Assembly (NCBI GenBank): GCA_037783545.1
Contig: JBBELK010000482.1
Location: forward strand, 1,302,001-1,366,000
DNA length: 64,000 nt
Source of the DNA: Henricia sp. BOLD:AAB3569
Lineage: Eukaryota > Echinodermata > Asteroidea > Spinulosida > Echinasteridae
Direction: 5' to 3'
Below the pieces are notes generated by a model that was given only the letters and a program-made list of their open reading frames with translations, was not told the DNA's origin and did no database searches. Positions 1 to 64,000 of the stretch are shown here, one piece after another. Every line of letters begins with the position of its first letter. Position 1 is the first letter of the stretch. The translations under genes were made by a program, and so were the position numbers.

Positions 1-124
1 CTGATATCAGATTGGACGTATATCCCAGGAATATGGTGCAGTTGGTCTTGGGTCGATGGATGGGGTTAACCTCTGTTCCCTTGGTGATTTCTTCCTCACT
101 CAGTGGCTCCGCTTTCTTGTCTAG
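1..124 (-). CDS. DHPS: DHPS exon 2, truncated by window edge
   Basis: The minus strand from 124 reads [19 protein letters not shown] and then [20 protein letters not shown] in one open frame directly after an AG at 126-125. [13 protein letters not shown] is strongly diagnostic for DHPS. The exon runs off the window at base 1. Confidence 0.9.
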
Positions 125-2153
125 CTATTTAGAGAAAACAAAAATTAAGGCTTAAATTTGAAATTTCATGTTTTTGAAAACTCCATAATACTATTGGTTG
201 TTAAAGGTCCTATGTATCATTTGCAAGATAAAACTTTTTACAGATTCGAGGAATAAGAGTATGGCAGTGAATGCTGGACCCTGAAGCCAACTTTGCAGAA
301 GGCTATAGACGGGTGCTACACCAGAATGCTACGTGTAGTGCTGAACATTAGCAAGAGCGCACATGTGACCAACGAGATTCTGTATACTGGAGTATCCAGG
401 GTGAGTGACAAAATAGCTGCCAGGAGAATGAGACTTGCAGGACACTGCCAAAGACACCAGGAGCTGCCAGCCAGCAAATTGGTGCTGTGGGAACCAACAC
501 ATGGGCACCGGTCACGAGGACGTCCCATAGTAACATTTCTGGATGTACTCAAGAAAGACGCAGGAGTGCAAAGCACCAACGAGCTGGCGGGATGTATGGA
601 AGGTCGGGATGACTGGAAGCGACGATGGAAGGCTCGTCTGAGGACGACCTAGAGAGAGAGATATCTAAGGAAGAATGTTGGTAAACTAGCCTTAATAAAT
701 TTTAGCTACTTAGATGCATCAATGCTTCAGAAAACCTTGAAAATCTATATATGGATTTTGTGTACTTAAGTAAATGGTAAAGAAATCCTGTGCACGGGAC
801 TTTTTTAGAAACCCACCTTCGGTTGTCAATTTCCAACATGAAATACCATTTTGGACGGAAATAAATTCATGTGGTGTTTGTTACCATTGCTATCAACACT
901 TTGAGTAAGGTTTTTCTTGTCAACTTATGAAAAACAAAATTGGGTCATTGCAAATGATTTGTATTGTATTTATTAACTATATTCAACAGCAAAAAATGTG
1001 CCAGATACAATGGGCCTTTAAAAACCATATGAGACAAACATTTATTTTCAAATATTTAATTCTTACTGTTCCTTAGGCTAAAGTCACTCTCCCGGTTTTG
1101 CGTCCCAGTGGCGCTACGATTGGATTTGTAGATAATCCTAGTCAGACCGTACTCAAACCTAGTGCCCCGTAGTCAATCCTTATAAACCATCTTGAATCAG
1201 CAATGTGTCCTCTTGGAGTTTTGCATGGAATACTTTGCCGGATCACCCGGAAAGAAATTGACCCGAATGGAGCCTAGGGCCGCCGTACAAACCCCATAGG
1301 CGCCCCTAGTGCCGCCTTGCACAATCCTATTGAAGCCAGGACACTGCTGTTGATTCTTGGGGGCATTGGACTACCCCAAGACTTCCCGGCTCCCTTCCCG
1401 GCATTCTTGGTAGAATCACGAGATAAGAGATTCATTCAAGTGGTGTACATTCATTCAAGTGGTGTACTGTGGCGGAGCGGTCTAGTGGATCGTATTCAAA
1501 ACCTAGGTTAGCTCTAAAGGTAGTGGGTTCGAATCCCGGTCTGGTCCATCCATGGTGCGTGTACCCTTGAGCAAGGTACTTTGCCACGCATTGCTGCTCT
1601 ACACCCAGGAGCGAAATGGGTACCCGAGAGGGCAGCAAAAGTTGATGTGTTTGATTAGCCGTTAAGCGCCTAAGGCAGCCGGGGCTGTGTACTCCCTAGG
1701 GAGCTGAGATGGTATATGGAGTGATTTAATAGAGCCCTATGATCAGGGCGATGATAATGTAGGCGCCTTGATCAGGATTTCCCCGGGCAAGTGCGCGGTA
1801 TAAATCCATATCATTATTATTATCATTTATTATTTATCACAGTTTGGAGCCAAAAAGGTAGAGGGATACTGGGACGCACTCAGGCCAACCAGGACACAAA
1901 ACCGGCAATGTGTGACAAGGCCCCTACGTACCATTCTATTAATTTCTTCAACAGCTAACCCAAAGTTGGTAGCTTGAAATCCGGTCGTCTTGTAGCTCTG
2001 CAGTATCGCATGGTAATCAATGCCATCGTTGAAATCATAGCCACGGACTATGACCGAGTCGGCCGGCATCGCTTCACTGGGAACTAGCACTGCCTCGGCA
2101 ACGCAACTTGGTAGAACTTGTAGAACTTCAGACACTTCTTTTGATGCATCCAT
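1..2153 (-). CDS. DHPS: Deoxyhypusine synthase, 5' part of gene (exon 1 and part of exon 2)
   Basis: DHPS transfers the aminobutyl group of spermidine to one lysine of eIF5A, the first step of hypusine formation, in the cytosol. Exon 1 (2153-1932) gives 74 residues from ATG and contains [16 protein letters not shown] and [19 protein letters not shown], the conserved N-terminal block of eukaryotic DHPS. Exon 2 (124-1, cut by the window edge) continues with [12 protein letters not shown] and [15 protein letters not shown], the start of the NAD-binding core. The junction is phase 0, with donor GTACGT at 1931 and acceptor AG at 126-125. The catalytic lysine and remaining exons lie outside the window. 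Intron 1 (125-1931) carries an RTE LINE tail and a SINE, both on the opposite strand. The start is the only ATG upstream of the conserved block in this frame. Identification is firm; expression is inferred. Confidence 0.93.
257..652 (+). pseudogene. RTE-type non-LTR retrotransposon, C-terminal tail of ORF2
   Basis: The frame opens after a stop at 254 and reads [20 protein letters not shown], then [20 protein letters not shown], then [12 protein letters not shown] and [20 protein letters not shown], ending at a stop at 650-652. This order (YGSE-W-L, RMLR, HVTNE, AGHC, RSRGRP) is typical of the segment after the reverse transcriptase in RTE-clade LINEs. Endonuclease and RT core are absent, so this is a 5'-truncated dead copy, as usual for LINE insertions. 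It lies antisense in DHPS intron 1. There is no evidence that it is expressed. Confidence 0.85.
660..1460. other. Intron sequence without recognised gene
   Basis: The only recognisable parts are short MITE scraps (TGGTGTTTGTTACCAT and GGTCATTGCAAATGATTTG, whose relatives lie near 8140, 26600 and 60740). No exon-like open frame was seen. Confidence 0.5.
1465..1825 (+). mobile_element. tRNA-derived SINE, family A
   Basis: The tRNA-like head (GTGGCGGAGCGGTCTAGTGG with a B box GGTTCGAATCCC) is followed by CCCTTGAGCAAGGTACTTTG and a body ending in an ATT-rich simple tail. Further copies are at 54038-54400 (+) and 25611-26255 (-, interrupted), which defines the family. It lies in DHPS intron 1. 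Confidence 0.85.
1932..2153 (-). CDS. DHPS: DHPS exon 1 (start codon to donor)
   Basis: 222 bases encode 74 residues and end exactly on ATG|GTACGT, phase 0. Residues 34-56 hold the VRGYDFN...TTGFQ motif of the family. The open frame continues past 1932 into the intron, but that extension (VRRGLVTHC...) has no family resemblance and follows a good donor, so the exon end is placed at 1932. Confidence 0.92.
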
Positions 2154-2195
2154 GTTGGTAGTTTAACAGCTGTGGTTCAATATTAATTTATTATA

Positions 2196-2684
2196 TAAAC
2201 TCCTCAACAAAAGTTCGGAAAGTCAAGTTTGACTGACGATTTCTCTCTTGTTGCAAAATAATTTTCCTTGAATTTTATATCATTGGAAAGCCCTGTTATT
2301 CCTCTTTACGATGATGTGTCATTTGTTATGATTAAGCAATTGGGGGATGTGCAGCACAACTGAATACGGGGGCGGGTGTAAAGTGAAATGTCACAAAATG
2401 CATTGCTATTGTCAAAAAGTGCATTGACACATTCCCATCCTCCAAGCAAAAGGGGAATGCACTGCATGACAATAGCAGTTAATTTTGACATTTCACTTTC
2501 CACCCACCCCGGTATTCCGCTATACTGCACATCCCGCAATTGATTAATCATAACAAATGACACATCACTGTAAAGAGGAATAACAGGGCTTTCCAATGAT
2601 ACCAAATTCAAGGGAAATGATTTAGTAACAAGAGAGACATCGTCAGTCAAACTTGACTTTCCGAACTTTTTTTTGAGGAGTTTA
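2196..2684. mobile_element. 490-bp palindromic MITE (TA-flanked), copy 1
   Basis: The whole element is one imperfect palindrome. The left end AAACTCCTCAACAAAAGTTC is mirrored by a right end finishing TTTTTTTGAGGAGTTT, and arms of about 235 bp remain complementary almost to the centre. TA flanks both ends, as with Tc1/mariner-type targets. Near-identical copies are at 15040-15531 and 50563-51055. It has no coding capacity; minus-strand frames across it are by-products. Confidence 0.88.
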
Positions 2685-2827
2685 CAATGAAAGTTTTGAA
2701 CTCGGGGTAGTTTTTCTGTCGGTTGGCGCCACGTCACACCCGGCAGGACTTGAGTCATGAAAATACATGTTTGACAACGGTGACAAGCGAAGGAAAAAAG
2801 CCGTTGTCCGTGCAACACGTACACACG

Positions 2828-3705
2828 TATCCAAGCATGAACTAGACCTGTGAACAGAGATTCGTTGTTTCCCACCCAAAATCCGTGGCAAACTCACGGA
2901 AATGAAATTTAATTTGTCCCTTGGGTCTGATATTTGCTCAATAGTTGCACTCACCCAAGCGCGAGAGTACGAGAGGTCCACAGGCTGCGTTTGAGCATAC
3001 ATGTAGTTGTCTCTCACTGACCCTAGTGTCGTCTACGCGCGCATGAGTATACATGTACTTATGTGGGGTACCGTGGCCGAGTGGTTTGGGTCACTGACTC
3101 GCAACACTCGGGTGAAAACTTGGGGTTGCAGGTTCGATACCCGGCTGGGGTACCTGTGCCATTGAGCAAGGCACTTAAACACACTTGCTCCATCCTTCGG
3201 AAGGGATGTAAAGCCATTGGTCCAGTGTGTTTGGTAATGCACTTTAAAGATCCCAGAGCATTCTTTCGTTAAGAGCAAGGGGGTTCTCCGGTGTCTCTGG
3301 CCGTTTCTAATTCTCCTCATGGGTTTCCTCATGCTTACGAGCGACAATGCAATGGGCACTTTTGAGGAATCCTTGGTTTCAGTACCAGAAATAAATAATG
3401 ATGTTAACATGTCGAGGACACGCTTGAACGAAGCCCTTGTATTAATCTCTCGTACCTGACCTCCCTTTGCGCATGCGCACATTTGAACTTGGAGCAAACT
3501 GCCTTGTTTATTTTATATTACGGAGGGTCGAAATTTTGCCTTAAGATTTCACCAAAACTAAACGCTTGGTCCAGTGCACCTATTGAGCAAATATCAGACC
3601 CAAGAGACAAGTTTCATTTTTTGGAGTTTGCCACAGATTTTGTGGGAAACGACAGGGCGGAGGTTCACTGCAGCCATGTTCACGGGTCTAAGCATGAACA
3701 AATGT
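2828..3705. repeat. Dispersed inverted pair flanking a SINE
   Basis: The reverse complement of about 2828-2965 matches 3575-3705, sharing ATTGAGCAAATATCAGACCC and the surrounding 130 bases with substitutions. A SINE (3061-3400) lies in the loop. This could be a foldback element that received a SINE, or two opposed copies of a repeat. Confidence 0.65.
3061..3405 (+). mobile_element. tRNA-derived SINE, family B
   Basis: The head resembles a Leu/Ser-type tRNA (GTGGCCGAGTGGTTTGGGTC, B box GGTTCGATACCC). Next come GAGCAAGGCACTTAA, a 150-bp body, and a 3' end GAGGAATCCTTGGTTTCAGT with an AATAAATAATG tail. Tail-containing copies occur at 46970-47212 (+) and, degenerate, at about 58085-58290 (-). 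Confidence 0.85.
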
Positions 3706-3780
3706 TTTTACTCCTGTCGCGTTGCTACGTATGTCAGTATACAAAAATGGAAAGAATTTATAAGTGAGACATCAACATGA

Positions 3781-4985
3781 ATGATCATGCACACACAAAA
3801 TAAAGTTTTTCCATCCAAATTAAATCAACCTGCCAATTATTAGTTTTCTTTTTAAATGTACGTTTTCGTTTACTGGCTAGTAATTATTAGTCATTTTAAG
3901 GAAAAATAGTGATGTCTAACTTCAAAATTCTTACCGTGTGCACTAACTACAATGTACATGTACAAGCATGGAAGTTAGACCCGTACCGTACCCGTGAACA
4001 GGGCGTCTATACGACACAGGTCTACAAAGTACAAGCAAGTAGGCCTACATCCTTGTTACATTTCATACTGAGCTGAACTTGGATATAGGCCTAAAGTGTC
4101 TCTACACGCGGCCGACACGAATAGGTGCGCCACAAAGTCCACAATTAAGCGAAAAACTTAAAAACGAATGATTCAAGATGTGAAAGTTTTAATTACTTCG
4201 TCTTTTGGAACAAGACTGGCAAGTATCAAACCAAATCTTTTAAGATCTAGAGTATTTCTAGACGTCTTGAAGGCTAGGCATCGAACGCGATCATTATGTC
4301 GGAGGCGGAAAATCTGCTGCATGCGTGCGTAAATGGCGCCCTCTGTTGCCAAAAATTACCCACCAGACAATCAATCGTGGGGGCGTGGCACACTATGCCG
4401 AACCTGGGGCCCAACGGGAGCGGGGAAATGTGCACCCAAAAAGCATAACATATTCCGGTTTTATACATTTTTATTCAACTTTATATGCACTTTCAATATA
4501 AGTTACGTCCAACATTAAACCTTGTATTAAAGAAAATTAAACATTTGGTGCACCGACAAAGAATTTAACAATTCAGCCCTTATATAATTTAATGTTTTTT
4601 AGACGAATGTAAATGACAGTCATCGACACCTTTTGCACTTAAACTAGTTTTTTAAAGGTATACAAATTTGCATTTTGTCATTTGAACCAGTTAACGCTGG
4701 GATTATTTCAAACATTGCTGTCCGTAGGCGCTGCTTTATTTTCTTGCATGTTTAACTCATTGAAATTCAAGTTTCTGCAAACACACTCTCAATTGATAGG
4801 CATGTACTCATAGCTTGACTCATCCTCTTTCAAATCTTGTGTTCAGTAAGGGTGGCTACTATTGGATAACTCTGGTTATTTACCTTGACAAGGAACATTA
4901 CTTAACATTACCAAAAGGCTCTGAGGAATACTAATAAGACATTACATGTACTTGTGAGTGCTATTGGGGTTAAGGACTAAAGATC
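3781..4985. other. Intergenic stretch, nothing recognised
   Basis: This lies between the DHPS 5' end and the RDH-like gene 3' end. No conserved frame, RNA gene or clear repeat was recognised. Confidence 0.5.
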
Positions 4986-4988
4986 TTA

Positions 4989-6482
4989 AGCCTAGCGTAC
5001 ATCAGCGTACGCGACATTGCAACTGGAAGCAACTAGTGGCAACTGTTGTTTCCGGCAACTGGAAGCAACTCGCGGAAACTGGGAGCAACTGATCAGTTGC
5101 TTAAAAAGGTCGATGTACGCGCACTTGCAACTACTGGCAACTGGAAAAATCCCAGTTGCAGCGAGTTGCTCATGTTCTACTTTTTGGCAACTAGTTGTAT
5201 CCAGTTGCATCGATGTACGCGTACTTGCCACTGGTTGCTGTCAGTTGCTCGCGTGCATCTGATCACGTGCGTACACATGGTTGAGCAATACAATACAACG
5301 CGTTGAGCAATACAACTGTGAACTATTAGCGCTTCTTGAAACACATGCCCCTAATATGACAAGAAGTATTACTCTGAGACCACATGCACCTTGGTACAAC
5401 AATATTCTTCGTGAACAAAAGCAGGTGAAACGTCGGTTAGAGCGGAAGTGGGTTTCATCTGGCCTTGAAGTACACAAGCAGCTGTACCGACAGGGATGTC
5501 TGAACTATACCAAAGCACTCGAACAGTCCAAAAAAGACCATCATCGAGCACAGATCAGCAGTTGTGGGCAGAACAATCTTTTCCGCCTTATTGATAAACT
5601 CTCTGCTGTTAGACCTAATAAAGTCCTTCCGTTGCATGAATCATCCATTCAGCTTGCAGGAGAATTCTCTGAGTTTTTCTGCAAAAAGATTGAAGCTGTG
5701 AAAAATGATCTAGATAGCTTCACCGGCACCATTGTGTGTACTCAAGAGGCACAAAGGAATCCTCAGCAGCTGTGTGACTTTCAGAGGATGTCGCCCGACG
5801 CAATACGCAAAGTTATCATGGACTCAAATTCAAAGTCCTGTCCCCTTGACCCTATTCCGACCTGGCTACTCAAGCAGTGTGTGGATGAGCTTCTACCTGC
5901 TGTCTGTGACATTGTGAACTCATCCATGACGTCGGGGGAAGTACCTGATAGTTTCAAAGTAGCTCAATTAACGCCATTGATAAAAAAACCATCACTCGAC
6001 CCTAATAGACTCGATAACTACCGGCCAGTGTCAAACCTCTCTTTCTTGTCAAAGATAACTGAGCGCTGTGTTGCTGCCCAGCTAACTAATCATCTATGCT
6101 TTACTGAGTTGCAGTGTCAATGTGCGCGCTCTGAAAATGTAGACAAGCCTGGATGCATACATGCTCTCAGTTGCCGCTAGTTATACAAATGATCAGTTGC
6201 TGTCGATGAGCGCGCTACGTACACATTGGCAGCAACTGCAAGCAACAGTTGCTTCCAGTTGCAAGGTCAATGTACTTTACGCTTTACCGAGTTGCCGTGT
6301 CGATGTGCGCACTCTGAAAATGTAGACATGGCTGGATGCATACATGCTCTCAGTTGCCGCTAGTTGCGCAAATGATCAGTTCTGAGTTGCCGTCGATGAG
6401 TGCGCTATGCACACTATGCACACATTGACAGCAACTGATCAGTTGAGTTGCTTTCAGTTGCAATGTCGATGTACGCTATGCT
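4989..6482. mobile_element. AGTTGC-palindrome element, copy A, carrying a captured LINE fragment
   Basis: The ends are AGCCTAGCGTACATC and a degenerate mirror image (GATGTACGCTATGCT); TTA flanks both sides. The body is made of short palindromes such as CAACTGATCAGTTG and GCAACTAGTTGC. Positions of about 5279-6099 are replaced by CR1/L2-like reverse transcriptase sequence. Downstream, a unit of about 180 bp (from about 6105 and again from about 6285) is tandemly duplicated. Copies without the LINE piece are at 28503-28977, 42136-42540 and 49532-50005. Confidence 0.8.
5304..6097 (+). pseudogene. CR1/L2-like LINE ORF2 fragment (linker plus start of RT domain)
   Basis: The open frame reads ELLALLETHAPNMTRSITLR, then PHAPWYNNILREQKQVKRRL, DFQRMSPDAIRKVIMD, SCPLDPIPTWLLKQCVDELL and NYRPVSNLSFLSKITERCVA. 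This is the linker after the endonuclease plus the first RT motif block of Jockey-superfamily (CR1/L2-like) LINEs. It lacks the 5' endonuclease, the catalytic YADD region and the 3' end, so it is not an ordinary 5'-truncated insertion. It starts and stops inside a palindrome element (4989-6482) and replaces about 45 bases present in the other copies. The frame is intact across about 265 residues, so capture may be fairly recent. Confidence 0.85.
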
Positions 6483-6641
6483 TTAAAATGTTTGGTTGAA
6501 CACAATTTACTGTAAGAGGTAGTTCTGCTATACTTACATAATAATCGTTCAGAACTGGCACATATTACAAATGATACAATGTTACTTAATGAGTTTACAA
6601 GAAATAACACTTTCTCTTTTGGCCCCTATGAGGCATTTTTC

Positions 6642-6647
6642 TTTAAT
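6642..6647 (-). promoter_or_regulatory. Candidate polyadenylation signal ATTAAA
   Basis: ATTAAA on the minus strand lies about 45 bases past the stop codon of the RDH-like gene (6692). Its position is plausible, but this is the common variant and not AATAAA, so support is weak. Confidence 0.35.
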
Positions 6648-6691
6648 TTTACACCTCAAATCTAGTATTACAAAAGTTTATCGTTTCTGTA

Positions 6692-6825
6692 TCACAAATT
6701 CTTTCCCTCTTCCAACTGCACGAGTTGCGCGCTGACATCCCATAATTTCTTGGCCACTTCGGGGTCGTTAGACTCCGCGGAGCTTTCCGATTCTTCGCAG
6801 TCACGATAGTAGCCACCAGTCTTAC
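6692..6825 (-). CDS. RDH-like SDR exon 7 (C-terminus)
   Basis: KTGGYYRDCEESE to PEVAKKLWDVSAQLVQLEEG and stop TGA; acceptor TTACAG at 6831-6826. The YY-x-D-C and KLW-x-S pattern is typical of RDH/WWOX C-termini. Confidence 0.92.
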
Positions 6826-9800
6826 CTGTAAGGGTGCAAACAAATGTTGAAAATTTTAACGTGTACAACAGGGATCTACACAATTTCGGGTACAATTTTT
6901 TTCTTTTATTGCAATGCATTTATTGTACAAGGCATCGCTGCAATTGCAATTCTCTGAAAAAAATGACATTTCTTGTTTCCTTGTTTACGGTTAATTTCTG
7001 AAATAAGAGGTCCAATTTCTTGAAAGCATGGACACAGTTTTATCGGAATGAGGTACTGAGCTGACTATGACCCCGTTTTCGTTACGGAAATCGCTTCATT
7101 CAACGAAAATTAGTTAACCACTTGACGCCGGAGGACGTGTAAACACGCAAAAATTTCCCCATCGGTGTAGCGGAGGACGCGTAAACACGTTTAGGAGAAA
7201 TTCGTTTGTTACTGCGTTTGACTTCTACAATCGCGGTAATTTCCGAGAGAAATGGCCAAAAAAAGTTTCTATCAAAGCGACATTGTGTTGTACAATGACG
7301 GTTCATCGACATAACAACAATACTTAACCGCACATGGTTAATGAGTTCAATTGTTTTCCACCTCCATGTTTCAACTATAACCCGCACCTACATACAGCAA
7401 TGTTTAAAATAATCCCTGGATTCCTGACTTCTTACCCTTCAAGCTAGGGTCAGTGCCCGCATGGTACACCGCCTCTCCCCCCTGGTCTTCGGTTCTCGTT
7501 ATGCCTTTCCATCTGAATATCGGCGTCAGGAGATAGGTCAGCATAAACCTCGTCATTGCGCTCTCATTTCTGTTTAACCCGGTCGATGGAATGAACCCTA
7601 AAATTAAAACATAGTAAAAAGGGGGCCAGTAAAATTTGTTAACAATCCTGTTTCATTAGCATTGCTTTGTTGTTGTCTATCAACTTCATATGTTGATAGC
7701 AATGCATAGTTAACCCCGCCTCTTAGATACTGTTGCTATGTGCTCACAAGCCAGCACAAAAAAATGGCGACACAACGTACAAAGCAACGGGACTCTGCAT
7801 GGAAAGCACAGATTCATTGGAGAAAACTCAAGGTATTTATGTTTTAAGGTCGACAGTTACCGTAGCACACACTGAGCGAAGGGCTAGTAATGCAGGGATG
7901 ACATATATTCATCAAAATGCGCTTTTCTACCTTTCAACAGCGAATCGCCCGACATTGAAACCAAAATTTACCCGATCACTGGCGCATACAACATACAAAC
8001 TGTATGGGCAGAAAATCGCGTGATTGTTTGTGATGATTGCATCACTTTGACCTATGTGGGCGCCATCTGCTAGCTCTGTTGTGATTGGTCGGCGAGTTCG
8101 GCTTGATTAACAGGTCGGAACTATGCATGGTAACAATGGTGTTTGTTACCATATTTTATGCGTAAAATGGTACCTTTTTTAAATTACTTTTTTACCATTC
8201 ATTCAACACATAAACCATGCATGGATTTTTTGAGGTTTTCTTAAATATTACTGTATCTATGTGGCTGAGATTTCGACAAGGCAGTTTATCAACATTATTC
8301 TTTAGTTATGTAATGCTGCTGTTCCTGGAATTCGTAAAAAATATTTTATCTGCAAATGATATAATGGACCTTTAACCATGTGACGCCGGAGGACGTGTAA
8401 ACACGTTCTGGCAATGTATAGTCACAGGAGCGGCTGACGAGTTGCAATGTCAGCTTTGCCGCTGTCTTCCACGGTTGACGTGTAAACGCATCCATTGTCC
8501 ACCATTCATTGTGTTTGTACACACTGTGTTTTGAACTTGAATTTGACAGCTGTGGCCTGTCAGTGTAGCTAATCTTGCACTGTGGTGGCTGCCTCAGAGT
8601 GTTCCAAAGTATAATCTTTTGGTGAGAAGATTCATACAATGAATGTAGAAATGACTCTCAAGAGTCAATATTTGTGGTGCTTGACCTGGTGCCAATTTCA
8701 TGGCGCTGCTTAAGCATTAGCGGAAAAGACGTGATTACTGTGGCATAAAAGTTGTGCTAACTTTACTGCTATTTAATGGCCGTGACGTGCTTAAGCATGC
8801 ACGTGCTTAGAATTGACTATTGCTGCATCACTGGTCTTAAGCAAATGTTGTCCCTGAAGCTATCGAATGTTTTGCTTTGCTTTGCTTATGGTTACGGTCT
8901 CCATTAAATAGGCGAAGCCTCTGTTAGCACAAAATCGGCTGCTAAACAGCGCCATCAAATTGGCCCCTTGTCTTAACTTTTAGTCAATCACATTTGCCTT
9001 TTTTTTTTAATTTGTATTTTAAACAAAAAATTGTATTTTAGGCCAAAAATAATCCCGGTGTCAACTGGTTTAAAATTCTGTCTGATTTATTACTTGTATA
9101 GGTAAATCATATGTTTAATGATACCTGGACAAACAGCATTGACAATGACCCCCGAGGCCTCCAACCTCCTTGCAAGTTCTTTTGTAAACAGCACATTAGC
9201 CAGTTTGGAGTTCTGATATGCCAACTCTCCACTGAACGTTCCTTCCAAGAGCTGGAGATCGTCAAAATCTAGGTGTGCACCAGCACCTGAACAAAAAGAG
9301 TAAATTATAGGTCTTTTGTTACTTCATTACAAAATCTTCATTTGCATAAATGGAGAACCGTAGCCAAGCAGTTTGGTGTAATAAACTCGAGACCTTGACA
9401 TTCGACACGCACATAGTCACAGTGGGCACAGTGGGCACGGGCGCACAGTGGGCACGGGCCCGGGCGCACCGTGGGCACGGGCGCACCGTGCAATGGAAAA
9501 ACATATGGATCTAAAATTGCACGGCAAATGGAACAACATGGAACGGTTAGTGACGTTGCATTAAATGGATTAAATATTAAACGACATGCGACCTGCCATC
9601 GTCCAATCAGATCACAAGGATCTACTTGGGTGTTACATTAAAGGCGCTCTTCCATGCTGGCTAGCAGCATGCACAACTGCAGCGTGATAATAAAATGTAC
9701 GCACATGGACGAAAATCTGGACTAAATCCAGTATGGGAAGGACCGCATCAACATGGTATTTTATTCCATATTTTTCCAAAACTTAGAGATGTGCCTTATA

Positions 9801-12800
9801 CAACATGTATGCGAGTGCGCCTTAAGCGGGCCTCCCACTGTGCGATTTTTGCCACGAATTTCCTACGATTGAGTACGATTTGGTACGATTGTGTGTAGAG
9901 TCAATAGACAGTCTCTGGTAATCGTACCAATTCGTGGGAAATTCGTGGCAAAAATCGCACAGTGGGAGGCCCGCTTTATACCCAGGTTTTTACGGTACAC
10001 CCCTTTGGAGCCAAGATATAATTTAATCTTATCCGTTCTTACCTCTCGATCCTTTGCTACTGGGATCATGAAGAGCAGAAGCAGTCACGACAATCCGTGT
10101 TTCTCCAACTTCGGATGCAGTTTTCCTCAAGTCATCCAACAGCAGCAGGGTCAACAAGAAATGACCTAGGTTCAAAGGGTGAAAGAACTGACCTTTTATA
10201 GCTAGGCCAGACAAGAATGTTTTAAGAGACTATACCACTGTGCATTATAGCTCAGCTGGTAGAGCATCTGCCCGGTGAGTCAGAGGTCTCGGGTTCGAAT
10301 CCCGATAAGGCCCTTATGATTTATAATTCCCCCCCCACCCAAGTTTTTTTAATTTTTATTTCAATGGCTAATCGGATTAGGCATTAATCAGATGTTGCAT
10401 TCGTTACTTGGCCCAGTTGCGCCACTATGCAAAACCAAGAGAAAAATTGGGTCCATAGGGAAAACCAGAGGGAGTATACCACTGTGCCTTATAGCTCAGC
10501 TGGTAGAGCATCTGCCCGGTGAGTCAAAAGGTCTCGGGTTCGAATCCCGATAAGGCCCATACAATTTCAAGTATACTCTCCCGAAAAAGAAAAACAATTC
10601 ATAAAATATCAATTATTGATCAGACATAAGTTTGTTGAATACAGTAAACTTGTGGATAACAAGGCACTGATCGACCAATCACTTTGGAATCACTTTCAAG
10701 ACTGTTCTGCTTCAGTGATTTTGGACCTGTTTGAACTTCCTGGGAGAATCCTGCAGTTAAGGGTTCTCGGAATTCCCATTTTGTCGGGTTTTCGAATTGT
10801 TTAAACCTGCATGGGATGAGCTGACCTCTGCAAGTGCACATCTCAAAACAGCCCTAAAACTGCAGGAGCTCAGGAAGGCAGAGTGGTGCACCCTACCTCA
10901 GTGGCTCTTACGGAGGCTGGTGCAGTCAGCCTTGCCACAAGAGGTGTTCATACACCTTACTGACCAATAGAATAGGTTGCATCTCTCCGCCTTTTTGATA
11001 TTTCAGTCAAAGAAAACCTTTTTTTTCCAAGCGTATAATTTCTTTGGAAATACTCATATTGAAAGACTTCAGCAATGGTCAACCAAAAACACACAAATAT
11101 AAACAAACTATATGGAAAAACAACTGAAAAACCTACCCAAATGGTTAGTTCCGAATGTCGTTTCAAAGCCATCCTCAGTTTTAAACGGGCCGAGGCCATT
11201 ACGGAATCCGGTCGTGATTCCAGCGTTGTTACAGAGCACGTGCAGTGGCTTTCCTGAGGCGTGGAATTCGTCCACAAACTGGCGTACTGACTTTAAAGAT
11301 GCAAGGTCCAACTAGAGTGTGCAAAAAAATGACATTTACTTTATTAAAGGAGCGTGTTCAGATTGTAATTTTGAGCCCCCATTTTTTCCCCAAGGGTGTT
11401 GAGATTTTGATACCATGTCATTTGTCATATTTTTCTCATTACCATTCTGAAATTTCGCGCTCTCAATTTGTATATGGGTCATTCCATGAAGTTGAGAAAC
11501 ACAGTTTCCGTGTTACATCCACAACAATTTTTACTTTTTTTTTGCCCTTGATAACCCCATGAATCAATACTATTCAGAAATTCAAGCTGTTGGATGAGGG
11601 AAATTTTAAACATTCATTACTTGTAACAAAATCCTCATGGATTTAAATTTATATGTCAACTAAATAAAATTTTGTTCAAATGTAGGTGTGACATTTGGTG
11701 CTTTTTAGCAGATTTTCTTGAATCACACAGAAATTTAAGCTAGAATCCTCCAAATTCAAAAATAAAAAGAATTGTTAAGTTTGAAAAATGTGTTTATTTC
11801 AAATTCAACATAAAAACATTTGTAGTTGGAGTGAAAGCAGTTGAATTGTATTGGTTTCCAAGTTACATCCACAACCACCACTTTGTTAAATAATTCAAAA
11901 TGGCGGAACTTTGTCAACACTGAAGACTCCCAAATTACCCTCAAACAGTGTAAGCCACCACATCATGCAACATCGTTATATAAATGGTGATTCATTGCTC
12001 TCTTATTGACCATTTTTGTGGAAATGAAGAAATGTCACACTTTGTTCCTCAACTTCATGAAATGACCCATATTTATTCCACAAAGCAGTGCAGTGATTAC
12101 ACCAACCTCTTTGTTTTCACACCAAATTAGAGATTGTAAATTTCCTGTTTTCTTCCCATGGATAGTATTTTGGGGAGGTATTTTATGTGATTGTTAGGTT
12201 AAATTGGAACCCATTTTCTGGAAAAATCTGAACACGCTCCTTTGCACGCTACCTTCATGAACGTCAATTTAGCGCTTGAGTTAGCTCCCGTCAGCGTCTT
12301 GATTGCGTTCTCTGCGTTGGTTTCGTCACGGCACGCCATGATGACATCATAACCAGCTGACGCAAACTTCTCTGCTGCCCGGAGACCCACGCCACGATTG
12401 GCTCCCGTGATGATGCATACTGCTTGGAAGAAAGTTTTATTCGAGAGTTTACGTAAAATTGAAATGGGTATTTGTTCATACTTTGTGAGAACCAACGTTG
12501 ATATAAATTTTTAAACTTGTTTTTTAAATGATGGAAAGAATCTATAACCAAGTCGGATATCACCTTAGGCCTCAAGTACAAAATATGAGTTTTTCCCAAG
12601 TAGGCCTAAAATCATATTTTTTTCCTGCAAAATTTGTTTAAATGTCTGCATAGTTGCCAGGTCCATGACCTCGCCACCCCATTGATGAACAATGGCTGAG
12701 TGATGAATAGGGTGGCGAGGTCACGGACCTGGCGACTATGCCGACGTTTACATTAAATCTGCACTTACTGATGGCTAATTTAGGCAAATTTAAGGAAAAA

Positions 12801-13735
12801 ATTGTTATGTCCGACTTGTAAATGTTTACCAAAACGACTCCTCAGGCATCGTACATAGGCCTGTTATTTAACTAAGGCATAAAAAAAATTAATGTTATGT
12901 TGGCGTAACGGGCCCCCAAAAATAGGGTAGGTAGGTCGGGATTTTTTTTTATTTTTTTTAATTTTTTTTTCCTCCCAGCAACGAAAATGACATGAAAAAG
13001 TGGAAACCAAAATCAGACAAAATGCTGGCCGTTTCATCTGATTCCACATCTTTGTATGGACCCGCTTCTTCCTTTGACGATTGTATTTTCAGCACCGTGT
13101 ACACCTTGACATCATCGGCGCAGCTCTGGGCGATTAACCTTAGCTGTTGACTCAAATTTATCCGTTTTAAGCGATCGAAAATTACCGCAGATCCACATTT
13201 TCCCTTGATGGAAACATATAGATATTAATCATTAAATTTCTTCCCTTGAAAAAAATAAAAATATCCAGGGTCGGCCGTATTTTTAGGGTCGGTCGGGTTA
13301 CGCCAACATAACATATTTTTTTTTTATGCCTAAGTGCAGATTTAATGAAAAACCAAAATTTAGCAGTGAGAAAATTTTAACATTTTGTGAGGAAACACTT
13401 GAAAATGTTTAAGCCCGTCTCGCATGTTTTGCACAGAGGGTTTGAAGCCATGATCAACCATGGAGGAAGGATGGATCAACTTAGGTATTCCAATCTTTCC
13501 CGCACCTCCCCGCCCCAAACGGTCCTGGATACGGCACCGGCCGAGTACGAGTGGCAGTGCTGGTGGCAGACCTTTGCCAGAAACGGTACGAGTGCACCAA
13601 CTCTGTGCGTGGACCGTACCCGTGTGCGCGTGCGTCACCCTGGCCGCCATGCTCGGACTTACCTTTTGCTGCGGTTTCCGTGGTTAACGTCTTCACTTCT
13701 TCTGAAGTCGGATTTTCTTTTCCTGAATCCGCCAT
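6692..13735 (-). CDS. RDH/WWOX-like short-chain dehydrogenase/reductase, complete, 7 exons, 331 residues
   Basis: This is an NAD(P)(H)-dependent oxidoreductase of the SDR superfamily. The family acts on retinoids, steroids or lipid aldehydes; the substrate here is unknown. Exons on the minus strand: 13735-13663, 12419-12253, 11311-11137, 10165-10043, 9286-9125, 7597-7436, 6825-6692 (996 bases, all junctions GT/AG and in phase). Motifs: TGANRGVG at residues 29-36 (cofactor loop), NNAG at 108-111, TNHLGHFLLT around 135-144, Ser168 in VVTASALHD, and Tyr203/Lys207 in YQNSK. The C-terminal LWDVSAQLV resembles RDH11-14 and WWOX. The N-terminus (MADSGKENPTSEEVKTLTT) is hydrophilic with no membrane anchor, unlike RDH11-14, so a cytosolic enzyme is likely. 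FIPSTGLNR and DPSLKG also recall protochlorophyllide-reductase-like SDRs. The start ATG has A at -3 and G at +4. Confidence 0.92.
7118..7337. mobile_element. TTAA-flanked MITE with CCACTTGACGCC end
   Basis: TTAA at 7114-7117 and 7338-7341 flanks an element starting CCACTTGACGCCGGAGGACG and ending GCACATGG. A related left end (TTAA then CCATGTGACGCCGGAGGACG) is at 8372 onward. TTAA target and CC start suggest piggyBac-type mobilisation. It is in intron 6 of the SDR gene. Confidence 0.7.
7436..7597 (-). CDS. RDH-like SDR exon 6
   Basis: FIPSTGLNRNESAMTRFMLT, then YLLTPIFRWKGITRTEDQGG and EAVYHAGTDPSLKG. The acceptor is TTTTAG at 7603-7598; a later AG (AAACAG) would break the frame. Donor AAGG|GTAAG. 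The hydrophobic stretch MLTYLLTPIF may pack in the substrate pocket or touch membrane. Confidence 0.9.
7640..9120. other. SDR intron 5 with MITE fragments
   Basis: Besides the element at 8376, about 8135-8370 matches repeats near 26600-26850 and 60180-60360 (GCATCTATGTGGCTGAAATT-like core). No exon was recognised. Confidence 0.55.
8376..8640. mobile_element. Relative of the CCATGTGACGCC element; right end not found
   Basis: It begins after TTAA (8372-8375) with CCATGTGACGCCGGAGGACG and repeats the GTGTAAAC motif. No matching right end was recognised, so the end is approximate. Confidence 0.5.
9125..9286 (-). CDS. RDH-like SDR exon 5 (YxxxK active site)
   Basis: AGAHLDFDDLQLLEG to GVIVNAVCPG with the YQNSK catalytic motif; acceptor TTCAG, donor CCAG|GTATC. 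162 bases, phase 1 at both ends. Confidence 0.94.
9824..9977. mobile_element. 155-bp palindromic MITE, copy 1
   Basis: The ends AAGCGGGCCTCCCACTGTGC and its mirror are near perfect; arms include GCGATTTTTGCCACGAATTT. A second copy is at 31043-31199. Flanks contain TTA/TA. Confidence 0.82.
10043..10165 (-). CDS. RDH-like SDR exon 4 (catalytic Ser)
   Basis: HFLLTLLLLDDLRK and then RIVVTASALHDPSSKGSRG; acceptor CCTAG, donor GAGAG|GTAAG. The serine in TASAL is the likely catalytic residue 168. Confidence 0.93.
10231..10316 (+). repeat. tRNA-like unit with A and B boxes
   Basis: ATTATAGCTCAGCTGGTAGA...GTCTCGGGTTCGAATCCC has good D and T arms, but the anticodon arm cannot form a normal 5-bp stem with a 7-base loop. 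It is therefore a tRNA-derived repeat and not a working tRNA. A second unit follows at 10476-10560; units of the same type build the arrays at 35495 and 36930. Confidence 0.75.
10476..10560 (+). repeat. tRNA-like unit with A and B boxes, second copy
   Basis: Same unit, preceded by the linker GGGAGTATACCACTGTGCC seen in the satellite arrays. It has one extra A in the variable region (GTCAAAAGGTC). Confidence 0.75.
11137..11311 (-). CDS. RDH-like SDR exon 3 (NNAG motif)
   Basis: Starts LDLASLKSVRQFVDEF and holds LCNNAG and the start of TNHLG; acceptor CTAG at 11315-11312, donor TTGG|GTAGG. It is 175 bases, phase 0 in and 1 out. Confidence 0.93.
11348..12241. mobile_element. TTAA MITE (AGGAGCGTGTTCAG ends), copy 1, with nested insertion
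   Basis: The left end AGGAGCGTGTTCAG follows TTAA and the right end is CTGAACACGCTCCT. Other copies are at 14212-14532, about 17300-17620 and 24250-24551. This copy is split by a second element at 11473-12072; the halves rejoin to match the uninterrupted copies. It lies in intron 2 of the SDR gene. Confidence 0.85.
11473..12072. mobile_element. TA-flanked MITE nested in the TTAA MITE
   Basis: The ends TATGGGTCATTCCATGAAGT and ACTTCATGAAATGACCCATA mirror each other. Both ends carry GTTACATCCACAAC motifs in opposite orientation. About 600 bp, no coding potential. Confidence 0.82.
12253..12419 (-). CDS. RDH-like SDR exon 2 (cofactor-binding motif)
   Basis: Encodes VCIITGANRGVGLRAAEKFA to KLTFMK; donor AAG|GTAGCG. 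The acceptor is a NAGNAG (AAGCAG): use of the upstream AG would start the exon at 12422 and add one alanine without changing frame. Confidence 0.92.
12648..12741. repeat. Near-perfect hairpin
   Basis: Arms GCATAGTTGCCAGGTCCATG and CACGGACCTGGCGACTATGC, continuing through CCTCGCCACCC/GGGTGGCGAGG, with a loop of about 30 bases. It lies in SDR intron 1. Confidence 0.85.
12872..13334. mobile_element. MITE with TAAGGCAT ends and an internal coding-like stretch
   Basis: The ends CTAAGGCAT and ATGCCTAAG, followed by A/T-run DNA and TTATGTTGGCGTAAC / GTTACGCCAACATAA, form inverted repeats of about 40 bp. On the minus strand the interior reads SIKGKCGSAVIFDRLKRINL, then SQQLRLIAQSCADDVKVYTV, then LKIQSSKEEAGPYKD without stops. 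The protein could not be assigned; it may be a captured host exon or a transposon remnant. Confidence 0.75.
13663..13735 (-). CDS. RDH-like SDR exon 1
   Basis: ATG opens a 24-residue hydrophilic segment and ends GCA AAA G|GTAAGT. The phase (one base carried over) fits exon 2. It is not a conserved region, so the assignment rests on start context, donor and phase. Confidence 0.75.
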
Positions 13736-14205
13736 GCTTGACTTGAACTCAATTTACTTTTTTAAGGCCATCACCGAGTGAAATATTTGCAAAAGTTCCG
13801 GGCAAAAAGTTCAGCCAGTGCAGTTAAAAACATTTTTGTGTGCATGCTGCAAAGAGCGCCCTCAATGGTCAAAGTCTAGTCGAACTCGACATCACAGCGT
13901 TTACGTTTAAAGGGAATAATTATGTTCAAAAATTAAAGGAAAATTTTTAATTTCAATTTGATTGTGCGAACTTACTGTGATGTCTTTTGTGCCCAAATCC
14001 CTCACCCCGTTTCGTATAAATTTGTTTCATGATCCTTTGTTATTACTTACATTAAAAGTTGGTCTGTCACAATTCTTGAAATCTAATGTTTTTCTCGGAG
14101 ATTTCTCTGGGGTTTCTTAATTCCCACTTCTAAAACCGCATCTTATTCGTTGTCTTGAGGTAATCTTGAAAACGGTGGAGCAAAAGCCTTGCGACAGGAA
14201 GATGG
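13736..14205. promoter_or_regulatory. Presumed 5' flank of the SDR gene
   Basis: This is the sequence upstream of the SDR start codon. The nearby exon-1 region (13500-13740) is clearly richer in G+C and CpG than its surroundings, as at many promoters. No TATA box or initiator was recognised. Confidence 0.35.
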
Positions 14206-14211
14206 AGTTAA

Positions 14212-14532
14212 AGGAGCGCGTCACATTTTTGAGCCCCCATTTTTTCCTAATATCATTTGTCATAATTTTCTCATTACCATTTCAAAATTAAGCGCTCTCA
14301 TCAATCCGTATAATATTTTCAAAAATATCATTAAAAATAACCCACCGATGTTGTGTAAACTAATTTATCCGGTTCCATAAAGCAGTTCATTGATCACACC
14401 AACCTTTTTGCTTTCACATCCAAATCGGAGATTGCAAATTTCCTGTTTTCTCCCCGTGGATAGTATTTTGGGGAGGTATTTTTGTTATGTTAAAACAAAA
14501 TCAATTTTCTGGAAAAATCTGAACACGCTCCT
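14212..14532. mobile_element. TTAA MITE (AGGAGCG ends), copy 2, complete
   Basis: Exact TTAA at 14208-14211 and 14533-14536; ends AGGAGCG and CGCTCCT. This short copy has no nested insert and shows the parental structure. Confidence 0.87.
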
Positions 14533-14539
14533 TTAAAGC

Positions 14540-15038
14540 ACAACAATTTGTTTATCTGGGGCAGGGAAGGCGCTAATTTGGGTTGCTAATCTACAGATGC
14601 AATTTCAAACATTTCTTCATTTTGTAAAAAAAAAAATCAAAATAAATAAGAAATACACACAGAATACGCAGTCTTAAAAAGATTACCAATGGCTCAATTT
14701 TATACTGAACTTTTCTACGGCAAGAATTTCTGATAATTTAAAATTGTCTCAATTTTTCGACCAAGAAAGAAAGGTCAAAACAATGAATGGCAAAGACATG
14801 TATGATTTTTTTCTTAATAAAAAATCAATAAATTACACCTTTCTTTAATGAAAGTTCTTCAAATTTATATTATAATTTGGAGCAAACGATTCTAATCATT
14901 AATGTAATTTAAGACTGAAAGACATTTTCTTTTGTAATAATACGATTAATGACGAAAACAATTTACAAACTTAAAAAAGAAAATGAAATCGCACAAAAAT
15001 TTGACCTTTTCTCATATTGTATTTTTGAAAAAAGAGTT
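14540..15038. other. A/T-rich intergenic stretch
   Basis: Very A/T rich, with no conserved frame or repeat recognised. Confidence 0.5.
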
Positions 15039-15039
15039 A

Positions 15040-15531
15040 TAAAAAACTCCTCAAAAAAAGTTCGGAAAGTCAAGTTTGACTGACGATTTCTCTCTTGTTA
15101 CTAAATCATTTCCCTTGAATTTGGTATCATTGGAAAGCCCCGTTATTCCTCTTTACAGTGATGTGTCATTTGTTATGGTTAATCAATTGGGGGATGTGCA
15201 GTATAGCGGAATACAGGGGTGGGTGGAAAGTGAAATGTCACAAAATTCACTGCTATTGTAATGCAGTGCATTCCCCTTTTGCTTGCAGGATGGGAATGTG
15301 TCAATGCACCTTTTGACAAAAGCAATGCATTTTGTGACATTTCACTTTACACCCACCCTGTATTCAGCTGTGCTGCACATCCCCCAATTGCTTAATCATA
15401 ACAAATGACACATCATCGTAAAGAGGAATAACAGAGCTTTCCAATGATATAACATTCAAGGAAAATTATTTTGCAACAAGAGAGAAATCGTCAGTCAAAC
15501 ATGACTTTCCGAACTTTTTTTGAGGAGTTTA
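15040..15531. mobile_element. 490-bp palindromic MITE, copy 2
   Basis: Same palindrome as 2196-2684, with ends AAACTCCTCAAAAAAAGTTC and its mirror, TA at both sides. Its arms are in the reverse arrangement relative to copies 1 and 3, as expected for a nearly symmetrical element. Confidence 0.88.
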
Positions 15532-15617
15532 TATTTGTGACCTTAACTCATGTATTTTTTTATACATAAGAATAATTTATTATTTGGCTTTCCTTTGATA
15601 TAAAATCCTGTACTGTT

Positions 15618-16100
15618 GTCACTTTAGGTTGCCAAGGTTACCGGGTCTACACTAAAACCAGTGAACGGCAATGGACATTTCCAATTACCAGCCAATGTTT
15701 ATACCCAGTTACCCTTATCACTGACATCACACTTTAGTAGTCTGTGCGTAGTAATAATTCTTGGGTTTCACTTTCTTGACAACCGGTTGCTATCTGCCAT
15801 TACTGTGTCCATACTATGGCACGGCAAAGCGAAAATAATTAAACACTGATAGTTCTGCCATCAACCCTGAAAAATAAGTCTCAACATTTTTTAAAACTTG
15901 CCAACAAAAGCACGGTATGCCAGTTTCAAACAGTCTCAACATTTAAAAGTCATGCCAACTTTTTTTTCTTGTGCAACATTTGCGAAAATATGCGTCAACA
16001 TTAAATTATCAGTGTTGAATTATTTTCGCTTTGGCGTGCCATAGTATGGACACAGTAATGGCGGATAGCAATCATTGTCAAGACAGAAACCCAAGAATAG
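15618..16100. repeat. Inverted repeat element with about 85-bp arms
   Basis: AATAATTCTTGGGTTTCACT...GTCCATACTATGGCACGGC (about 15752-15845) recurs inverted at 16013-16098. The outer part (CCAGTGAACGGCAATGG..., about 15620-15745) also resembles the inverted sequence at 23885-24030. Confidence 0.7.
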
Positions 16101-16985
16101 ACGCGAGTTCTACTTGAATCAAAGGGGCAAGAAATAATTAGTCTCAATTCAAGTCACAATCTCTTCCACTGAACTGTGACAAATGCATTCTTCTGTATGT
16201 CATTCTCAATCGACCTTGTGATGAGACTTGAGCTAACTCTAACTCTAACTCAGCTCCATGGAGAACTGCAGTTATTTTTCCCCACACTGACGTAAAAGGT
16301 CTTGCTTTCTGATTGGTGCATTGGATATGAATATTCATATTGTCTATAAAGCCGTCTTTGAGAGTTGTTTATATTATAGGCTTACAAAATTTAATTGCCT
16401 ATTTTTCCTCCATTGCATAAATTGTGTAGTAACTTGTGTTCGAACTTTGGACGTATTTTTGTCAAAGCATTAAACAAATGTACACAGCACAATTTGCCTG
16501 TGAAAATTAACAGCGTTTAAATGCTTGGAGAGAGTCCAAGTTGTTCCAATTTATAAACAAAAGAGAAGGGAAAATGTACGTTTTTTTCTAACTGGTATTT
16601 TTCAAATTACCAAATTGACTAACTTTTAAGTAATTGTAATGATTGCAACAACAATTGTTATGCTCATCTTACTTTGTTAAATGAATTAGATAAAAACAAA
16701 ATACTGGGTCCAATTTCACGGTGCCGTTGAGCAAAAAATACTGATTTTTTTGGTATAAAACTGCCACTAAGTCGTTTGTTGATAAAAACAAATGGTCTTG
16801 GAGTAAAGTTTAATCCAAAATGTGAAACTAAGATATTAAAAGAATAGTGAGTTTCATTTTCCCTACAAGTTCAACATTAAATTTGAAGTATGACGTGAAT
16901 CTGTTTTTGTACAAAAAGTCTGAGTACCATTTTTGCAAGCATGCATGGTTGCACATTTTGTGCTTACATTGTTGACCAATAGAAC
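16101..16985. other. Intergenic stretch, nothing recognised
   Basis: A/T rich; no gene, RNA or repeat recognised. Confidence 0.45.
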
Positions 16986-16989
16986 CTTT

Positions 16990-17118
16990 GCACGGCGGCC
17001 ATGACAGGGGGCAGTCACATTGTCACCTTGTGTCATGTACGAATGGGTGCTTTGTGGTTCTATTGTTACATCATTTAAATAAGAAAACCTGGCCCCTGTC
17101 ATGGCCGCCGGTGCAGAA
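16990..17118. repeat. Inverted repeat around GGCGGCCATGACAGGGG
   Basis: GCACGGCGGCCATGACAGGG at 16990 is mirrored by CCCCTGTCATGGCCGCCGGT at about 17095-17115, with a loop of about 80 bases. Confidence 0.7.
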
Positions 17119-17299
17119 GCTCTATTTGAATGAGAAAAGTTGCCCCGCAAGATGGCGGCTTTTCGATACGGTCTATATTTGCAAAGTTTTAATTTCGCAT
17201 TTAATACATCTCTATTTTTCAAAACATGATTTGCATTATACTCGTAGAATTTCAAAAGCAATTGCCGACAGAAACTGGGCCTATTAAATGAGTTTGTCC

Positions 17300-17620
17300 G
17301 GATCACACTTTTGACACTCACACCCCCCTTTTTTACCATGGGTGTTGTAATTTTGTTTCTCATTACCATTCTGAAATTTCGCGCTCTCAATCCACACATT
17401 TTCAAAGATATCGTCAAAGAAACCTCCAATGTTTGGTAAACTAATTTATCCGGTTACATAAAGCAGTGCAGTGATTACACCAAACTTTCTGCTTCCACAT
17501 CAAAATTGGAGATTGCAAATTTCCTGTTTTCTTTCCATGGATAGTATTTTGGGGAGTTATTTTACACGATTGTTAGGTTAGAACAAAATCCATTTTCTGG
17601 AAAAATCTGAACAGGCTCCT
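17300..17620. mobile_element. TTAA MITE (AGGAGCG family), copy 3, degraded left end
   Basis: Internal sequence (CTCATTACCATTCTGAAATT, GTTACATAAAGCAGTGCAGT) and the right end GAACAGGCTCCT match the family. The left terminus and one TTAA are lost. Confidence 0.75.
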
Positions 17621-18000
17621 TTCATGTTTTTTTCTGAACCATATTTTGGCAAACTGCTACTGATGAACACATCTCAATGCATCATGTCAGAAGTCCATGA
17701 TTTATACTAGGGGAAATCCTCCACACAAAATCTTGCAAGAAAGTCCAGCTTACAATTTACATTTATCCACGCGCAGTGTGCTCCGTGAAGCTCATAAAAC
17801 TCAGTTGCAAGTTTTTTCCACAATTCGTTGAGGTGACCGAAGATTTGATTTCACCTCAGAATTGGCCGGTGAACTTTGACCTCGCAGACAAATTGCAGTA
17901 TGGCCCCACCTCACACGAGAACACTGATTTTAAGATGAAATTCCTGTCTTGATGTCTTCCAACAAATAAGTACACTTTTGTAGAGTACTGTACCGAATTA
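17621..18000. other. 3' flank of the GABBR1-like gene, nothing recognised
   Basis: No conserved frame. The region may hold 3' UTR; no clear AATAAA was found on the minus strand. Confidence 0.4.
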
Positions 18001-18002
18001 CA

Positions 18003-18330
18003 ATGAGAGGCGTAGTGGTCTTGCGGATAGCGTGTCAGACTTTCGGTCGAGAAGTCCATTGTTCGAAACCTGGCCATTGCACCGCGTTGTGTCCTTGGAC
18101 AAGACACTTAACTCCTCTGTGTCTCTCTCCACCCAGGTGTATAAATGGGTACCAGCAAATACGGTTGGGGAAACCCAACTAGTTGCTGGGGGTAGACCTG
18201 CGATGGACTGGCATCCCATCCACGAGGAGTAGCATTGCTCCTAGTCACTCCATGCCACAGAAACTGGGGATGAGAACTGGCTGTATGAGCCAGCATGGGC
18301 TTGTAAATGACTTGCCTACCTACCGAATCA
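18003..18330 (+). mobile_element. tRNA-derived SINE, family E
   Basis: The head is GGCGTAGTGGTCTTGCGGAT with a degenerate B box (GTTCGAAACCTG). It is followed by CTTGGACAAGACACTTAACT and CACCCAGGTGTATAAATGGG, a body type common in marine invertebrate SINEs. It lies just past the GABBR1-like stop codon. Confidence 0.8.
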
Positions 18331-18640
18331 CAATAATCAAGTATGGCAACATATTCCTGAAATAATTTTTGTTCATCTCCGAAAGAGGTGTACTAAAAAA
18401 AAATGGACAAACTCCACATATGGAAAGCACTTCATCATAATATGCAACAAGAAATATTTATACATAATATTCATGTATATTTACGTATGTATAGAATATA
18501 TTCACAGACGTGTACAAAATAGTTTTTTTTTTCAGTCGGGTTCCGATTTAGTCTGTTTTGTCGTAGCTCTCGTCCTCCTCAGCTACGATGGTTTGAAGGG
18601 GAATCCACTGTCGCGGCTGATGAGGGCGCTCTTTCTGGCG

Positions 18641-18940
18641 TCAAATATACGTTTCTGAGTATTCCTCCTCCGAAGCGGCCGAGTTTCGGTGGCCACGTGG
18701 GAGTGACGCAGAAAGCGCCGACGAACTGGTTAGACCGACCGAAACGAACGCACTGTCCTCGCACGACATGGTGGGCGGTGTTAGTTTATCAGGGCCGAAG
18801 GATGACCGCGAACGCCGCGTGGTTGACGGACTGTTGGTACTTGTTGTAGAGCCTAGCTGGGGTTGACCGGGACTTTGGGTTTGGATGTTTTTAGAGCGTT
18901 GTGTGACGAGCTCTGTTAAGTTACGTATTCGTCTTTCTCT
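18641..18940 (-). CDS. GABBR1: GABBR1-like last exon: end of coiled coil and cytoplasmic tail
   Basis: Starts [18 protein letters not shown] after TACAG (18941) and runs 99 residues to stop TGA. Ser/Thr-rich, with RRSRSS and an acidic end EEEYSETYI. Confidence 0.88.
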   Translation of the reverse strand, partial: RERRIRNLTELVTQRSKNIQTQSPGQPQLGSTTSTNSPSTTRRSRSSFGPDKLTPPTMSCEDSAFVSVGLTSSSALSASLPRGHRNSAASEEEYSETYI

Positions 18941-21900
18941 CTGTACAAAGTAAAACAAAAACAGTGTTTTTATTCATGTCGTCCATTTTCTAGGTAAGGG
19001 CTACCAAAGTCACGTGCAGAGAAACCAGTCCCTCAATCAGAAACAAGAGATATTCAGAGTGCTTGGCGCTCGATGCGCATTTGGGTCTTTCCACAGTAAA
19101 AGGGGCATTTTGGCAACACAGACCATATTTTCGAGGAAATACTTTTGTCTGGTCTAAAAATAAAAGAAATAAGTTTAAGTTGTTCTGAAGAGATAACTTA
19201 GGCCCAAAAAGGGTTACAAATAGTGTGACAACATGCCTTTCTAAAAACCCTGTGTACAAATTTCCAATATAACGCTCGTAACTGGGACGGCCTAAAATGT
19301 AACAATTGTCGGTCCCTGTTACGTGCATTATATTGGAAATTTTTACACAGGTGTGACGAGGGGGCAATTTCATAAGGCTCTTTTGCACAAAAATGTTTTT
19401 GCTTTGTAAAAATGGGTTAAAGCAGTCCAAATTGTAAGTCAACGTTGTGTTCTCAGCAAGAGCAGCAGAACACCAGTCAACTGTGATGGGTAATTCCTAA
19501 AATTAGGGGTCCAAAATGTTTGGTGTCCCAGTTACGTACGACACTCTCTGCTTCAAAAATCACCACTTATGACCACAAATTCTCAGTAATGGACTGTGGC
19601 CTGTGATTATAGCAGGGATGTGATTGGATGTTTGAAAAAAAACTGAAATTGCGAGCGCACAGCGTGAAGCCATTACGGCATGGGATTCACAAGGGTCATG
19701 TTTTTTGGCAAAAAACCAGAAAAAAACCTGAAAAATCACATCCCTGTTATAGGGGGCAGCATCATTTTCTTCAATATTTTGTTTTCTGATTCCTGAAAAA
19801 TATTAAAAACTAAAGACCATAAAGGCTTATAATTTACTCCATGGTATTGAATAGGAGTTTGTTGTCCCGGGTTACCTACGCCAATGAAAATTGGCTGTAG
19901 AATGAGTTTGCATTAACCTTGGTGCCAAATATACACAAACATTAAATTTGAGTGGCATTTGTACAAATAAAAATAAATATTTTCTACTGGGAAACCACTT
20001 TCAATCATTAAAAACACTTGGAAATCTTAAAAAGCATGTCACACTTTTGGACCCCTAATTTTGGGAATTACCCTAATACACATCACATACGAGTTTGACT
20101 GTTACCCAATTTTTACAAAACAAACAATTTTGGATTGAGTTTTTTTCCTTCTAAATAGCTTGAAATTGGCCCCAGTACCACTCTTCTTTCGATCTTCGTA
20201 AAGTGAGATTACTAATGATGAATAACTAATCTTCATCAAATGAAGTAATTTCTCTAGTGTGAACAGGATTAACAACACCCTTACCTCTGCTATTTGCCTT
20301 TTAATCTCTATGTTATCTGCCGATAACCGCTGATGTTTTTCTTCGTCTTCTCTGCTAGGCGCGGCAAGCCCCAATGGGTTTTTAGTATATATCCCGTCGG
20401 GGTTCTTGCGAATAAAAAGGATCTGTTTAAAAATTGGTAGACAGAAATTCATAAAAGTTCAAGAAAAAAATACATTTCATGTTTTTACTTCAAGTGGAAG
20501 ACACTTGTAAGCTTCATGCAATTCAGCCTACAGGTTGCGAATTGAAGTTCATTACACCCATTAAAAAAAATAAAAAAATAAATAAATATTCACAAATGAA
20601 CTCCCAAGCGATGTCATTGGATTAAACAGTTAACATGACATTAATTACAATTACAAAATGCTACTCGATGCATGCACAAAAACTAAATGGTGTGGCTAAA
20701 CATACTTGTGACTCGGAAAGGATTCGAACCCAAACCACAGAGGTGAAAAGCAAGTAAAGTACTACTATGCTGACCTGGCCTCTCTCAAAAATACATTCAT
20801 TCGTTGAAATATACAAATAAACAGGTCCACTATCTCACCTTTGGAGCAAATATTAAAATTAGTGTAATAGTTGAACAGAAGATAACTGTGAGGGCAGCAA
20901 AGCCAAAGACTGCGTCCTGCTGACTACGAATGATTACTGTTACTGGCGCTGTAATAATACACAATACCTGTGGGCACAGAACAAAGACAAAAACACGATC
21001 TGTAATGTCTAAATGTTTTAAACAACCATTTGACCAAAAAAGCCTTACTCAAATGAAAGGTATGAATAAGTGATTATTTTTAGGGACTCTGACCTAGGGA
21101 CTGCCGGGGTGAATGAATTTGATACAAATGTTGACAAATGTCCAAATGAGTTTGGGAAATCTGGATGCAGTGAAAAGCAAATTGGCTCCACCGGGATTAG
21201 AACCGCGGACCTTCTGCTTAATGTGCAGACGCCCTACCAATTAAGCCAACTTGTGGTCTCGAATCACAGTAGTGCAGTTGTTCCTCACTAATTGGGATTG
21301 GCTATCACGTGAGCTTAGCAAGCCCTACAGAGGGATAAACCCTTCAATGAGACAACCACCCTTCCCAAAGATCATTTAAGATATGCCGCGGTCCACGGTT
21401 CAAATCCCGGTGGAGCCAAGTTGCTTTTCACTGCATCCAGATTTCCCTAACTCATGGACATTTGTATCAAATAAAAGGTGAAAATGTCTAACTATACAAT
21501 GCAATAAATCTGCCCGAGATATCTTTTTACAAAAAAAGAAAATGATAATTGAAGATGAATTTACATAAATGTGAACAAAACTAGACCCTTGACTGCCGTG
21601 GTATAACGGCTCCATCTTCCATGCACTATAGCCAGGGAACCAGCCTAAGTAGGACAGTGACTTCGCACAATTTGTTGAAAGCATTGACACATCTTTTCAT
21701 TGTTTTCCTGGAATGCAGATTAATTGAGTACAATTTCTATGAATTTCAAAAAAAAATTAAAATCAATTTGTTTTTAAAATTATTCAAAAATCAACAATTT
21801 AAAAATTTACAGAATTAAGACTTGAACTCACGACTCAAAACATTATTTCTATTTTAAAAATATTTAAAAACTCACCGAAACATTGTAAACAGACATGCCG

Positions 21901-24900
21901 ACATATCTAGAATCGTTCAAATCTCGAACAGACATGTTCCTTGTTTCGTAGGCTAGGAACAACCCAAATATTAGGAGTAGACCATTGATGGCGTACAAGA
22001 TACCTGTAGGGGTAAACAAAGTGGTTGGGGGGAGGGGCGGGGGAGAGCGGGAAGGTATGGAAAGTAGAAATAAAAGAGTTAGAGAAAGTTGCAGAACATG
22101 TGATTTGTATTCCATAACTAAAGGCCTGTCTACACGAACCAACATTTGTTGGCCAACAAGGTCTGACGATGTCGGACGATGTCGGCCGACCAAAAGTTGG
22201 ATGGTGTAGACGTCACTCCAGACAACGTCCAACAACATCCACCTAGTTGGAGCATGTATGAACATGTTCCTATCGCGGCCCGACTTGTTGGAGCTTGTTG
22301 GAGAAACGGGCCAATAGCAGATTAAATCACCTGCCACGTGAAGGCAGCAACCAACTGCAGTCGAGATATGCTGGAACATGTTGGTTTGCACGGTCGAGCA
22401 CATCCATGTACCGCCCAACAAGTTCCAACTTCATGGTCCGTGTTGGCCAACAAATGTTGGCTCGTGTAGACAGACCTTTAGCAAAGTAAAATTTGGTATG
22501 GTGTCTAATCACACACCAGATTGCTCAATCACAGGACTCCACCCTACTTGAACTCACAAATAAATTAATTTGGAAAGAGTTTGAAAACTTGTAATGCAGG
22601 GTCTACATTTTCTCAGATTTTAACACCAAGTACAAGTTGGCACTTGAGAGTTAAAGGCAGTATACGTCATTGGTAATCTCGAAAATCAGAAATGTTCACA
22701 GATTTACGCCTAACTTACACAATATAAACATGATGACCGTAGAAAACTTCCCCTGAAATAGTTTTGTCTGAAGTGCTATAGTCTTTGAGAAATGAGTAAA
22801 ACAATTAGTTTTGGTCTCATGAGATGAAAATTAATTCAATTCGCCACAAAACCATTTCGCCCCAAATTATTCGTCCAAACACTACATCGCCCAATTGCCA
22901 CTTCGCCCCAAAACCACTTCGTGCACAGGCCGTGGTTCAGGGCGAAGTGGTTTTGGGGCGAAATTACTGCAAACCCTTTGTTGACTGTTTTCTCAAAAGT
23001 TAGACGAAGTACGAAGCTGGTTTTTGCTCAGGTTGGTTTTAATCATGCATATCTTCAATCACACAGGGGGATAAAACTATTTGTAACAGTTTACCAATCA
23101 TGTATACTATCTTTAAAGTACTCCACTACAACAGTGCTCATATGTAGCACGATATGTGGCAGAGGGCATCCCCCTACCATTGTTCCCCCATTGTGTCTCA
23201 AACATCCAAGGAATTTCCAAGGAATTCCTTTCAGTTTTTAGGGGGGGGGGGGGGGGGTTGGGTTGGTGCGTTAACAAAAGGGAAGAGTGTGTTGAGGTAT
23301 AGGGGCGTTAGGGGGAGGGAGGAGGAGGGAGGGGGGGAGGGGGGGGGGGAGTCCCTTTGCCACATATCGTGCTGGGTATAACAGTGCTAGGTCGTCACCT
23401 AAAAGTCACACTTCAAGTCACAAGATTCCGTGTTTAACCAAAAGCAAATCTCAAGTCATACACGTCTGTGTGCTGAAAAACACTTACTCTGTGACTAAAC
23501 ATGTTTCTGTGTAACCTAAGCAAACAGTCACGAGCTTTGGCCGTGCGACCTTAAACACAGTCCGATTGAACGGGTTATACAAGTGCTCTTCAGTGCAGTC
23601 GCGGCCTGCAAATGGGTCAATAGGGACCGATTCTGCAAGAAGTCCGGCATATAGGTTTAAGATCCCGTCTCGCGCTTGAAATGTTGGGGTTGATTTCCAA
23701 TGTGCGGGGAAAGTGCGATGTTACACGATCGTAATTAGGCCAATCAAACAACGTTAAGAGGCCATTTACAGAAAGATAAACTCCTGTCTCTATTTACTAA
23801 TGTCCGCAGCAGTCACAGGGTTGAAGTTGCTTTCACAGTGAACTTTTTGGGGAAATAAAATCACTTCGAGTGAGAAAATTCTTTCAATAGACTACTAAAG
23901 TGTGATGTCAGTTGCCATGGTAATTGGGTCTAAACATTCACTGGTAATCTGAAACGCCTATTGGTAAAGTGCAGGGAAACAGTTCACTGGTTTTAGTGTA
24001 GACCCAGTAACCATGGTAACACACAAAGGGTGACGTTTTCACTTTAGTAGACTATTGTCCAAGCTTAATTTCAACCCACTGAAATTCTCTTAGCATATTT
24101 TTTTTATCTCTCCATTATTTTCAAATGATTTATTTGGCAGAGGTTATTAATATGACCTAAAATTGCAATATGTCCTGCTAAAACTGTAATTACAAAATAG
24201 AACATGCAATGAAAAATAGTAATTATATGTACTGATTGTGTATACTTGAAGGAGCGTGTTCAGATTTTGCCAAAAATTAGATTCCGTTTTAATCTAAAAA
24301 TCATAAAAGAACTCCCCAAAATACTATTCACGGGAAGAAAACAGGAAATTTGCAATCTCCAATTTGGATGTGGAAGCAAAAAGGTTGGTGTGATCACTGT
24401 ACTGCTTTATGTCACCCAAGAAATTAGTTTACAAAACATCAGTTTTTATTATGTTATCCTTGAAAATATACCGAAATTTCAGAATGGTAATGAGAAAAAT
24501 ATGACAATTGATATGGTATCAAAATCTCAACACTCATGGGGAAAATTAGGAGGTTGTGCACCTATCAATTGTTTTCCCCACCCCTCCACCCCCGGGCTGC
24601 GTGACACAATTGTGGGGCACAATTTAGGTGACAAATCCCCACCCTCGGGTGCAAAACATGTATTTCAACATGTATTTCAATGGGTCAAAATGCCCACCCT
24701 GGGGCACGAAAAAAAGTGACCAAGCCCCACCACCTAAGGGGTGGGGCAGCGGGGGGCTGGGGGCGGTGTGAACAATTGATAGGTGCATAAGGGTTAAACA
24801 AACCTCAATTAAACAAATCTGTGTAAAATGTATCCATGCTTACCCAACCAAATTGATAAATTTTTGGCTTCGCAGTGCTCTAACTGTGGTTGTATTTCCA

Positions 24901-27122
24901 AATCTTCTTCATAATGCTCCTCGACATCGAAGTCTTCGATGCTACGATACAAGGGGTCAATGACCTGCCAAATCGTCAGTAGAATCATGTTGACTAGGAG
25001 GTGCGATCCGATCATTACGTACATCTTCCAGACTTCAACTTTCTGTTTCAAATCAAAACCAGAAATATTAAAATAAAAATTGAAAAACGATAATTAATTA
25101 AAGGCACAGGCTCGTCAGCAATGCGCGTGCGCCAAATTCGTGCCACGAAATACGCAGCTCCACGCCTTTGCTATGGAGCTGCGTATTTCTTAGCACGAAT
25201 TTGGCGCGCGCGCATTGCTGACGAGCCTGCCTTTAACCCCCTGACATAACATGGGATTATTTTGTAAGATGGGTCGCTTTCGGAAGGCATTTTTTTGGTA
25301 ATTGTTTTTGAATAACTGTAAACCTCAATTTAACTACCCTGTTGGAGCCTGTACAGTCACCTTTAACGAATCAGGCCGATCCTAGGAAATCTGGGCTCCT
25401 AGCCAAGCTCCAATCATTTGTGTACCATGCACAACAGAAGCTACCAATCAACCTACTTCTGGCCCAGTGACACAATGTAAACAGCTGTTTGCAACCAATG
25501 GTTTGACAGAGAAATAGCCCCAGGGTACAGCGCTTCCGGAGTCTCCCCTTTGAATCCCATGTAATTTTGTGTGTGATGCATGTGAACTTATCCGACGACC
25601 AGGAAGGCACCATCATTATTATTACCCCTGATCATAGGGCTCCATATTACATCACTCCGTATATCATCTCAGCTCCCTATCAGGCACTCAATGGCTAATA
25701 AAACACATCAACATTCAGGGATGCCAGTGGCTCTCACCTTCAGGGCCGGAAAAAGAAAATCCACTGTGCGTGTATGTACGTGTGTACTAGTACGTGTGTA
25801 CACAGCCTTGCCAGCACATGGAATTCCTGAACATGTACATTGACAGTGTGCAATGTCACCGGCACCACTGCTGTATGGATACAGCGCCCTCTGTAGTCTA
25901 TGTACTTCTGATCAATAGTCTGGTTTCATGGTACTTTAGCCGTGAATGATTATGGCCGGGATACAGACATACTGCATGTGTGCAAAGAGTTGAAAATATT
26001 ATTTCCTGCCGTTTATTTTTCCGGCTTGAAAAAAGCCGGAATTCCGGCAATAGCCAGAAGACTGGCATCCCTGAACATTTGCTACCCTCTCAGGTACCGA
26101 TTTCCTCCTGGGCGGAGAGAAGAAATGTATGGCAAAGTGCCTTGCTCAAGGGCACACGTACCATGGATGGACCGGACTGGAATTCGAACCCACAACCCTT
26201 AGAACTAACCAAGGTCTTGAATACGATCCACTAGACCGCTCCACCATGGCACTCCAGAATGAAAATTGGTCTCTGGTATTAATGACTATTTCGGTTTTGC
26301 CCGCATGTTGATTTGGCCTTCAAGGATCGGTCTAGCACACCGACTCACCTGCAGGCTGATTTTCCGTCTTCGCCTTCGGCCGTCCTCACTGTCCGACTTC
26401 TCCTGAGTCACCAGACTATGCATCATCCAGATCTTACTGAACATGGCTCCGTAGCCAAGCGAGAATGCCACACCCAACAGCCAAGCTACTGACTGAAGAA
26501 AAACAAATTTAACATTAAAGCCCAAATTGCAGTTACCCAAAATTTTACTTCACGAGTTGACAAGAAAAACCAGATTAAAAATATTGACAGCAAATGGTAA
26601 CAAACACCACATTATTTTTTTTATTTCTGTGTAAAGTTATACCTTTGTGAAAAAAATGTCCAACTGAAATATTTTTTTTTTTTACATTTTTTAAAAACAA
26701 TTATTTAGTCCAAAAACCATGCATGGATTTTTTAGGTTTTCTGAAATATTACAGCATCTATGTGGCTGAAATTTCTACAAGGCAGTTTATCAACATTATT
26801 CTTTAGTTATGTAATGCTGTTGTTCCAATCATGTAATCTGTCTTTAACATTATCTCAAGCAACTCCTACAAATGACATCCACATATTCACAATAAAACGT
26901 AAATAATATGTCCCTATAATATAATATGCCCCACACTTAATCTCCATACGAGTTTATTGTCCTCTCCGGTATTATAAACGAAACGCACTTTGCTAGTAAT
27001 GTCGACGCCAGCCCACGGCATACTCCCTCTACAAGGTGAAGGGCACTACGATCGTTATCGCTGGGGCTCATTGTCATGAGCTGAACTAGACAAACTGCCT
27101 TAAGGCAACGCGGGAGAACGAA

Positions 27123-27158
<36 letters not shown>

Positions 27159-30100
27159 AGGGGGGTTGGGAGTAGAGTTTAGTATAGGCAGGTGAATATG
27201 CTAGCCGAAGCAGTCAGTTCGTATTAGTGACGCCAATTTCTTTTCTCCCCGTGTTGGAGACAATTCGATATGCGCAGCCGAAGGGGCAATAAGAGAAAGC
27301 CATTTAGGTGTTTAAGAAAAGACTGGCAGAATAGGAAAAAAATACGCTATTTGGTCGAGCAAAATCGCTCAAATTGAGTGTGACAAATGTCTGGGTTTTT
27401 TTTTTTCCTTTGTTGTTCCTTTTTTCTTTGAGCAACGAATCTTCTCGAATGGATAAGCAGGGAATATTAATTCCAGCCGATTAGAGTTGGCCACACAAAT
27501 AGCTTAGCACTGACCAATACATTACTACATGGAAAAGGCAAGAGAAAAATCAATCACAAAAAAACATGGGGAAGATGTGAATTGTGGAATGAAATTCATG
27601 AACATATTGTCACATTAGAAAAGATTTTCAGAGATTCCAAAAAGGATTATTTTCAGGTTGTTCTAAGGAGAAAACTTCAAACCTAGAATGTTATACAAAT
27701 AATTAATTTTTATGGTACGAATATTTTCATGAGTTGAAAGATGAAATAATTCCATCTTTCAACGAATTAAAATATTCGTTCCATTGAACAAATAAAGAAC
27801 ATTCATTATTTGTTTTATATAACCCCCAAAAAGCTCATTGTCATTTGATTGGAGAACATCAAAATATGAAGAAAAAAAATACCCTTACATCCCTCGCATC
27901 ACAATGACCGAATCCCACTCATCTACATGTACCACACGCGCGTCTTACGCAAATGCGTCGTGCAATGTCACGTGCGTATACGAACACGCGCTTTCCCTGG
28001 GGTAAGAACGGTCGTTTGAAATTGAACAAGTGAGTTGTCACTTGTTCAATTGAAGAACGAGGTGCCATTCTCCGGGGTGTGTTCGCCCCGGGGCGAGTTT
28101 CAGGACAAAACATGTGAATCGACGTGTGGTTGAACCTAGGAGTGAGTCACTCTGGGGCAGCCCCGGGGCGGCCTTGGGGTGACCCCGGGGATAGTTGTTC
28201 TTATGGGAAAGGGCCTAAATGCTTAATTAAAATGTAGGGCATAATTGCAAATCTTGCATACTGGTTTTGATTAATGTATGTACTCACACTGCAAACCATT
28301 GGGAAGTGATCTACACTAACATACTGCCCGTCTAGCCCCATGAGAAAGACACTTATTAGACCGATGATACAGCCAATGGCTGTCAAGTTGTTAATGTGCG
28401 GCTGGGAACAACTGATGTACCTAGAAAAACACACAAACACACAGATTGGAAATGGGCTGATGATGTAAACAGGCAAATTGTTGTGTTATGAAAAAGCCAT
28501 TAAGCCTAGCGTACATCGACATTGCAACTGGAAGCAACTCAACTGATCAGTTGCTGTCGATGTGCGCACAACGACAGCAACTGATCAGTTGCGCAACTAG
28601 CGGCAACTGGGAGCAACTAGTCAGTGCACATTTCTAGAGCGCGCACATCGACACGGTAAAGCCTAGAGTACATTGACCTCGCAACTGGAAGCAACAGTTG
28701 CTGTCGATGTGTGCGCAGGTGATCAGATTCACGCGAGCAACTGGCAGCAACTAGTTGCAAGTACGTGTACATCGACGCAACTGACCGCAACTGGGTACAA
28801 CTAGTTGCCAGAAAGTAGAACATGAGCAACTCGCGGCAACTGGGATTTTTTCAGTTGCCGGTAGTTGCAAGTGCGCGTACATCGACCTTTTTGAGCAACT
28901 GATCAGTTGCTCCCAGTTGCAGGAAACACCAGTTGCCACTAGTTGCTTCTGGTTGCAAGGTCGATGTATGCTAGGCTTTAGGTTATACTGATAAATAATC
29001 CCAGCAGGATTTCGTTTCAATAGGTGTGTTAAGGTAAAGTATCCCCCTTCCCATATAACAGTAATAATGCAAACAAAATAGATTGCTGGTATTCATCTTA
29101 TGTAGTCTGACGAGTATTTGGTGAGCCCGTTCTCGTTTGATTAATATACTGTTAATTTTTTGACATTATCAATTTGGATAATGATTAGCACTGTGTTCTT
29201 GGAGCTTCCCAGAGACACTATGAGAAAAACTTCATAGCATGCTTGGGTGGGACTCGAACCCACGACCTCCTGCATACTAGGCAGATGCCTTTTTAAAACT
29301 CGACCACCAAGAAGGCCGGTGTTGAGTAGTTGGTTCAAATAATTTTGATTTAGCATGGCATTTCACATTATTACCCCTGGTCATTGGGCTCTTAATAGCA
29401 TTCCTTAATTTTTTCCTTCCGAGCTTCGTGGGGAGTTTATACCATATCGAATAGCTTTCATCTTGTTGGGCAACCTTTGCCATTTAAATTGGTCCACAAT
29501 GCAGGCACAAAACGTGCAACCATGCATGTCCTCAAGGAACAAAGAAACTGCCCTACAAGATGGCAGCTATTTGATCCAGTCTATACAGCCCGAGGTGCCC
29601 GTTTGCTCATGAGCTAATCAAGCACACACCACTTTCAGGTATCCATTTCTTCCCTTACCCAGTATGCCGATAGATCATGTTGAAGACGATACAAAAACAG
29701 GCAAATAAGATAGCCAAGCCAGCTAGGACGCAGACAGGGATGAAGAGATTTTTGGAGATGGCCCTGAATTGGGTTTGGGTGTCCACGCCATCCTTGGGAG
29801 GTCCAGCTCCACCTGGGAGAGCAGGAACAAACAAAAACACTGTTTACACTCGAATCGGCAAAGGTGGATATACAGATCACAAAACTGAACATTTGCCGCG
29901 TTTACTACACCCCAAATCGCTTCAACTCGCCTTCAGAAACCGCAAAAGTCACCACTAAATGTAACTGCAGCGCATGCGTGAGCTGTTAGTTGTTGCTGCA
30001 CTAGTGCCAGATTGGTCAATTAAATCTACTACACTGCGGGCACCGCCCCAAGGACACTCAAATCTGTATTCGGGTAGCATTTACACAACAAGCGATTGCA

Positions 30101-33100
30101 GGGTTCAACCCCGCAATTGCGGGGTTCAACCCTACCCCAAAGGTGACTTGAAAAAGGCGAATCAGACCCGGGTCTGATCCGCCTTTTTCAAGTCACCTTT
30201 TGCATTTACACTTAGTGCCTACCCGGCTTCAACTCCCCTTTTTAGAAATTGCAGAGTTCAATTCGGCAAAGGCGAATCGAGTGTAAACGGGCCTAAAGAA
30301 TGTTTAACATTAAAGAGCAAGACCATGGTAAGACTGGGATGAAGAGGCGCTTTACAATTTCTCAAGAAAAATCGGAAATTTGGCAATGTAGTAGAGTTGA
30401 ATTGAAAGCAAAATACTGATACAATCATTAGGTTGAACTGTTTTATTGATTCCTTGAATTTAAAGATGAATTTCTTGGCTGAACCAATCCTTTAAAGAGT
30501 TTTTGTGTTGGACAATGCCTTTAACTATTTACTACAGGATTTTGTTCAAGGTTTGTGACATAATTAATTAGAGGCCACCGTTTGTTTAAGTGTATTTCTA
30601 AAGCCACTGTGAGTGACGCGCTTTAGTGAAAGAGTTAACCATCATCTTGTCCGTTTCTACTGAAGACAAAATGGCAGTTTATTTGGCACGTGCACAGCAG
30701 TTGGAATGATGCAAACCCCCATTAAAAAAGCGCTGTCTAATCTTTCTATGCCAAAATTCTGTCGCTCTCCGGCAAAAACCTTCTCTGAGCAGATTTGATT
30801 TTGTCATTGCAATTTCTACTGGAAGAAAAATTGTTCCAAAGCGTTTCCGAATTAGTTAACATGCACAGTAGAAACACGTTTCTGTTTAGGTAGGACACAT
30901 ATTGGGATGAAGAGATTCTTAGAGGCGAGTTAAAAAATAGAAAGAATGCTTCGTTAATTTTCACATAAAAATGCCTCCCCTAAAACTTGCTTAAATTCTA
31001 CATACATGTGGGTGTGCTAAAACGCTCTCTATTTGGCACTGTAAAGCGAGCCTCCCACTGTGCGATTTTCGCCACGAATTTCCTACGAATTGGTATGATT
31101 ATCGGAGACTGCCTATATAGACTCTACACACAATCGTGCCCAATCGTACCCAATCGTAGGAAATTCGTGACAAAAATCGCACAGTGGGAGGCCCGCTTAA
31201 GTGCATGAATAATTTTCAGACATGGCTGTCTTTGTGTTGCGAAGTGTTTTTTTTTTTCCAGAAAAATTAAAGCTTACTGAGGTGAAAAATTGTAAAGAAA
31301 ATGGATGTTTAGTATTTTTCCCCCACACATGCAGCATCATGTCCTGAGAAAATTTGGAAAACTTTTACCTTTTTTAAAAATAAGTGCTTGGTCCAATTAA
31401 TCACTCTTCAATGGACATTTATTTAGTTTGTTGCACCCATGATGCACCATGTTCTTAGTTAACATATGTTTCAATTATCACTGCATTACATTCCGGTCAA
31501 TGCTCGGCTTTTGTCGCAGTCAAAGGCCGTCTTTTGTCGACTCACAATGACTGATTGATTTTTACAACCACGACATAATAAGTTTTAATAAAAATCATAT
31601 TTCACCGCTTCGTACGTCTGTGCTGTGTTTATTATTGCATACGAGCAGATGTAATGACCGCAACAGAACAAGGACGTGCCATAATTAACACACAAAACAC
31701 CGACCTTGGTTGGCAGTGACGCATTATAGTTCATTACAGCTGCCGATTTTGTGAATTATTTCACGGATGTTCTCACGTACATGTAGATGCCAATTAGAAC
31801 CAGTTCCTGGAATTTCCATGTGGGGATATTTTGCAGGGTTCTAGTTGAGTCTATCAAGACCAGAGCCGATAAAATCACAAGGCCATGACAAGTGCCGCAC
31901 AAGTCTGTCACAAGTCCAGTAACAAGAAGCAAAGGATGAACATGCACAAAATAATTGTTAATAATTCATTTGAGTACTAGTTTGTGACTTTAAATAAGAC
32001 CCAGGGACTTGTGGTGGACTTGTGATGGACTCGAATACAACCCTTACAGGGCCTGATCTAGGATTCTGCAAAGGGGGGAGCGTGAAATGTTTAAGCATGA
32101 AATGCGGATGACAATGAAATGGCGAGCGCGTAGCACGAAGCCATAATGGCGTGGGGTCTAGGGTCCGCATAAGGGCCCCCTGAAAATTTTCGATTCTAGA
32201 TGCTTTGTGGTGTAATCTCAGGCAATATTTAACCACTTTAATTTTTTTTTTGAAAAGGGGGGAGGGGGCGTGCGCCACCCACGCTCCCCCCTGCCTTATA
32301 TATTTTTTACAATCTGGTAAATGCTTTCTGAAAATGTGTGAAATGATTAAGTCTGATGAAAAATAAAAAATAAAAACCTAAAATGGAAAGCAAAAAAAGG
32401 TAATAAACAGACCTTTCTAAAACCTTCCTGTTAAATTCCCCACATAACATGTTTAACAGAATAGGAGAATCAGGTTGGTGTAATGGTACTTTCCTTGCCT
32501 TCCACCTCTGTGGCCCTGGTTCGAATCCCGTCCAGGTCAGTATGTGGATTGGGTTCTCAATCCCTGCTTGATTCCGTGAGTTTCCCCTTATACAGAATTG
32601 TGTAGGGGTTTTCCTCCCACCTCTAAAACTAAGCATTTCTTCATCGTCTTCTCTTCAGAGATTTCTTTAGGCTTATTGTACAAGCTACAGTGCTTTTTGG
32701 GCACTTTTGAGGAATCCTTGGTTTCAGTACCAGACAGAATTACTAATAAATAACATTATATTTAGTTTTTCATGACGTACGTTTTAGGCAGATAGCTCTA
32801 TAACTTGCATTCTTTATCGATGTAGAAGTAATTTGCTTCAATTTCTTTACGGTTTACCCCCCGGCAATTTGCCCGAACCGTTCCTTAAAAGTGTAGCCTC
32901 TTGTTACATCTTAATTAGATGATATTCACGGCCATTTCACCTGGTCTTTCTGCATATTATCCTCGCGCATTCTAAACAATCCAATTATGCGCAAATTACG
33001 TATTTATGCATTGCAATTGCTTTGCCATCGATGGCCTGTCAATTTCACAGCTTCTTACTGCGTATTGCATTGTGGACAATCCAGGAAGTTTTTTAAAAAA

Positions 33101-36100
33101 TGCCCTCACTTGAAACCAAAATTGGAATTTTCCACCCCCCAAAAAATGGCCTTTTCTCAGTCAAATTTGTCACTTTATATTTAAATACATTATCACTTCT
33201 AAATATTTTTACAAAGACATTTACAAGTTTAACATTTTCAATGGGTGTTAGATTCGTCGGCCTTTTTACGAAGTGGCGAAATCCGTAAAAAAACCCACAT
33301 TTTTATTAGCAATTTCTTTTTTGTGTATAATTTGACTTTATTTGGTGTCCTTAACATTTCGAGACTTGAAAATTTGTATTTTTTCTTAATTTCAGAATTT
33401 GCCTAAAACTACGTAACTAATGGGTATGCAAATTTACATTTACGCCACTCATTGAAAAAGATGGTATGTGCATGAATTGCTTTTTCATGAAATGGCATAT
33501 CGCAATACGCCACTTCGTGAAAATGCCACGCGCAGGGCGACATTGTAAATATTATGCGCGCAGTGAAATACAGACAGGGGGAAAAATTCTGTGGTGAATC
33601 ACGCATGGTCGGCATTTTGCGTTTTCACGAAGTGACAAATAAGTTATAAGCTAAAGTTTCTTTAATTAGATAATCAATACAATAAAAAAGTATATAACTC
33701 ATACGCCACTTCGTGAAAAGGCTGACGAATTGTACTCAAACTATAAATTTAACACTTGAAAAAAATCCTATTTTTTTGCCAATGATAATATTTGTGGAAG
33801 ATATATTTGATATTATTTGTAAGTTGGATCGAAATTCATTTTCCTAAAACAATCTGACTAATATTTAAAATTTTTTGGATAATTTAAGTAAAAGACAGAC
33901 TTAAAAAAAACACCAACCTGACTACATTTTATGTCACATGCCGCACATTTGAAATTCAATAACAAATGTATTAGAGTATAAACATAACACAGCACCACGT
34001 TAATCTTTTTGTTCGAGTAAGAAAAAAGCGAAGAGGACCATTATAGAAGAATTTTTGCCCTGACCCGTGACTCCAAGTTGTAGCAATGTTTATTTTAGGC
34101 ATCCGGTATGCAACCTTGTGTACTGATAGATGCCTAACCCAGCAGGCGGATGTTGACCGAAGGCACGGTGTGCAAGATGCCTCCGTCATAATTGGAAGAA
34201 AATTATTTGGTCTGCGTCCAGAGTCAATATTTGGGGGGGGGGGGGGGGGGGGGAGGGGAGGGGGGAATTCCTCGAGTCATATTTGATGTTCTTGGGGTGT
34301 ACATGTACTACTTACTCCTAGGGTTAAAGGAGGGGACAACCCTTGTTCGAATTTATCGACGAATTTAATTTAAAAATATTACCGATGTATTGCCTGGTGC
34401 ATAAACCTTCATGAGAATCAGAGAATCTTGTTTTCAACGTCGGCAACCTAATTAATTTTGATGATAAACTCTGCAACTAATGCAACTGTGTGCTGCGCCA
34501 TATTTGAAATTTTGAAATGGATGACGACGTCAACCATGCAATGATTGCATGGATGACGTCAATATTGATGCCTTGTTTCCCGAGCGCCTAACACTGCACA
34601 AGATGGCGACTTACATGAAGCATACAGAGTTAGGCAACCTTTTGCAAGTGTTGTCCCTTCCTTTAATGGAACCGGAGTTAATGTGGAGTAGTGGTATTTT
34701 CTCCGCCTTCCATCTCTGTGGCCCTGGTTCGACTCCCATCCAGGTCACTGTGTGGATGGGTTCTCAGTCCCTGCATGGTTCCGTGGGTTTTCCCCAATAC
34801 AGAATTGTGTAGGGGTTTTCCTCCCACCTCTAAAACTAAGCATTTCTTCTCTTCACAAGATACTAACTTTTTAATGAGCCGTTATATCAATTATTTCAGA
34901 AGCAAAAAAATGGAACAATTTAAAAAAAAAAAAGGGGGTTTTTTTTCCTCGACATTTTCCATATTAAGCATTTTATTAAATGTCCATACTTTCCCCACTT
35001 CGCAGGTGAAATTTTGTCATTTCATTTTTCTTCTCCAGTCATTTAAAATGTCAACCCCTAGCCCTACACGCGCAGACCACTCGTCAACATGTGACAACGA
35101 ACTCCGATAATGCGCTTCGGCATCTCGCAGAATTGTTCCCGAATCAATACATCCCAGAGCTCAGAACAAAGTAATAAGACAGAGCCCCGCGGAGGAGCAT
35201 AGAGTTCTCTCGTGGGCTTTGAAAGACAATTATGGGGAGAAAAAAGCTACAGGTTCGTAATATACCAAATCGATTTAAACTCCCTCGGAGTGGCACTCTT
35301 GTTTCTGATATTTGTAGTCACTCAAAACTAAATGTATTTTGTCAGGGGAACGGGAACATTTGTGGGATTGGGTGAGAAGCGTAATTTGCTAATCAAGTAT
35401 GAATTGTCAGACTACTTGTTAGAAGAATAGGGTGTGTTTTCACTGCGGGCATCGGCATTTAAACACTTTTTGGCGATGCGTTGGGCAAAACCTGAGCAGT
35501 ATACCACTGTACCTCATAGCTCAGATGGTAGAGCATCTGCCTGGTGTGTCAGAGGTCTTGGGGGAAAACATGAGGGAGTATACCACTGTGCCTCAGCTCA
35601 GATAGAAGAGCATCTGCCTGGTGTGTCAGAGGTCTTGGGGAAACCTGACGGAGTATACCACTGTACCTCAGCTTAGCTGGTAGAGCATCTGCCCAGTGTG
35701 TCAGAGGTCTTGGAGAAAACCTGAGGGAGTATTCCACTGTGCCTCATAGCTCAGAAGGTAGATTGTCTGTCCGGTGTGTCTGAGGTCTTGGGGGAAAACC
35801 TGAGGGAGTATACCACTGTGCCTCAGCTTAGCTGGTAGAGCATCTGCCCAGTGTGTCATAGGTCTTGGGGGAAACCTGAGGGAGTATACCACTGTGCCTC
35901 ATAGCTCAGATGGTAGAGAATCTGCCTGGTATGTCAGAGGTCTTGGGGGAAACCTGAGGGAGTATACCACTGTGCCTCAGCTTAGCTGGTAGAGCATCTG
36001 CCTGGTGTGTCATAGGTCTTGGGGGAAACCTGAGGGAGTATACCACTGTGCCTCATATCTCAGCTGGTAGAGCATCTGCCTGGTGTGTCAGAGGTCTCGG

Positions 36101-39100
36101 GTCTGAATCCCGATGACCCCCATATGATATTTTTTTCTAGTTCATGTTTGGTTATTTAAATCTCATGATGATTAGGCACCATACCAAATATTTTGAGTGT
36201 TTCGTAGTTTAAGTGTCTAAGATTTGGTGAAAATTGTCAAATTTTCCCGCTCCCCCTTTTCTCCCAATATTTTTATTTGAATAACCACTTTAATCAGCTT
36301 TTACCCACACATAAAGGACATCCACACAAAATTGCAGGCTGGAAAGTTGGGAGTAGAACTCTAAAATGTTTTTGGGAAAAAATCTATACCCATGCTTCCG
36401 CCGTTTTGGGCACATGAACAAAAAAGCCACATGAACAGAGCATGCCTGGATGCTATTTTTGCAGCTTATTACGTGGAGTAGGTTTATTTTTCCACCTAAA
36501 ACAATCCCAGAGGGTCTGATTTTCCTCTGGAGCATGGCACACGGGTCGTCGGAAAATGTGCATGTACTTCCGCGAGCGTGAGGACAATAGTCAATAGCAA
36601 TTACATTACGCTACCCCGGGATCACTGCGCTTGGCAGCTGTTGAGTGTGTGCCTAAGTCAATACGAAAGTGCTCTTTCGTTTTGCCCATTTTTACGCAGA
36701 AGAGGAAATTAAGTCTTGTTCCCTGCCTCTGCCTAGGGTTTTTGGGTGTATGCCAGTCCGTGTCTCCTTGGAGTATCGTGACCTTTCGACCTTTGTGGTC
36801 AACTGTCTTTTTCAGATTTTTTCTCTTTAATTCTGTACATAAAACCTTGTTACTTTACCCATTTGGAAATCTACAGTGTGCAAAACCGAGAGAAAAATTT
36901 GGTTCTTAGAGAAAAATTTGGTTCTTAGAGAAACCCGAGGGAGTATACAACTGTGCCTCATAGCTCAGCTGGTAGAGCATCTGCTCAGTGTATCAGAGGT
37001 ATTGGGGGAACCCTGAGGGAGTATACCACTGTGCCTCATAGCTCAGATGGTAGAGCATCTGCCTGGTTTGTCAGAAGCCTTAGGGAAAACCTGAGAGAGT
37101 ATACCACTGTGCCACATAGCTCAGATGGTAGAGCATCTGCCTGGTGTATCAGATGTCCTGCGGACAACCCGAGGGAGTATACCACTGCCTTATAGCTCAT
37201 CTGGTAGAGCATCTGCCTGGTGTGTCAGAGGTCTTGGGGGAAACCTGAGGGAGTATACCAATGTGCCTCATAGCTCAGATGGTAGAGCATCTGCCTGGTG
37301 TATCAGATGTCCTGGGGACAACCTGAGGAAGTATACGACTGTGCCTCATAGCTCGGCTGGTAGAGCATCTGCTCAGTGTATCAGAGGTCTTGGGGGAAAC
37401 CTGAGGAAGTACACCACTGTGCCTCATAGCTCAGATGGTAGAGCATCTGCCTGGTGTATCAGATGTCCTGGGGACAACCTGAGGAAGTATACGACTGTGC
37501 CTCATAGCTCGGTTGGTAGAGCATCTGCTCAGTGTATCAGATGTCCTGGGGACAAACTGAGAAAGTACACGACTGTGCCTCATAGCTCAGCTGGTAGAGC
37601 AACTGCCCAGTGTACCAGAGGTCTCTGGTTCAAATCCCGGTGAGGAACTTGTGGCTTTTCAGTCAACTCCTTCACAATGTACGTTTTTAGTTATTCTATT
37701 AATCAAGGGTAAAATTGTCCCTCTCCCCCGAACACAAATTTAAACAAAATAGCTAAACTAAAGTTAAATAAAAAAGGAATAAAAAATACCTTAAATCTTA
37801 CGACTTTTGGTAAGTATACAGTTGGGAACATTAATATAACGCATATTAATAGAATCACTATAAAAACATGTACACCGCATGATAAATGCATCTTATTACA
37901 TTGATGTATGATGTGAAAACATTCTTGCTTTCAAACACAACACGGGACAGCACAGTTAAAATAAGGTCCCCAAGAGAACAAATATACTCAACGAAATGCA
38001 CTTCTCATTTCAAATTAATGAGGGAAGTTGAAATGTTAAAGCACTTTGCGATCTGAAAAGTGCACAACCCTTTTAAAATACTTTTATTATTTATTCTAAC
38101 TTGGGACGTTTATTTTCTCAACTTAGTGTTTTTACAATTACCATAGTTTCTTTCAAGCCATTTCATGAATTTAATTTTGTGTTTTGATATATATTTTAAG
38201 TTGTATCTGTAACTTTTATATGGAACATGCACATGTACATAGTATGCAAACGCAAAACCGCACATGCCCGGAAACAAATCTGACACAGTGCGACAAAAAG
38301 CTTAAGTAAAGTTTACCCAGGCTGTGTGTGTGCATGGGCATACAACATGCGTGCAATGCGTGTAGCATGCGCGATCGAACAAAAACAACTCGACACACAG
38401 CACACTTTGAACAAACGTGACACATGTAGCTAGGAAAAAATACGCTGCAAAAATGTTGAAACAGCGAAGTTTATAGTCAAACAATTTCAGCAAGTTTTAC
38501 TGATTTACATATAAAAAGTTATTTATGAATGGAAATAAAAGTTGGTTTGGCTGGTCTTATAACAATTAAAACCGGCTGGGGATCTGGATGCTTATAATGG
38601 CCCTTGCCTTGTGACTCGAGCAAAACAGCCTCCAGGTCCCTAGCTGGTTTTTAATACACAGTTTAAGACCGTTCAAATCCATTTTTATTCCGTAAGTGTA
38701 GAATGACCAACTTACCCGGCCATTTAACTGGAATAAGCCACGTCAAGTTGTCTTGCAGCGAATCATAATAAGCGATCTTGTGGTATTTACCGTCTGAAAA
38801 ATAGAAATTAATTATGCATAATTTAATTGTCGTTACGATTTACTACAAAATTAAAAATTGTGTAAAGGGGGAAAATATTGGTTGAATAAACAAATTGTGT
38901 CATAAATGAAATCGTATGGACTGACACACTAATCACTTTATTTTATATTGTCAAAGTTGATCGCTGTAGGATTCGAACTGGCCATTTGACACTGGCAAGT
39001 TCGGTGGTCAGATGGTTAGGATGTCTGATGTAGAATGCAGGAGGTCCTCAGTTCGAATTCCACCCGAGCACACAAGTTTTTTAGCTTGTGTCTTGTGAGA

Positions 39101-42100
39101 AGCACTTAGTAAATAGTGCATACTACACCATGTAAGAGCAAAAACAAATAGATTAAAAAATAAATAAATAAATAAAATAAAAATTGCACTGCTTTCCTTT
39201 CCGAAAGAATAAAACAAACACCAGTTTTTAATATAACGAAAATCAAAATGTCATTTTCTCAAAACATCATTTTCGTTGAAAATAATGTTTGGCACTTATT
39301 GAAATTAACAATATTTCAAATTAAATTTGACTAATAAACAAACGCCGGTTTTTAATAGAACAAAAATCAAAATGTCATTTTCTCAACAACAACAAAAACT
39401 CAAAGTGGTTCAATCTTTTAACAGTTGGCATTTGAATTCATGCATTAGTAATAAGGCCTAAATTATAGAACATCTGACATTTGGTACAACAAAATCGATT
39501 GAAAATATTTCATTTATGAACAGTATTGAGTTACCTTGAGTAGTTAATTAGCTATATTTTGTAGTATGATTAATAAAAAGGTATGTTTGATTAGAAATCA
39601 GGGGAAAAAAAGGAAATTTGCAAAATGTGTGGTTTTTAAAATTATGACCTTGCGGTTTAGATTTTTGGCAAGATTTTGTTTGTATAATTAAAACATACCA
39701 ATCATCTGTTCAATCTGTGTTCTTGTCACGCGATCGCCTGTAGCTGTGAATGCGACTTGACCCTGGAACAAAACAAAATGATGAAAAATTTTCATATTGG
39801 TTTTACCCGTTAGGCATTAAAACATTTAAGTAAGATTTAAAGACGCAGACTCGTCAATACATCACGAACAAATTCGTGCCACGAATTTCACCGCGCTCCA
39901 TACCTTGCCCGAGTAGGGCAGCTGCGCTTACAATTCTCTGAGATCTCAGGATGAGGTTAATTCAGATCACTTGAAATTTTAACACACTGGTTGACAGATA
40001 TTTTGTGTTGCATTTATTCTGAAACACCCCAGAATCTTTCACAAATTTCATGTTTTTATATCCTACCCATCCTGTTTATAAAAAAGCATTCAATTTAGAT
40101 CTCTTTTCATCATTTTATACAAAGTTTTATTAATCGGTATTTATGACCCCAACAAAGTCCAATACACTGCACTCCCTAAGGATTAGCAGCTAAATACAGA
40201 TTTGATCCCCCGAGGGTGCGGCAATGGTACAGGCCGCAAAAGGTAGATGAAAAAAAAGGGGCTTAAAAGCTCTTGTTCTGTCAAGCCTAGGATAATCTGC
40301 CTTAATCCCTGGGGGCATAAGAGAAGCATGGCCTATGGATCTTGCAAGGATTAAGAAATCTGACCTCTCGCGACACAAATCTTCCAAAACAATGTACAGA
40401 GAGAGTGCGGAATACACCAGAGCTTTTGCTAACGAGTTTTACACTCGGGCATGGAGGGACATTTCTCTTTTTATAGACTCTGGCGCCAATTTTTTTTCCT
40501 TCCCGCTTCTCGGAGATGTATGGTCACGTTCTTGTGGCGGCCGCGGCGCGAGAGTGTCCCCCTGACATTTGTGTTCCACGGTTTGGGCAAGCTGGGGTCT
40601 TTAACGCGCTATAAAGTGACCGAAGAGTGATGACGGTTGATCATCAATGCAGAATCAGGCTACCGCTGTGAAATATCAATATGATCTTATTTTTCTGTCC
40701 GTCCGCTGAGGCCTGGCGTCCTTTTTAGACCGTTTAAGAGACTTCCTTTTCTTGTTTAGCTGGACGCTGATTGGTGTGTACATGCATTTGGCAAACAACT
40801 TGCAGCATTTACGGAAGGCTGGCCTATTCCCATTTTACTTGTGATCATGGGGTCTGGGCACAGATCATTTGTGAGACATAAGGAAAGAGGTGCTGAGGTA
40901 TACGAGCAATGTTCAACAGAAATGCAAAAATGTTTTCTACTTTTTGACTGTGAAAAAAGCAGTCAATCTGAGAGTGGGAATTATCAGCACACAGAAGCTT
41001 TGTGCAGTCATGCATAATAATATGAATATTTTAATGTCAACTTAGTTTTACAAATTAACTTTTTAAAGGCAGTATACATGATTGGTATCTCGAAAATGAG
41101 AAATGTTCACGGATTTACGCCTAACTTACACAATATAAACATGATGACCGCAGAAAACTTCCCCTGAAATGGTTTTGTCTGAAGTGCTATAGTCTTTGAG
41201 AAATGAGTAAAACAATTAGTTTTCGTCTCATGAGACGAAAAGTCAATTTGCCCCAAAACCATTTCGCCCAAGTGCCATTTCGCCTCCAAACCACTTCGCC
41301 CGAGTGCCATTTCGCCCCAAATCACTTCGTCCAAACACTACATCGCCCAAGTGCCAGTTCGCCCCAAAACCTCTTCATGCACAGGCCGTGGTTCAGGGCG
41401 AAGTGGTTCAGGGGCGAAATTACTGCAAACACTTTTTTTACTGTTTTCTCAAAAGTTAGACGAAGTACGGAGCTGGTTTTTGCTCAGGTTGGTTTTAATC
41501 ATGCATACCTTCAATCATACAGGGGGATAAAACTATTTGCAACAGTTTACCAATCATGTGTTGTACCTTTTAAAAATGTGTGTGTGCACCTGCACATTTT
41601 TTAGGTCCATAATTTTGAAGGAAAACTTGAGATCTGGTAGCCAACATATGGAAATATCTACTAAAAATTAAAAAAATTGTCTTATTCATGTCTAAATATG
41701 ATATTGTGGTGGCATTTTTGTATGGTGTTGAAAGAAAAAGCCACCTCCAGGCCTCGAAATTCATTTTCTCTTAGTAAAGGACACTTGAATAAGGAAATGG
41801 ACAATTTGTTTTAGAACTCTTTAAGGGCAACACGGCAAAAGCATAGGGCACCGATGGCAATTTGTGGGTTATATCAATGCCTGCACCTCCTTATCCCCCT
41901 CCCCCTCCCCCTCAAAAAAATAATTCTGATTCCTGTTTAAACAGTTTGGTCACGTCTTTTCTACTTTTCCCCCCATTTTTCCCGAGTGAACGCTATTCCA
42001 CATCCTGCCTGTAAAATAAATTATTCAAGTCAATTCCGTGACTTCTTTAAAATAGCTTATGGCAACAGTTTTCGTCCCAAGCCGACTTTTTTTCTGTACA

Positions 42101-45100
42101 GATCGAAGTCAACTGGGATTTTTGGGCCATCATAAAGCCTAGCATACATCGACCTTGCAACTGGGAGGGAGCAACTGATCAGTTGCTCAAAAAGGTCAAT
42201 GTATGCGCACTTGCAACTACCGGCAACTGAAAAAATCCCAGTTGCCGCGAGTTGCTCATGTTCTACTTTCTGGCAACTAGTTGTACCCAGTTGCGTCGAT
42301 GTAGGCGTACTTGCAACTAGTTGCTGCCAGTTGCTCATGAAATCTGATCATGTGCACGCACATCGACAGCAACTGAAAGCAACAGTTGCGAGGTCAATGT
42401 ACTCTAGGCTTTACCGAGTTGCCGTGTCGATGTGCGCGCTCTGGAAATGTGCACTGACTAGTTGCCGCTAACTAGTTGCACAACTGATCAGTTGCTGTTG
42501 ATGTGCGCGCTTCCAGTTGCAATGTCGATGTACGCTAGGTTTAACACAACACATTGGACTGTACAGTAAGAATGGTTTTTGCGTCGCTTTGAGGAAAAAG
42601 TGGTGCGGGGAGAATTTGGAATAAAACGACACACAGTGAAAACAAGTTAACCAAACAAAAATTGAAAAACCAGTTTTTCCGAACATTTAAAGGCACAGGA
42701 TCGTCAGCAATGCGCGCACGCCGAATTCGTGCCACGAAATACGCAGCTCCATAGCAAAGGCATGGAGCTGCGTATTTTGAAGCACGAATTTGGCACGCGC
42801 GCATTGCTGACGAGCCTGTTTCTTTAAACTAAACCCAATCTTAAAGAATCTACAAGGGTTATTTCTAATGACTTCATGAAACTGAAATAAATTTATATGA
42901 GGTTGCAGTCAACTTTTGGCCAGATAAAGGTCCAATGATTATTTTGGGGGTCTAGGGGTATTGTGTACATTGCACATGCATCTTTAAACACCAGCAACAA
43001 TCTTTGGTGTCAGCCGAATGGTTAACCGACAAAGAATTGCAAACCGGTTTCTGAATTAACCGTAAATTGCCCCGGGCGAGCTCTCCTAGGGGATCGCTAC
43101 CCTCTTTTCCCACTTGAGCAAGTTGGTCCGTGAGGCGAGCACCTATCAAGTAGAATTTCTCGTCATTCTGTCAATTTTTTGGGTATTTCGTCGTCTTCTC
43201 AAATGGCAATTAATTTCTGAATTTCCTCATCCCCCAGATTTGCCTTTCAGCCAACTTCTTTTCTGGGCATATATTTATTTTTTATTTATTTATTTATATA
43301 CCACATCCAACAGCGGAGGGACCGCCAATTACAGGAATGGGAGCAAGTGTGGTTGAGTGCCTTGCTCAAGGGCACAGGTGCCACAACCCGTCACAGCCAG
43401 GAATCGAACCTACATTCTAGTACTAGCACAGGAACTTAAGTTTGACGCACTAGACCGCTCGGCCATAACACCCCACAATATAGCTGACGTATAAGCTGAT
43501 AAAAGTGATATTATTTATACTGGGCAATAAAGTTCATGTCACACTTTTGTTACGGTCTTTACGCAAATCGAACTTAGCGAGCTTTTCAAGTGACCTTCGC
43601 CTTGCTCGCCCCGGAGCGAATTCACCCCCGCGCTGTTTCACACTACCGTTCTCGCCTTGGGGAATGTGTCTCGCCCCGGGGCCAAAATTTTAAACCCTGG
43701 TTGAACTTGCCCCGGAAAAAGAGCAATCTCGGGGGTGGCATGGGGGTGGCGCGGGGGTGAGAATTTCAAGTGAGAAACGAGGCTTATTTTCACTCTCGCG
43801 TCGCCCCAGGGCCACCCCTGAGATTTGGACAAGTGGGAAAAGGCCTTTAGTAAGAACTTGCGAGAAACTGTGCAGACAGTTTTTAATGTTTTTGATGTTC
43901 TACTTACGGAAAGTCCAGGGAAGTTTGTTGAATTGAGTGCGTTGAAGATCTCACCCGCGATCTCCAAGTTGCTGTAGCTGTAATTCTCTAGTTTCAGGCC
44001 ACGTTGTGCGAGCTCATTGGCAGTTCTGGGTTAGAAATAAAACAACATAACATAAGGATGTTTCACAGGCAATGTCACTTAAAACGGGTTTTTAAACCCT
44101 GTATTCACCCCAGTGTCATTTCACATTTGTTTTGTGTAAACTGAGCTTAAACAAGGATAATTGCAAGATTAACTCTTGATCCCTTTTCCCAAGACATTTT
44201 AACCCTGATACACTGTAAAAAGTGACTCTACATCATGCACGTGATTCTACCAAGCTCATGCACCTGAAGTGTTGCGCTGAGCAATGCATACGCCTCATGG
44301 TGAGGCGAGTTTCACCTCATGTTGAGGTGACTGTCACATCATGTTGAGGCGAGTGTCACCTCAAGTGTTTCATGTGCCTGGTGTGCATAGTCAAAGCTTA
44401 AAGGAACACACCTTCTTTGTTGGGCTATTTTGGGCTCGAAATAGACCCATACATTATTCTGAAGCGCATTCGAGAGTAAATTAGATATATCCTGAAAAGA
44501 CGCCGTCAAATTTAGCCGTTTTTGAGCACTTTTGAAAAATCCAAGGTCACGTGACTTTTCGGAACCAAATTCTGGTTCCGAAAAGTCACGTGGTCTTGTG
44601 AGTTAGTTGTATTTCCAGCCGTATAAAAGTTTGTTACTGCAGAACTGCACCAAATTCAACACTGATTTCCCCCCAATATTTATAAGTAATTGACAAAAGA
44701 GAGACTATTTATACAGGTATGAAACAAAGTTAAACATAAGTATACAAATTTGAACATAATTGTTTGTTTCGAGAGTCCGGAGAACGGGAGCGAGCGCGTG
44801 CTACGGCAGGCTACCGTGGAGTGTAGAAATTTGCCCCGCGCAGCATGCACGGCAAATAGCCTGATGAGTGCACACACATGGTACAGGTCAACTCGGTCCC
44901 AAGTCAACTCGGTTGACTGGGACCGAGTTGACTTGGGACCGAGTTGACTCGAAACCCACACACACGTAGGCGTGTTGCTTCGGTGCACGTACATTCGTGA
45001 AGAAAAAAACATGATGCCAACTCCTCAAAAGAAAACGGAATTTCCTATTCGGTCGTCCGTGCTGTCCAGTGAAATCGTGAGCAGAAAATTGGAGATATCC

Positions 45101-46526
45101 TGAGCAGGAGAACTGAGCGAATCGTTTGTGACAAAGGCGTGAGGCTCTCGCGTAGTTGCAACGACTGGTAAAGCGTATAACCCGTCTTTTTACCGTTTTT
45201 GTTATTTTTGCATTTCTTTAGTAAATTACGGGATATTTTGATGATATATTTTTCGCATCGACCATCAAAAAAGTATTGTCAATGCTGCTACATCACTAAA
45301 TCATGTAAACAGTAGGAAGGTGTGTACCTTTAAATGGAAACACTTCATGTACGAGAGATGAAATTATTTTCAGTAAAAACTTTTTGATCTTGCACCTCAG
45401 GTGCAACACAAGCTGCTCAGCACGCTCTGACCACCACTTCACACACCTGAAGTGACCATTCAATTTTACTTTTTAAATTCTCCGGGCCCACACGTGCATG
45501 AGACGCGAGTTAACAAATTAAACCATCACTTGATGCACATGAGGAACAGTGGTTTGATCTACTTGAGCTACTTGGGGTGCTAGTCACTAACACATCAGGT
45601 ACCTCATCCATAAGCAGTTATCTGCCTCATGTGTTCATGATTTTGGGACAAAAATGTGCTAGTGAAATGTTTACAGTGTATTGCCTGGGTTATCAAACAA
45701 TTTAACCCAGAGACTACCCAGGTCAAAAATTGCATTCCAATGTCAAACTTACAATTGGCCTTTTTGAAGTATGGTGGACACATTAGAAGGGGGCAATTTT
45801 TTTGGATATGAATTTAAAGTAAATGCAAAACAAGTGCATTTTTAACTTTGCATAAACACTTATTTATTCTATTTGTAATTATGTCTCCGTTATATAATTC
45901 CAACAGGCAAATCAGGTTTTTAACCGAGCGTCGTGCTATTTCATAGACATCGTTAACGGTAAGCAATTGAAAACATGCCATAACTGCAGAGCCAAATTTT
46001 GCATAAGACAGTGACGCAACAATAGCAGTCTCCAAGTGAGTGCATGCTTAACCACGTCGCAACCATGAAGTAGCGCTTAACTCGTCTGCTACAGTAAGCA
46101 CGCCGTTACTGCTTGTGCTGCGCTATGAAATTGCCCTAGCTGGTCAGCAGGTCGGTTAACCCATCAAGCGTTGGGTAATTAACAGCAGCTGAAAAACAAT
46201 TTCCCCATTTAAACGCGAAAAAGATTGAACTGGGATAGCATGATATTCCACACGCAAAACAGACCTACTGCGATTGCCACATACATGTAGTGGAAAAGGA
46301 TGGCTTTTGTACCCATGCATACAAAACGACAATTAGGAATACCAATTCTGTTATGGGATTTAACTTTGTTTTCCATCAGCATTAAATGTTGTACTTACTG
46401 ATTGAGTGCCAGAGCAACAGCCCAAATCGCATCATAGGCCAGTGGTGCCTCAGGGTAGCCAGACACTTCGGTGGGGTTGGACCTGTTGAGTCTTTCTTGA
46501 AATCGGGCTTCGAACACGTCTGATGT
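18641..46526 (-). CDS. GABBR1: Metabotropic GABA-B receptor subunit 1-like, 3' part (12 exons, 570 residues)
   Basis: Class C G-protein-coupled receptor subunit: binds GABA in an extracellular Venus-flytrap domain and, with subunit 2, signals through Gi/o. Exons (minus): 46526-46399, 44025-43908, 39762-39699, 38793-38716, 29812-29659, 28420-28288, 26492-26349, 25042-24844, 22003-21876, 20967-20839, 20422-20285, 18940-18641; 1713 bases, every junction in phase with [69 protein letters not shown] and [12 protein letters not shown] fit subunit 1 better than subunit 2. There are seven helices and then a short charged coiled coil ([20 protein letters not shown]). The Ser/Thr-rich tail contains RRSR, an RXR-type motif like the ER-retention signal of mammalian GABBR1. 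The lobe-1 exons and signal peptide were not found up to 64000. Confidence 0.94.
19488..20073. mobile_element. 585-bp MITE with GGGTAATTCC ends, containing a nested element
   Basis: The left GGGTAATTCCTAAAATTAGG and right CTAATTTTGGGAATTACCC ends mirror each other, followed inward by GGTCCAAAA/TTTTGGACC. A related fragment lies at 58441-58490. It contains a smaller insertion at 19613-19746. Confidence 0.83.
19613..19746. mobile_element. 134-bp MITE, CAGGGATGTGATT ends, 6-bp target duplication
   Basis: The ends CAGGGATGTGATT and AATCACATCCCTG mirror each other; exact TTATAG duplicates lie at 19607-19612 and 19747-19752. The interior (GCGAGCGCACAGCGTGAAGC) is shared with about 32120-32160. Confidence 0.85.
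20285..20422 (-). CDS. GABBR1: GABBR1-like exon: post-TM7 segment and coiled-coil start
   Basis: [18 protein letters not shown] then [20 protein letters not shown]; acceptor AACAG, donor GAG|GTAAGG. 46 codons, phase 0/0. Confidence 0.9.
20700..20790 (-). mobile_element. SINE family C, tRNA-like head only
   Basis: On the minus strand GTAGTACTTTACTTGC...CACCTCTGTGG...GGGTTCGAATCC resembles the heads at 32462 and 34683. Confidence 0.6.
20839..20967 (-). CDS. GABBR1: GABBR1-like exon: TM6 end and TM7
   Basis: [20 protein letters not shown] then [20 protein letters not shown] and APK. SQQDA and the TM7 pattern are hallmarks of GABA-B receptors. 43 codons. Confidence 0.95.
21120..21475. mobile_element. 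SINE family D, minus copy plus an opposed fragment
   Basis: A minus-strand tRNA-like head (box B region CCGGGATTAGAACCGCGGAC on +) with the tail CTGGATGCAGTGAAAAGCAA on +. At 21383-21470 a partial copy in the opposite orientation makes an inverted pair. Other copies: 51830-52140 and 55835-55950. Confidence 0.75.
21876..22003 (-). CDS. GABBR1: GABBR1-like exon: TM5 and start of TM6
   Basis: [20 protein letters not shown], then [20 protein letters not shown] and VS; acceptor CTACAG, donor TCG|GTGAG. Confidence 0.95.
22118..22481. mobile_element. 364-bp MITE with CTAAAGG ends rich in CCAAC/GTTGG
   Basis: CTAAAGGCCTGTCTACACGA and its mirror (TCGTGTAGACAGACCTTTAG), followed by TGTTGGCCAACA palindromes. 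No clear target duplication. It lies in GABBR1 intron TM4-TM5. Confidence 0.82.
22655..23112. mobile_element. TTAA MITE with internal CGCCCCAAAACCACTTCG minirepeats, copy 1
   Basis: TTAA flanks an element starting AGGCAGTATACGTCATTGGT and ending ACCAATCATGTATACTATCT. The middle has about five tandem variants of TTCGCCCCAAAACCACTTCG and one inverted. Copy 2: 41067-41568. Confidence 0.82.
23113..24245. other. Intron with G-rich tracts
   Basis: Poly-G at about 23240-23257 and G/A-rich 23300-23350. About 23885-24030 is an inverted relative of 15620-15745. No exon seen. Confidence 0.55.
24250..24551. mobile_element. TTAA MITE (AGGAGCG family), copy 4, right end missing
   Basis: Left end AGGAGCGTGTTCAGATTTTG. 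The body is inverted relative to copies 1-3 and stops at a hairpin element beginning at 24557, which probably displaced the right end. Confidence 0.78.
24557..24787. mobile_element. 231-bp element with perfect 17-bp inverted ends
   Basis: TGCACCTATCAATTGTT and its exact mirror AACAATTGATAGGTGCA bound a C/G-rich interior. It abuts, and probably inserted into, the AGGAGCG MITE. Confidence 0.8.
24844..25042 (-). CDS. GABBR1: GABBR1-like exon: TM4 and extracellular loop 2
   Basis: [33 protein letters not shown], and then an acidic loop to [18 protein letters not shown]. The Cys in LEHC is the conserved loop-2 cysteine that pairs with TM3. Confidence 0.95.
25102..25232. mobile_element. TTAA hairpin MITE (GGCACAGGCTCGTCAGCAAT), copy 1
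   Basis: Exact TTAA on both sides. Arms of about 58 bp pair nearly perfectly from AGGCACAGG... through AATACGCAGCTCCA. Other copies: 42691-42823, 46586-46712, half copy 39841-39905. It lies 60 bases 5' of the TM4 exon in transcript sense. Confidence 0.88.
25611..26255 (-). mobile_element. SINE family A, minus copy, interrupted
   Basis: Both halves (25611-25715 tail, 26080-26255 head with GAGCGGTCTAGTGGATCGTA on minus) match the intact copies at 1465 and 54038. A 358-bp element sits between. Confidence 0.85.
25716..26073. mobile_element. 358-bp MITE, CAGGGATGCCAGT ends, 6-bp target duplication
   Basis: CAGGGATGCCAGT and a near-mirror ACTGGCATCCCTG; duplicated AACATT at 25710-25715 and 26074-26079. 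The uninterrupted SINE copies supply the empty site. Confidence 0.86.
26349..26492 (-). CDS. GABBR1: GABBR1-like exon: TM3 and intracellular loop 2
   Basis: [33 protein letters not shown], then the basic [10 protein letters not shown]. 48 codons, phase 0/0, acceptor CTTCAG. Confidence 0.95.
26580..26860. repeat. MITE fragment with ATCTATGTGGCTGAAATTTC core
   Basis: Shares its core and TTATCAACATTATTCTTTAG with about 8220-8320, and more distantly with 52785-52830 and 60230-60290. Confidence 0.65.
26861..28200. other. Intron between TM2 and TM3 exons
   Basis: Contains a 35-base G run (27123-27157), a hairpin at 27711-27786, a small AATTGAACAAGTG/CACTTGTTCAATT repeat near 28020-28050, and a CGCCCCGGGGCGAG repeat at 28080-28180 related to 43600-43830. 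No exon recognised. Confidence 0.55.
27123..27157 (+). repeat. Uninterrupted G35 run
   Basis: Thirty-five consecutive G residues on the plus strand (C on the transcribed-sense strand) within a GABBR1 intron. G-quadruplex-prone and a likely sequencing or assembly weak spot. Confidence 0.9.
28288..28420 (-). CDS. GABBR1: GABBR1-like exon: TM2 region
   Basis: [20 protein letters not shown] then [11 protein letters not shown] and HFPMVCS. SQP-x-x-NNLTA-x-GC is the class signature at TM2. Donor AGT|GTGAGT. Confidence 0.95.
28503..28977. mobile_element. AGTTGC-palindrome element, copy B
   Basis: Ends AGCCTAGCGTACATCGAC and GTCGATGTATGCTAGGCT, with TTA directly outside both. Internal palindromes as in copy A; no LINE fragment. 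Confidence 0.86.
29225..29335 (-). mobile_element. tRNA-derived SINE head, family G
   Basis: On minus: TGGTGGTCGAGTTTTAAAAA...AGGTCGTGGGTTCGAGTCCC. A similar head on the plus strand is at 38995-39070 (GGTGGTCAGATGGTTAGGAT). Confidence 0.65.
29659..29812 (-). CDS. GABBR1: GABBR1-like exon: TM1
   Basis: [20 protein letters not shown] then [20 protein letters not shown] and [11 protein letters not shown]. Acceptor CCCAG, donor GG|GTAAGG. Confidence 0.94.
29839..30293. mobile_element. MITE with GTTTACACTCGA ends and central hairpin, copy 1
   Basis: Left TGTTTACACTCGAATCGG and right CGAATCGAGTGTAAACGGGC mirror each other. The centre (30139-30200) is a 31-bp-arm hairpin with no loop, pairing AAAGGTGACTTGAAAAAGGC with its mirror at one mismatch. 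Copy 2: about 59020-59254. Confidence 0.8.
30300..31040. other. Intron sequence, nothing recognised
   Basis: Part of the 8.9-kb intron before the TM1 exon. No exon or repeat recognised. Confidence 0.45.
31043..31199. mobile_element. 155-bp palindromic MITE, copy 2
   Basis: AAGCGAGCCTCCCACTGTGC and its mirror near 31180-31199; matches 9824-9977. Confidence 0.82.
32047..32292. mobile_element. CAGGG-ended element related to 19613-19746
   Basis: Starts CAGGGCCTGATCTAGGATT and ends CTCCCCCCTG, with CCTTA on both sides. It shares GGCGAGCGCGTAGCACGAAG with the interior of the element at 19613. Confidence 0.6.
32462..32755 (+). mobile_element. tRNA-derived SINE, family C, copy 1
   Basis: Head GGTTGGTGTAATGGTACTTT with B box GGTTCGAATCCC, body TACAGAATTGTGTAGGGGTT, tail GAGGAATCCTTGGTTTCAGT plus ACTAATAAATAAC. 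The tail is the same as that of family B. Confidence 0.83.
33252..33730. mobile_element. MITE with ATTCGTCGGCC ends and ACGAAGTGGCG motifs
   Basis: ATTCGTCGGCCTTTTTACGA / TTCGTGAAAAGGCTGACGAA inverted ends. Several inverted copies of CACTTCGTGAAAA inside. Confidence 0.75.
34228..34266 (+). repeat. Poly-G tract
   Basis: A near-continuous run of G broken by single A residues after about 34250. Same concerns as the G35 run. Confidence 0.85.
34683..34862 (+). mobile_element. SINE family C, copy 2
   Basis: Head GGAGTAGTGGTATTTTCTCC, B box GGTTCGACTCCC, body TACAGAATTGTGTAGGGGTT. Tail truncated. Confidence 0.8.
35495..36122 (+). repeat. Satellite of tRNA 5' halves, 8 units of about 75-79 bp
   Basis: Each unit is GAGTATACCACTGTGCCTCA + TAGCTCAGATGGTAGAGCAT + CTGCCTGGTGTGTCAGAGGT + CTTGGGGGAAACCTGAG. 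It has the A box and anticodon half but no T-arm. Only the eighth unit ends with the box-B part (GGTCTCGGGTCTGAATCCCG). The linker is the same as before the solo unit at 10476. Confidence 0.88.
36125..36925. other. Spacer between the two tRNA-half arrays
   Basis: No exon recognised. GTGCAAAACCGAGAGAAAAA near its end also precedes the unit at 10476 (GCAAAACCAAGAGAAAAATT), so arrays and solo units share flanking sequence. Confidence 0.55.
36930..37650 (+). repeat. Satellite of tRNA 5' halves, 9 units, mostly 78 bp
   Basis: Same unit as 35495-36122. Units alternate between GTGTATCAGATGTCCTGGGG and GTGTATCAGAGGTCTTGGGG types. Again only the last unit has a T-arm (GTCTCTGGTTCAAATCCCGG). Because 78 is a multiple of three, a 172-residue frame stays open by chance (37125-37643). 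Confidence 0.88.
37651..38710. other. Intron sequence, nothing recognised
   Basis: A/T rich with no exon until 38716. Confidence 0.45.
38716..38793 (-). CDS. GABBR1: GABBR1-like exon: juxtamembrane part of ligand domain
   Basis: [20 protein letters not shown] then PVKWPG. YYDS and the W-x-x-x-KW-x-G end match GABBR1. 78 bases, phase 1/1; the intron that follows is about 8.9 kb. Confidence 0.92.
38995..39090 (+). mobile_element. tRNA-derived SINE head, family G
   Basis: TTCGGTGGTCAGATGGTTAG and B-box-like AGTTCGAATTCC, followed by CACAAGTTTTTTAGCTTGTG and later an (AAAT)n run near 39150. Confidence 0.65.
39091..39695. other. A/T-rich intron
   Basis: AATCAAAATGTCATTTTCTC occurs twice (39239 and 39366), a direct repeat of about 127 bases spacing. 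No exon. Confidence 0.55.
39699..39762 (-). CDS. GABBR1: GABBR1-like exon: ligand-domain strand
   Basis: [20 protein letters not shown] then I; acceptor TTCCAG, donor ATTG|GTATG. It corresponds to the G-x-V-x-F-x-x-x-G-x-R segment of the family. Confidence 0.9.
39841..39905. mobile_element. Half copy of the TTAA hairpin MITE
   Basis: After TTAA, AGACGCAGACTCGTCAATAC...AATTCGTGCCACGAATTTC...GCGCTCCATACCTTGCC matches one arm. The second arm is missing. It starts 78 bases 5' (transcript sense) of the exon at 39762. Confidence 0.65.
39910..41060. other. Intron sequence, nothing recognised
   Basis: No exon, RNA gene or repeat identified. Confidence 0.4.
41067..41568. mobile_element. TTAA MITE with CGCCCCAAAACCACTTCG minirepeats, copy 2
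   Basis: Ends AGGCAGTATACATGATTGGT and AACAGTTTACCAATCATGTG; the central minirepeat array has more units than copy 1 (22655-23112). Confidence 0.82.
41570..42130. other. Intron sequence, nothing recognised
   Basis: Includes a CCCCCT-rich patch near 41885-41915. No exon. Confidence 0.45.
42136..42540. mobile_element. AGTTGC-palindrome element, copy C
   Basis: Ends AGCCTAGCATACATCGACC and GTCGATGTACGCTAGGT. TAA outside the left end and TTA outside the right. Same orientation as copy A. Confidence 0.85.
42691..42823. mobile_element. TTAA hairpin MITE, copy 2
   Basis: TTAA both sides; AGGCACAGGATCGTCAGCAA and mirrored end GCTGACGAGCCTG. Its central CCATAGCAAAGGCATGG is flipped relative to copy 1. 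Confidence 0.86.
43290..43475 (-). mobile_element. tRNA-derived SINE, family F
   Basis: On minus: GTTATGGCCGAGCGGTCTAG head, B box GGTTCGATTCCT, CCTTGAGCAAGGCACTCAAC, tail AATAAATAAATAAA. Confidence 0.8.
43908..44025 (-). CDS. GABBR1: GABBR1-like exon: ligand-domain lobe 2 helix
   Basis: [39 protein letters not shown]; acceptor CCCAG, donor TCC|GTAAG. NYSYSN and the FPGLSG junction fit the family. Confidence 0.92.
44211..45678. mobile_element. CACTGTAAA-ended element, TA-flanked, containing a nested TTAA MITE
   Basis: CACTGTAAA... and ...TTTACAGTG with TA outside each. Matching subterminal CACCTGAAGTG motifs on both sides. The interior is mostly the younger element at 44402-45329. Confidence 0.65.
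44402..45329. mobile_element. TTAA MITE with AGGAACACACC ends
   Basis: TTAA flanks; left AGGAACACACCTTC and right GAAGGTGTGTACCT. It contains two internal hairpins: CACGTGACTTTTCGGAACCA with exact mirror (about 44554-44598) and GTCAACTCGGTCCCAAGTC with mirror (44886-44949). Confidence 0.8.
46399..46526 (-). CDS. GABBR1: GABBR1-like exon: first coding exon visible here
   Basis: [54 protein letters not shown] is strongly GABBR1-type. Phase 0 start, so an exon upstream ends on a full codon; it was not recognised before 64000. Confidence 0.94.
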
Positions 46527-46585
46527 CTGTAAAATGGAATAACACATTCATTAGGTGTTTTAAATTCAGACAATCGTTACTTTAA

Positions 46586-46712
46586 AGGCACAGGCTCGTC
46601 AGCAATGCGCGCGAAATATGCAGCTCCATGCCTTTGCTGTGGAGCTGCTTATTTCGTGGCACAAATTTGGCGTGCGCGCATTGCTAACGAGCCTGTGCCT
46701 GTGCCTGTGCCT
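46586..46712. mobile_element. TTAA hairpin MITE, copy 3
   Basis: TTAA both sides; right end carries three tandem GTGCCT. It begins 59 bases 5' (transcript sense) of the acceptor of the first visible GABBR1 exon. Confidence 0.86.
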
Positions 46713-46802
46713 TTAAGTTATAAGCAATACTTATTCATGAGTAAGATTGTAAGTACATGTAGTGACTGAAAATGATGTACATGTATATTCACTCAGTGTG
46801 AA

Positions 46803-46960
46803 GGCCCCAAGTCAAGTCAAGTTGCCTTCGAGTCCCAAGTCAAGTCAAGTTAATTGCCTTCGAGTTCCAAGTCAAGTCAAGTCAAACTGCCTTCAAGTCC
46901 CAAGTCAAGTCAAGTCAAGTCAAGTCAAGTCAAGTCAAGTCAAGTCAAACTGCCTTCGAG
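46803..46960 (+). repeat. AAGTC minisatellite, part 1
   Basis: Arrays of CAAGT / AAGTC pentamers with spacer CTGCCTTCGAGTCCC. Continues after a SINE tail at 47213. Confidence 0.9.
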
Positions 46961-46964
46961 CAAG

Positions 46965-47212
46965 GCACTTAATCACACTTGTTCCGTCCTTCGGAAGGGA
47001 TGTAAAGCCGTTGGTCCAGTGTGTTAGGTAACGCACTTTAAAGATCCCAGAGCATTCCTTCATGAAGAGCAAGGGGATTCCCCGGTGTCTCTGGCCATTT
47101 CTAATTCTAATTCTTCATGGGTTTCCTCACGCTTGCGAGTGACAGTGCATTGAGCACTATTGAGGAATCCTTGGTATGAATACCAGAAAGAAATAATAAT
47201 AATAATAAAAAG
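46965..47212 (+). mobile_element. SINE family B body and tail inside the minisatellite
   Basis: CGAGCAAGGCACTTAATCAC to GAGGAATCCTTGGTATGAAT and an AATAATAAT tail. It lacks the tRNA head, and splits the AAGTC minisatellite. Confidence 0.82.
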
Positions 47213-47815
47213 TCAAGTCAAACTGCATTCGAGTCCCAATTGAGTCAAGTCAAGTCAGGTATATTGGTCAAGTCAAGTAGTCACGACAGTGAATTTGTTC
47301 AAGCCAATTTCAAAATGAGTCTAAACACAAACTCGCATTGATCATGTTGCTCTGGCCAAGGATTCTTTAGTGCTGAAATACAATTCGGTCCCCAAAATTC
47401 ATAAAAGATATATTTTATTTTTGGCAGACCCAAGTCAAAAAGTCTGAGTCAAGCCAAGTCATTTGAGGTTCGAGTCTCAAGTCAAGTCAAGTCAAGTCAT
47501 TTGAGATTGGAGTCTCAATTAAGTCAAGTCATTTGAGATTGTTGTCTCAAGTCAAGTCAAGTCATGTCATTTGAGGTTCGAGTCTCAAGTCAAGTCATTT
47601 GAGATTGGAGTCTCAAGTCAAGTCAAGTCATTTGAGGTTCGATTCTCAAGTCAAGTCAAGTCATTTGAGGTTCGAGTCTCAAGTCAAGCCAAGTCATTTG
47701 AGGTTCGAGTCTCAAGTCAAGCCAAGTCATTTGAGGTTCGAGTCTCAAGTCAAGACAAGTCAGTGAAAATCGGGAATCGAGTCGACTCGAGTCTCGAGTC
47801 CGAGTCATTACAACC
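47213..47815 (+). repeat. AAGTC minisatellite, part 2, with higher-order unit
   Basis: A unit of about 30-38 bases (TCATTTGAGGTTCGAGTCTC + AAGTCAAGTCAAG) repeats about ten times at 47460-47770. The 103-residue frame 47571-47882 is a by-product. Confidence 0.9.
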
Positions 47816-49530
47816 CCGTCTCCAAGCTGCTTTTTCTCAAAGCAATGCCTGTAAAATTTACTTCCAAAAAGTATCAGTGTGAATCTTTCTTGGTATTGCA
47901 TAGATGTACGACTCAGCAAAGTAACAAATGCAATGTTTCGAGTTGTGCCTCATCATCACAAATTAAACAACTACATATGACAGCCACAAAATTTAAAGTA
48001 GTCCCTCCATGGGGAGTTAATAATGTATGAAAGAAAAAACCTGTGGGGCAGCCAACAAGGATATTAACTTCATTGACATGAACTTTCACGTCATTCCAAT
48101 GTTACTGATGCATCTTGAAAACTCCCAGGGAGCACATTTTGTTTTAACAGGGAACAATTTGGTTGGTTTAATACTGTGTAATGTACAATGTAACAAACAA
48201 AAGGTCAATGTTTGCTACAGTAAAAGTTGGGTCCTGCTGGGCAGAAGGTTACAAGAAGGTCATGAATTGCAATTTGATGATGACTAAACAAAATTTGAAA
48301 ATCAACCATAACCAATACTAGAGCTAAATTTACAGCAGGAAATTTTTCAGAAATCTTTAAGCCCGGCGCAAACTGGAGGAAAAAAACATGAAACAAATCC
48401 GTTTACCACCCCCAGGCTACCTCCCCCGTTTCGCATTTCAGTGTATCCCGCAAACGGAAAACAGAAATGACACACAATGAAACAAAAATGCCACCGAAAC
48501 GGATACGACAATAAAGCAGTACAATCACATGATGATCTTGATACCACGTGATCCGTAATATCATGGTAATATGATCGATGATTGGGCATCGCTAAGTCGT
48601 CGGTTCTCCATTATCGAAACAAGTACCGCAGAGGGTAGATCGAAACATCCGTTTCGATAAAAACATGTTTCGCGAAACAAGCACTGTTTGTTTCGCGAAA
48701 CGGTGTTTTCTGTCTTGGGGCAACGCAGACGAATGTCAACTTCACGACAAAAACGTTTTTGTTTCGTGTTTCGTGTTTTTGCCTCCCTTTACATGGCCCT
48801 GTAGTAAACAAAGCGCTTGCTAAAAGGACGTATCTTTGCAGACGGCCACGAAGGAAAAATCGCAATGGGAATACACAATCATTAAGGTCATGCACACTGA
48901 GGAATTTAACTAAATGTCGAAATGGGATTGTGGCTTAAATTTTTCTAAAATTTGAGCTGCCATGCTCAGATGCTCCACAGTGTCCACTTGCAGACTCGTG
49001 ACATATTGCTTGTTGTACACTGAAAGCGGTCTTGTCACCTGCGGCCATAAATTTTGCTTGGGTCAAATAGATCAAAGTTTCAGTGACCAAACTGTCCTCC
49101 CTGTAATTTCTCCAATCCTGGGGGAGGAGGGGGGTGGGGAGAGGAGAGATTGACTAGAGGGTCAATAGCTTTTGTCAAGGGATGCTCTTCCTGGAATCAG
49201 GGCAAAGATGTGTATTGCCATATATGGTCTATCTTTAGAGGGGAAAAATATTCCTGTAAGATGCTATCTGGGGTGGCCCAAGATATGGGCATTGGGGGGT
49301 AATTGTCACGTACTCGAACCACGGGCGTGTAAATTCATCCGGCTGGCAATAGGAATTCCCAGCACGTACGTTGCGCTAAATGTCTTTCAATCCGTGCATG
49401 CTCGCTCTACCGGATACTCAACACTAACACGCTGTACACAAATAAAAAATGTTCACGTATGTCTGCAGTGCATAGGCTGTGTGGATTAGTTTTCCCTTTT
49501 GGTGTTTCACTTGGAGACGCCATGAAACTT
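47816..49530. other. Upstream region or 5' intron of GABBR1, little recognised
   Basis: Around 48660-48700 GTTTCGCGAAACAAGCACTG forms a small hairpin with TGTTTGTTTCGCGAAAC. No receptor exon seen. Confidence 0.45.
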
Positions 49531-49531
49531 A

Positions 49532-50005
49532 AGCCTAGCGTACATCGACATTGCAACTGGAAGCAACTCAACTGATCAGTTGCTGTCGATGTGTGCGTAG
49601 CGCGCACATCGACAGAAACTGATTAGTTCTGCAACTAGCGGCAACTGGGAGCATCCAGCTATATTTCCAGAGCGCGCACATCGACACAGCAACTCGGTAA
49701 AGCGCAGAGTGCATTGCCCTTGCTGTTGATGTGCGCGCTCGTGATCAGATGCACGTGAGCAACTGACAGCAACTAGTTGCAAGTACGCGTACATCGACGC
49801 AACTGACCGCAACTGGGTACAACTACATGTAGTTGCCAGAAAGTAGAACATGAGCAACTCGCGGCAACTGGGATTTGTTCAGTTGCCGGTAGTTGCAAGT
49901 GTGCGTACATCGACCTTTTTGAGCAACTGATCAGTTGCTCCCAGTTGCCAGAAATACCAGTTGCCACTATTTGCTTCCAGTTACAAGGTCGGTGTACGCT
50001 AGGCT
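49532..50005. mobile_element. AGTTGC-palindrome element, copy D
   Basis: Ends AGCCTAGCGTACATCGACAT and GTGTACGCTAGGCT with TTA outside both. Same orientation as copy B. Confidence 0.86.
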
Positions 50006-50562
50006 TTAGAGTTGTAGTTTTACAAAGAAAATATTGTGTTGCGCCCCGTGCAAATTTTTACACGTGTACATGCGTGCATGCTACCGTACATAGTACGTAC
50101 ACACTACACAGTGGAAAGGATCAGGATCCAGAACCACAACAAGGGTTGCCATTGTATGTGGTCGTATTGCAGTCGCATACGGTTGCATAGCCATCGCATG
50201 TGGTCAAACTCTGGTCGTCGACCGGTAGTCGTATAGTACTCATATAGCAATCGGTGTGGTCTAATAACCATCTTCATGACTTTACTTTTCAACAAAAATC
50301 TTCGTCACAAAAATCATTGCATTTCTGTCTTTGTCTGTGGGTAGGGGCCGTTCGGGCTTTACGCATTTATCAGAAATTACTTTAATACAGCATGAAGCAT
50401 TACAAGCCCTCAATCTCTCTGACATGTACATGTACGTCCAAATTTCCGGAATTGCCCAATTATGCTATCTTTTTTTCATCTTGCCTTGTCCTACTATCAT
50501 TTAACTGTCTGAATAACTTTTGAGTTTGTGACTTTTTGTGTCGATGACGAGCACTCCATAAC

Positions 50563-51055
50563 TAAACTCCTCAAAAAAAGTTTGGAAAGTCAAGTTTGAC
50601 TGACGATTTCTCTCTTGTTGCAAAATAATTTTCCTTGAATTTTATATCATTGGAAAGCCCCGTTATTCCTCTTTACGATGATGTGTCATTTGTTATGATT
50701 AAGCAATTGGGGGATGTGCAGCACAGCTGAATACGGGGGCGGGTGTAAAGTGAAATGTCACAAAATGCATTGCTATTGTCAAAAAGTGCATTGACACATT
50801 CCCATCCTCCAAGCAAAAGGGGATTGCACTGCATGACAATAGCAGTGGATTTTGTGACATTTCACTTTCCACCCTCCCCTGTATTCCGCTATACTGCACA
50901 TCCCCCAATTAATTAATCATAACAAATGACACATCACTGTAAAGAGGAATAACAGGGCTTTCCAATGATACCAAATTCAAGAGAAATGATTTAGTAACAA
51001 GAGAGAGAAAACGTCAGTCAAACTTGACTTTCCGAACGTATTTTTGAGAAGTTTA
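50563..51055. mobile_element. 490-bp palindromic MITE, copy 3
   Basis: Same element as 2196-2684, including AAGCAATTGGGGGATGTGCA and mirrored right arm; TA on both sides. Confidence 0.88.
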
Positions 51056-51059
51056 TTTC

Positions 51060-51825
51060 AATTCAATTGATCAGTTTGCCAAGCTATCAATGTGTCAACT
51101 TAATGATGATGTTGATGTGAAATTTGTTGACCAAATTAATTCAATTTAGCCTAATACACCCTTTTGCAAACACAAAAATCTACTTAATTTGAACCCGATT
51201 GGGGTTACTAAGGGATCGGAACTGGGGCAACCTTTGCTACCGCAATCAGATTACTTGTGAGTGACCCGATTTGTGAATGGCTTGTGGCGACATGATATGG
51301 AAACTGACCAGTGACGGACTTGGAACAAATCTGTGCAAAATAGCATTGGTTTAGTCAGGACTAGATTATCTTAGACCAAGACATATGTGACCGGCTCCAG
51401 CAAAACCCAACACTTTTGGTATCAGCTTAGTGTGCATACAAAAAGGTATCTTTTAAAACATGTTTGAGGAAATTCTGATAATTCTTGGCGAAGTTATGAC
51501 CAATTAAAGTATGACAGATCAGAAAAAGTGAAATGGAGCTATTGCAAGTCTTTAAAGTTTGACAAACTAGTTGATTATTTAATGTTTTGTCAATAATATG
51601 AGGAATTTTGAGACAGTTTAAACAACAAAACAAATCTTGAATGTATCCCGATGTTGATTCTGCCAAATTTTCAAGTTGGTCCCATAGGCCATTTTTTAAG
51701 GTTGTGGGCCTATATCACGTAATGGGAAATGCCGAGAAGCGTCAGGTTTGCCAGAGTCGATCACATATTTCAATTCATGTACATATATTACTCTTTGATA
51801 TATTTGTATGAATGAGAGATTATCT
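51060..51825. other. Nothing recognised
   Basis: A/T-rich, no exon or repeat identified. Confidence 0.4.
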
Positions 51826-51829
51826 TTTA

Positions 51830-52140
51830 GGAATTATGACCTAAGGACTGCCGGGGTGAATAATGTGAAAACAAATGTGTCCATGCGATCGAGTTTGGGA
51901 AATCTGGATGCAGTGAAAAGCAACTTGGCTCCACCGGGATTCGAACCGCAGACCTCCCGCTTAACGTGCAGATGCCCCACCAATTAAGCTATGAAGTCAA
52001 CTGGTGGTCTCGAATCACGGTATTGCAGTTGTTCCTCACTGATTGGGATTGGCTATCACGTGAGCTTAGCGAGCCCTACAGAGGGATAAACCCTCCGAAG
52101 AGATAACCACCCCTCCCAGAGATCACTTAAGATACACCTC
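51830..52140 (-). mobile_element. SINE family D, fuller copy
   Basis: Minus head around 51925-52000 (AGCTTAATTGGTGGGGCATC, B box GGTTCGAATCCC) with body GTTTGGGAAATCTGGATGCA on plus. Flank shared with 21240-21380. Confidence 0.75.
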
Positions 52141-52985
52141 AAACCCCCTGCCCGGCTTGCCCCAATTATTATATGTCCGCAAAATTGATATATGTACACT
52201 CCGGGGCGAGTTCACTTTGGGGCGAGTTCACTCTGGGGCGATCCCCACCCCCTCCCCCCGGAAAGTTGGTCCCGGGGACGGTTGTTCTAGACTGAAAAGA
52301 GGCCTTATTTGTCCACCCTCAATCTCCGAATAGGCCCCCCTCACCCCTTCCCAAAAATTGTTGGACTACTGACAACAAACAAACATGTGACATTGGCAAT
52401 ATGCCAGCATTTGCAACCATTCAATATCTTCAAAATAACTTTCCACCATGCACCATAACACAGCATGATACTGCATTGCTAGTTGACAGTATGCATCTTA
52501 CTATACGAAGCAACTCTATGCCAAGAATTTACGGAACTCTAACTGGAATTATCCTGGGTATACTGTACATTCCTGATAGTTACAAAGATTGATCGTGTCC
52601 TGTGTGATAAACCGTAAAGCCCCATTACATCATTTGCAGTGACTCAAAGTTTTACTCCGAAAGACGGAAAGAAAAATAGACAATTTGATAGCAATGGTCA
52701 CAATCACCTAGTCTCGTACCCCGATCAACTGGGGATGCTCGCCCATCAGGTCTGGGGAATATCACGATGAGAGCTCATATGTGGCTGACATTTCTATAAG
52801 GCAGTTTATTAACATTGCTCTTTAGTATTGTCAATTTGTTCCCGTTTTTAAAAGTTTCCCAATTATGCAATGTGTCTTTAAAAGTACAACAAATCAATGA
52901 CTGTTCAAAAGAGATGAACACAACATCTGGCATGGTGCCTAATCACCATTGAAATGAAACAACCAAACTTGGGATGAGAGAAAAA
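52141..52985. other. Repeat scraps only
   Basis: GGGGCGAGTTCAC repeats at 52203-52240 resemble 28080 and 43600; 52785-52880 resembles the ATGTGGCTGA MITE. No exon. Confidence 0.5.
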
Positions 52986-52989
52986 TCGT

Positions 52990-53165
52990 AAGGGCCTTAT
53001 CGGGATTCGAACTTTAGACCTCCGACTCACTAGGCAGATGCTCTACCAGCTGAGCTATAAGGCACAGTTGGTATAGGGATAACCTGAGGGAGTATACCAA
53101 CTGTGCCTTATAGCTCAGCTGGTAGAGCATCTGTCTAGTGAGTGAGTCAGAGGTCTTGGACAAAA
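52990..53165. repeat. Head-to-head pair of tRNA-like units
   Basis: A minus unit with B box (GGGATTCGAACTTTAGACC on plus) is followed by a plus unit (TGTGCCTTATAGCTCAGCTG) that lacks the B box. Same family as the satellites at 35495 and 36930. Confidence 0.8.
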
Positions 53166-53518
53166 CTGATGTTACTTTAATTGCTCAGTAAAATTTGTCA
53201 AGCCTTTGGTTTAAATCCGTTGGCAAATGAAAAAGTTATTTATGATCAAAGTAGGACCTTTTTTTCTTTTCACAAAAAAAAGAGACAAGTGCCTGTCTCC
53301 AAGGTCAATATGACACGATGAGCAGCTGCAACATCAGTCACATAATATTAAATTCCTGTCTCTGAAATCTAGCCCCCTTTGGGCTCGACTTGAGATGCTC
53401 CGAGTGTCTGAAATTCTGCAAAATTACAGAGCACTTTTTTGCCCACTGACATCTGAATAAGAACATATGGTAAGAAATGTCAACAGTTTTGCAACAATGC
53501 AAATAGTGTTTTAAAGAA

Positions 53519-53834
53519 CTCTGGATGCCGCAATTGGGCGACATTTCGGAAAGACTCTCCCCGGGGACCACCGAAATTTCGGCAAGAGTGACTCAAAATG
53601 ACACCTTATTTTTTTACCAAAAACTTCCAAAGATGGTTGCAGACCGAAGAAAAACAGCTCCAGTCCCGATAAAAATGGTTCTCGACCTAAAAAAAAAGGT
53701 TTTTGACCTAAAAAAATGAATTTTAAACTCAAAAATATTAGGGCGACACCAAAATGTCGCCCTATTGAGCAGGTCGCCCTAATATACCTTTTTACACACG
53801 ATTTGTCGCCCTATTCTAGCATTCATAGTTATTT
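53519..53834. mobile_element. MITE with GGGCGACA ends, copy 1
   Basis: CTCTGGATGCCGCAATTGGG and mirrored CCCTATTCTAGCATTCATAG ends, internal hairpin TTAGGGCGACACCAAAATGT...GTCGCCCTAATAT. Copy 2 is at 54457-54776. Confidence 0.82.
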
Positions 53835-54037
53835 AGTTTAGTGAACACAAAAAAGGCAGCCAGCTAAAATTTGTAATTTTGATCAGCACAAAAATTTGCC
53901 AAGGAGTATTTTTTTCTGCAAAATTGCACCCAGGACTTGAAGTTAATTAATAATACTGTCTTCTAAGATGTGACCAAAAGCAGGGCCATCACCAGGCAGA
54001 TAATGGGCCATGCATCACAAGGCAGATAATGATAATG

Positions 54038-54400
54038 TAAAGTGCTGTGGTGGAGCAGTCTAGTGGATCGTATTCAAAACCTGGGTTAGTTCCAAAGGTA
54101 GTGGGTTCGAATCATTGTCCAGTCCATCCATGGTGCATGTGCCCTTGAGCAAGGTACTTTGCCACGCATTGCTTCTCCACCCAGGAGTAAAATGGGTAGC
54201 TGAGAGGGGAGCAAAAGTTAAAGTGTTTGATTAGCCATTGAGCACCTGATAGGCAACCAAGGCTGTATACTCCCCAGGGAGCTGAGACGGTATATAGAGT
54301 GATTTAATGGAGCTCTATGATCAGGGGTAATGATAGTGTAGGCGCCTTGGTGGGGGTTTCCCCGGATAAGTGTGTAGTACAAGTCCATGTAAATACACCT
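54038..54400 (+). mobile_element. SINE family A, copy 3
   Basis: CTGTGGTGGAGCAGTCTAGT head; body and tail as at 1465. B box partly decayed (GGTTCGAATCATT). It lies between the two GGGCGACA MITEs. Confidence 0.85.
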
Positions 54401-54456
54401 TCAAAGTGTTATTGTTAGTTTTGTAAAAAAAAAATGATAATTGTTTTTGTAAAAAC

Positions 54457-54776
54457 CCTGGATGCAGCAATAGGGCAACGATTCGGGAAGCCTTTCCCCG
54501 GGGACTACCGAAATTTCAGCAAGAGTCACTCAAAATGACACCTTATTTTTTTACCCAAAGCTTCCAAAAATGCTTCCAGACCTAAGAGAATTGGTTCTAG
54601 ACCTAATAAAAATGGTTCTCGATTTAAAAAAAATTGTTTTTGACCTTAAAAAAATGGTTTTAAAAAAGAAAAATATTAGGGCGACATGCACCAAAATGTC
54701 GCCCTATTGAGCGTGTCGCCCTAATATACCTTTTTTACACACAAATTGTCCCCCTATCCTAGCATCCATAGTTTTT
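54457..54776. mobile_element. MITE with GGGCGACA ends, copy 2
   Basis: CCTGGATGCAGCAATAGGGC and CCCCTATCCTAGCATCCATA ends; direct orientation relative to copy 1. Confidence 0.82.
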
Positions 54777-54779
54777 GTT

Positions 54780-55360
54780 AGTTTTGTAAAAAAAATAAAT
54801 AATAATAATTTTTATTTTTACAAATTTTGAGTGGTAAATTTTAACTGTTGACTTTTCAGTAGTCCAACTAAAGAATTTTGGCACGTGCGGCTGGTCTAAA
54901 ACGAACATCTCTTGGAAAATAAAGCAGGGAAAAAAATCACTGCGGCTCCTTTTAACCATTCCGACAAACATCGTTGTAATTAAAATTTACCCCACACGAA
55001 CCTTACTTTCAAAGAATGAGACACCTAAACATCAATCATTAATTTGGAAACAAAAATTCCGTCCTTTCAATTCGCAAACGGGCTGCACCAATTATCAAAG
55101 ACTAATTAGAGCATACATAGTTCCTGAATTCTATTAGGCAAAGACCAATGACAAATGCCGACGTTTTATTAACCCGACATTCCATTTTTAACAAGGACAA
55201 CACGTTTTCATTATTTCAAATGCTAGATGTGATTTGATGGCAGACGGGTAACGAGGAAATGCGGGGGATGTTAGAAAAATGCGCTAATAAGCTTATTAAA
55301 ATAGAAAGGAATTCTGGATAAAAATGGAAAACAGTCATTAACAAAACTGGATACAGATTT
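54780..55360. other. Nothing recognised
   Basis: A/T-rich; no exon or repeat identified. Confidence 0.4.
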
Positions 55361-55368
55361 GGACAAAT

Positions 55369-55826
55369 CGTCGCTGTCACCACGAAGTGACACCCAAGTG
55401 AACTTCAGTTACAGTTCGTGAAAACCGCACAGTGTGGGGGACACAAGTTTTCACGAACTGACATCCAAGTGTGCGCGCGCACTCCGTACACTGCACCAAA
55501 AGCCATGAATTTTTGTTTCCACGAACTGACACCCAAGAAAACGTTAAATTTATCCGAAAAAAAGCCTTGAAAATGCTTGATACGAATGATATCATCTGAA
55601 TACTTGTAGAATAATAGTAAAATATTTACCGCAACAATCCCTAATTAGTTAATTTACGATGGGTGTCAGTTCGTGAAAACAAAAATTCATGGCTTTTGGT
55701 GCAGTGTACGGAGTGCGCGCGCACACTTGGATGTCAGTTCGTGAAAACTTGTGTCCCCCACACTGTGCGGTTTTCACGAACTGTAACTGAAGTTCACTTG
55801 GGTGTCACTTCATGGTGACAGCGACG
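55369..55826. mobile_element. 458-bp element with very long near-perfect inverted arms
   Basis: Left arm 55369-55534 and right arm about 55661-55826 pair almost perfectly, from CGTCGCTGTCACCACGAAGT inward. AAAT occurs on both sides (55365-55368 and 55827-55830). The spacer is 126 bases. CACGAACTGACACCCAAG-like motifs repeat inside each arm. It interrupts the tail of a SINE (55835-55950). Confidence 0.9.
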
Positions 55827-55950
55827 AAATGTCCATGAGTTCGGGAAATATGGATGCAGTGAAAAGCAACTTGGCTCCACCGGGATTCGAACCGCGGACC
55901 TTCTGCTCAATGTGCAGACGCCCTACCAATTGAGCTATGAAGCCAACTGG
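55827..55950 (-). mobile_element. SINE family D, copy next to the long inverted repeat
   Basis: Minus tRNA-like head GGCTTCATAGCTCAATTGGT with B box GGTTCGAATCCC and tail TTGCTTTTCACTGCATCC. T-stem and U33 mismatches show that it is not a functional tRNA. Confidence 0.78.
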
Positions 55951-56193
55951 TAATTACAAATGTTAATTAAAATTACAAATATGGGTAACATTTAGGCATA
56001 AGTTGGTTGTGTCTCAGTTACACTGTCTTTTTTGGAGCACACATTTAGAATACAGACTCATCATTATGGGAACTTTAAAAAAAATACAACTGCCTATATT
56101 TTGCAAATTAGCCACCACGGAGCAGCAAAATTTCATACCACTCATCTGAAGCATTGTAAATATCATGTGCTAATTGTCTAGGCCTTTGACAAT

Positions 56194-56581
56194 GACCCTG
56201 TTCTCACTAGAAAAATTGCTTCAATCGACGATGATTCGACGAAGAGATTTCCTGATGTGAACGCACGCCTCTTCATTCAACGAAGATTATAATCGCTTTA
56301 TTTAATGAAGCAAATAGCTTCATTCGACGAAGAGATCGCTTCATTCAACGAAGCAAATTTGTAATGTGAACGCTCCCTTCGTTCGATGAAGCGATTTGAC
56401 ACGTAACGAGATGGGGGCGTCATACAGCTTTATTCGATCTTCGTTAGCAGTTGTCTAATGTGAACGATACCGCTCTTCATTCGATCTTCGTTTAGTGAGA
56501 TGTGAAACGCACGCTTCATTAACTAATGCTGATTAACTAATCTTCATCAAACGAAGCAAATTCTCTAGTGAGAACGGGGTC
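56194..56581. mobile_element. MITE with GACCCTGTTCTCACTAG ends
   Basis: GACCCTGTTCTCACTAGAAA and mirrored CTCTAGTGAGAACGGGGTC. Inside, TTCATTCGACGAAG-type palindromes recur. Fragments of the family are near 7065-7110 and 20195-20265. Confidence 0.82.
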
Positions 56582-56584
56582 CTT

Positions 56585-58080
56585 GTTGGGTCTGCCAGAC
56601 ATGTGTCACATAACTTTTACAAATATCTCAACATTTTAGATGACAGTAGGTAAACATTTCTTGTCGAGTATTATATATTCTGCATGGGGTTTGCCATAAT
56701 AATTCCGACATCATTAGAAATTCACAAAGGAATGCAAATGCTCTGTACACTTTATCGTGCCATGGCCATCTTTGTCTTGTTCCCTGTATGCATTAGGCAT
56801 GATAGGTGCAGAGGTATGATCGTACGATAGCATGCCACAATCTTCCAATCTATTGTTAGAGAAAATTGCTGGAACTGCACATTTGCTCAGTGGCGCTGCA
56901 TGTTTGATCAACCTGATAGTGATGCACACCCAACAATGAACCTTTCCCATGAAACTTTTGATGTCTTTTTTTCCAAAAATGCCCTTTTCCAAAGCAGCCA
57001 CTCCCCCCCCCACCAAACATCACATGAAGAACCAAAAAAATATGCTTAGCCAATTTTTGTGCTAAGCAAAATTTGGCAAATGATATGAGATTTTAGCTGG
57101 TAAACTGCTTTACCTATGAACAATTTGTCTGTGCTAAGCTGTATTTTTCTGTAACAATTCTTTAAAATAGACTGCCAAAGTGAATACATCACCATTTGTT
57201 AGTTGCCAAGGGAATGGTTTTATACTAGAAATCACACCCAAAAAAAAGCTAAAAATTGCTTTTGTAGTGGATGCTTTATCCAATGGATCAATATTTGGAG
57301 CCAGTTACCATGGCAACCCACGTCACATTTCGTCATTGTATTTGATATGGCTACACCACATATACTGCAAGCCCAGTTTAGCGAAAGCTTTCTGGCTTGA
57401 TTTCAAGACAGGCCGAAGAAGTCAAATTAAAACCGTGTAAAAAGGCGTCATGTTTACAAATTTGCGTTCTCAATACAAATGTCAAGTCTGTATCCACCTT
57501 TGCCATTTTCAGCGTAAACGGAGGCTTCGTATTTGTGTATTTTTTAGTCGGGCAGACTTTAATACCGAACCGATACCTTCTAAATCACGCATCGTCGAGG
57601 GAAATCCTCATTATATTGGTCGTACTGTGTTCACAACCTCGCAGACTTAATTTACGTGGTCGTCGGTGCTTTATCAACTGTCGAGTATCTCGCAAAGACA
57701 GAAGATCTGCGTTCATGTTACATGATCTCTTACGGACAACCGTGCACCAGAATAGCACGGCAGTCACGACACGCTTTGCATATAGGCACAGCGGACTTGC
57801 GAGGAATTTATCCAAGTTGTGTCAATCCGTTACGCCTCTTGCCAGACCTACATTTGTAAATATCTCGGACATAAGATCCGGACGAAGCAAATTTCTGTCT
57901 GTCGAGGGAAACCTATTTGCGGAAAGAACATGATATGGGCCTCTGTTCTTTTCATGCTCGATTGGAAATCTTTTTGAAAGCTGGAAAGGGGAAATATATC
58001 ATCTCCTTTTTAAATAATTTTATACAGATAATTTGTTTTATTTAATGGGCTTATGAGATTTCAATGTGTAGCCCGTGGGC
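56585..58080. other. Unassigned stretch with one long open frame
   Basis: A 178-residue plus-strand frame (57397-57933) is the longest unexplained one here. It shows no motif I know, mixes basic and hydrophobic residues and is overlapped by frames on both strands, so I do not call it a gene. Confidence 0.4.
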
Positions 58081-58084
58081 TGAA

Positions 58085-58290
58085 TTGCTTACAAGTGTCT
58101 TCCACCTACACATTGAAATACATAGGTGGGTGGTGCTATTGCATGGCAGCCGATGGCCAGAGACACCGAGTAATCCCCTTAATTTTCATGAAAGTGCTCT
58201 GGGAATCTTTTAACTGCATTACACAGCACATTAGACCAATGGCTTTTCATCCCTTCCAAAGGATGGAGCAATTGTGGTTAAATTTTACAT
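58085..58290 (-). mobile_element. Degenerate SINE family B copy
   Basis: On minus, CATCCTTTGGAAGGGATG, AAGCCATTGGTCTAATGTG and GGTGTCTCTGGCCATCGG match the family B body. Confidence 0.65.
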
Positions 58291-58299
58291 TTTACATAT

Positions 58300-59015
58300 T
58301 GTTTTTGTAAATTCAGGACACATTCTTTAAATACTTTCCATCTCAAAGAGTACATAAAGTACAATTCATACAAAATGGTTTAAAAGCCATTTTAATGATT
58401 TTTGTACGAGAAATAACACATATCAGGTGTAACAGGGTTCACTAAATGTCACACTTTTGGACTCCTAATTTGTAGAAAGACCCTTATGCCCTTCTGCTAG
58501 GCACACGACAGTCTACAGTCTGACATCAAATTTAGTTTAAGATTTGCAGCAGGTTTAAGAGTTTCTACCAGAGTTAACTCTTCACAAGATAATAGACAAA
58601 AACTATCCGAAGACATTAAAACGTGTCCCTGTCATACTTATTGCAATTAACAACATCTTAAACTTTGCCCACAGCTGACCGAGTACGATCCCAGACCATT
58701 AAACGTAATTTTTTTGACAAATTGCATCCAACATTCGAGAAAATAGCTACTTAGTGACAAATGTCAAGATTTTTTCTTTGTTCCCGAGCGATCCTGAGAG
58801 ACAGGTGGACTCTACTAAACGGAATTCTTTATTTGTCGGGCGAATCCTCTCTCGGGTGATCTAAGTATTTCACGTTTCAGAGAGCGCGTCCCACGAGCGA
58901 TGAGCTTAATTTGTGGGGAAACTGAAATGAATTAATGGTATCTGTGTGTGGACCTTGTGGCGCAATCTGGAAGCATTTTGTCAAGCATGCATTAATTTAT
59001 TTGATTTATTTTAAT
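58300..59015. other. Nothing recognised apart from a MITE scrap
   Basis: 58441-58490 resembles the end of the 19488-20073 MITE. No exon. Confidence 0.45.
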
Positions 59016-59019
59016 ACGA

Positions 59020-59254
59020 AAAAGGAAAAGGCCCAAGGACACTCAAATTGCCGAATCTGTAATTGCCGAACCCGCAATTGGGGGGTTCAACCCTACCCCA
59101 AAGGTGACTTGAAAAAGGAGAATCAGACCTGGGTCTGATCCACCTTTTTCAATTCACCTTTTGTGTTTACACTTAGCGCCTACCCGGCTTCAACTCCCAT
59201 TTTTGGAAATTGCGGAGTTCGATTCGGCAAAGGCGAATCGAGTGTAAACGGGCT
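59020..59254. mobile_element. MITE with GTTTACACTCGA ends, copy 2 (partial)
   Basis: Retains the central hairpin (AAAGGTGACTTGAAAAAGG and mirror) and the right end CGAATCGAGTGTAAACGGGC. Left end lost. Confidence 0.75.
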
Positions 59255-59259
59255 GTAAT

Positions 59260-60757
59260 CAAACTTTTTCCAAAGAGAAAAAAAACCAAAAAATCATCTG
59301 ACATGTCCATTCCCAATCGAATACCAACAATATTTTACAGTGTTGACCACTTCAAATGATGACTAAAAGTAATAGGAAAAACGAAAGTGTTAAATGCACG
59401 GTACGATCACACGAGCTCTGCGATCTGCAGGGTATAATATTGATTTGTTCATCGGTATCGTAATGCTAGCTTGCGATGGCGCATTGATAGTGTGACATCT
59501 GGCGACTGTGTGCCGAGGCTTCGCGCAAATAGTAAGTGAAAACGCCGACTTGCAGATGGTGAGCGCGCAAACCGGAGTGTAATTTGATGCCAGTTTGATG
59601 TTTGCGCTGGAAACGGCCGATTTAACACCGGGGGAAAAGAATCCTCAAAATTTAAGGCTGGCAAGTGACAGAGACTTTTGTACAGAGTGACAGAATTAAC
59701 TTTTTGCGCGTAAACTTTACATAATGTCTTGCACCCCGAATTCTTCACTTTCAAATGGAGGTGCAGTTTTGCAAGTCACATACTATGCTGTTGTTACTAC
59801 AAGATGCATGCCAATTTTAAACAGCGCCCTCTTTCTGTGATTTTTTGAGAAGAATTTGTTCAAAGTTGAAAAATGATACTTCTATTTATTTTACACCAAA
59901 ATGAATATTAGTAATGTTTTCCTAAACAAAAAATCCTTCATTATGTTGCAAAGACTGTGCATATAAATTTACTATTTCAGGGGCCCTTGTTTGGCCTACT
60001 TGTTTGGTAATTACCCTCCAAAAAAATTTCTGAATTATTATCTTTAAGCTTACTTGTTATAAAGATGGTAATGGTAGTAATCATCCTGTGAAATTATTTC
60101 GTCTGAATTGCCCCCATTCATGAGAAAAATGACAAAACTATTTGAATCTCCAAAGATCGCCTGTAGGCAATCTTTGGAGCCATTCATTTATGCACAAAAA
60201 CAGTACTTGGATTTTTCGGGTTTTCTAAAGTATTACTGCATCTATGTGGCTGAAATTTCTACAAAGTAGTTTTCTCGACCTATGCTTTCAATTACTAGTG
60301 GAAATCATGCCGTTTTTAATAGTTTACCAAACAAGTATACTACCTTTAAAGATTTGATAACAATGTCATTTTTGCCTTGCTGCACATGCTTGGGCATGTG
60401 TTGCATTATCTACATGTTGTCAGTTTTCCCTTTTGCTATTTTATCAGAGTAAACACACATTTTGTTAATTATTTTCTACATTATAAAAATATTAATTTAT
60501 TTATTTTTACAAAGCACCCTTAAATTAAAAGGAAAAGATTTTTCTAACATTTCGGATGAGGAAAAAACAAATATGGATTCGAGACCTCCGACTTACCAGG
60601 CAGATGACTGATGGCCATTCGCGCATGCGGACTGCGGACTTGCCGTTTGCGTAATGTGACCCGAGTGCAATGCGCACGCATTACTCCCGAGTAACGGGAA
60701 CTGCACGCCCGAACGCAGCCAGGAAGAAAAATTCAGGGTCATTGCAAATGATACAGG
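59260..60757. other. Nothing recognised apart from MITE fragments
   Basis: 60180-60360 resembles the ATCTATGTGGCTGAAATTTC family ending TATACTACCTTTAAA. No exon. Confidence 0.45.
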
Positions 60758-61249
60758 TGTGACCAGACCAACTACCTGGTCAGGTCACTAGCATTAACAT
60801 TCCTTAGGTATATCACAATAACATTCCAGTACCTCTGCTGGGTGCATGTCTTGCGCCATTTTACAATTGTCTTCCTTGTGGCAAGACTGCACCCCGGCAT
60901 GTGCTGGAATGTGCATTTTAGGTTTATTGTATTCTGGCAGGCTTGGAATTCCTGGGTTGGGACTGGAGAGCCTATATAAGGAACCTGTGGGCAAGCCTGG
61001 GGAGTTCCCCTGTTCTGACTGCGTGTGCATGAGCCGTAGGCCTATAGTGCTGCTCTGATCTCTGTATAGTGCAATAACTTCAGCATAATTTGATTCCGGT
61101 TTTCACAAGTGTTTTAAAATTGGAATTGTTGTGATAAATACACATTGTATTTTTTTATTCATATTTTGGCTTGAGCCAGTTCTCTTTTGTACATCGTCGT
61201 CAGCGTTGGCCCTGCCTGTTTCCTGTATTACCAGACCCACTTGGTTACA
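60758..61249 (+). repeat. LTR A
   Basis: 492 bases, TG...CA, TATATAAG at 60973-60980. Differs from LTR B at only a handful of positions. Confidence 0.88.
60973..60980 (+). promoter_or_regulatory. LTR TATA box
   Basis: CCTATATAAGGAACC, identically placed in the three LTRs; probable promoter for the element. Confidence 0.6.
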
Positions 61250-61262
61250 AAAATTGTTCTTT

Positions 61263-61278
61263 AAAATCAGGGGGTGAG
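61263..61278 (+). other. Polypurine tract between LTR A and LTR B
   Basis: AAAATCAGGGGGTGAG, identical to 63138-63153 just before LTR C. Here it directly follows LTR A without an interior. Confidence 0.7.
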
Positions 61279-61770
61279 TGTGACCAGACCAACTACCTGG
61301 TCAGGTCACTAGCATTAACATTCCTTGGGTATATCACAATAACATTCCAGTACCTCTGCTGGGTGCATGTCTTGCGCCATTTTACAATTGTCTTCCTTGT
61401 GGCAAGACTGCACCCCGGCATGTGCTGGAATGTGCATTTTAGGTTTATTGTATTCTGGCAGGCTTGGAATTCCTGGGTTGGGACTGGAGAGCCTATATAA
61501 GGAACCTGTGGGCAAGCCTTGTGAGTTCCCCTGTTCTGACTGCATGTGCATGAGCCGTAGGCCTATAGTGCTGCTCTGATCTCTGTATAGTGCAATAACT
61601 TCAGCATAATTTGATTCCGGTTTTCACAAGTGTTTTAAAATTGGAATTGTTGTGATAAATACACATTGTATTTTTTTATTCATATTTTGGCTTGAGCCAG
61701 TTCTCTTTTGTACATCGTCGTCAGCGTTGGCCCTGCCTGTTTCCTGTACAACCAGACCCACTTGGTTACA
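61279..61770 (+). repeat. LTR B
   Basis: 492 bases, near-identical to LTR A. It serves as 3' LTR of the A-B pair and 5' LTR of the B-C pair. Confidence 0.88.
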
Positions 61771-61772
61771 AT

Positions 61773-61790
61773 TGGCGTAGTCGGCAGGGT
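61773..61790 (+). other. Primer-binding site
   Basis: TGGCGTAGTCGGCAGGGT starts two bases after LTR B. TGGCG-x-AGTCGGCAGG is a common tRNA-primer complement in metazoan Gypsy elements. Confidence 0.65.
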
Positions 61791-63137
61791 AGGGCCAAAC
61801 GATGTACAAACTTGAAAATTATTGTGAATAAAATATTTCTGAAAACGGTAGTCGAAATACTTGTGGTGTTGACTGACTGGATGCCTGCTTCGCTTTGATC
61901 GGGCGATCAAGACTGGTCGGGACCATTTGCGGAATGCAGAGGAACTGGAACATCGCTGGAAAGTCTACTTGAGGTCTGGTTGAAAATGACGTGGATCTAC
62001 CGGGCCTACTACTTGACGTCCAACTCGTCTTTAGGAGTTCAGAGCACAGGGCAGCACTATGGCAATAATGCACACAGCTAAGTTTTAAATTAATAGCAGT
62101 CGGGACAGGAAACTCGAATTTTAACCATTTTGATGTATGTGTATTTGTTATTGTAATTGTTAAAATGGTGCACCTTGTCTAAATGTCGTTTGTATAATTG
62201 TTCGTCTATTTAAAATTTGTATTTTCTTTATTTACAGAAATTCCATAGCGGACTGCGACTCGTGCACAACTGAATTCCAGACCTGCCAGACATGTTCGTA
62301 TTGAACATTTATTTAAAATATTTATATACCACATACCGTAATACGTTCAGGTGTAAAATACCTTCATTTGTATTGCTCGCCGTGAATGTTTTAATTACAT
62401 GTACATATCAGCAAATGAAAATGGGTCTTTTTATGAAGGACAGTCCTTCGACCCACTGGTTATAGTTATGAATCGGTTTTACCTATATGGTTAAACTACG
62501 AGTGTGGTATATCGTTTTCTCATTGAACCATGTCTCCTAGTACCTGTCTGTGGGAACTGGCCAGCCCACTTCGGCGAGAGGGCATTTGGTTGGTCATTTG
62601 ATCAATTGTAAGAATATTTTTTAAATACATATTTTGTGGCCATTAATTCTTGTAATTTACAAGAAATGGTAATTATTCTTTTGTGGTCTATAATTTGACC
62701 GTTTGAGATTACTGATTTTTAAATTCAATGTGAAGCCAGATTTGTAGCAAATTTTGGACTAGGTGTCATTCAGGCCGAATTGAGAAGGTTTTATGTACTA
62801 TGTCTATTTTGAGATAATCTCGTTTTTCCAGGGAAATCCTGGGGTAGATCGATGGTATGGTGCCTTCTCGACCTTATATAATGCACCTGATATCTCCAGA
62901 ATCCATGCAGGTTGAAATGGTTTTTATCTATGTAACATCTTTCCATTTAAAAAATATAAAGAACTATAAATTATTTATTTCATGTTCAATTAACACTTGA
63001 TATAAGCTCGTTTATCAGTAAATACTGAGATGGTCTGTTGAGCATGTGACATGATGGGAATTTAAATTGTGTATTTTGGCAAAATGATATTGAATTTTCC
63101 ATCCTTCTTTTGTTAAACATACAACAATTTGTTCTTT
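61791..63137 (+). other. LTR element interior without coding capacity
   Basis: A/T-rich, many stops on all frames, no aspartic protease, YxDD or integrase motif. Probably an internally deleted element. Confidence 0.7.
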
Positions 63138-63153
63138 AAAATCAGGGGGTGAG
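63138..63153 (+). other. Polypurine tract before LTR C
   Basis: AAAATCAGGGGGTGAG directly before TGTGACC, the expected plus-strand priming site. Confidence 0.7.
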
Positions 63154-63664
63154 TGTGACCAGACCAACTACCTGGTCAGGTCACTAGCATTAACATTCCT
63201 TAGGTACCCGTATATCACAATAACATTCCAGTACCTCTGCTGGGTCCATGTCTTGCGCCATTTTACAATTGTCTTCCTTGTGGCTAGACTGCACCCCGGC
63301 ATGTGCTGGAATGTGCATTTTAGGTTTATTGTATTCTGGCAGGCTTGGAATTCCTGGGTTGGGACTGGAGAGCCAGCAGGGTCCTATATAAGGAACCTGT
63401 GGGCAAGCCTTGTGAGTTCTCCTGTTCTGACTGCATGTGCATGAGCCGTATGCCTATAGTGCTGCTCTGATCTCTGTAGACTAGTGCAATAACTTCAGCA
63501 TAATTTGATTCCGGTTTTCACAAGTGTTTTAAAATTGGAATTGTTGTAATAAATACACATTGTACTTTTTTATTCATATTTTGGTTTGAGCCAGTTCTCT
63601 TTTGTACATCGTCGTCAGCGTTGGCCCTGCCTGTTTCCTGTATTACCAGACCCACTTGGTTACA
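63154..63664 (+). repeat. LTR C
   Basis: 511 bases; longer than A and B because of small insertions (for example GCAGGGTCC before the TATA region). It has AATAAA where A and B have GATAAA. Confidence 0.86.
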
Positions 63665-64000
63665 CAGGCATTTAATTAATCATTCTTATTCCATTTGTCA
63701 TATGCCAACAGACACTGTGAATTGATTTCACGAAGACATTTTTGCCAAGAAGTTAACTGTCAGAAGCACGACTCGAGGAGTTATTTTAACCATATAACTG
63801 GGTCCGTCCGTCCCAGGGATGAGCCAGGAATTCCTCCCATTGAAATGCATGTCAAGTGTTCTCCACTGCGCGATTTATCACCTCTAGCGAGTTACCGGAG
63901 ATTTATTACGGCCTTCTCGAAAAAAAATAGGGCGTGACCAAAATGTAAAAGTATCCTTTGAGGGTGCGTTGTAAAAACAATTTCTGTCGCAGAAAAAAAT
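63665..64000. other. Right end of window, nothing recognised
   Basis: The short plus frame 63695-63937 has no recognisable motif. Confidence 0.4.

What the first reader, a model, noticed from the sequence alone, without database searches (positions are those of the whole stretch)
35495..37650. Satellite arrays made of tRNA 5' halves with a T-arm only in the final unit
Seen: 8 and 9 head-to-tail units of about 75-79 bp, each a tRNA D-arm plus anticodon half (TAGCTCAGATGGTAGAGCAT) and the linker GAGTATACCACTGTGCC. Only the last unit of each array regains box B (GTTCAAATCCC-like). Solo full units occur at 10231 and 10476, and a head-to-head pair at 52990. Inference: repeated unit gain occurred upstream of one complete tRNA-like gene, by replication slippage or repeated template switching. 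Every unit keeps an A box while only one B box remains per array, which raises the question of Pol III use, chromatin barrier activity or readthrough transcripts carrying tandem tRNA 5' halves.
Basis: partly seen in the sequence, partly recalled or inferred. Interest (0 to 1): 0.8.

Follow-up and report, generated by a model that had tools for sequence, protein, structure and literature searches.

The report
Multi-headed tRNA-derived SINE arrays
The two arrays are copies of a short mobile element, common in what looks like a starfish genome, whose tRNA-like front part has been repeated many times while its back part stays single; this is a new, abundant variant of the known SINE-derived satellites.

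Summary
Two head-to-tail arrays (8 and 9 units, spacing 75-78) lie at 35487-36119 and 36930-37647, and only the last unit of each has a T arm. They are neither a tRNA cluster nor isolated. The genome (740.7 Mb; asteroid-like mtDNA) holds a dispersed tRNA-derived SINE-like family. Single-headed copies have a leader, a tRNA-like head and a body with a preferred 3' end. Multi-headed copies repeat leader plus tRNA 5' part (78 bp, A box, no B box). The unit junction occurs 10,286 times at up to 3 mismatches of 38 (reversed-pattern control 0). In sampled loci 423 of 430 internal units are of the junction type without T arm. The junction has a private state (GTCTT in 363 of 368 scored internal units), so it probably arose once, by a GGG microhomology, and spread. 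Terminal units are not significantly more diverged than internal ones, so arrays seem about as old as their insertions; some later changed by whole units. The architecture matches SINE-derived satellites of squamates (PMC10702118), with differences. Transcription was not tested; copy starts at a plausible Pol III start site are suggestive only.

The parts
35487..36022 (+). array 1: seven internal head units (leader + tRNA-like 5' part, no T arm)
36023..36119 (+). array 1 terminal unit with a (degenerate) T arm
36120..36200 (+). SINE trailer/body after array 1 (T-run, then ..GATGATTAGGCACCATACCAAATATT)
36847..36929 (+). 5' leader region upstream of array 2, partly shared with 10438-10458
36930..37549 (+). 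array 2: eight internal head units
37550..37647 (+). array 2 terminal unit with T arm / B box GGTTCAAATCCC
37648..37699 (+). remnant of SINE body after array 2
10217..10458 (+). single-headed copy: head, T arm, body, next leader (long unit of about 232 bp)
10459..10567 (+). second single-headed copy in direct tandem; leader GGG (10458) to T-stem GGG (10536) = 78 bp, the array period
52901..53075 (-). single-headed copy with body, minus strand
53078..53169 (+). head-to-head partner without T arm (end resembles an internal unit, truncated)

Best explanation
The arrays are multi-headed copies of a tRNA-derived SINE-like retroelement. An ancestral copy underwent one tandem duplication between a GGG in its leader (TAGGGAAAACC) and a GGG in the T stem of its tRNA-like head (TCGGGTTCG), 78 bp apart. 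Every upstream head therefore ends where the next leader begins, and only the last head keeps T arm, B box, T-run and body. Multi-headed elements then spread to many sites, most likely by LINE-type retroposition. The number of heads (2 to more than 30) changes by whole units and by blocks of units through slippage or unequal exchange. Shown: anatomy, genome-wide recurrence, the constant junction, one clear whole-unit length difference, no significant age difference between terminal and internal units. Inferred: single origin of the junction, retroposition, and transcripts that start at an upstream A-box-only head.
For: Shared body, leader and head with single-headed copies. Junction 10,286 times, control 0. 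Internal units of junction type 297 of 302 and 126 of 128; last units of runs (single-headed runs included) with T arm 48 of 51, and 8 of 10 plus L111 by eye. GTCTT in 363 of 368 scored internal units (44 unscored), against C 17/T 13 in terminal units of arrays (13 unscored) and C 33/T 5 in last units of 1-2-headed sources (4 unscored). Terminal units not significantly farther from consensus than internal ones (farther in 22 of 38 loci, p 0.21). A preferred 3' end: 27 of 79 ends at trailer-consensus position 81-91. Flanking direct repeats above chance (score 8 or more in 8 of 82, 1.6 expected; permutation p of the mean score 0.0012), e.g. 12 bp at L089 and at L101 13 bp by eye, 11 bp by script. 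L010/L011: flanks 696/698 and 792/794 identical, 6 against 5 units, the others matching one to one. L033/L041/L043 share the 3' flank at 98-99% with 22, 19+ and 33+ units.
Against: Direct repeats are clear in a minority of loci only; the count at score 8 or more is borderline (4 of 79, 1.3 expected, p 0.05). 36 of 79 copies end earlier, at trailer position 0-57. No partner LINE was sought or found. In 2-headed sources the internal unit has GTCTT 5 times and GTCTC 5 times, so the junction state is not uniform there. Mean distance of terminal units (0.099) is above that of internal ones (0.075), not significantly (p 0.21; against middle units p 0.07). The T-run after the terminal T arm (TTTT within 30 nt in 60 of 88) should stop Pol III before the body, yet copies contain the body. 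Sampled by array-type 3' end, only 1 of 10 ends had a multi-headed array. L039 and L110 have no terminal T arm. Acceptor-stem pairing is no better than shuffled (5.82 of 7 against 5.74, shuffle maximum 5.92).
Confidence: 0.72

Rival explanations
1. Local satellite growth: single-headed SINE copies at many places turned into arrays independently by replication slippage or unequal crossing-over, as in ordinary minisatellites.
For: Two-unit or seven-unit periodicity in the window arrays and in L020, L033, L041; one-unit difference L010/L011; units within a locus slightly more alike than between loci (0.885 against 0.866; above the between-locus mean in 28 of 37 loci); GTCTC in 5 of 10 scored internal units of 2-headed sources.
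Against: The same break points at the sampled loci and the private GTCTT state in arrays of 3 or more heads. Little shared history inside a locus: median excess of shared differences 0.23, against 0.09 between loci. Terminal unit not significantly older than the array.
Confidence: 0.22
2. Reverse-transcriptase jumping: during each insertion the growing cDNA end (copy of GGGAAAACC) re-pairs with GGG in the T stem and recopies the head, adding units on the spot.
For: Predicts the architecture, near-star unit relations and similar age of array and terminal unit.
Against: Fresh jumps from a T-type head should give TCTCGGGAAAACC. The usual junction is TCTTGGGGGAAACC (exact matches). It could still act on an already multi-headed RNA.
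Confidence: 0.2
3. Dispersal of internal units as circular DNA that recombined into existing single-headed copies.
For: Internal units form many short dispersed arrays.
Against: It predicts terminal units older than internal ones; the difference is in that direction but not significant (22 of 38, p 0.21).
Confidence: 0.06
4. A real tRNA gene cluster, collapsed or misassembled.
For: Solo heads score as tRNA; the assembly has what looks like a mitochondrial concatemer.
Against: Internal units stay far below the tRNA gathering score; the junction pattern matches at thousands of dispersed places, and fetched loci have different flanks.
Confidence: 0.01

Closest known systems
SINE-derived satellites (sSats) of squamate reptiles, PMC10702118 (abstract and sections Background, snake Squam3, Variation of orthologous loci, Discussion read)
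   Same: Tandem repeats made of a portion of a tRNA-related SINE, mostly with a longer terminal unit that runs on to the SINE end; alternating unit variants; most orthologous loci equal or one unit different; thousands of loci in most snakes.
   Different: Snake unit is 67 nt, contains box B and part of the body; here 78 bp of leader plus head with box A and no box B. Snake loci reach hundreds of units and are more homogeneous when longer; here 2 to more than 30 units in the sampled loci, with little homogenisation. Here the host is probably a starfish.
tRNA-like amphibian tandem families (Hy/PolIII, OAX/satellite I, Rana/PolIII, PolIII/TAN), as summarised in PMC10702118 Background and table passages of PMC9659126
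   Same: Tandem repeats containing a tRNA-related region; box B said to be missing in Hy/PolIII.
   Different: Units of about 200-360 nt, or longer for OAX; the link to a SINE is judged inconclusive in PMC10702118.
PcH-sat of Patella caerulea, related to a Nin-SINE, PMC11121367 (abstract and outline read)
   Same: Invertebrate satellite with a SINE-like segment.
   Different: 179-bp unit, about 10% of the genome, mainly pericentromeric.
Dimeric SINEs and SINE multimers (Alu, Dip; PMC10702118 Discussion)
   Same: Several heads in one element or tandem.
   Different: Alu is a dimer and Dip tandems are of full-length SINEs; here only the front part repeats, many times.

Membership tests
tRNA-derived SINE | tRNA-like head with A and B box | tested here: met
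   Window solos 40.4 and 42.0 bits. Of 10 fetched sources, 9 have tRNA matches of 27.0-48.5 bits, 6 reach the gathering score of 29, L013 has none
tRNA-derived SINE | interspersed, many copies with unrelated flanks | tested here: met
   1,145 matches of the single-head pattern and 355 of the array-type end, controls 0; flanks mostly differ between fetched loci
tRNA-derived SINE | target-site duplications | tested here: inconclusive
   Above chance in aggregate, clear in a minority
tRNA-derived SINE | 3' end shared with a partner LINE | not tested
   27 of 79 copies share a 3' end region; no LINE search was run
tRNA-derived SINE | transcribed by Pol III | not testable with these tools
   No RNA or ChIP data
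SINE-derived satellite (sSat) | tandem repeat of a portion of a SINE | tested here: met
   (as far as the element is a SINE)
SINE-derived satellite (sSat) | longer terminal unit reaching the SINE end | tested here: met
   T arm in 48 of 51 last units of runs, single-headed runs included; 8 of 10, plus L111 by eye; L039 and L110 lack it
SINE-derived satellite (sSat) | homogenisation of units, stronger in long arrays | tested here: inconclusive
   Within 0.885 against between 0.866; no test against array length
SINE-derived satellite (sSat) | subtelomeric preference | not tested
   Contigs bear numbers only; positions along chromosomes unknown
tRNA gene cluster | each unit a complete tRNA | tested here: not met
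   Internal units at most about 17 bits, gathering score 29

The most novel reading that the evidence does not exclude
A SINE lineage in which the promoter head itself is a mobile, copy-number-variable tandem array: upstream A-box-only heads start multi-head Pol III transcripts by using the one distant B box of the last head, so head number is a heritable, evolving promoter-strength or RNA-length trait. Support: 8 of 84 sampled copies start at head position 16-18, about 10-12 nt upstream of the tRNA-like sequence, five of them arrays of 6-12 heads; in ten further loci two alignments start at 16-17, both single-headed, one beside an inverted copy.
Probability: 0.28. Interest if true: 0.65.

Novelty: new variant of a known kind. 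Interest (0 to 1): 0.5.

Why it matters
[quoted passage not shown] This is a large case in what looks like an echinoderm, with a different part of the element (A box, no B box) repeated and many small dispersed arrays that differ in head number. It offers natural constructs with known head numbers for asking how a Pol III promoter with many A boxes and one B box behaves, and for separating tandem growth during retroposition from growth afterwards.

Tried and rejected
tRNA cluster or misassembly: rejected. Coding: one frame of the unit is open (26 aa per unit; 182-aa stop-free frame 37095-37640), but 164 of 438 unit spacings are not multiples of three; rejected. Hammerhead or another known RNA: at gathering scores only tRNA matches in the window; in ten fetched loci the non-tRNA matches are below their gathering scores. 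Selection on the acceptor stem: not above shuffled. A-box conservation in internal units (mismatch 0.042) is no clearer than in the TATACCACTGT part of the leader; not used. Position-specific inheritance of units: penultimate with penultimate 0.862, about the between-locus mean 0.866; not seen. Exact patterns were not found in the viral contigs or the prokaryote genomes; no other eukaryote genome could be searched. Pfam on ten window ORFs: one weak deoxyhypusine synthase match below the curated cut-off. Rows dropped: one search leaves out loci with fewer than 4 full units and L039, L110 and the window (two arrays in one stretch); leave out copies too close to a stretch end.
Full report
What was checked. 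The window lies in a 740.7-Mb genome of 2,104 contigs. A 16,221-bp mitochondrial contig carries cox1. By eye, from its open frames and tRNAs, nad4L, cox2, cox3, nad3, nad4 and nad5 lie on the same strand, nad1 and nad2 on the other, and tRNA-Phe is at the start. From memory this is the order of asteroids (starfish); the species was not identified.

Observation. Both arrays are as described: 8 units (35487-36099) and 9 units (36930-37625), spacing 75-78 bp. The T arm is present only in the last units; in array 1 it is itself degenerate (GGGTCTGAATCCCG). As tRNA, three internal units reach 17 bits, the terminal ones 22.2 and 27.5, the solo ones at 10 kb 40.4 and 42.0; the gathering score is 29.

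What the unit is. Self-comparison and alignment of the solo copies show a larger element: leader (GGGAAAACCTGAGGGAGTATACCACTGT), tRNA-like head with a 7-bp acceptor stem (GCCTTAT/ATAAGGC in most single-headed copies), then T-run, body and a preferred 3' end. Single-headed copies also occur as direct tandems of about 232 bp and as head-to-head pairs. The array unit is leader plus head up to the T stem. In the solo copy at 10459 the distance from the leader GGG to the T-stem GGG is 78 bp, which is the array period. A duplication between these two GGG runs makes this unit and leaves T arm and body on the last head only.

Genome-wide. The 38-nt junction pattern (up to 3 mismatches) occurs 5,382 + 4,904 = 10,286 times, reversed-pattern control 0. 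A 52-nt pattern of the single-headed 3' part occurs 1,145 times and the 38-nt end of the array subfamily 355 times, both with control 0. The patterns differ in sensitivity: in my sampled loci the junction pattern finds 246 at 3 mismatches and 422 at 9; the array-type end 13 at 3, 66 at 6 and 101 at 9. Ratios of the raw counts are therefore not head numbers.

Samples. (i) 39 loci, the other places, fetched. Together with the window they have 302 internal units: 297 of junction type, 4 unclear, 1 weakly T-like in the mixed locus L034. Of 51 last units of runs, single-headed runs included, 48 have a T arm and 3 are unclear; one of these three, L039, has none on reading. (ii) 10 loci taken from the exact junction matches: 3 to 24 units, 126 of 128 internal units of junction type and 2 unclear; last units 8 T, L111 T by eye, L110 none. 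(iii) 38 loci of the single-headed type from the listing, not all of that listing. (iv) 10 loci taken by best match to the array-type 3' end: only 1 of 10 ends carries a multi-headed array (4 heads); L114 has 11 unit matches on the other strand of the same stretch. Multi-headed copies thus look like a minority of that subfamily. Samples (i) and (ii) are biased towards arrays by construction.

One junction. In sources with 3 or more full units, 363 of 368 scored internal units have GTCTT before the G-run (44 unscored). Terminal units of arrays have C 17 and T 13 (13 unscored), last units of 1-2-headed sources C 33 and T 5 (4 unscored). In 2-headed sources the internal unit has T 5 and C 5. Independent duplications of single-headed copies would be expected to give GTCTC and fewer Gs. 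I read the pattern in the longer arrays as one founding event; the 2-headed ones may include others. This is an inference.

When arrays arose. Units within a locus are hardly more alike than units of different loci (0.885 against 0.866; 37 loci), and most differences are private to one unit (median excess 0.23). Terminal units are not significantly farther from consensus than internal ones (22 of 38 loci, means 0.099 and 0.075, p 0.21; against middle units p 0.07). Arrays were therefore probably multi-headed at, or soon after, insertion. Later change is also visible. L010 and L011 have nearly identical flanks and 6 against 5 units, with the rest matching one to one; whether they are alleles or duplicates is not known. 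L033, L041 and L043 share a 3' flank at 98-99% but have 22, at least 19 and at least 33 units; L041 and L043 are cut by the end of the fetched stretch. The window arrays and L020 alternate by two units.

Retroposition. For: dispersed sites; the preferred 3' end (27 of 79 at trailer position 81-91); variable 5' starts; direct repeats such as 12 bp at L089, 13 bp by eye at L101 and an 11-bp imperfect one at L046, a six-headed array. In aggregate the repeats exceed mismatched pairs (8 of 82 against 1.6 expected; mean-score permutation p 0.0012, but count at score 8 or more 4 of 79 against 1.3, p 0.05). Many loci show none, and 36 of 79 copies end earlier in the trailer (0-57), so this step is supported but not proven.

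Starts. Of 84 copies, 8 start at head position 16-18, about 10-12 nt before the tRNA-like sequence: L014 (12 unit matches), L111 (8), L036 (7), L040 (7), L046 (6), L028 (4, in two runs), L037 (2), L075 (1). In L111 a remnant of leader further upstream cannot be excluded. After removing two duplicates, a uniform null reaches 8 at this site in 0 of 4,000 trials and in any 3-bp window with p 0.002; a smooth null gives p 0.002 at the site and about 0.09 in any window. In ten new loci two alignments start at 16 and 17, one of them next to an inverted copy. That is where a tRNA-type gene would start (recalled). If so, an A-box-only head can start a multi-head transcript. Against it, the T-run after the last T arm (60 of 88) should end Pol III transcripts before the body.

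Known systems. PMC10702118 describes the same architecture in squamates and states that restriction to squamates is uncertain. Nine paper searches, of which I saw the listings, showed no report of such arrays in an echinoderm; the library holds open-licence papers only. The finding is a new variant of SINE-derived satellites, not a new category.

Noticed in passing
L069, L082, L086, L087, L088, L091, L096, L097; window 52901-53169: Copies of the element often sit as head-to-head inverted pairs about 0-26 bp apart; L101 has an inverted 5' piece inside a direct repeat of 11-13 bp, as twin priming or cDNA fold-back would give.
   Followed up: partly
L063-L102, long-model positions 80-106: Several copies start in the upstream body close to the 3' end of the preceding tRNA-like head (six of 84 starts at -127 to -133), as if precursor RNAs were cut or reverse transcription stopped there.
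   Followed up: partly
51926-51998 and 55872-55944 (-), 21060-21463: A second repeat family with a tRNA-like head; pieces of about 110-334 bp match at 85-93%.
   Followed up: no
2193-2683, 15044-15532, 50563-51056, 55360-55835: Large palindromes of about 480-500 bp (arms 83-85% alike); the first three are copies of one another at about 95%.
   Followed up: no
60757-61249, 61278-61771, 63120-63664: Three direct copies of a stretch of about 500 bp, 94-99% identical.
   Followed up: no
46808-46957 and 47447-47762: CAAGT-type tandem repeats, periods 5, 65 and 33.
   Followed up: no
37095-37640 (+): 182-aa stop-free frame through array 2 with a 26-aa period, because the 78-bp unit is a multiple of three; array 1 has spacings of 75-78.
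   Followed up: yes
G000 contig C955: cox1 three times at 16,221-bp steps: it looks like a mitochondrial concatemer in the assembly.
   Followed up: no
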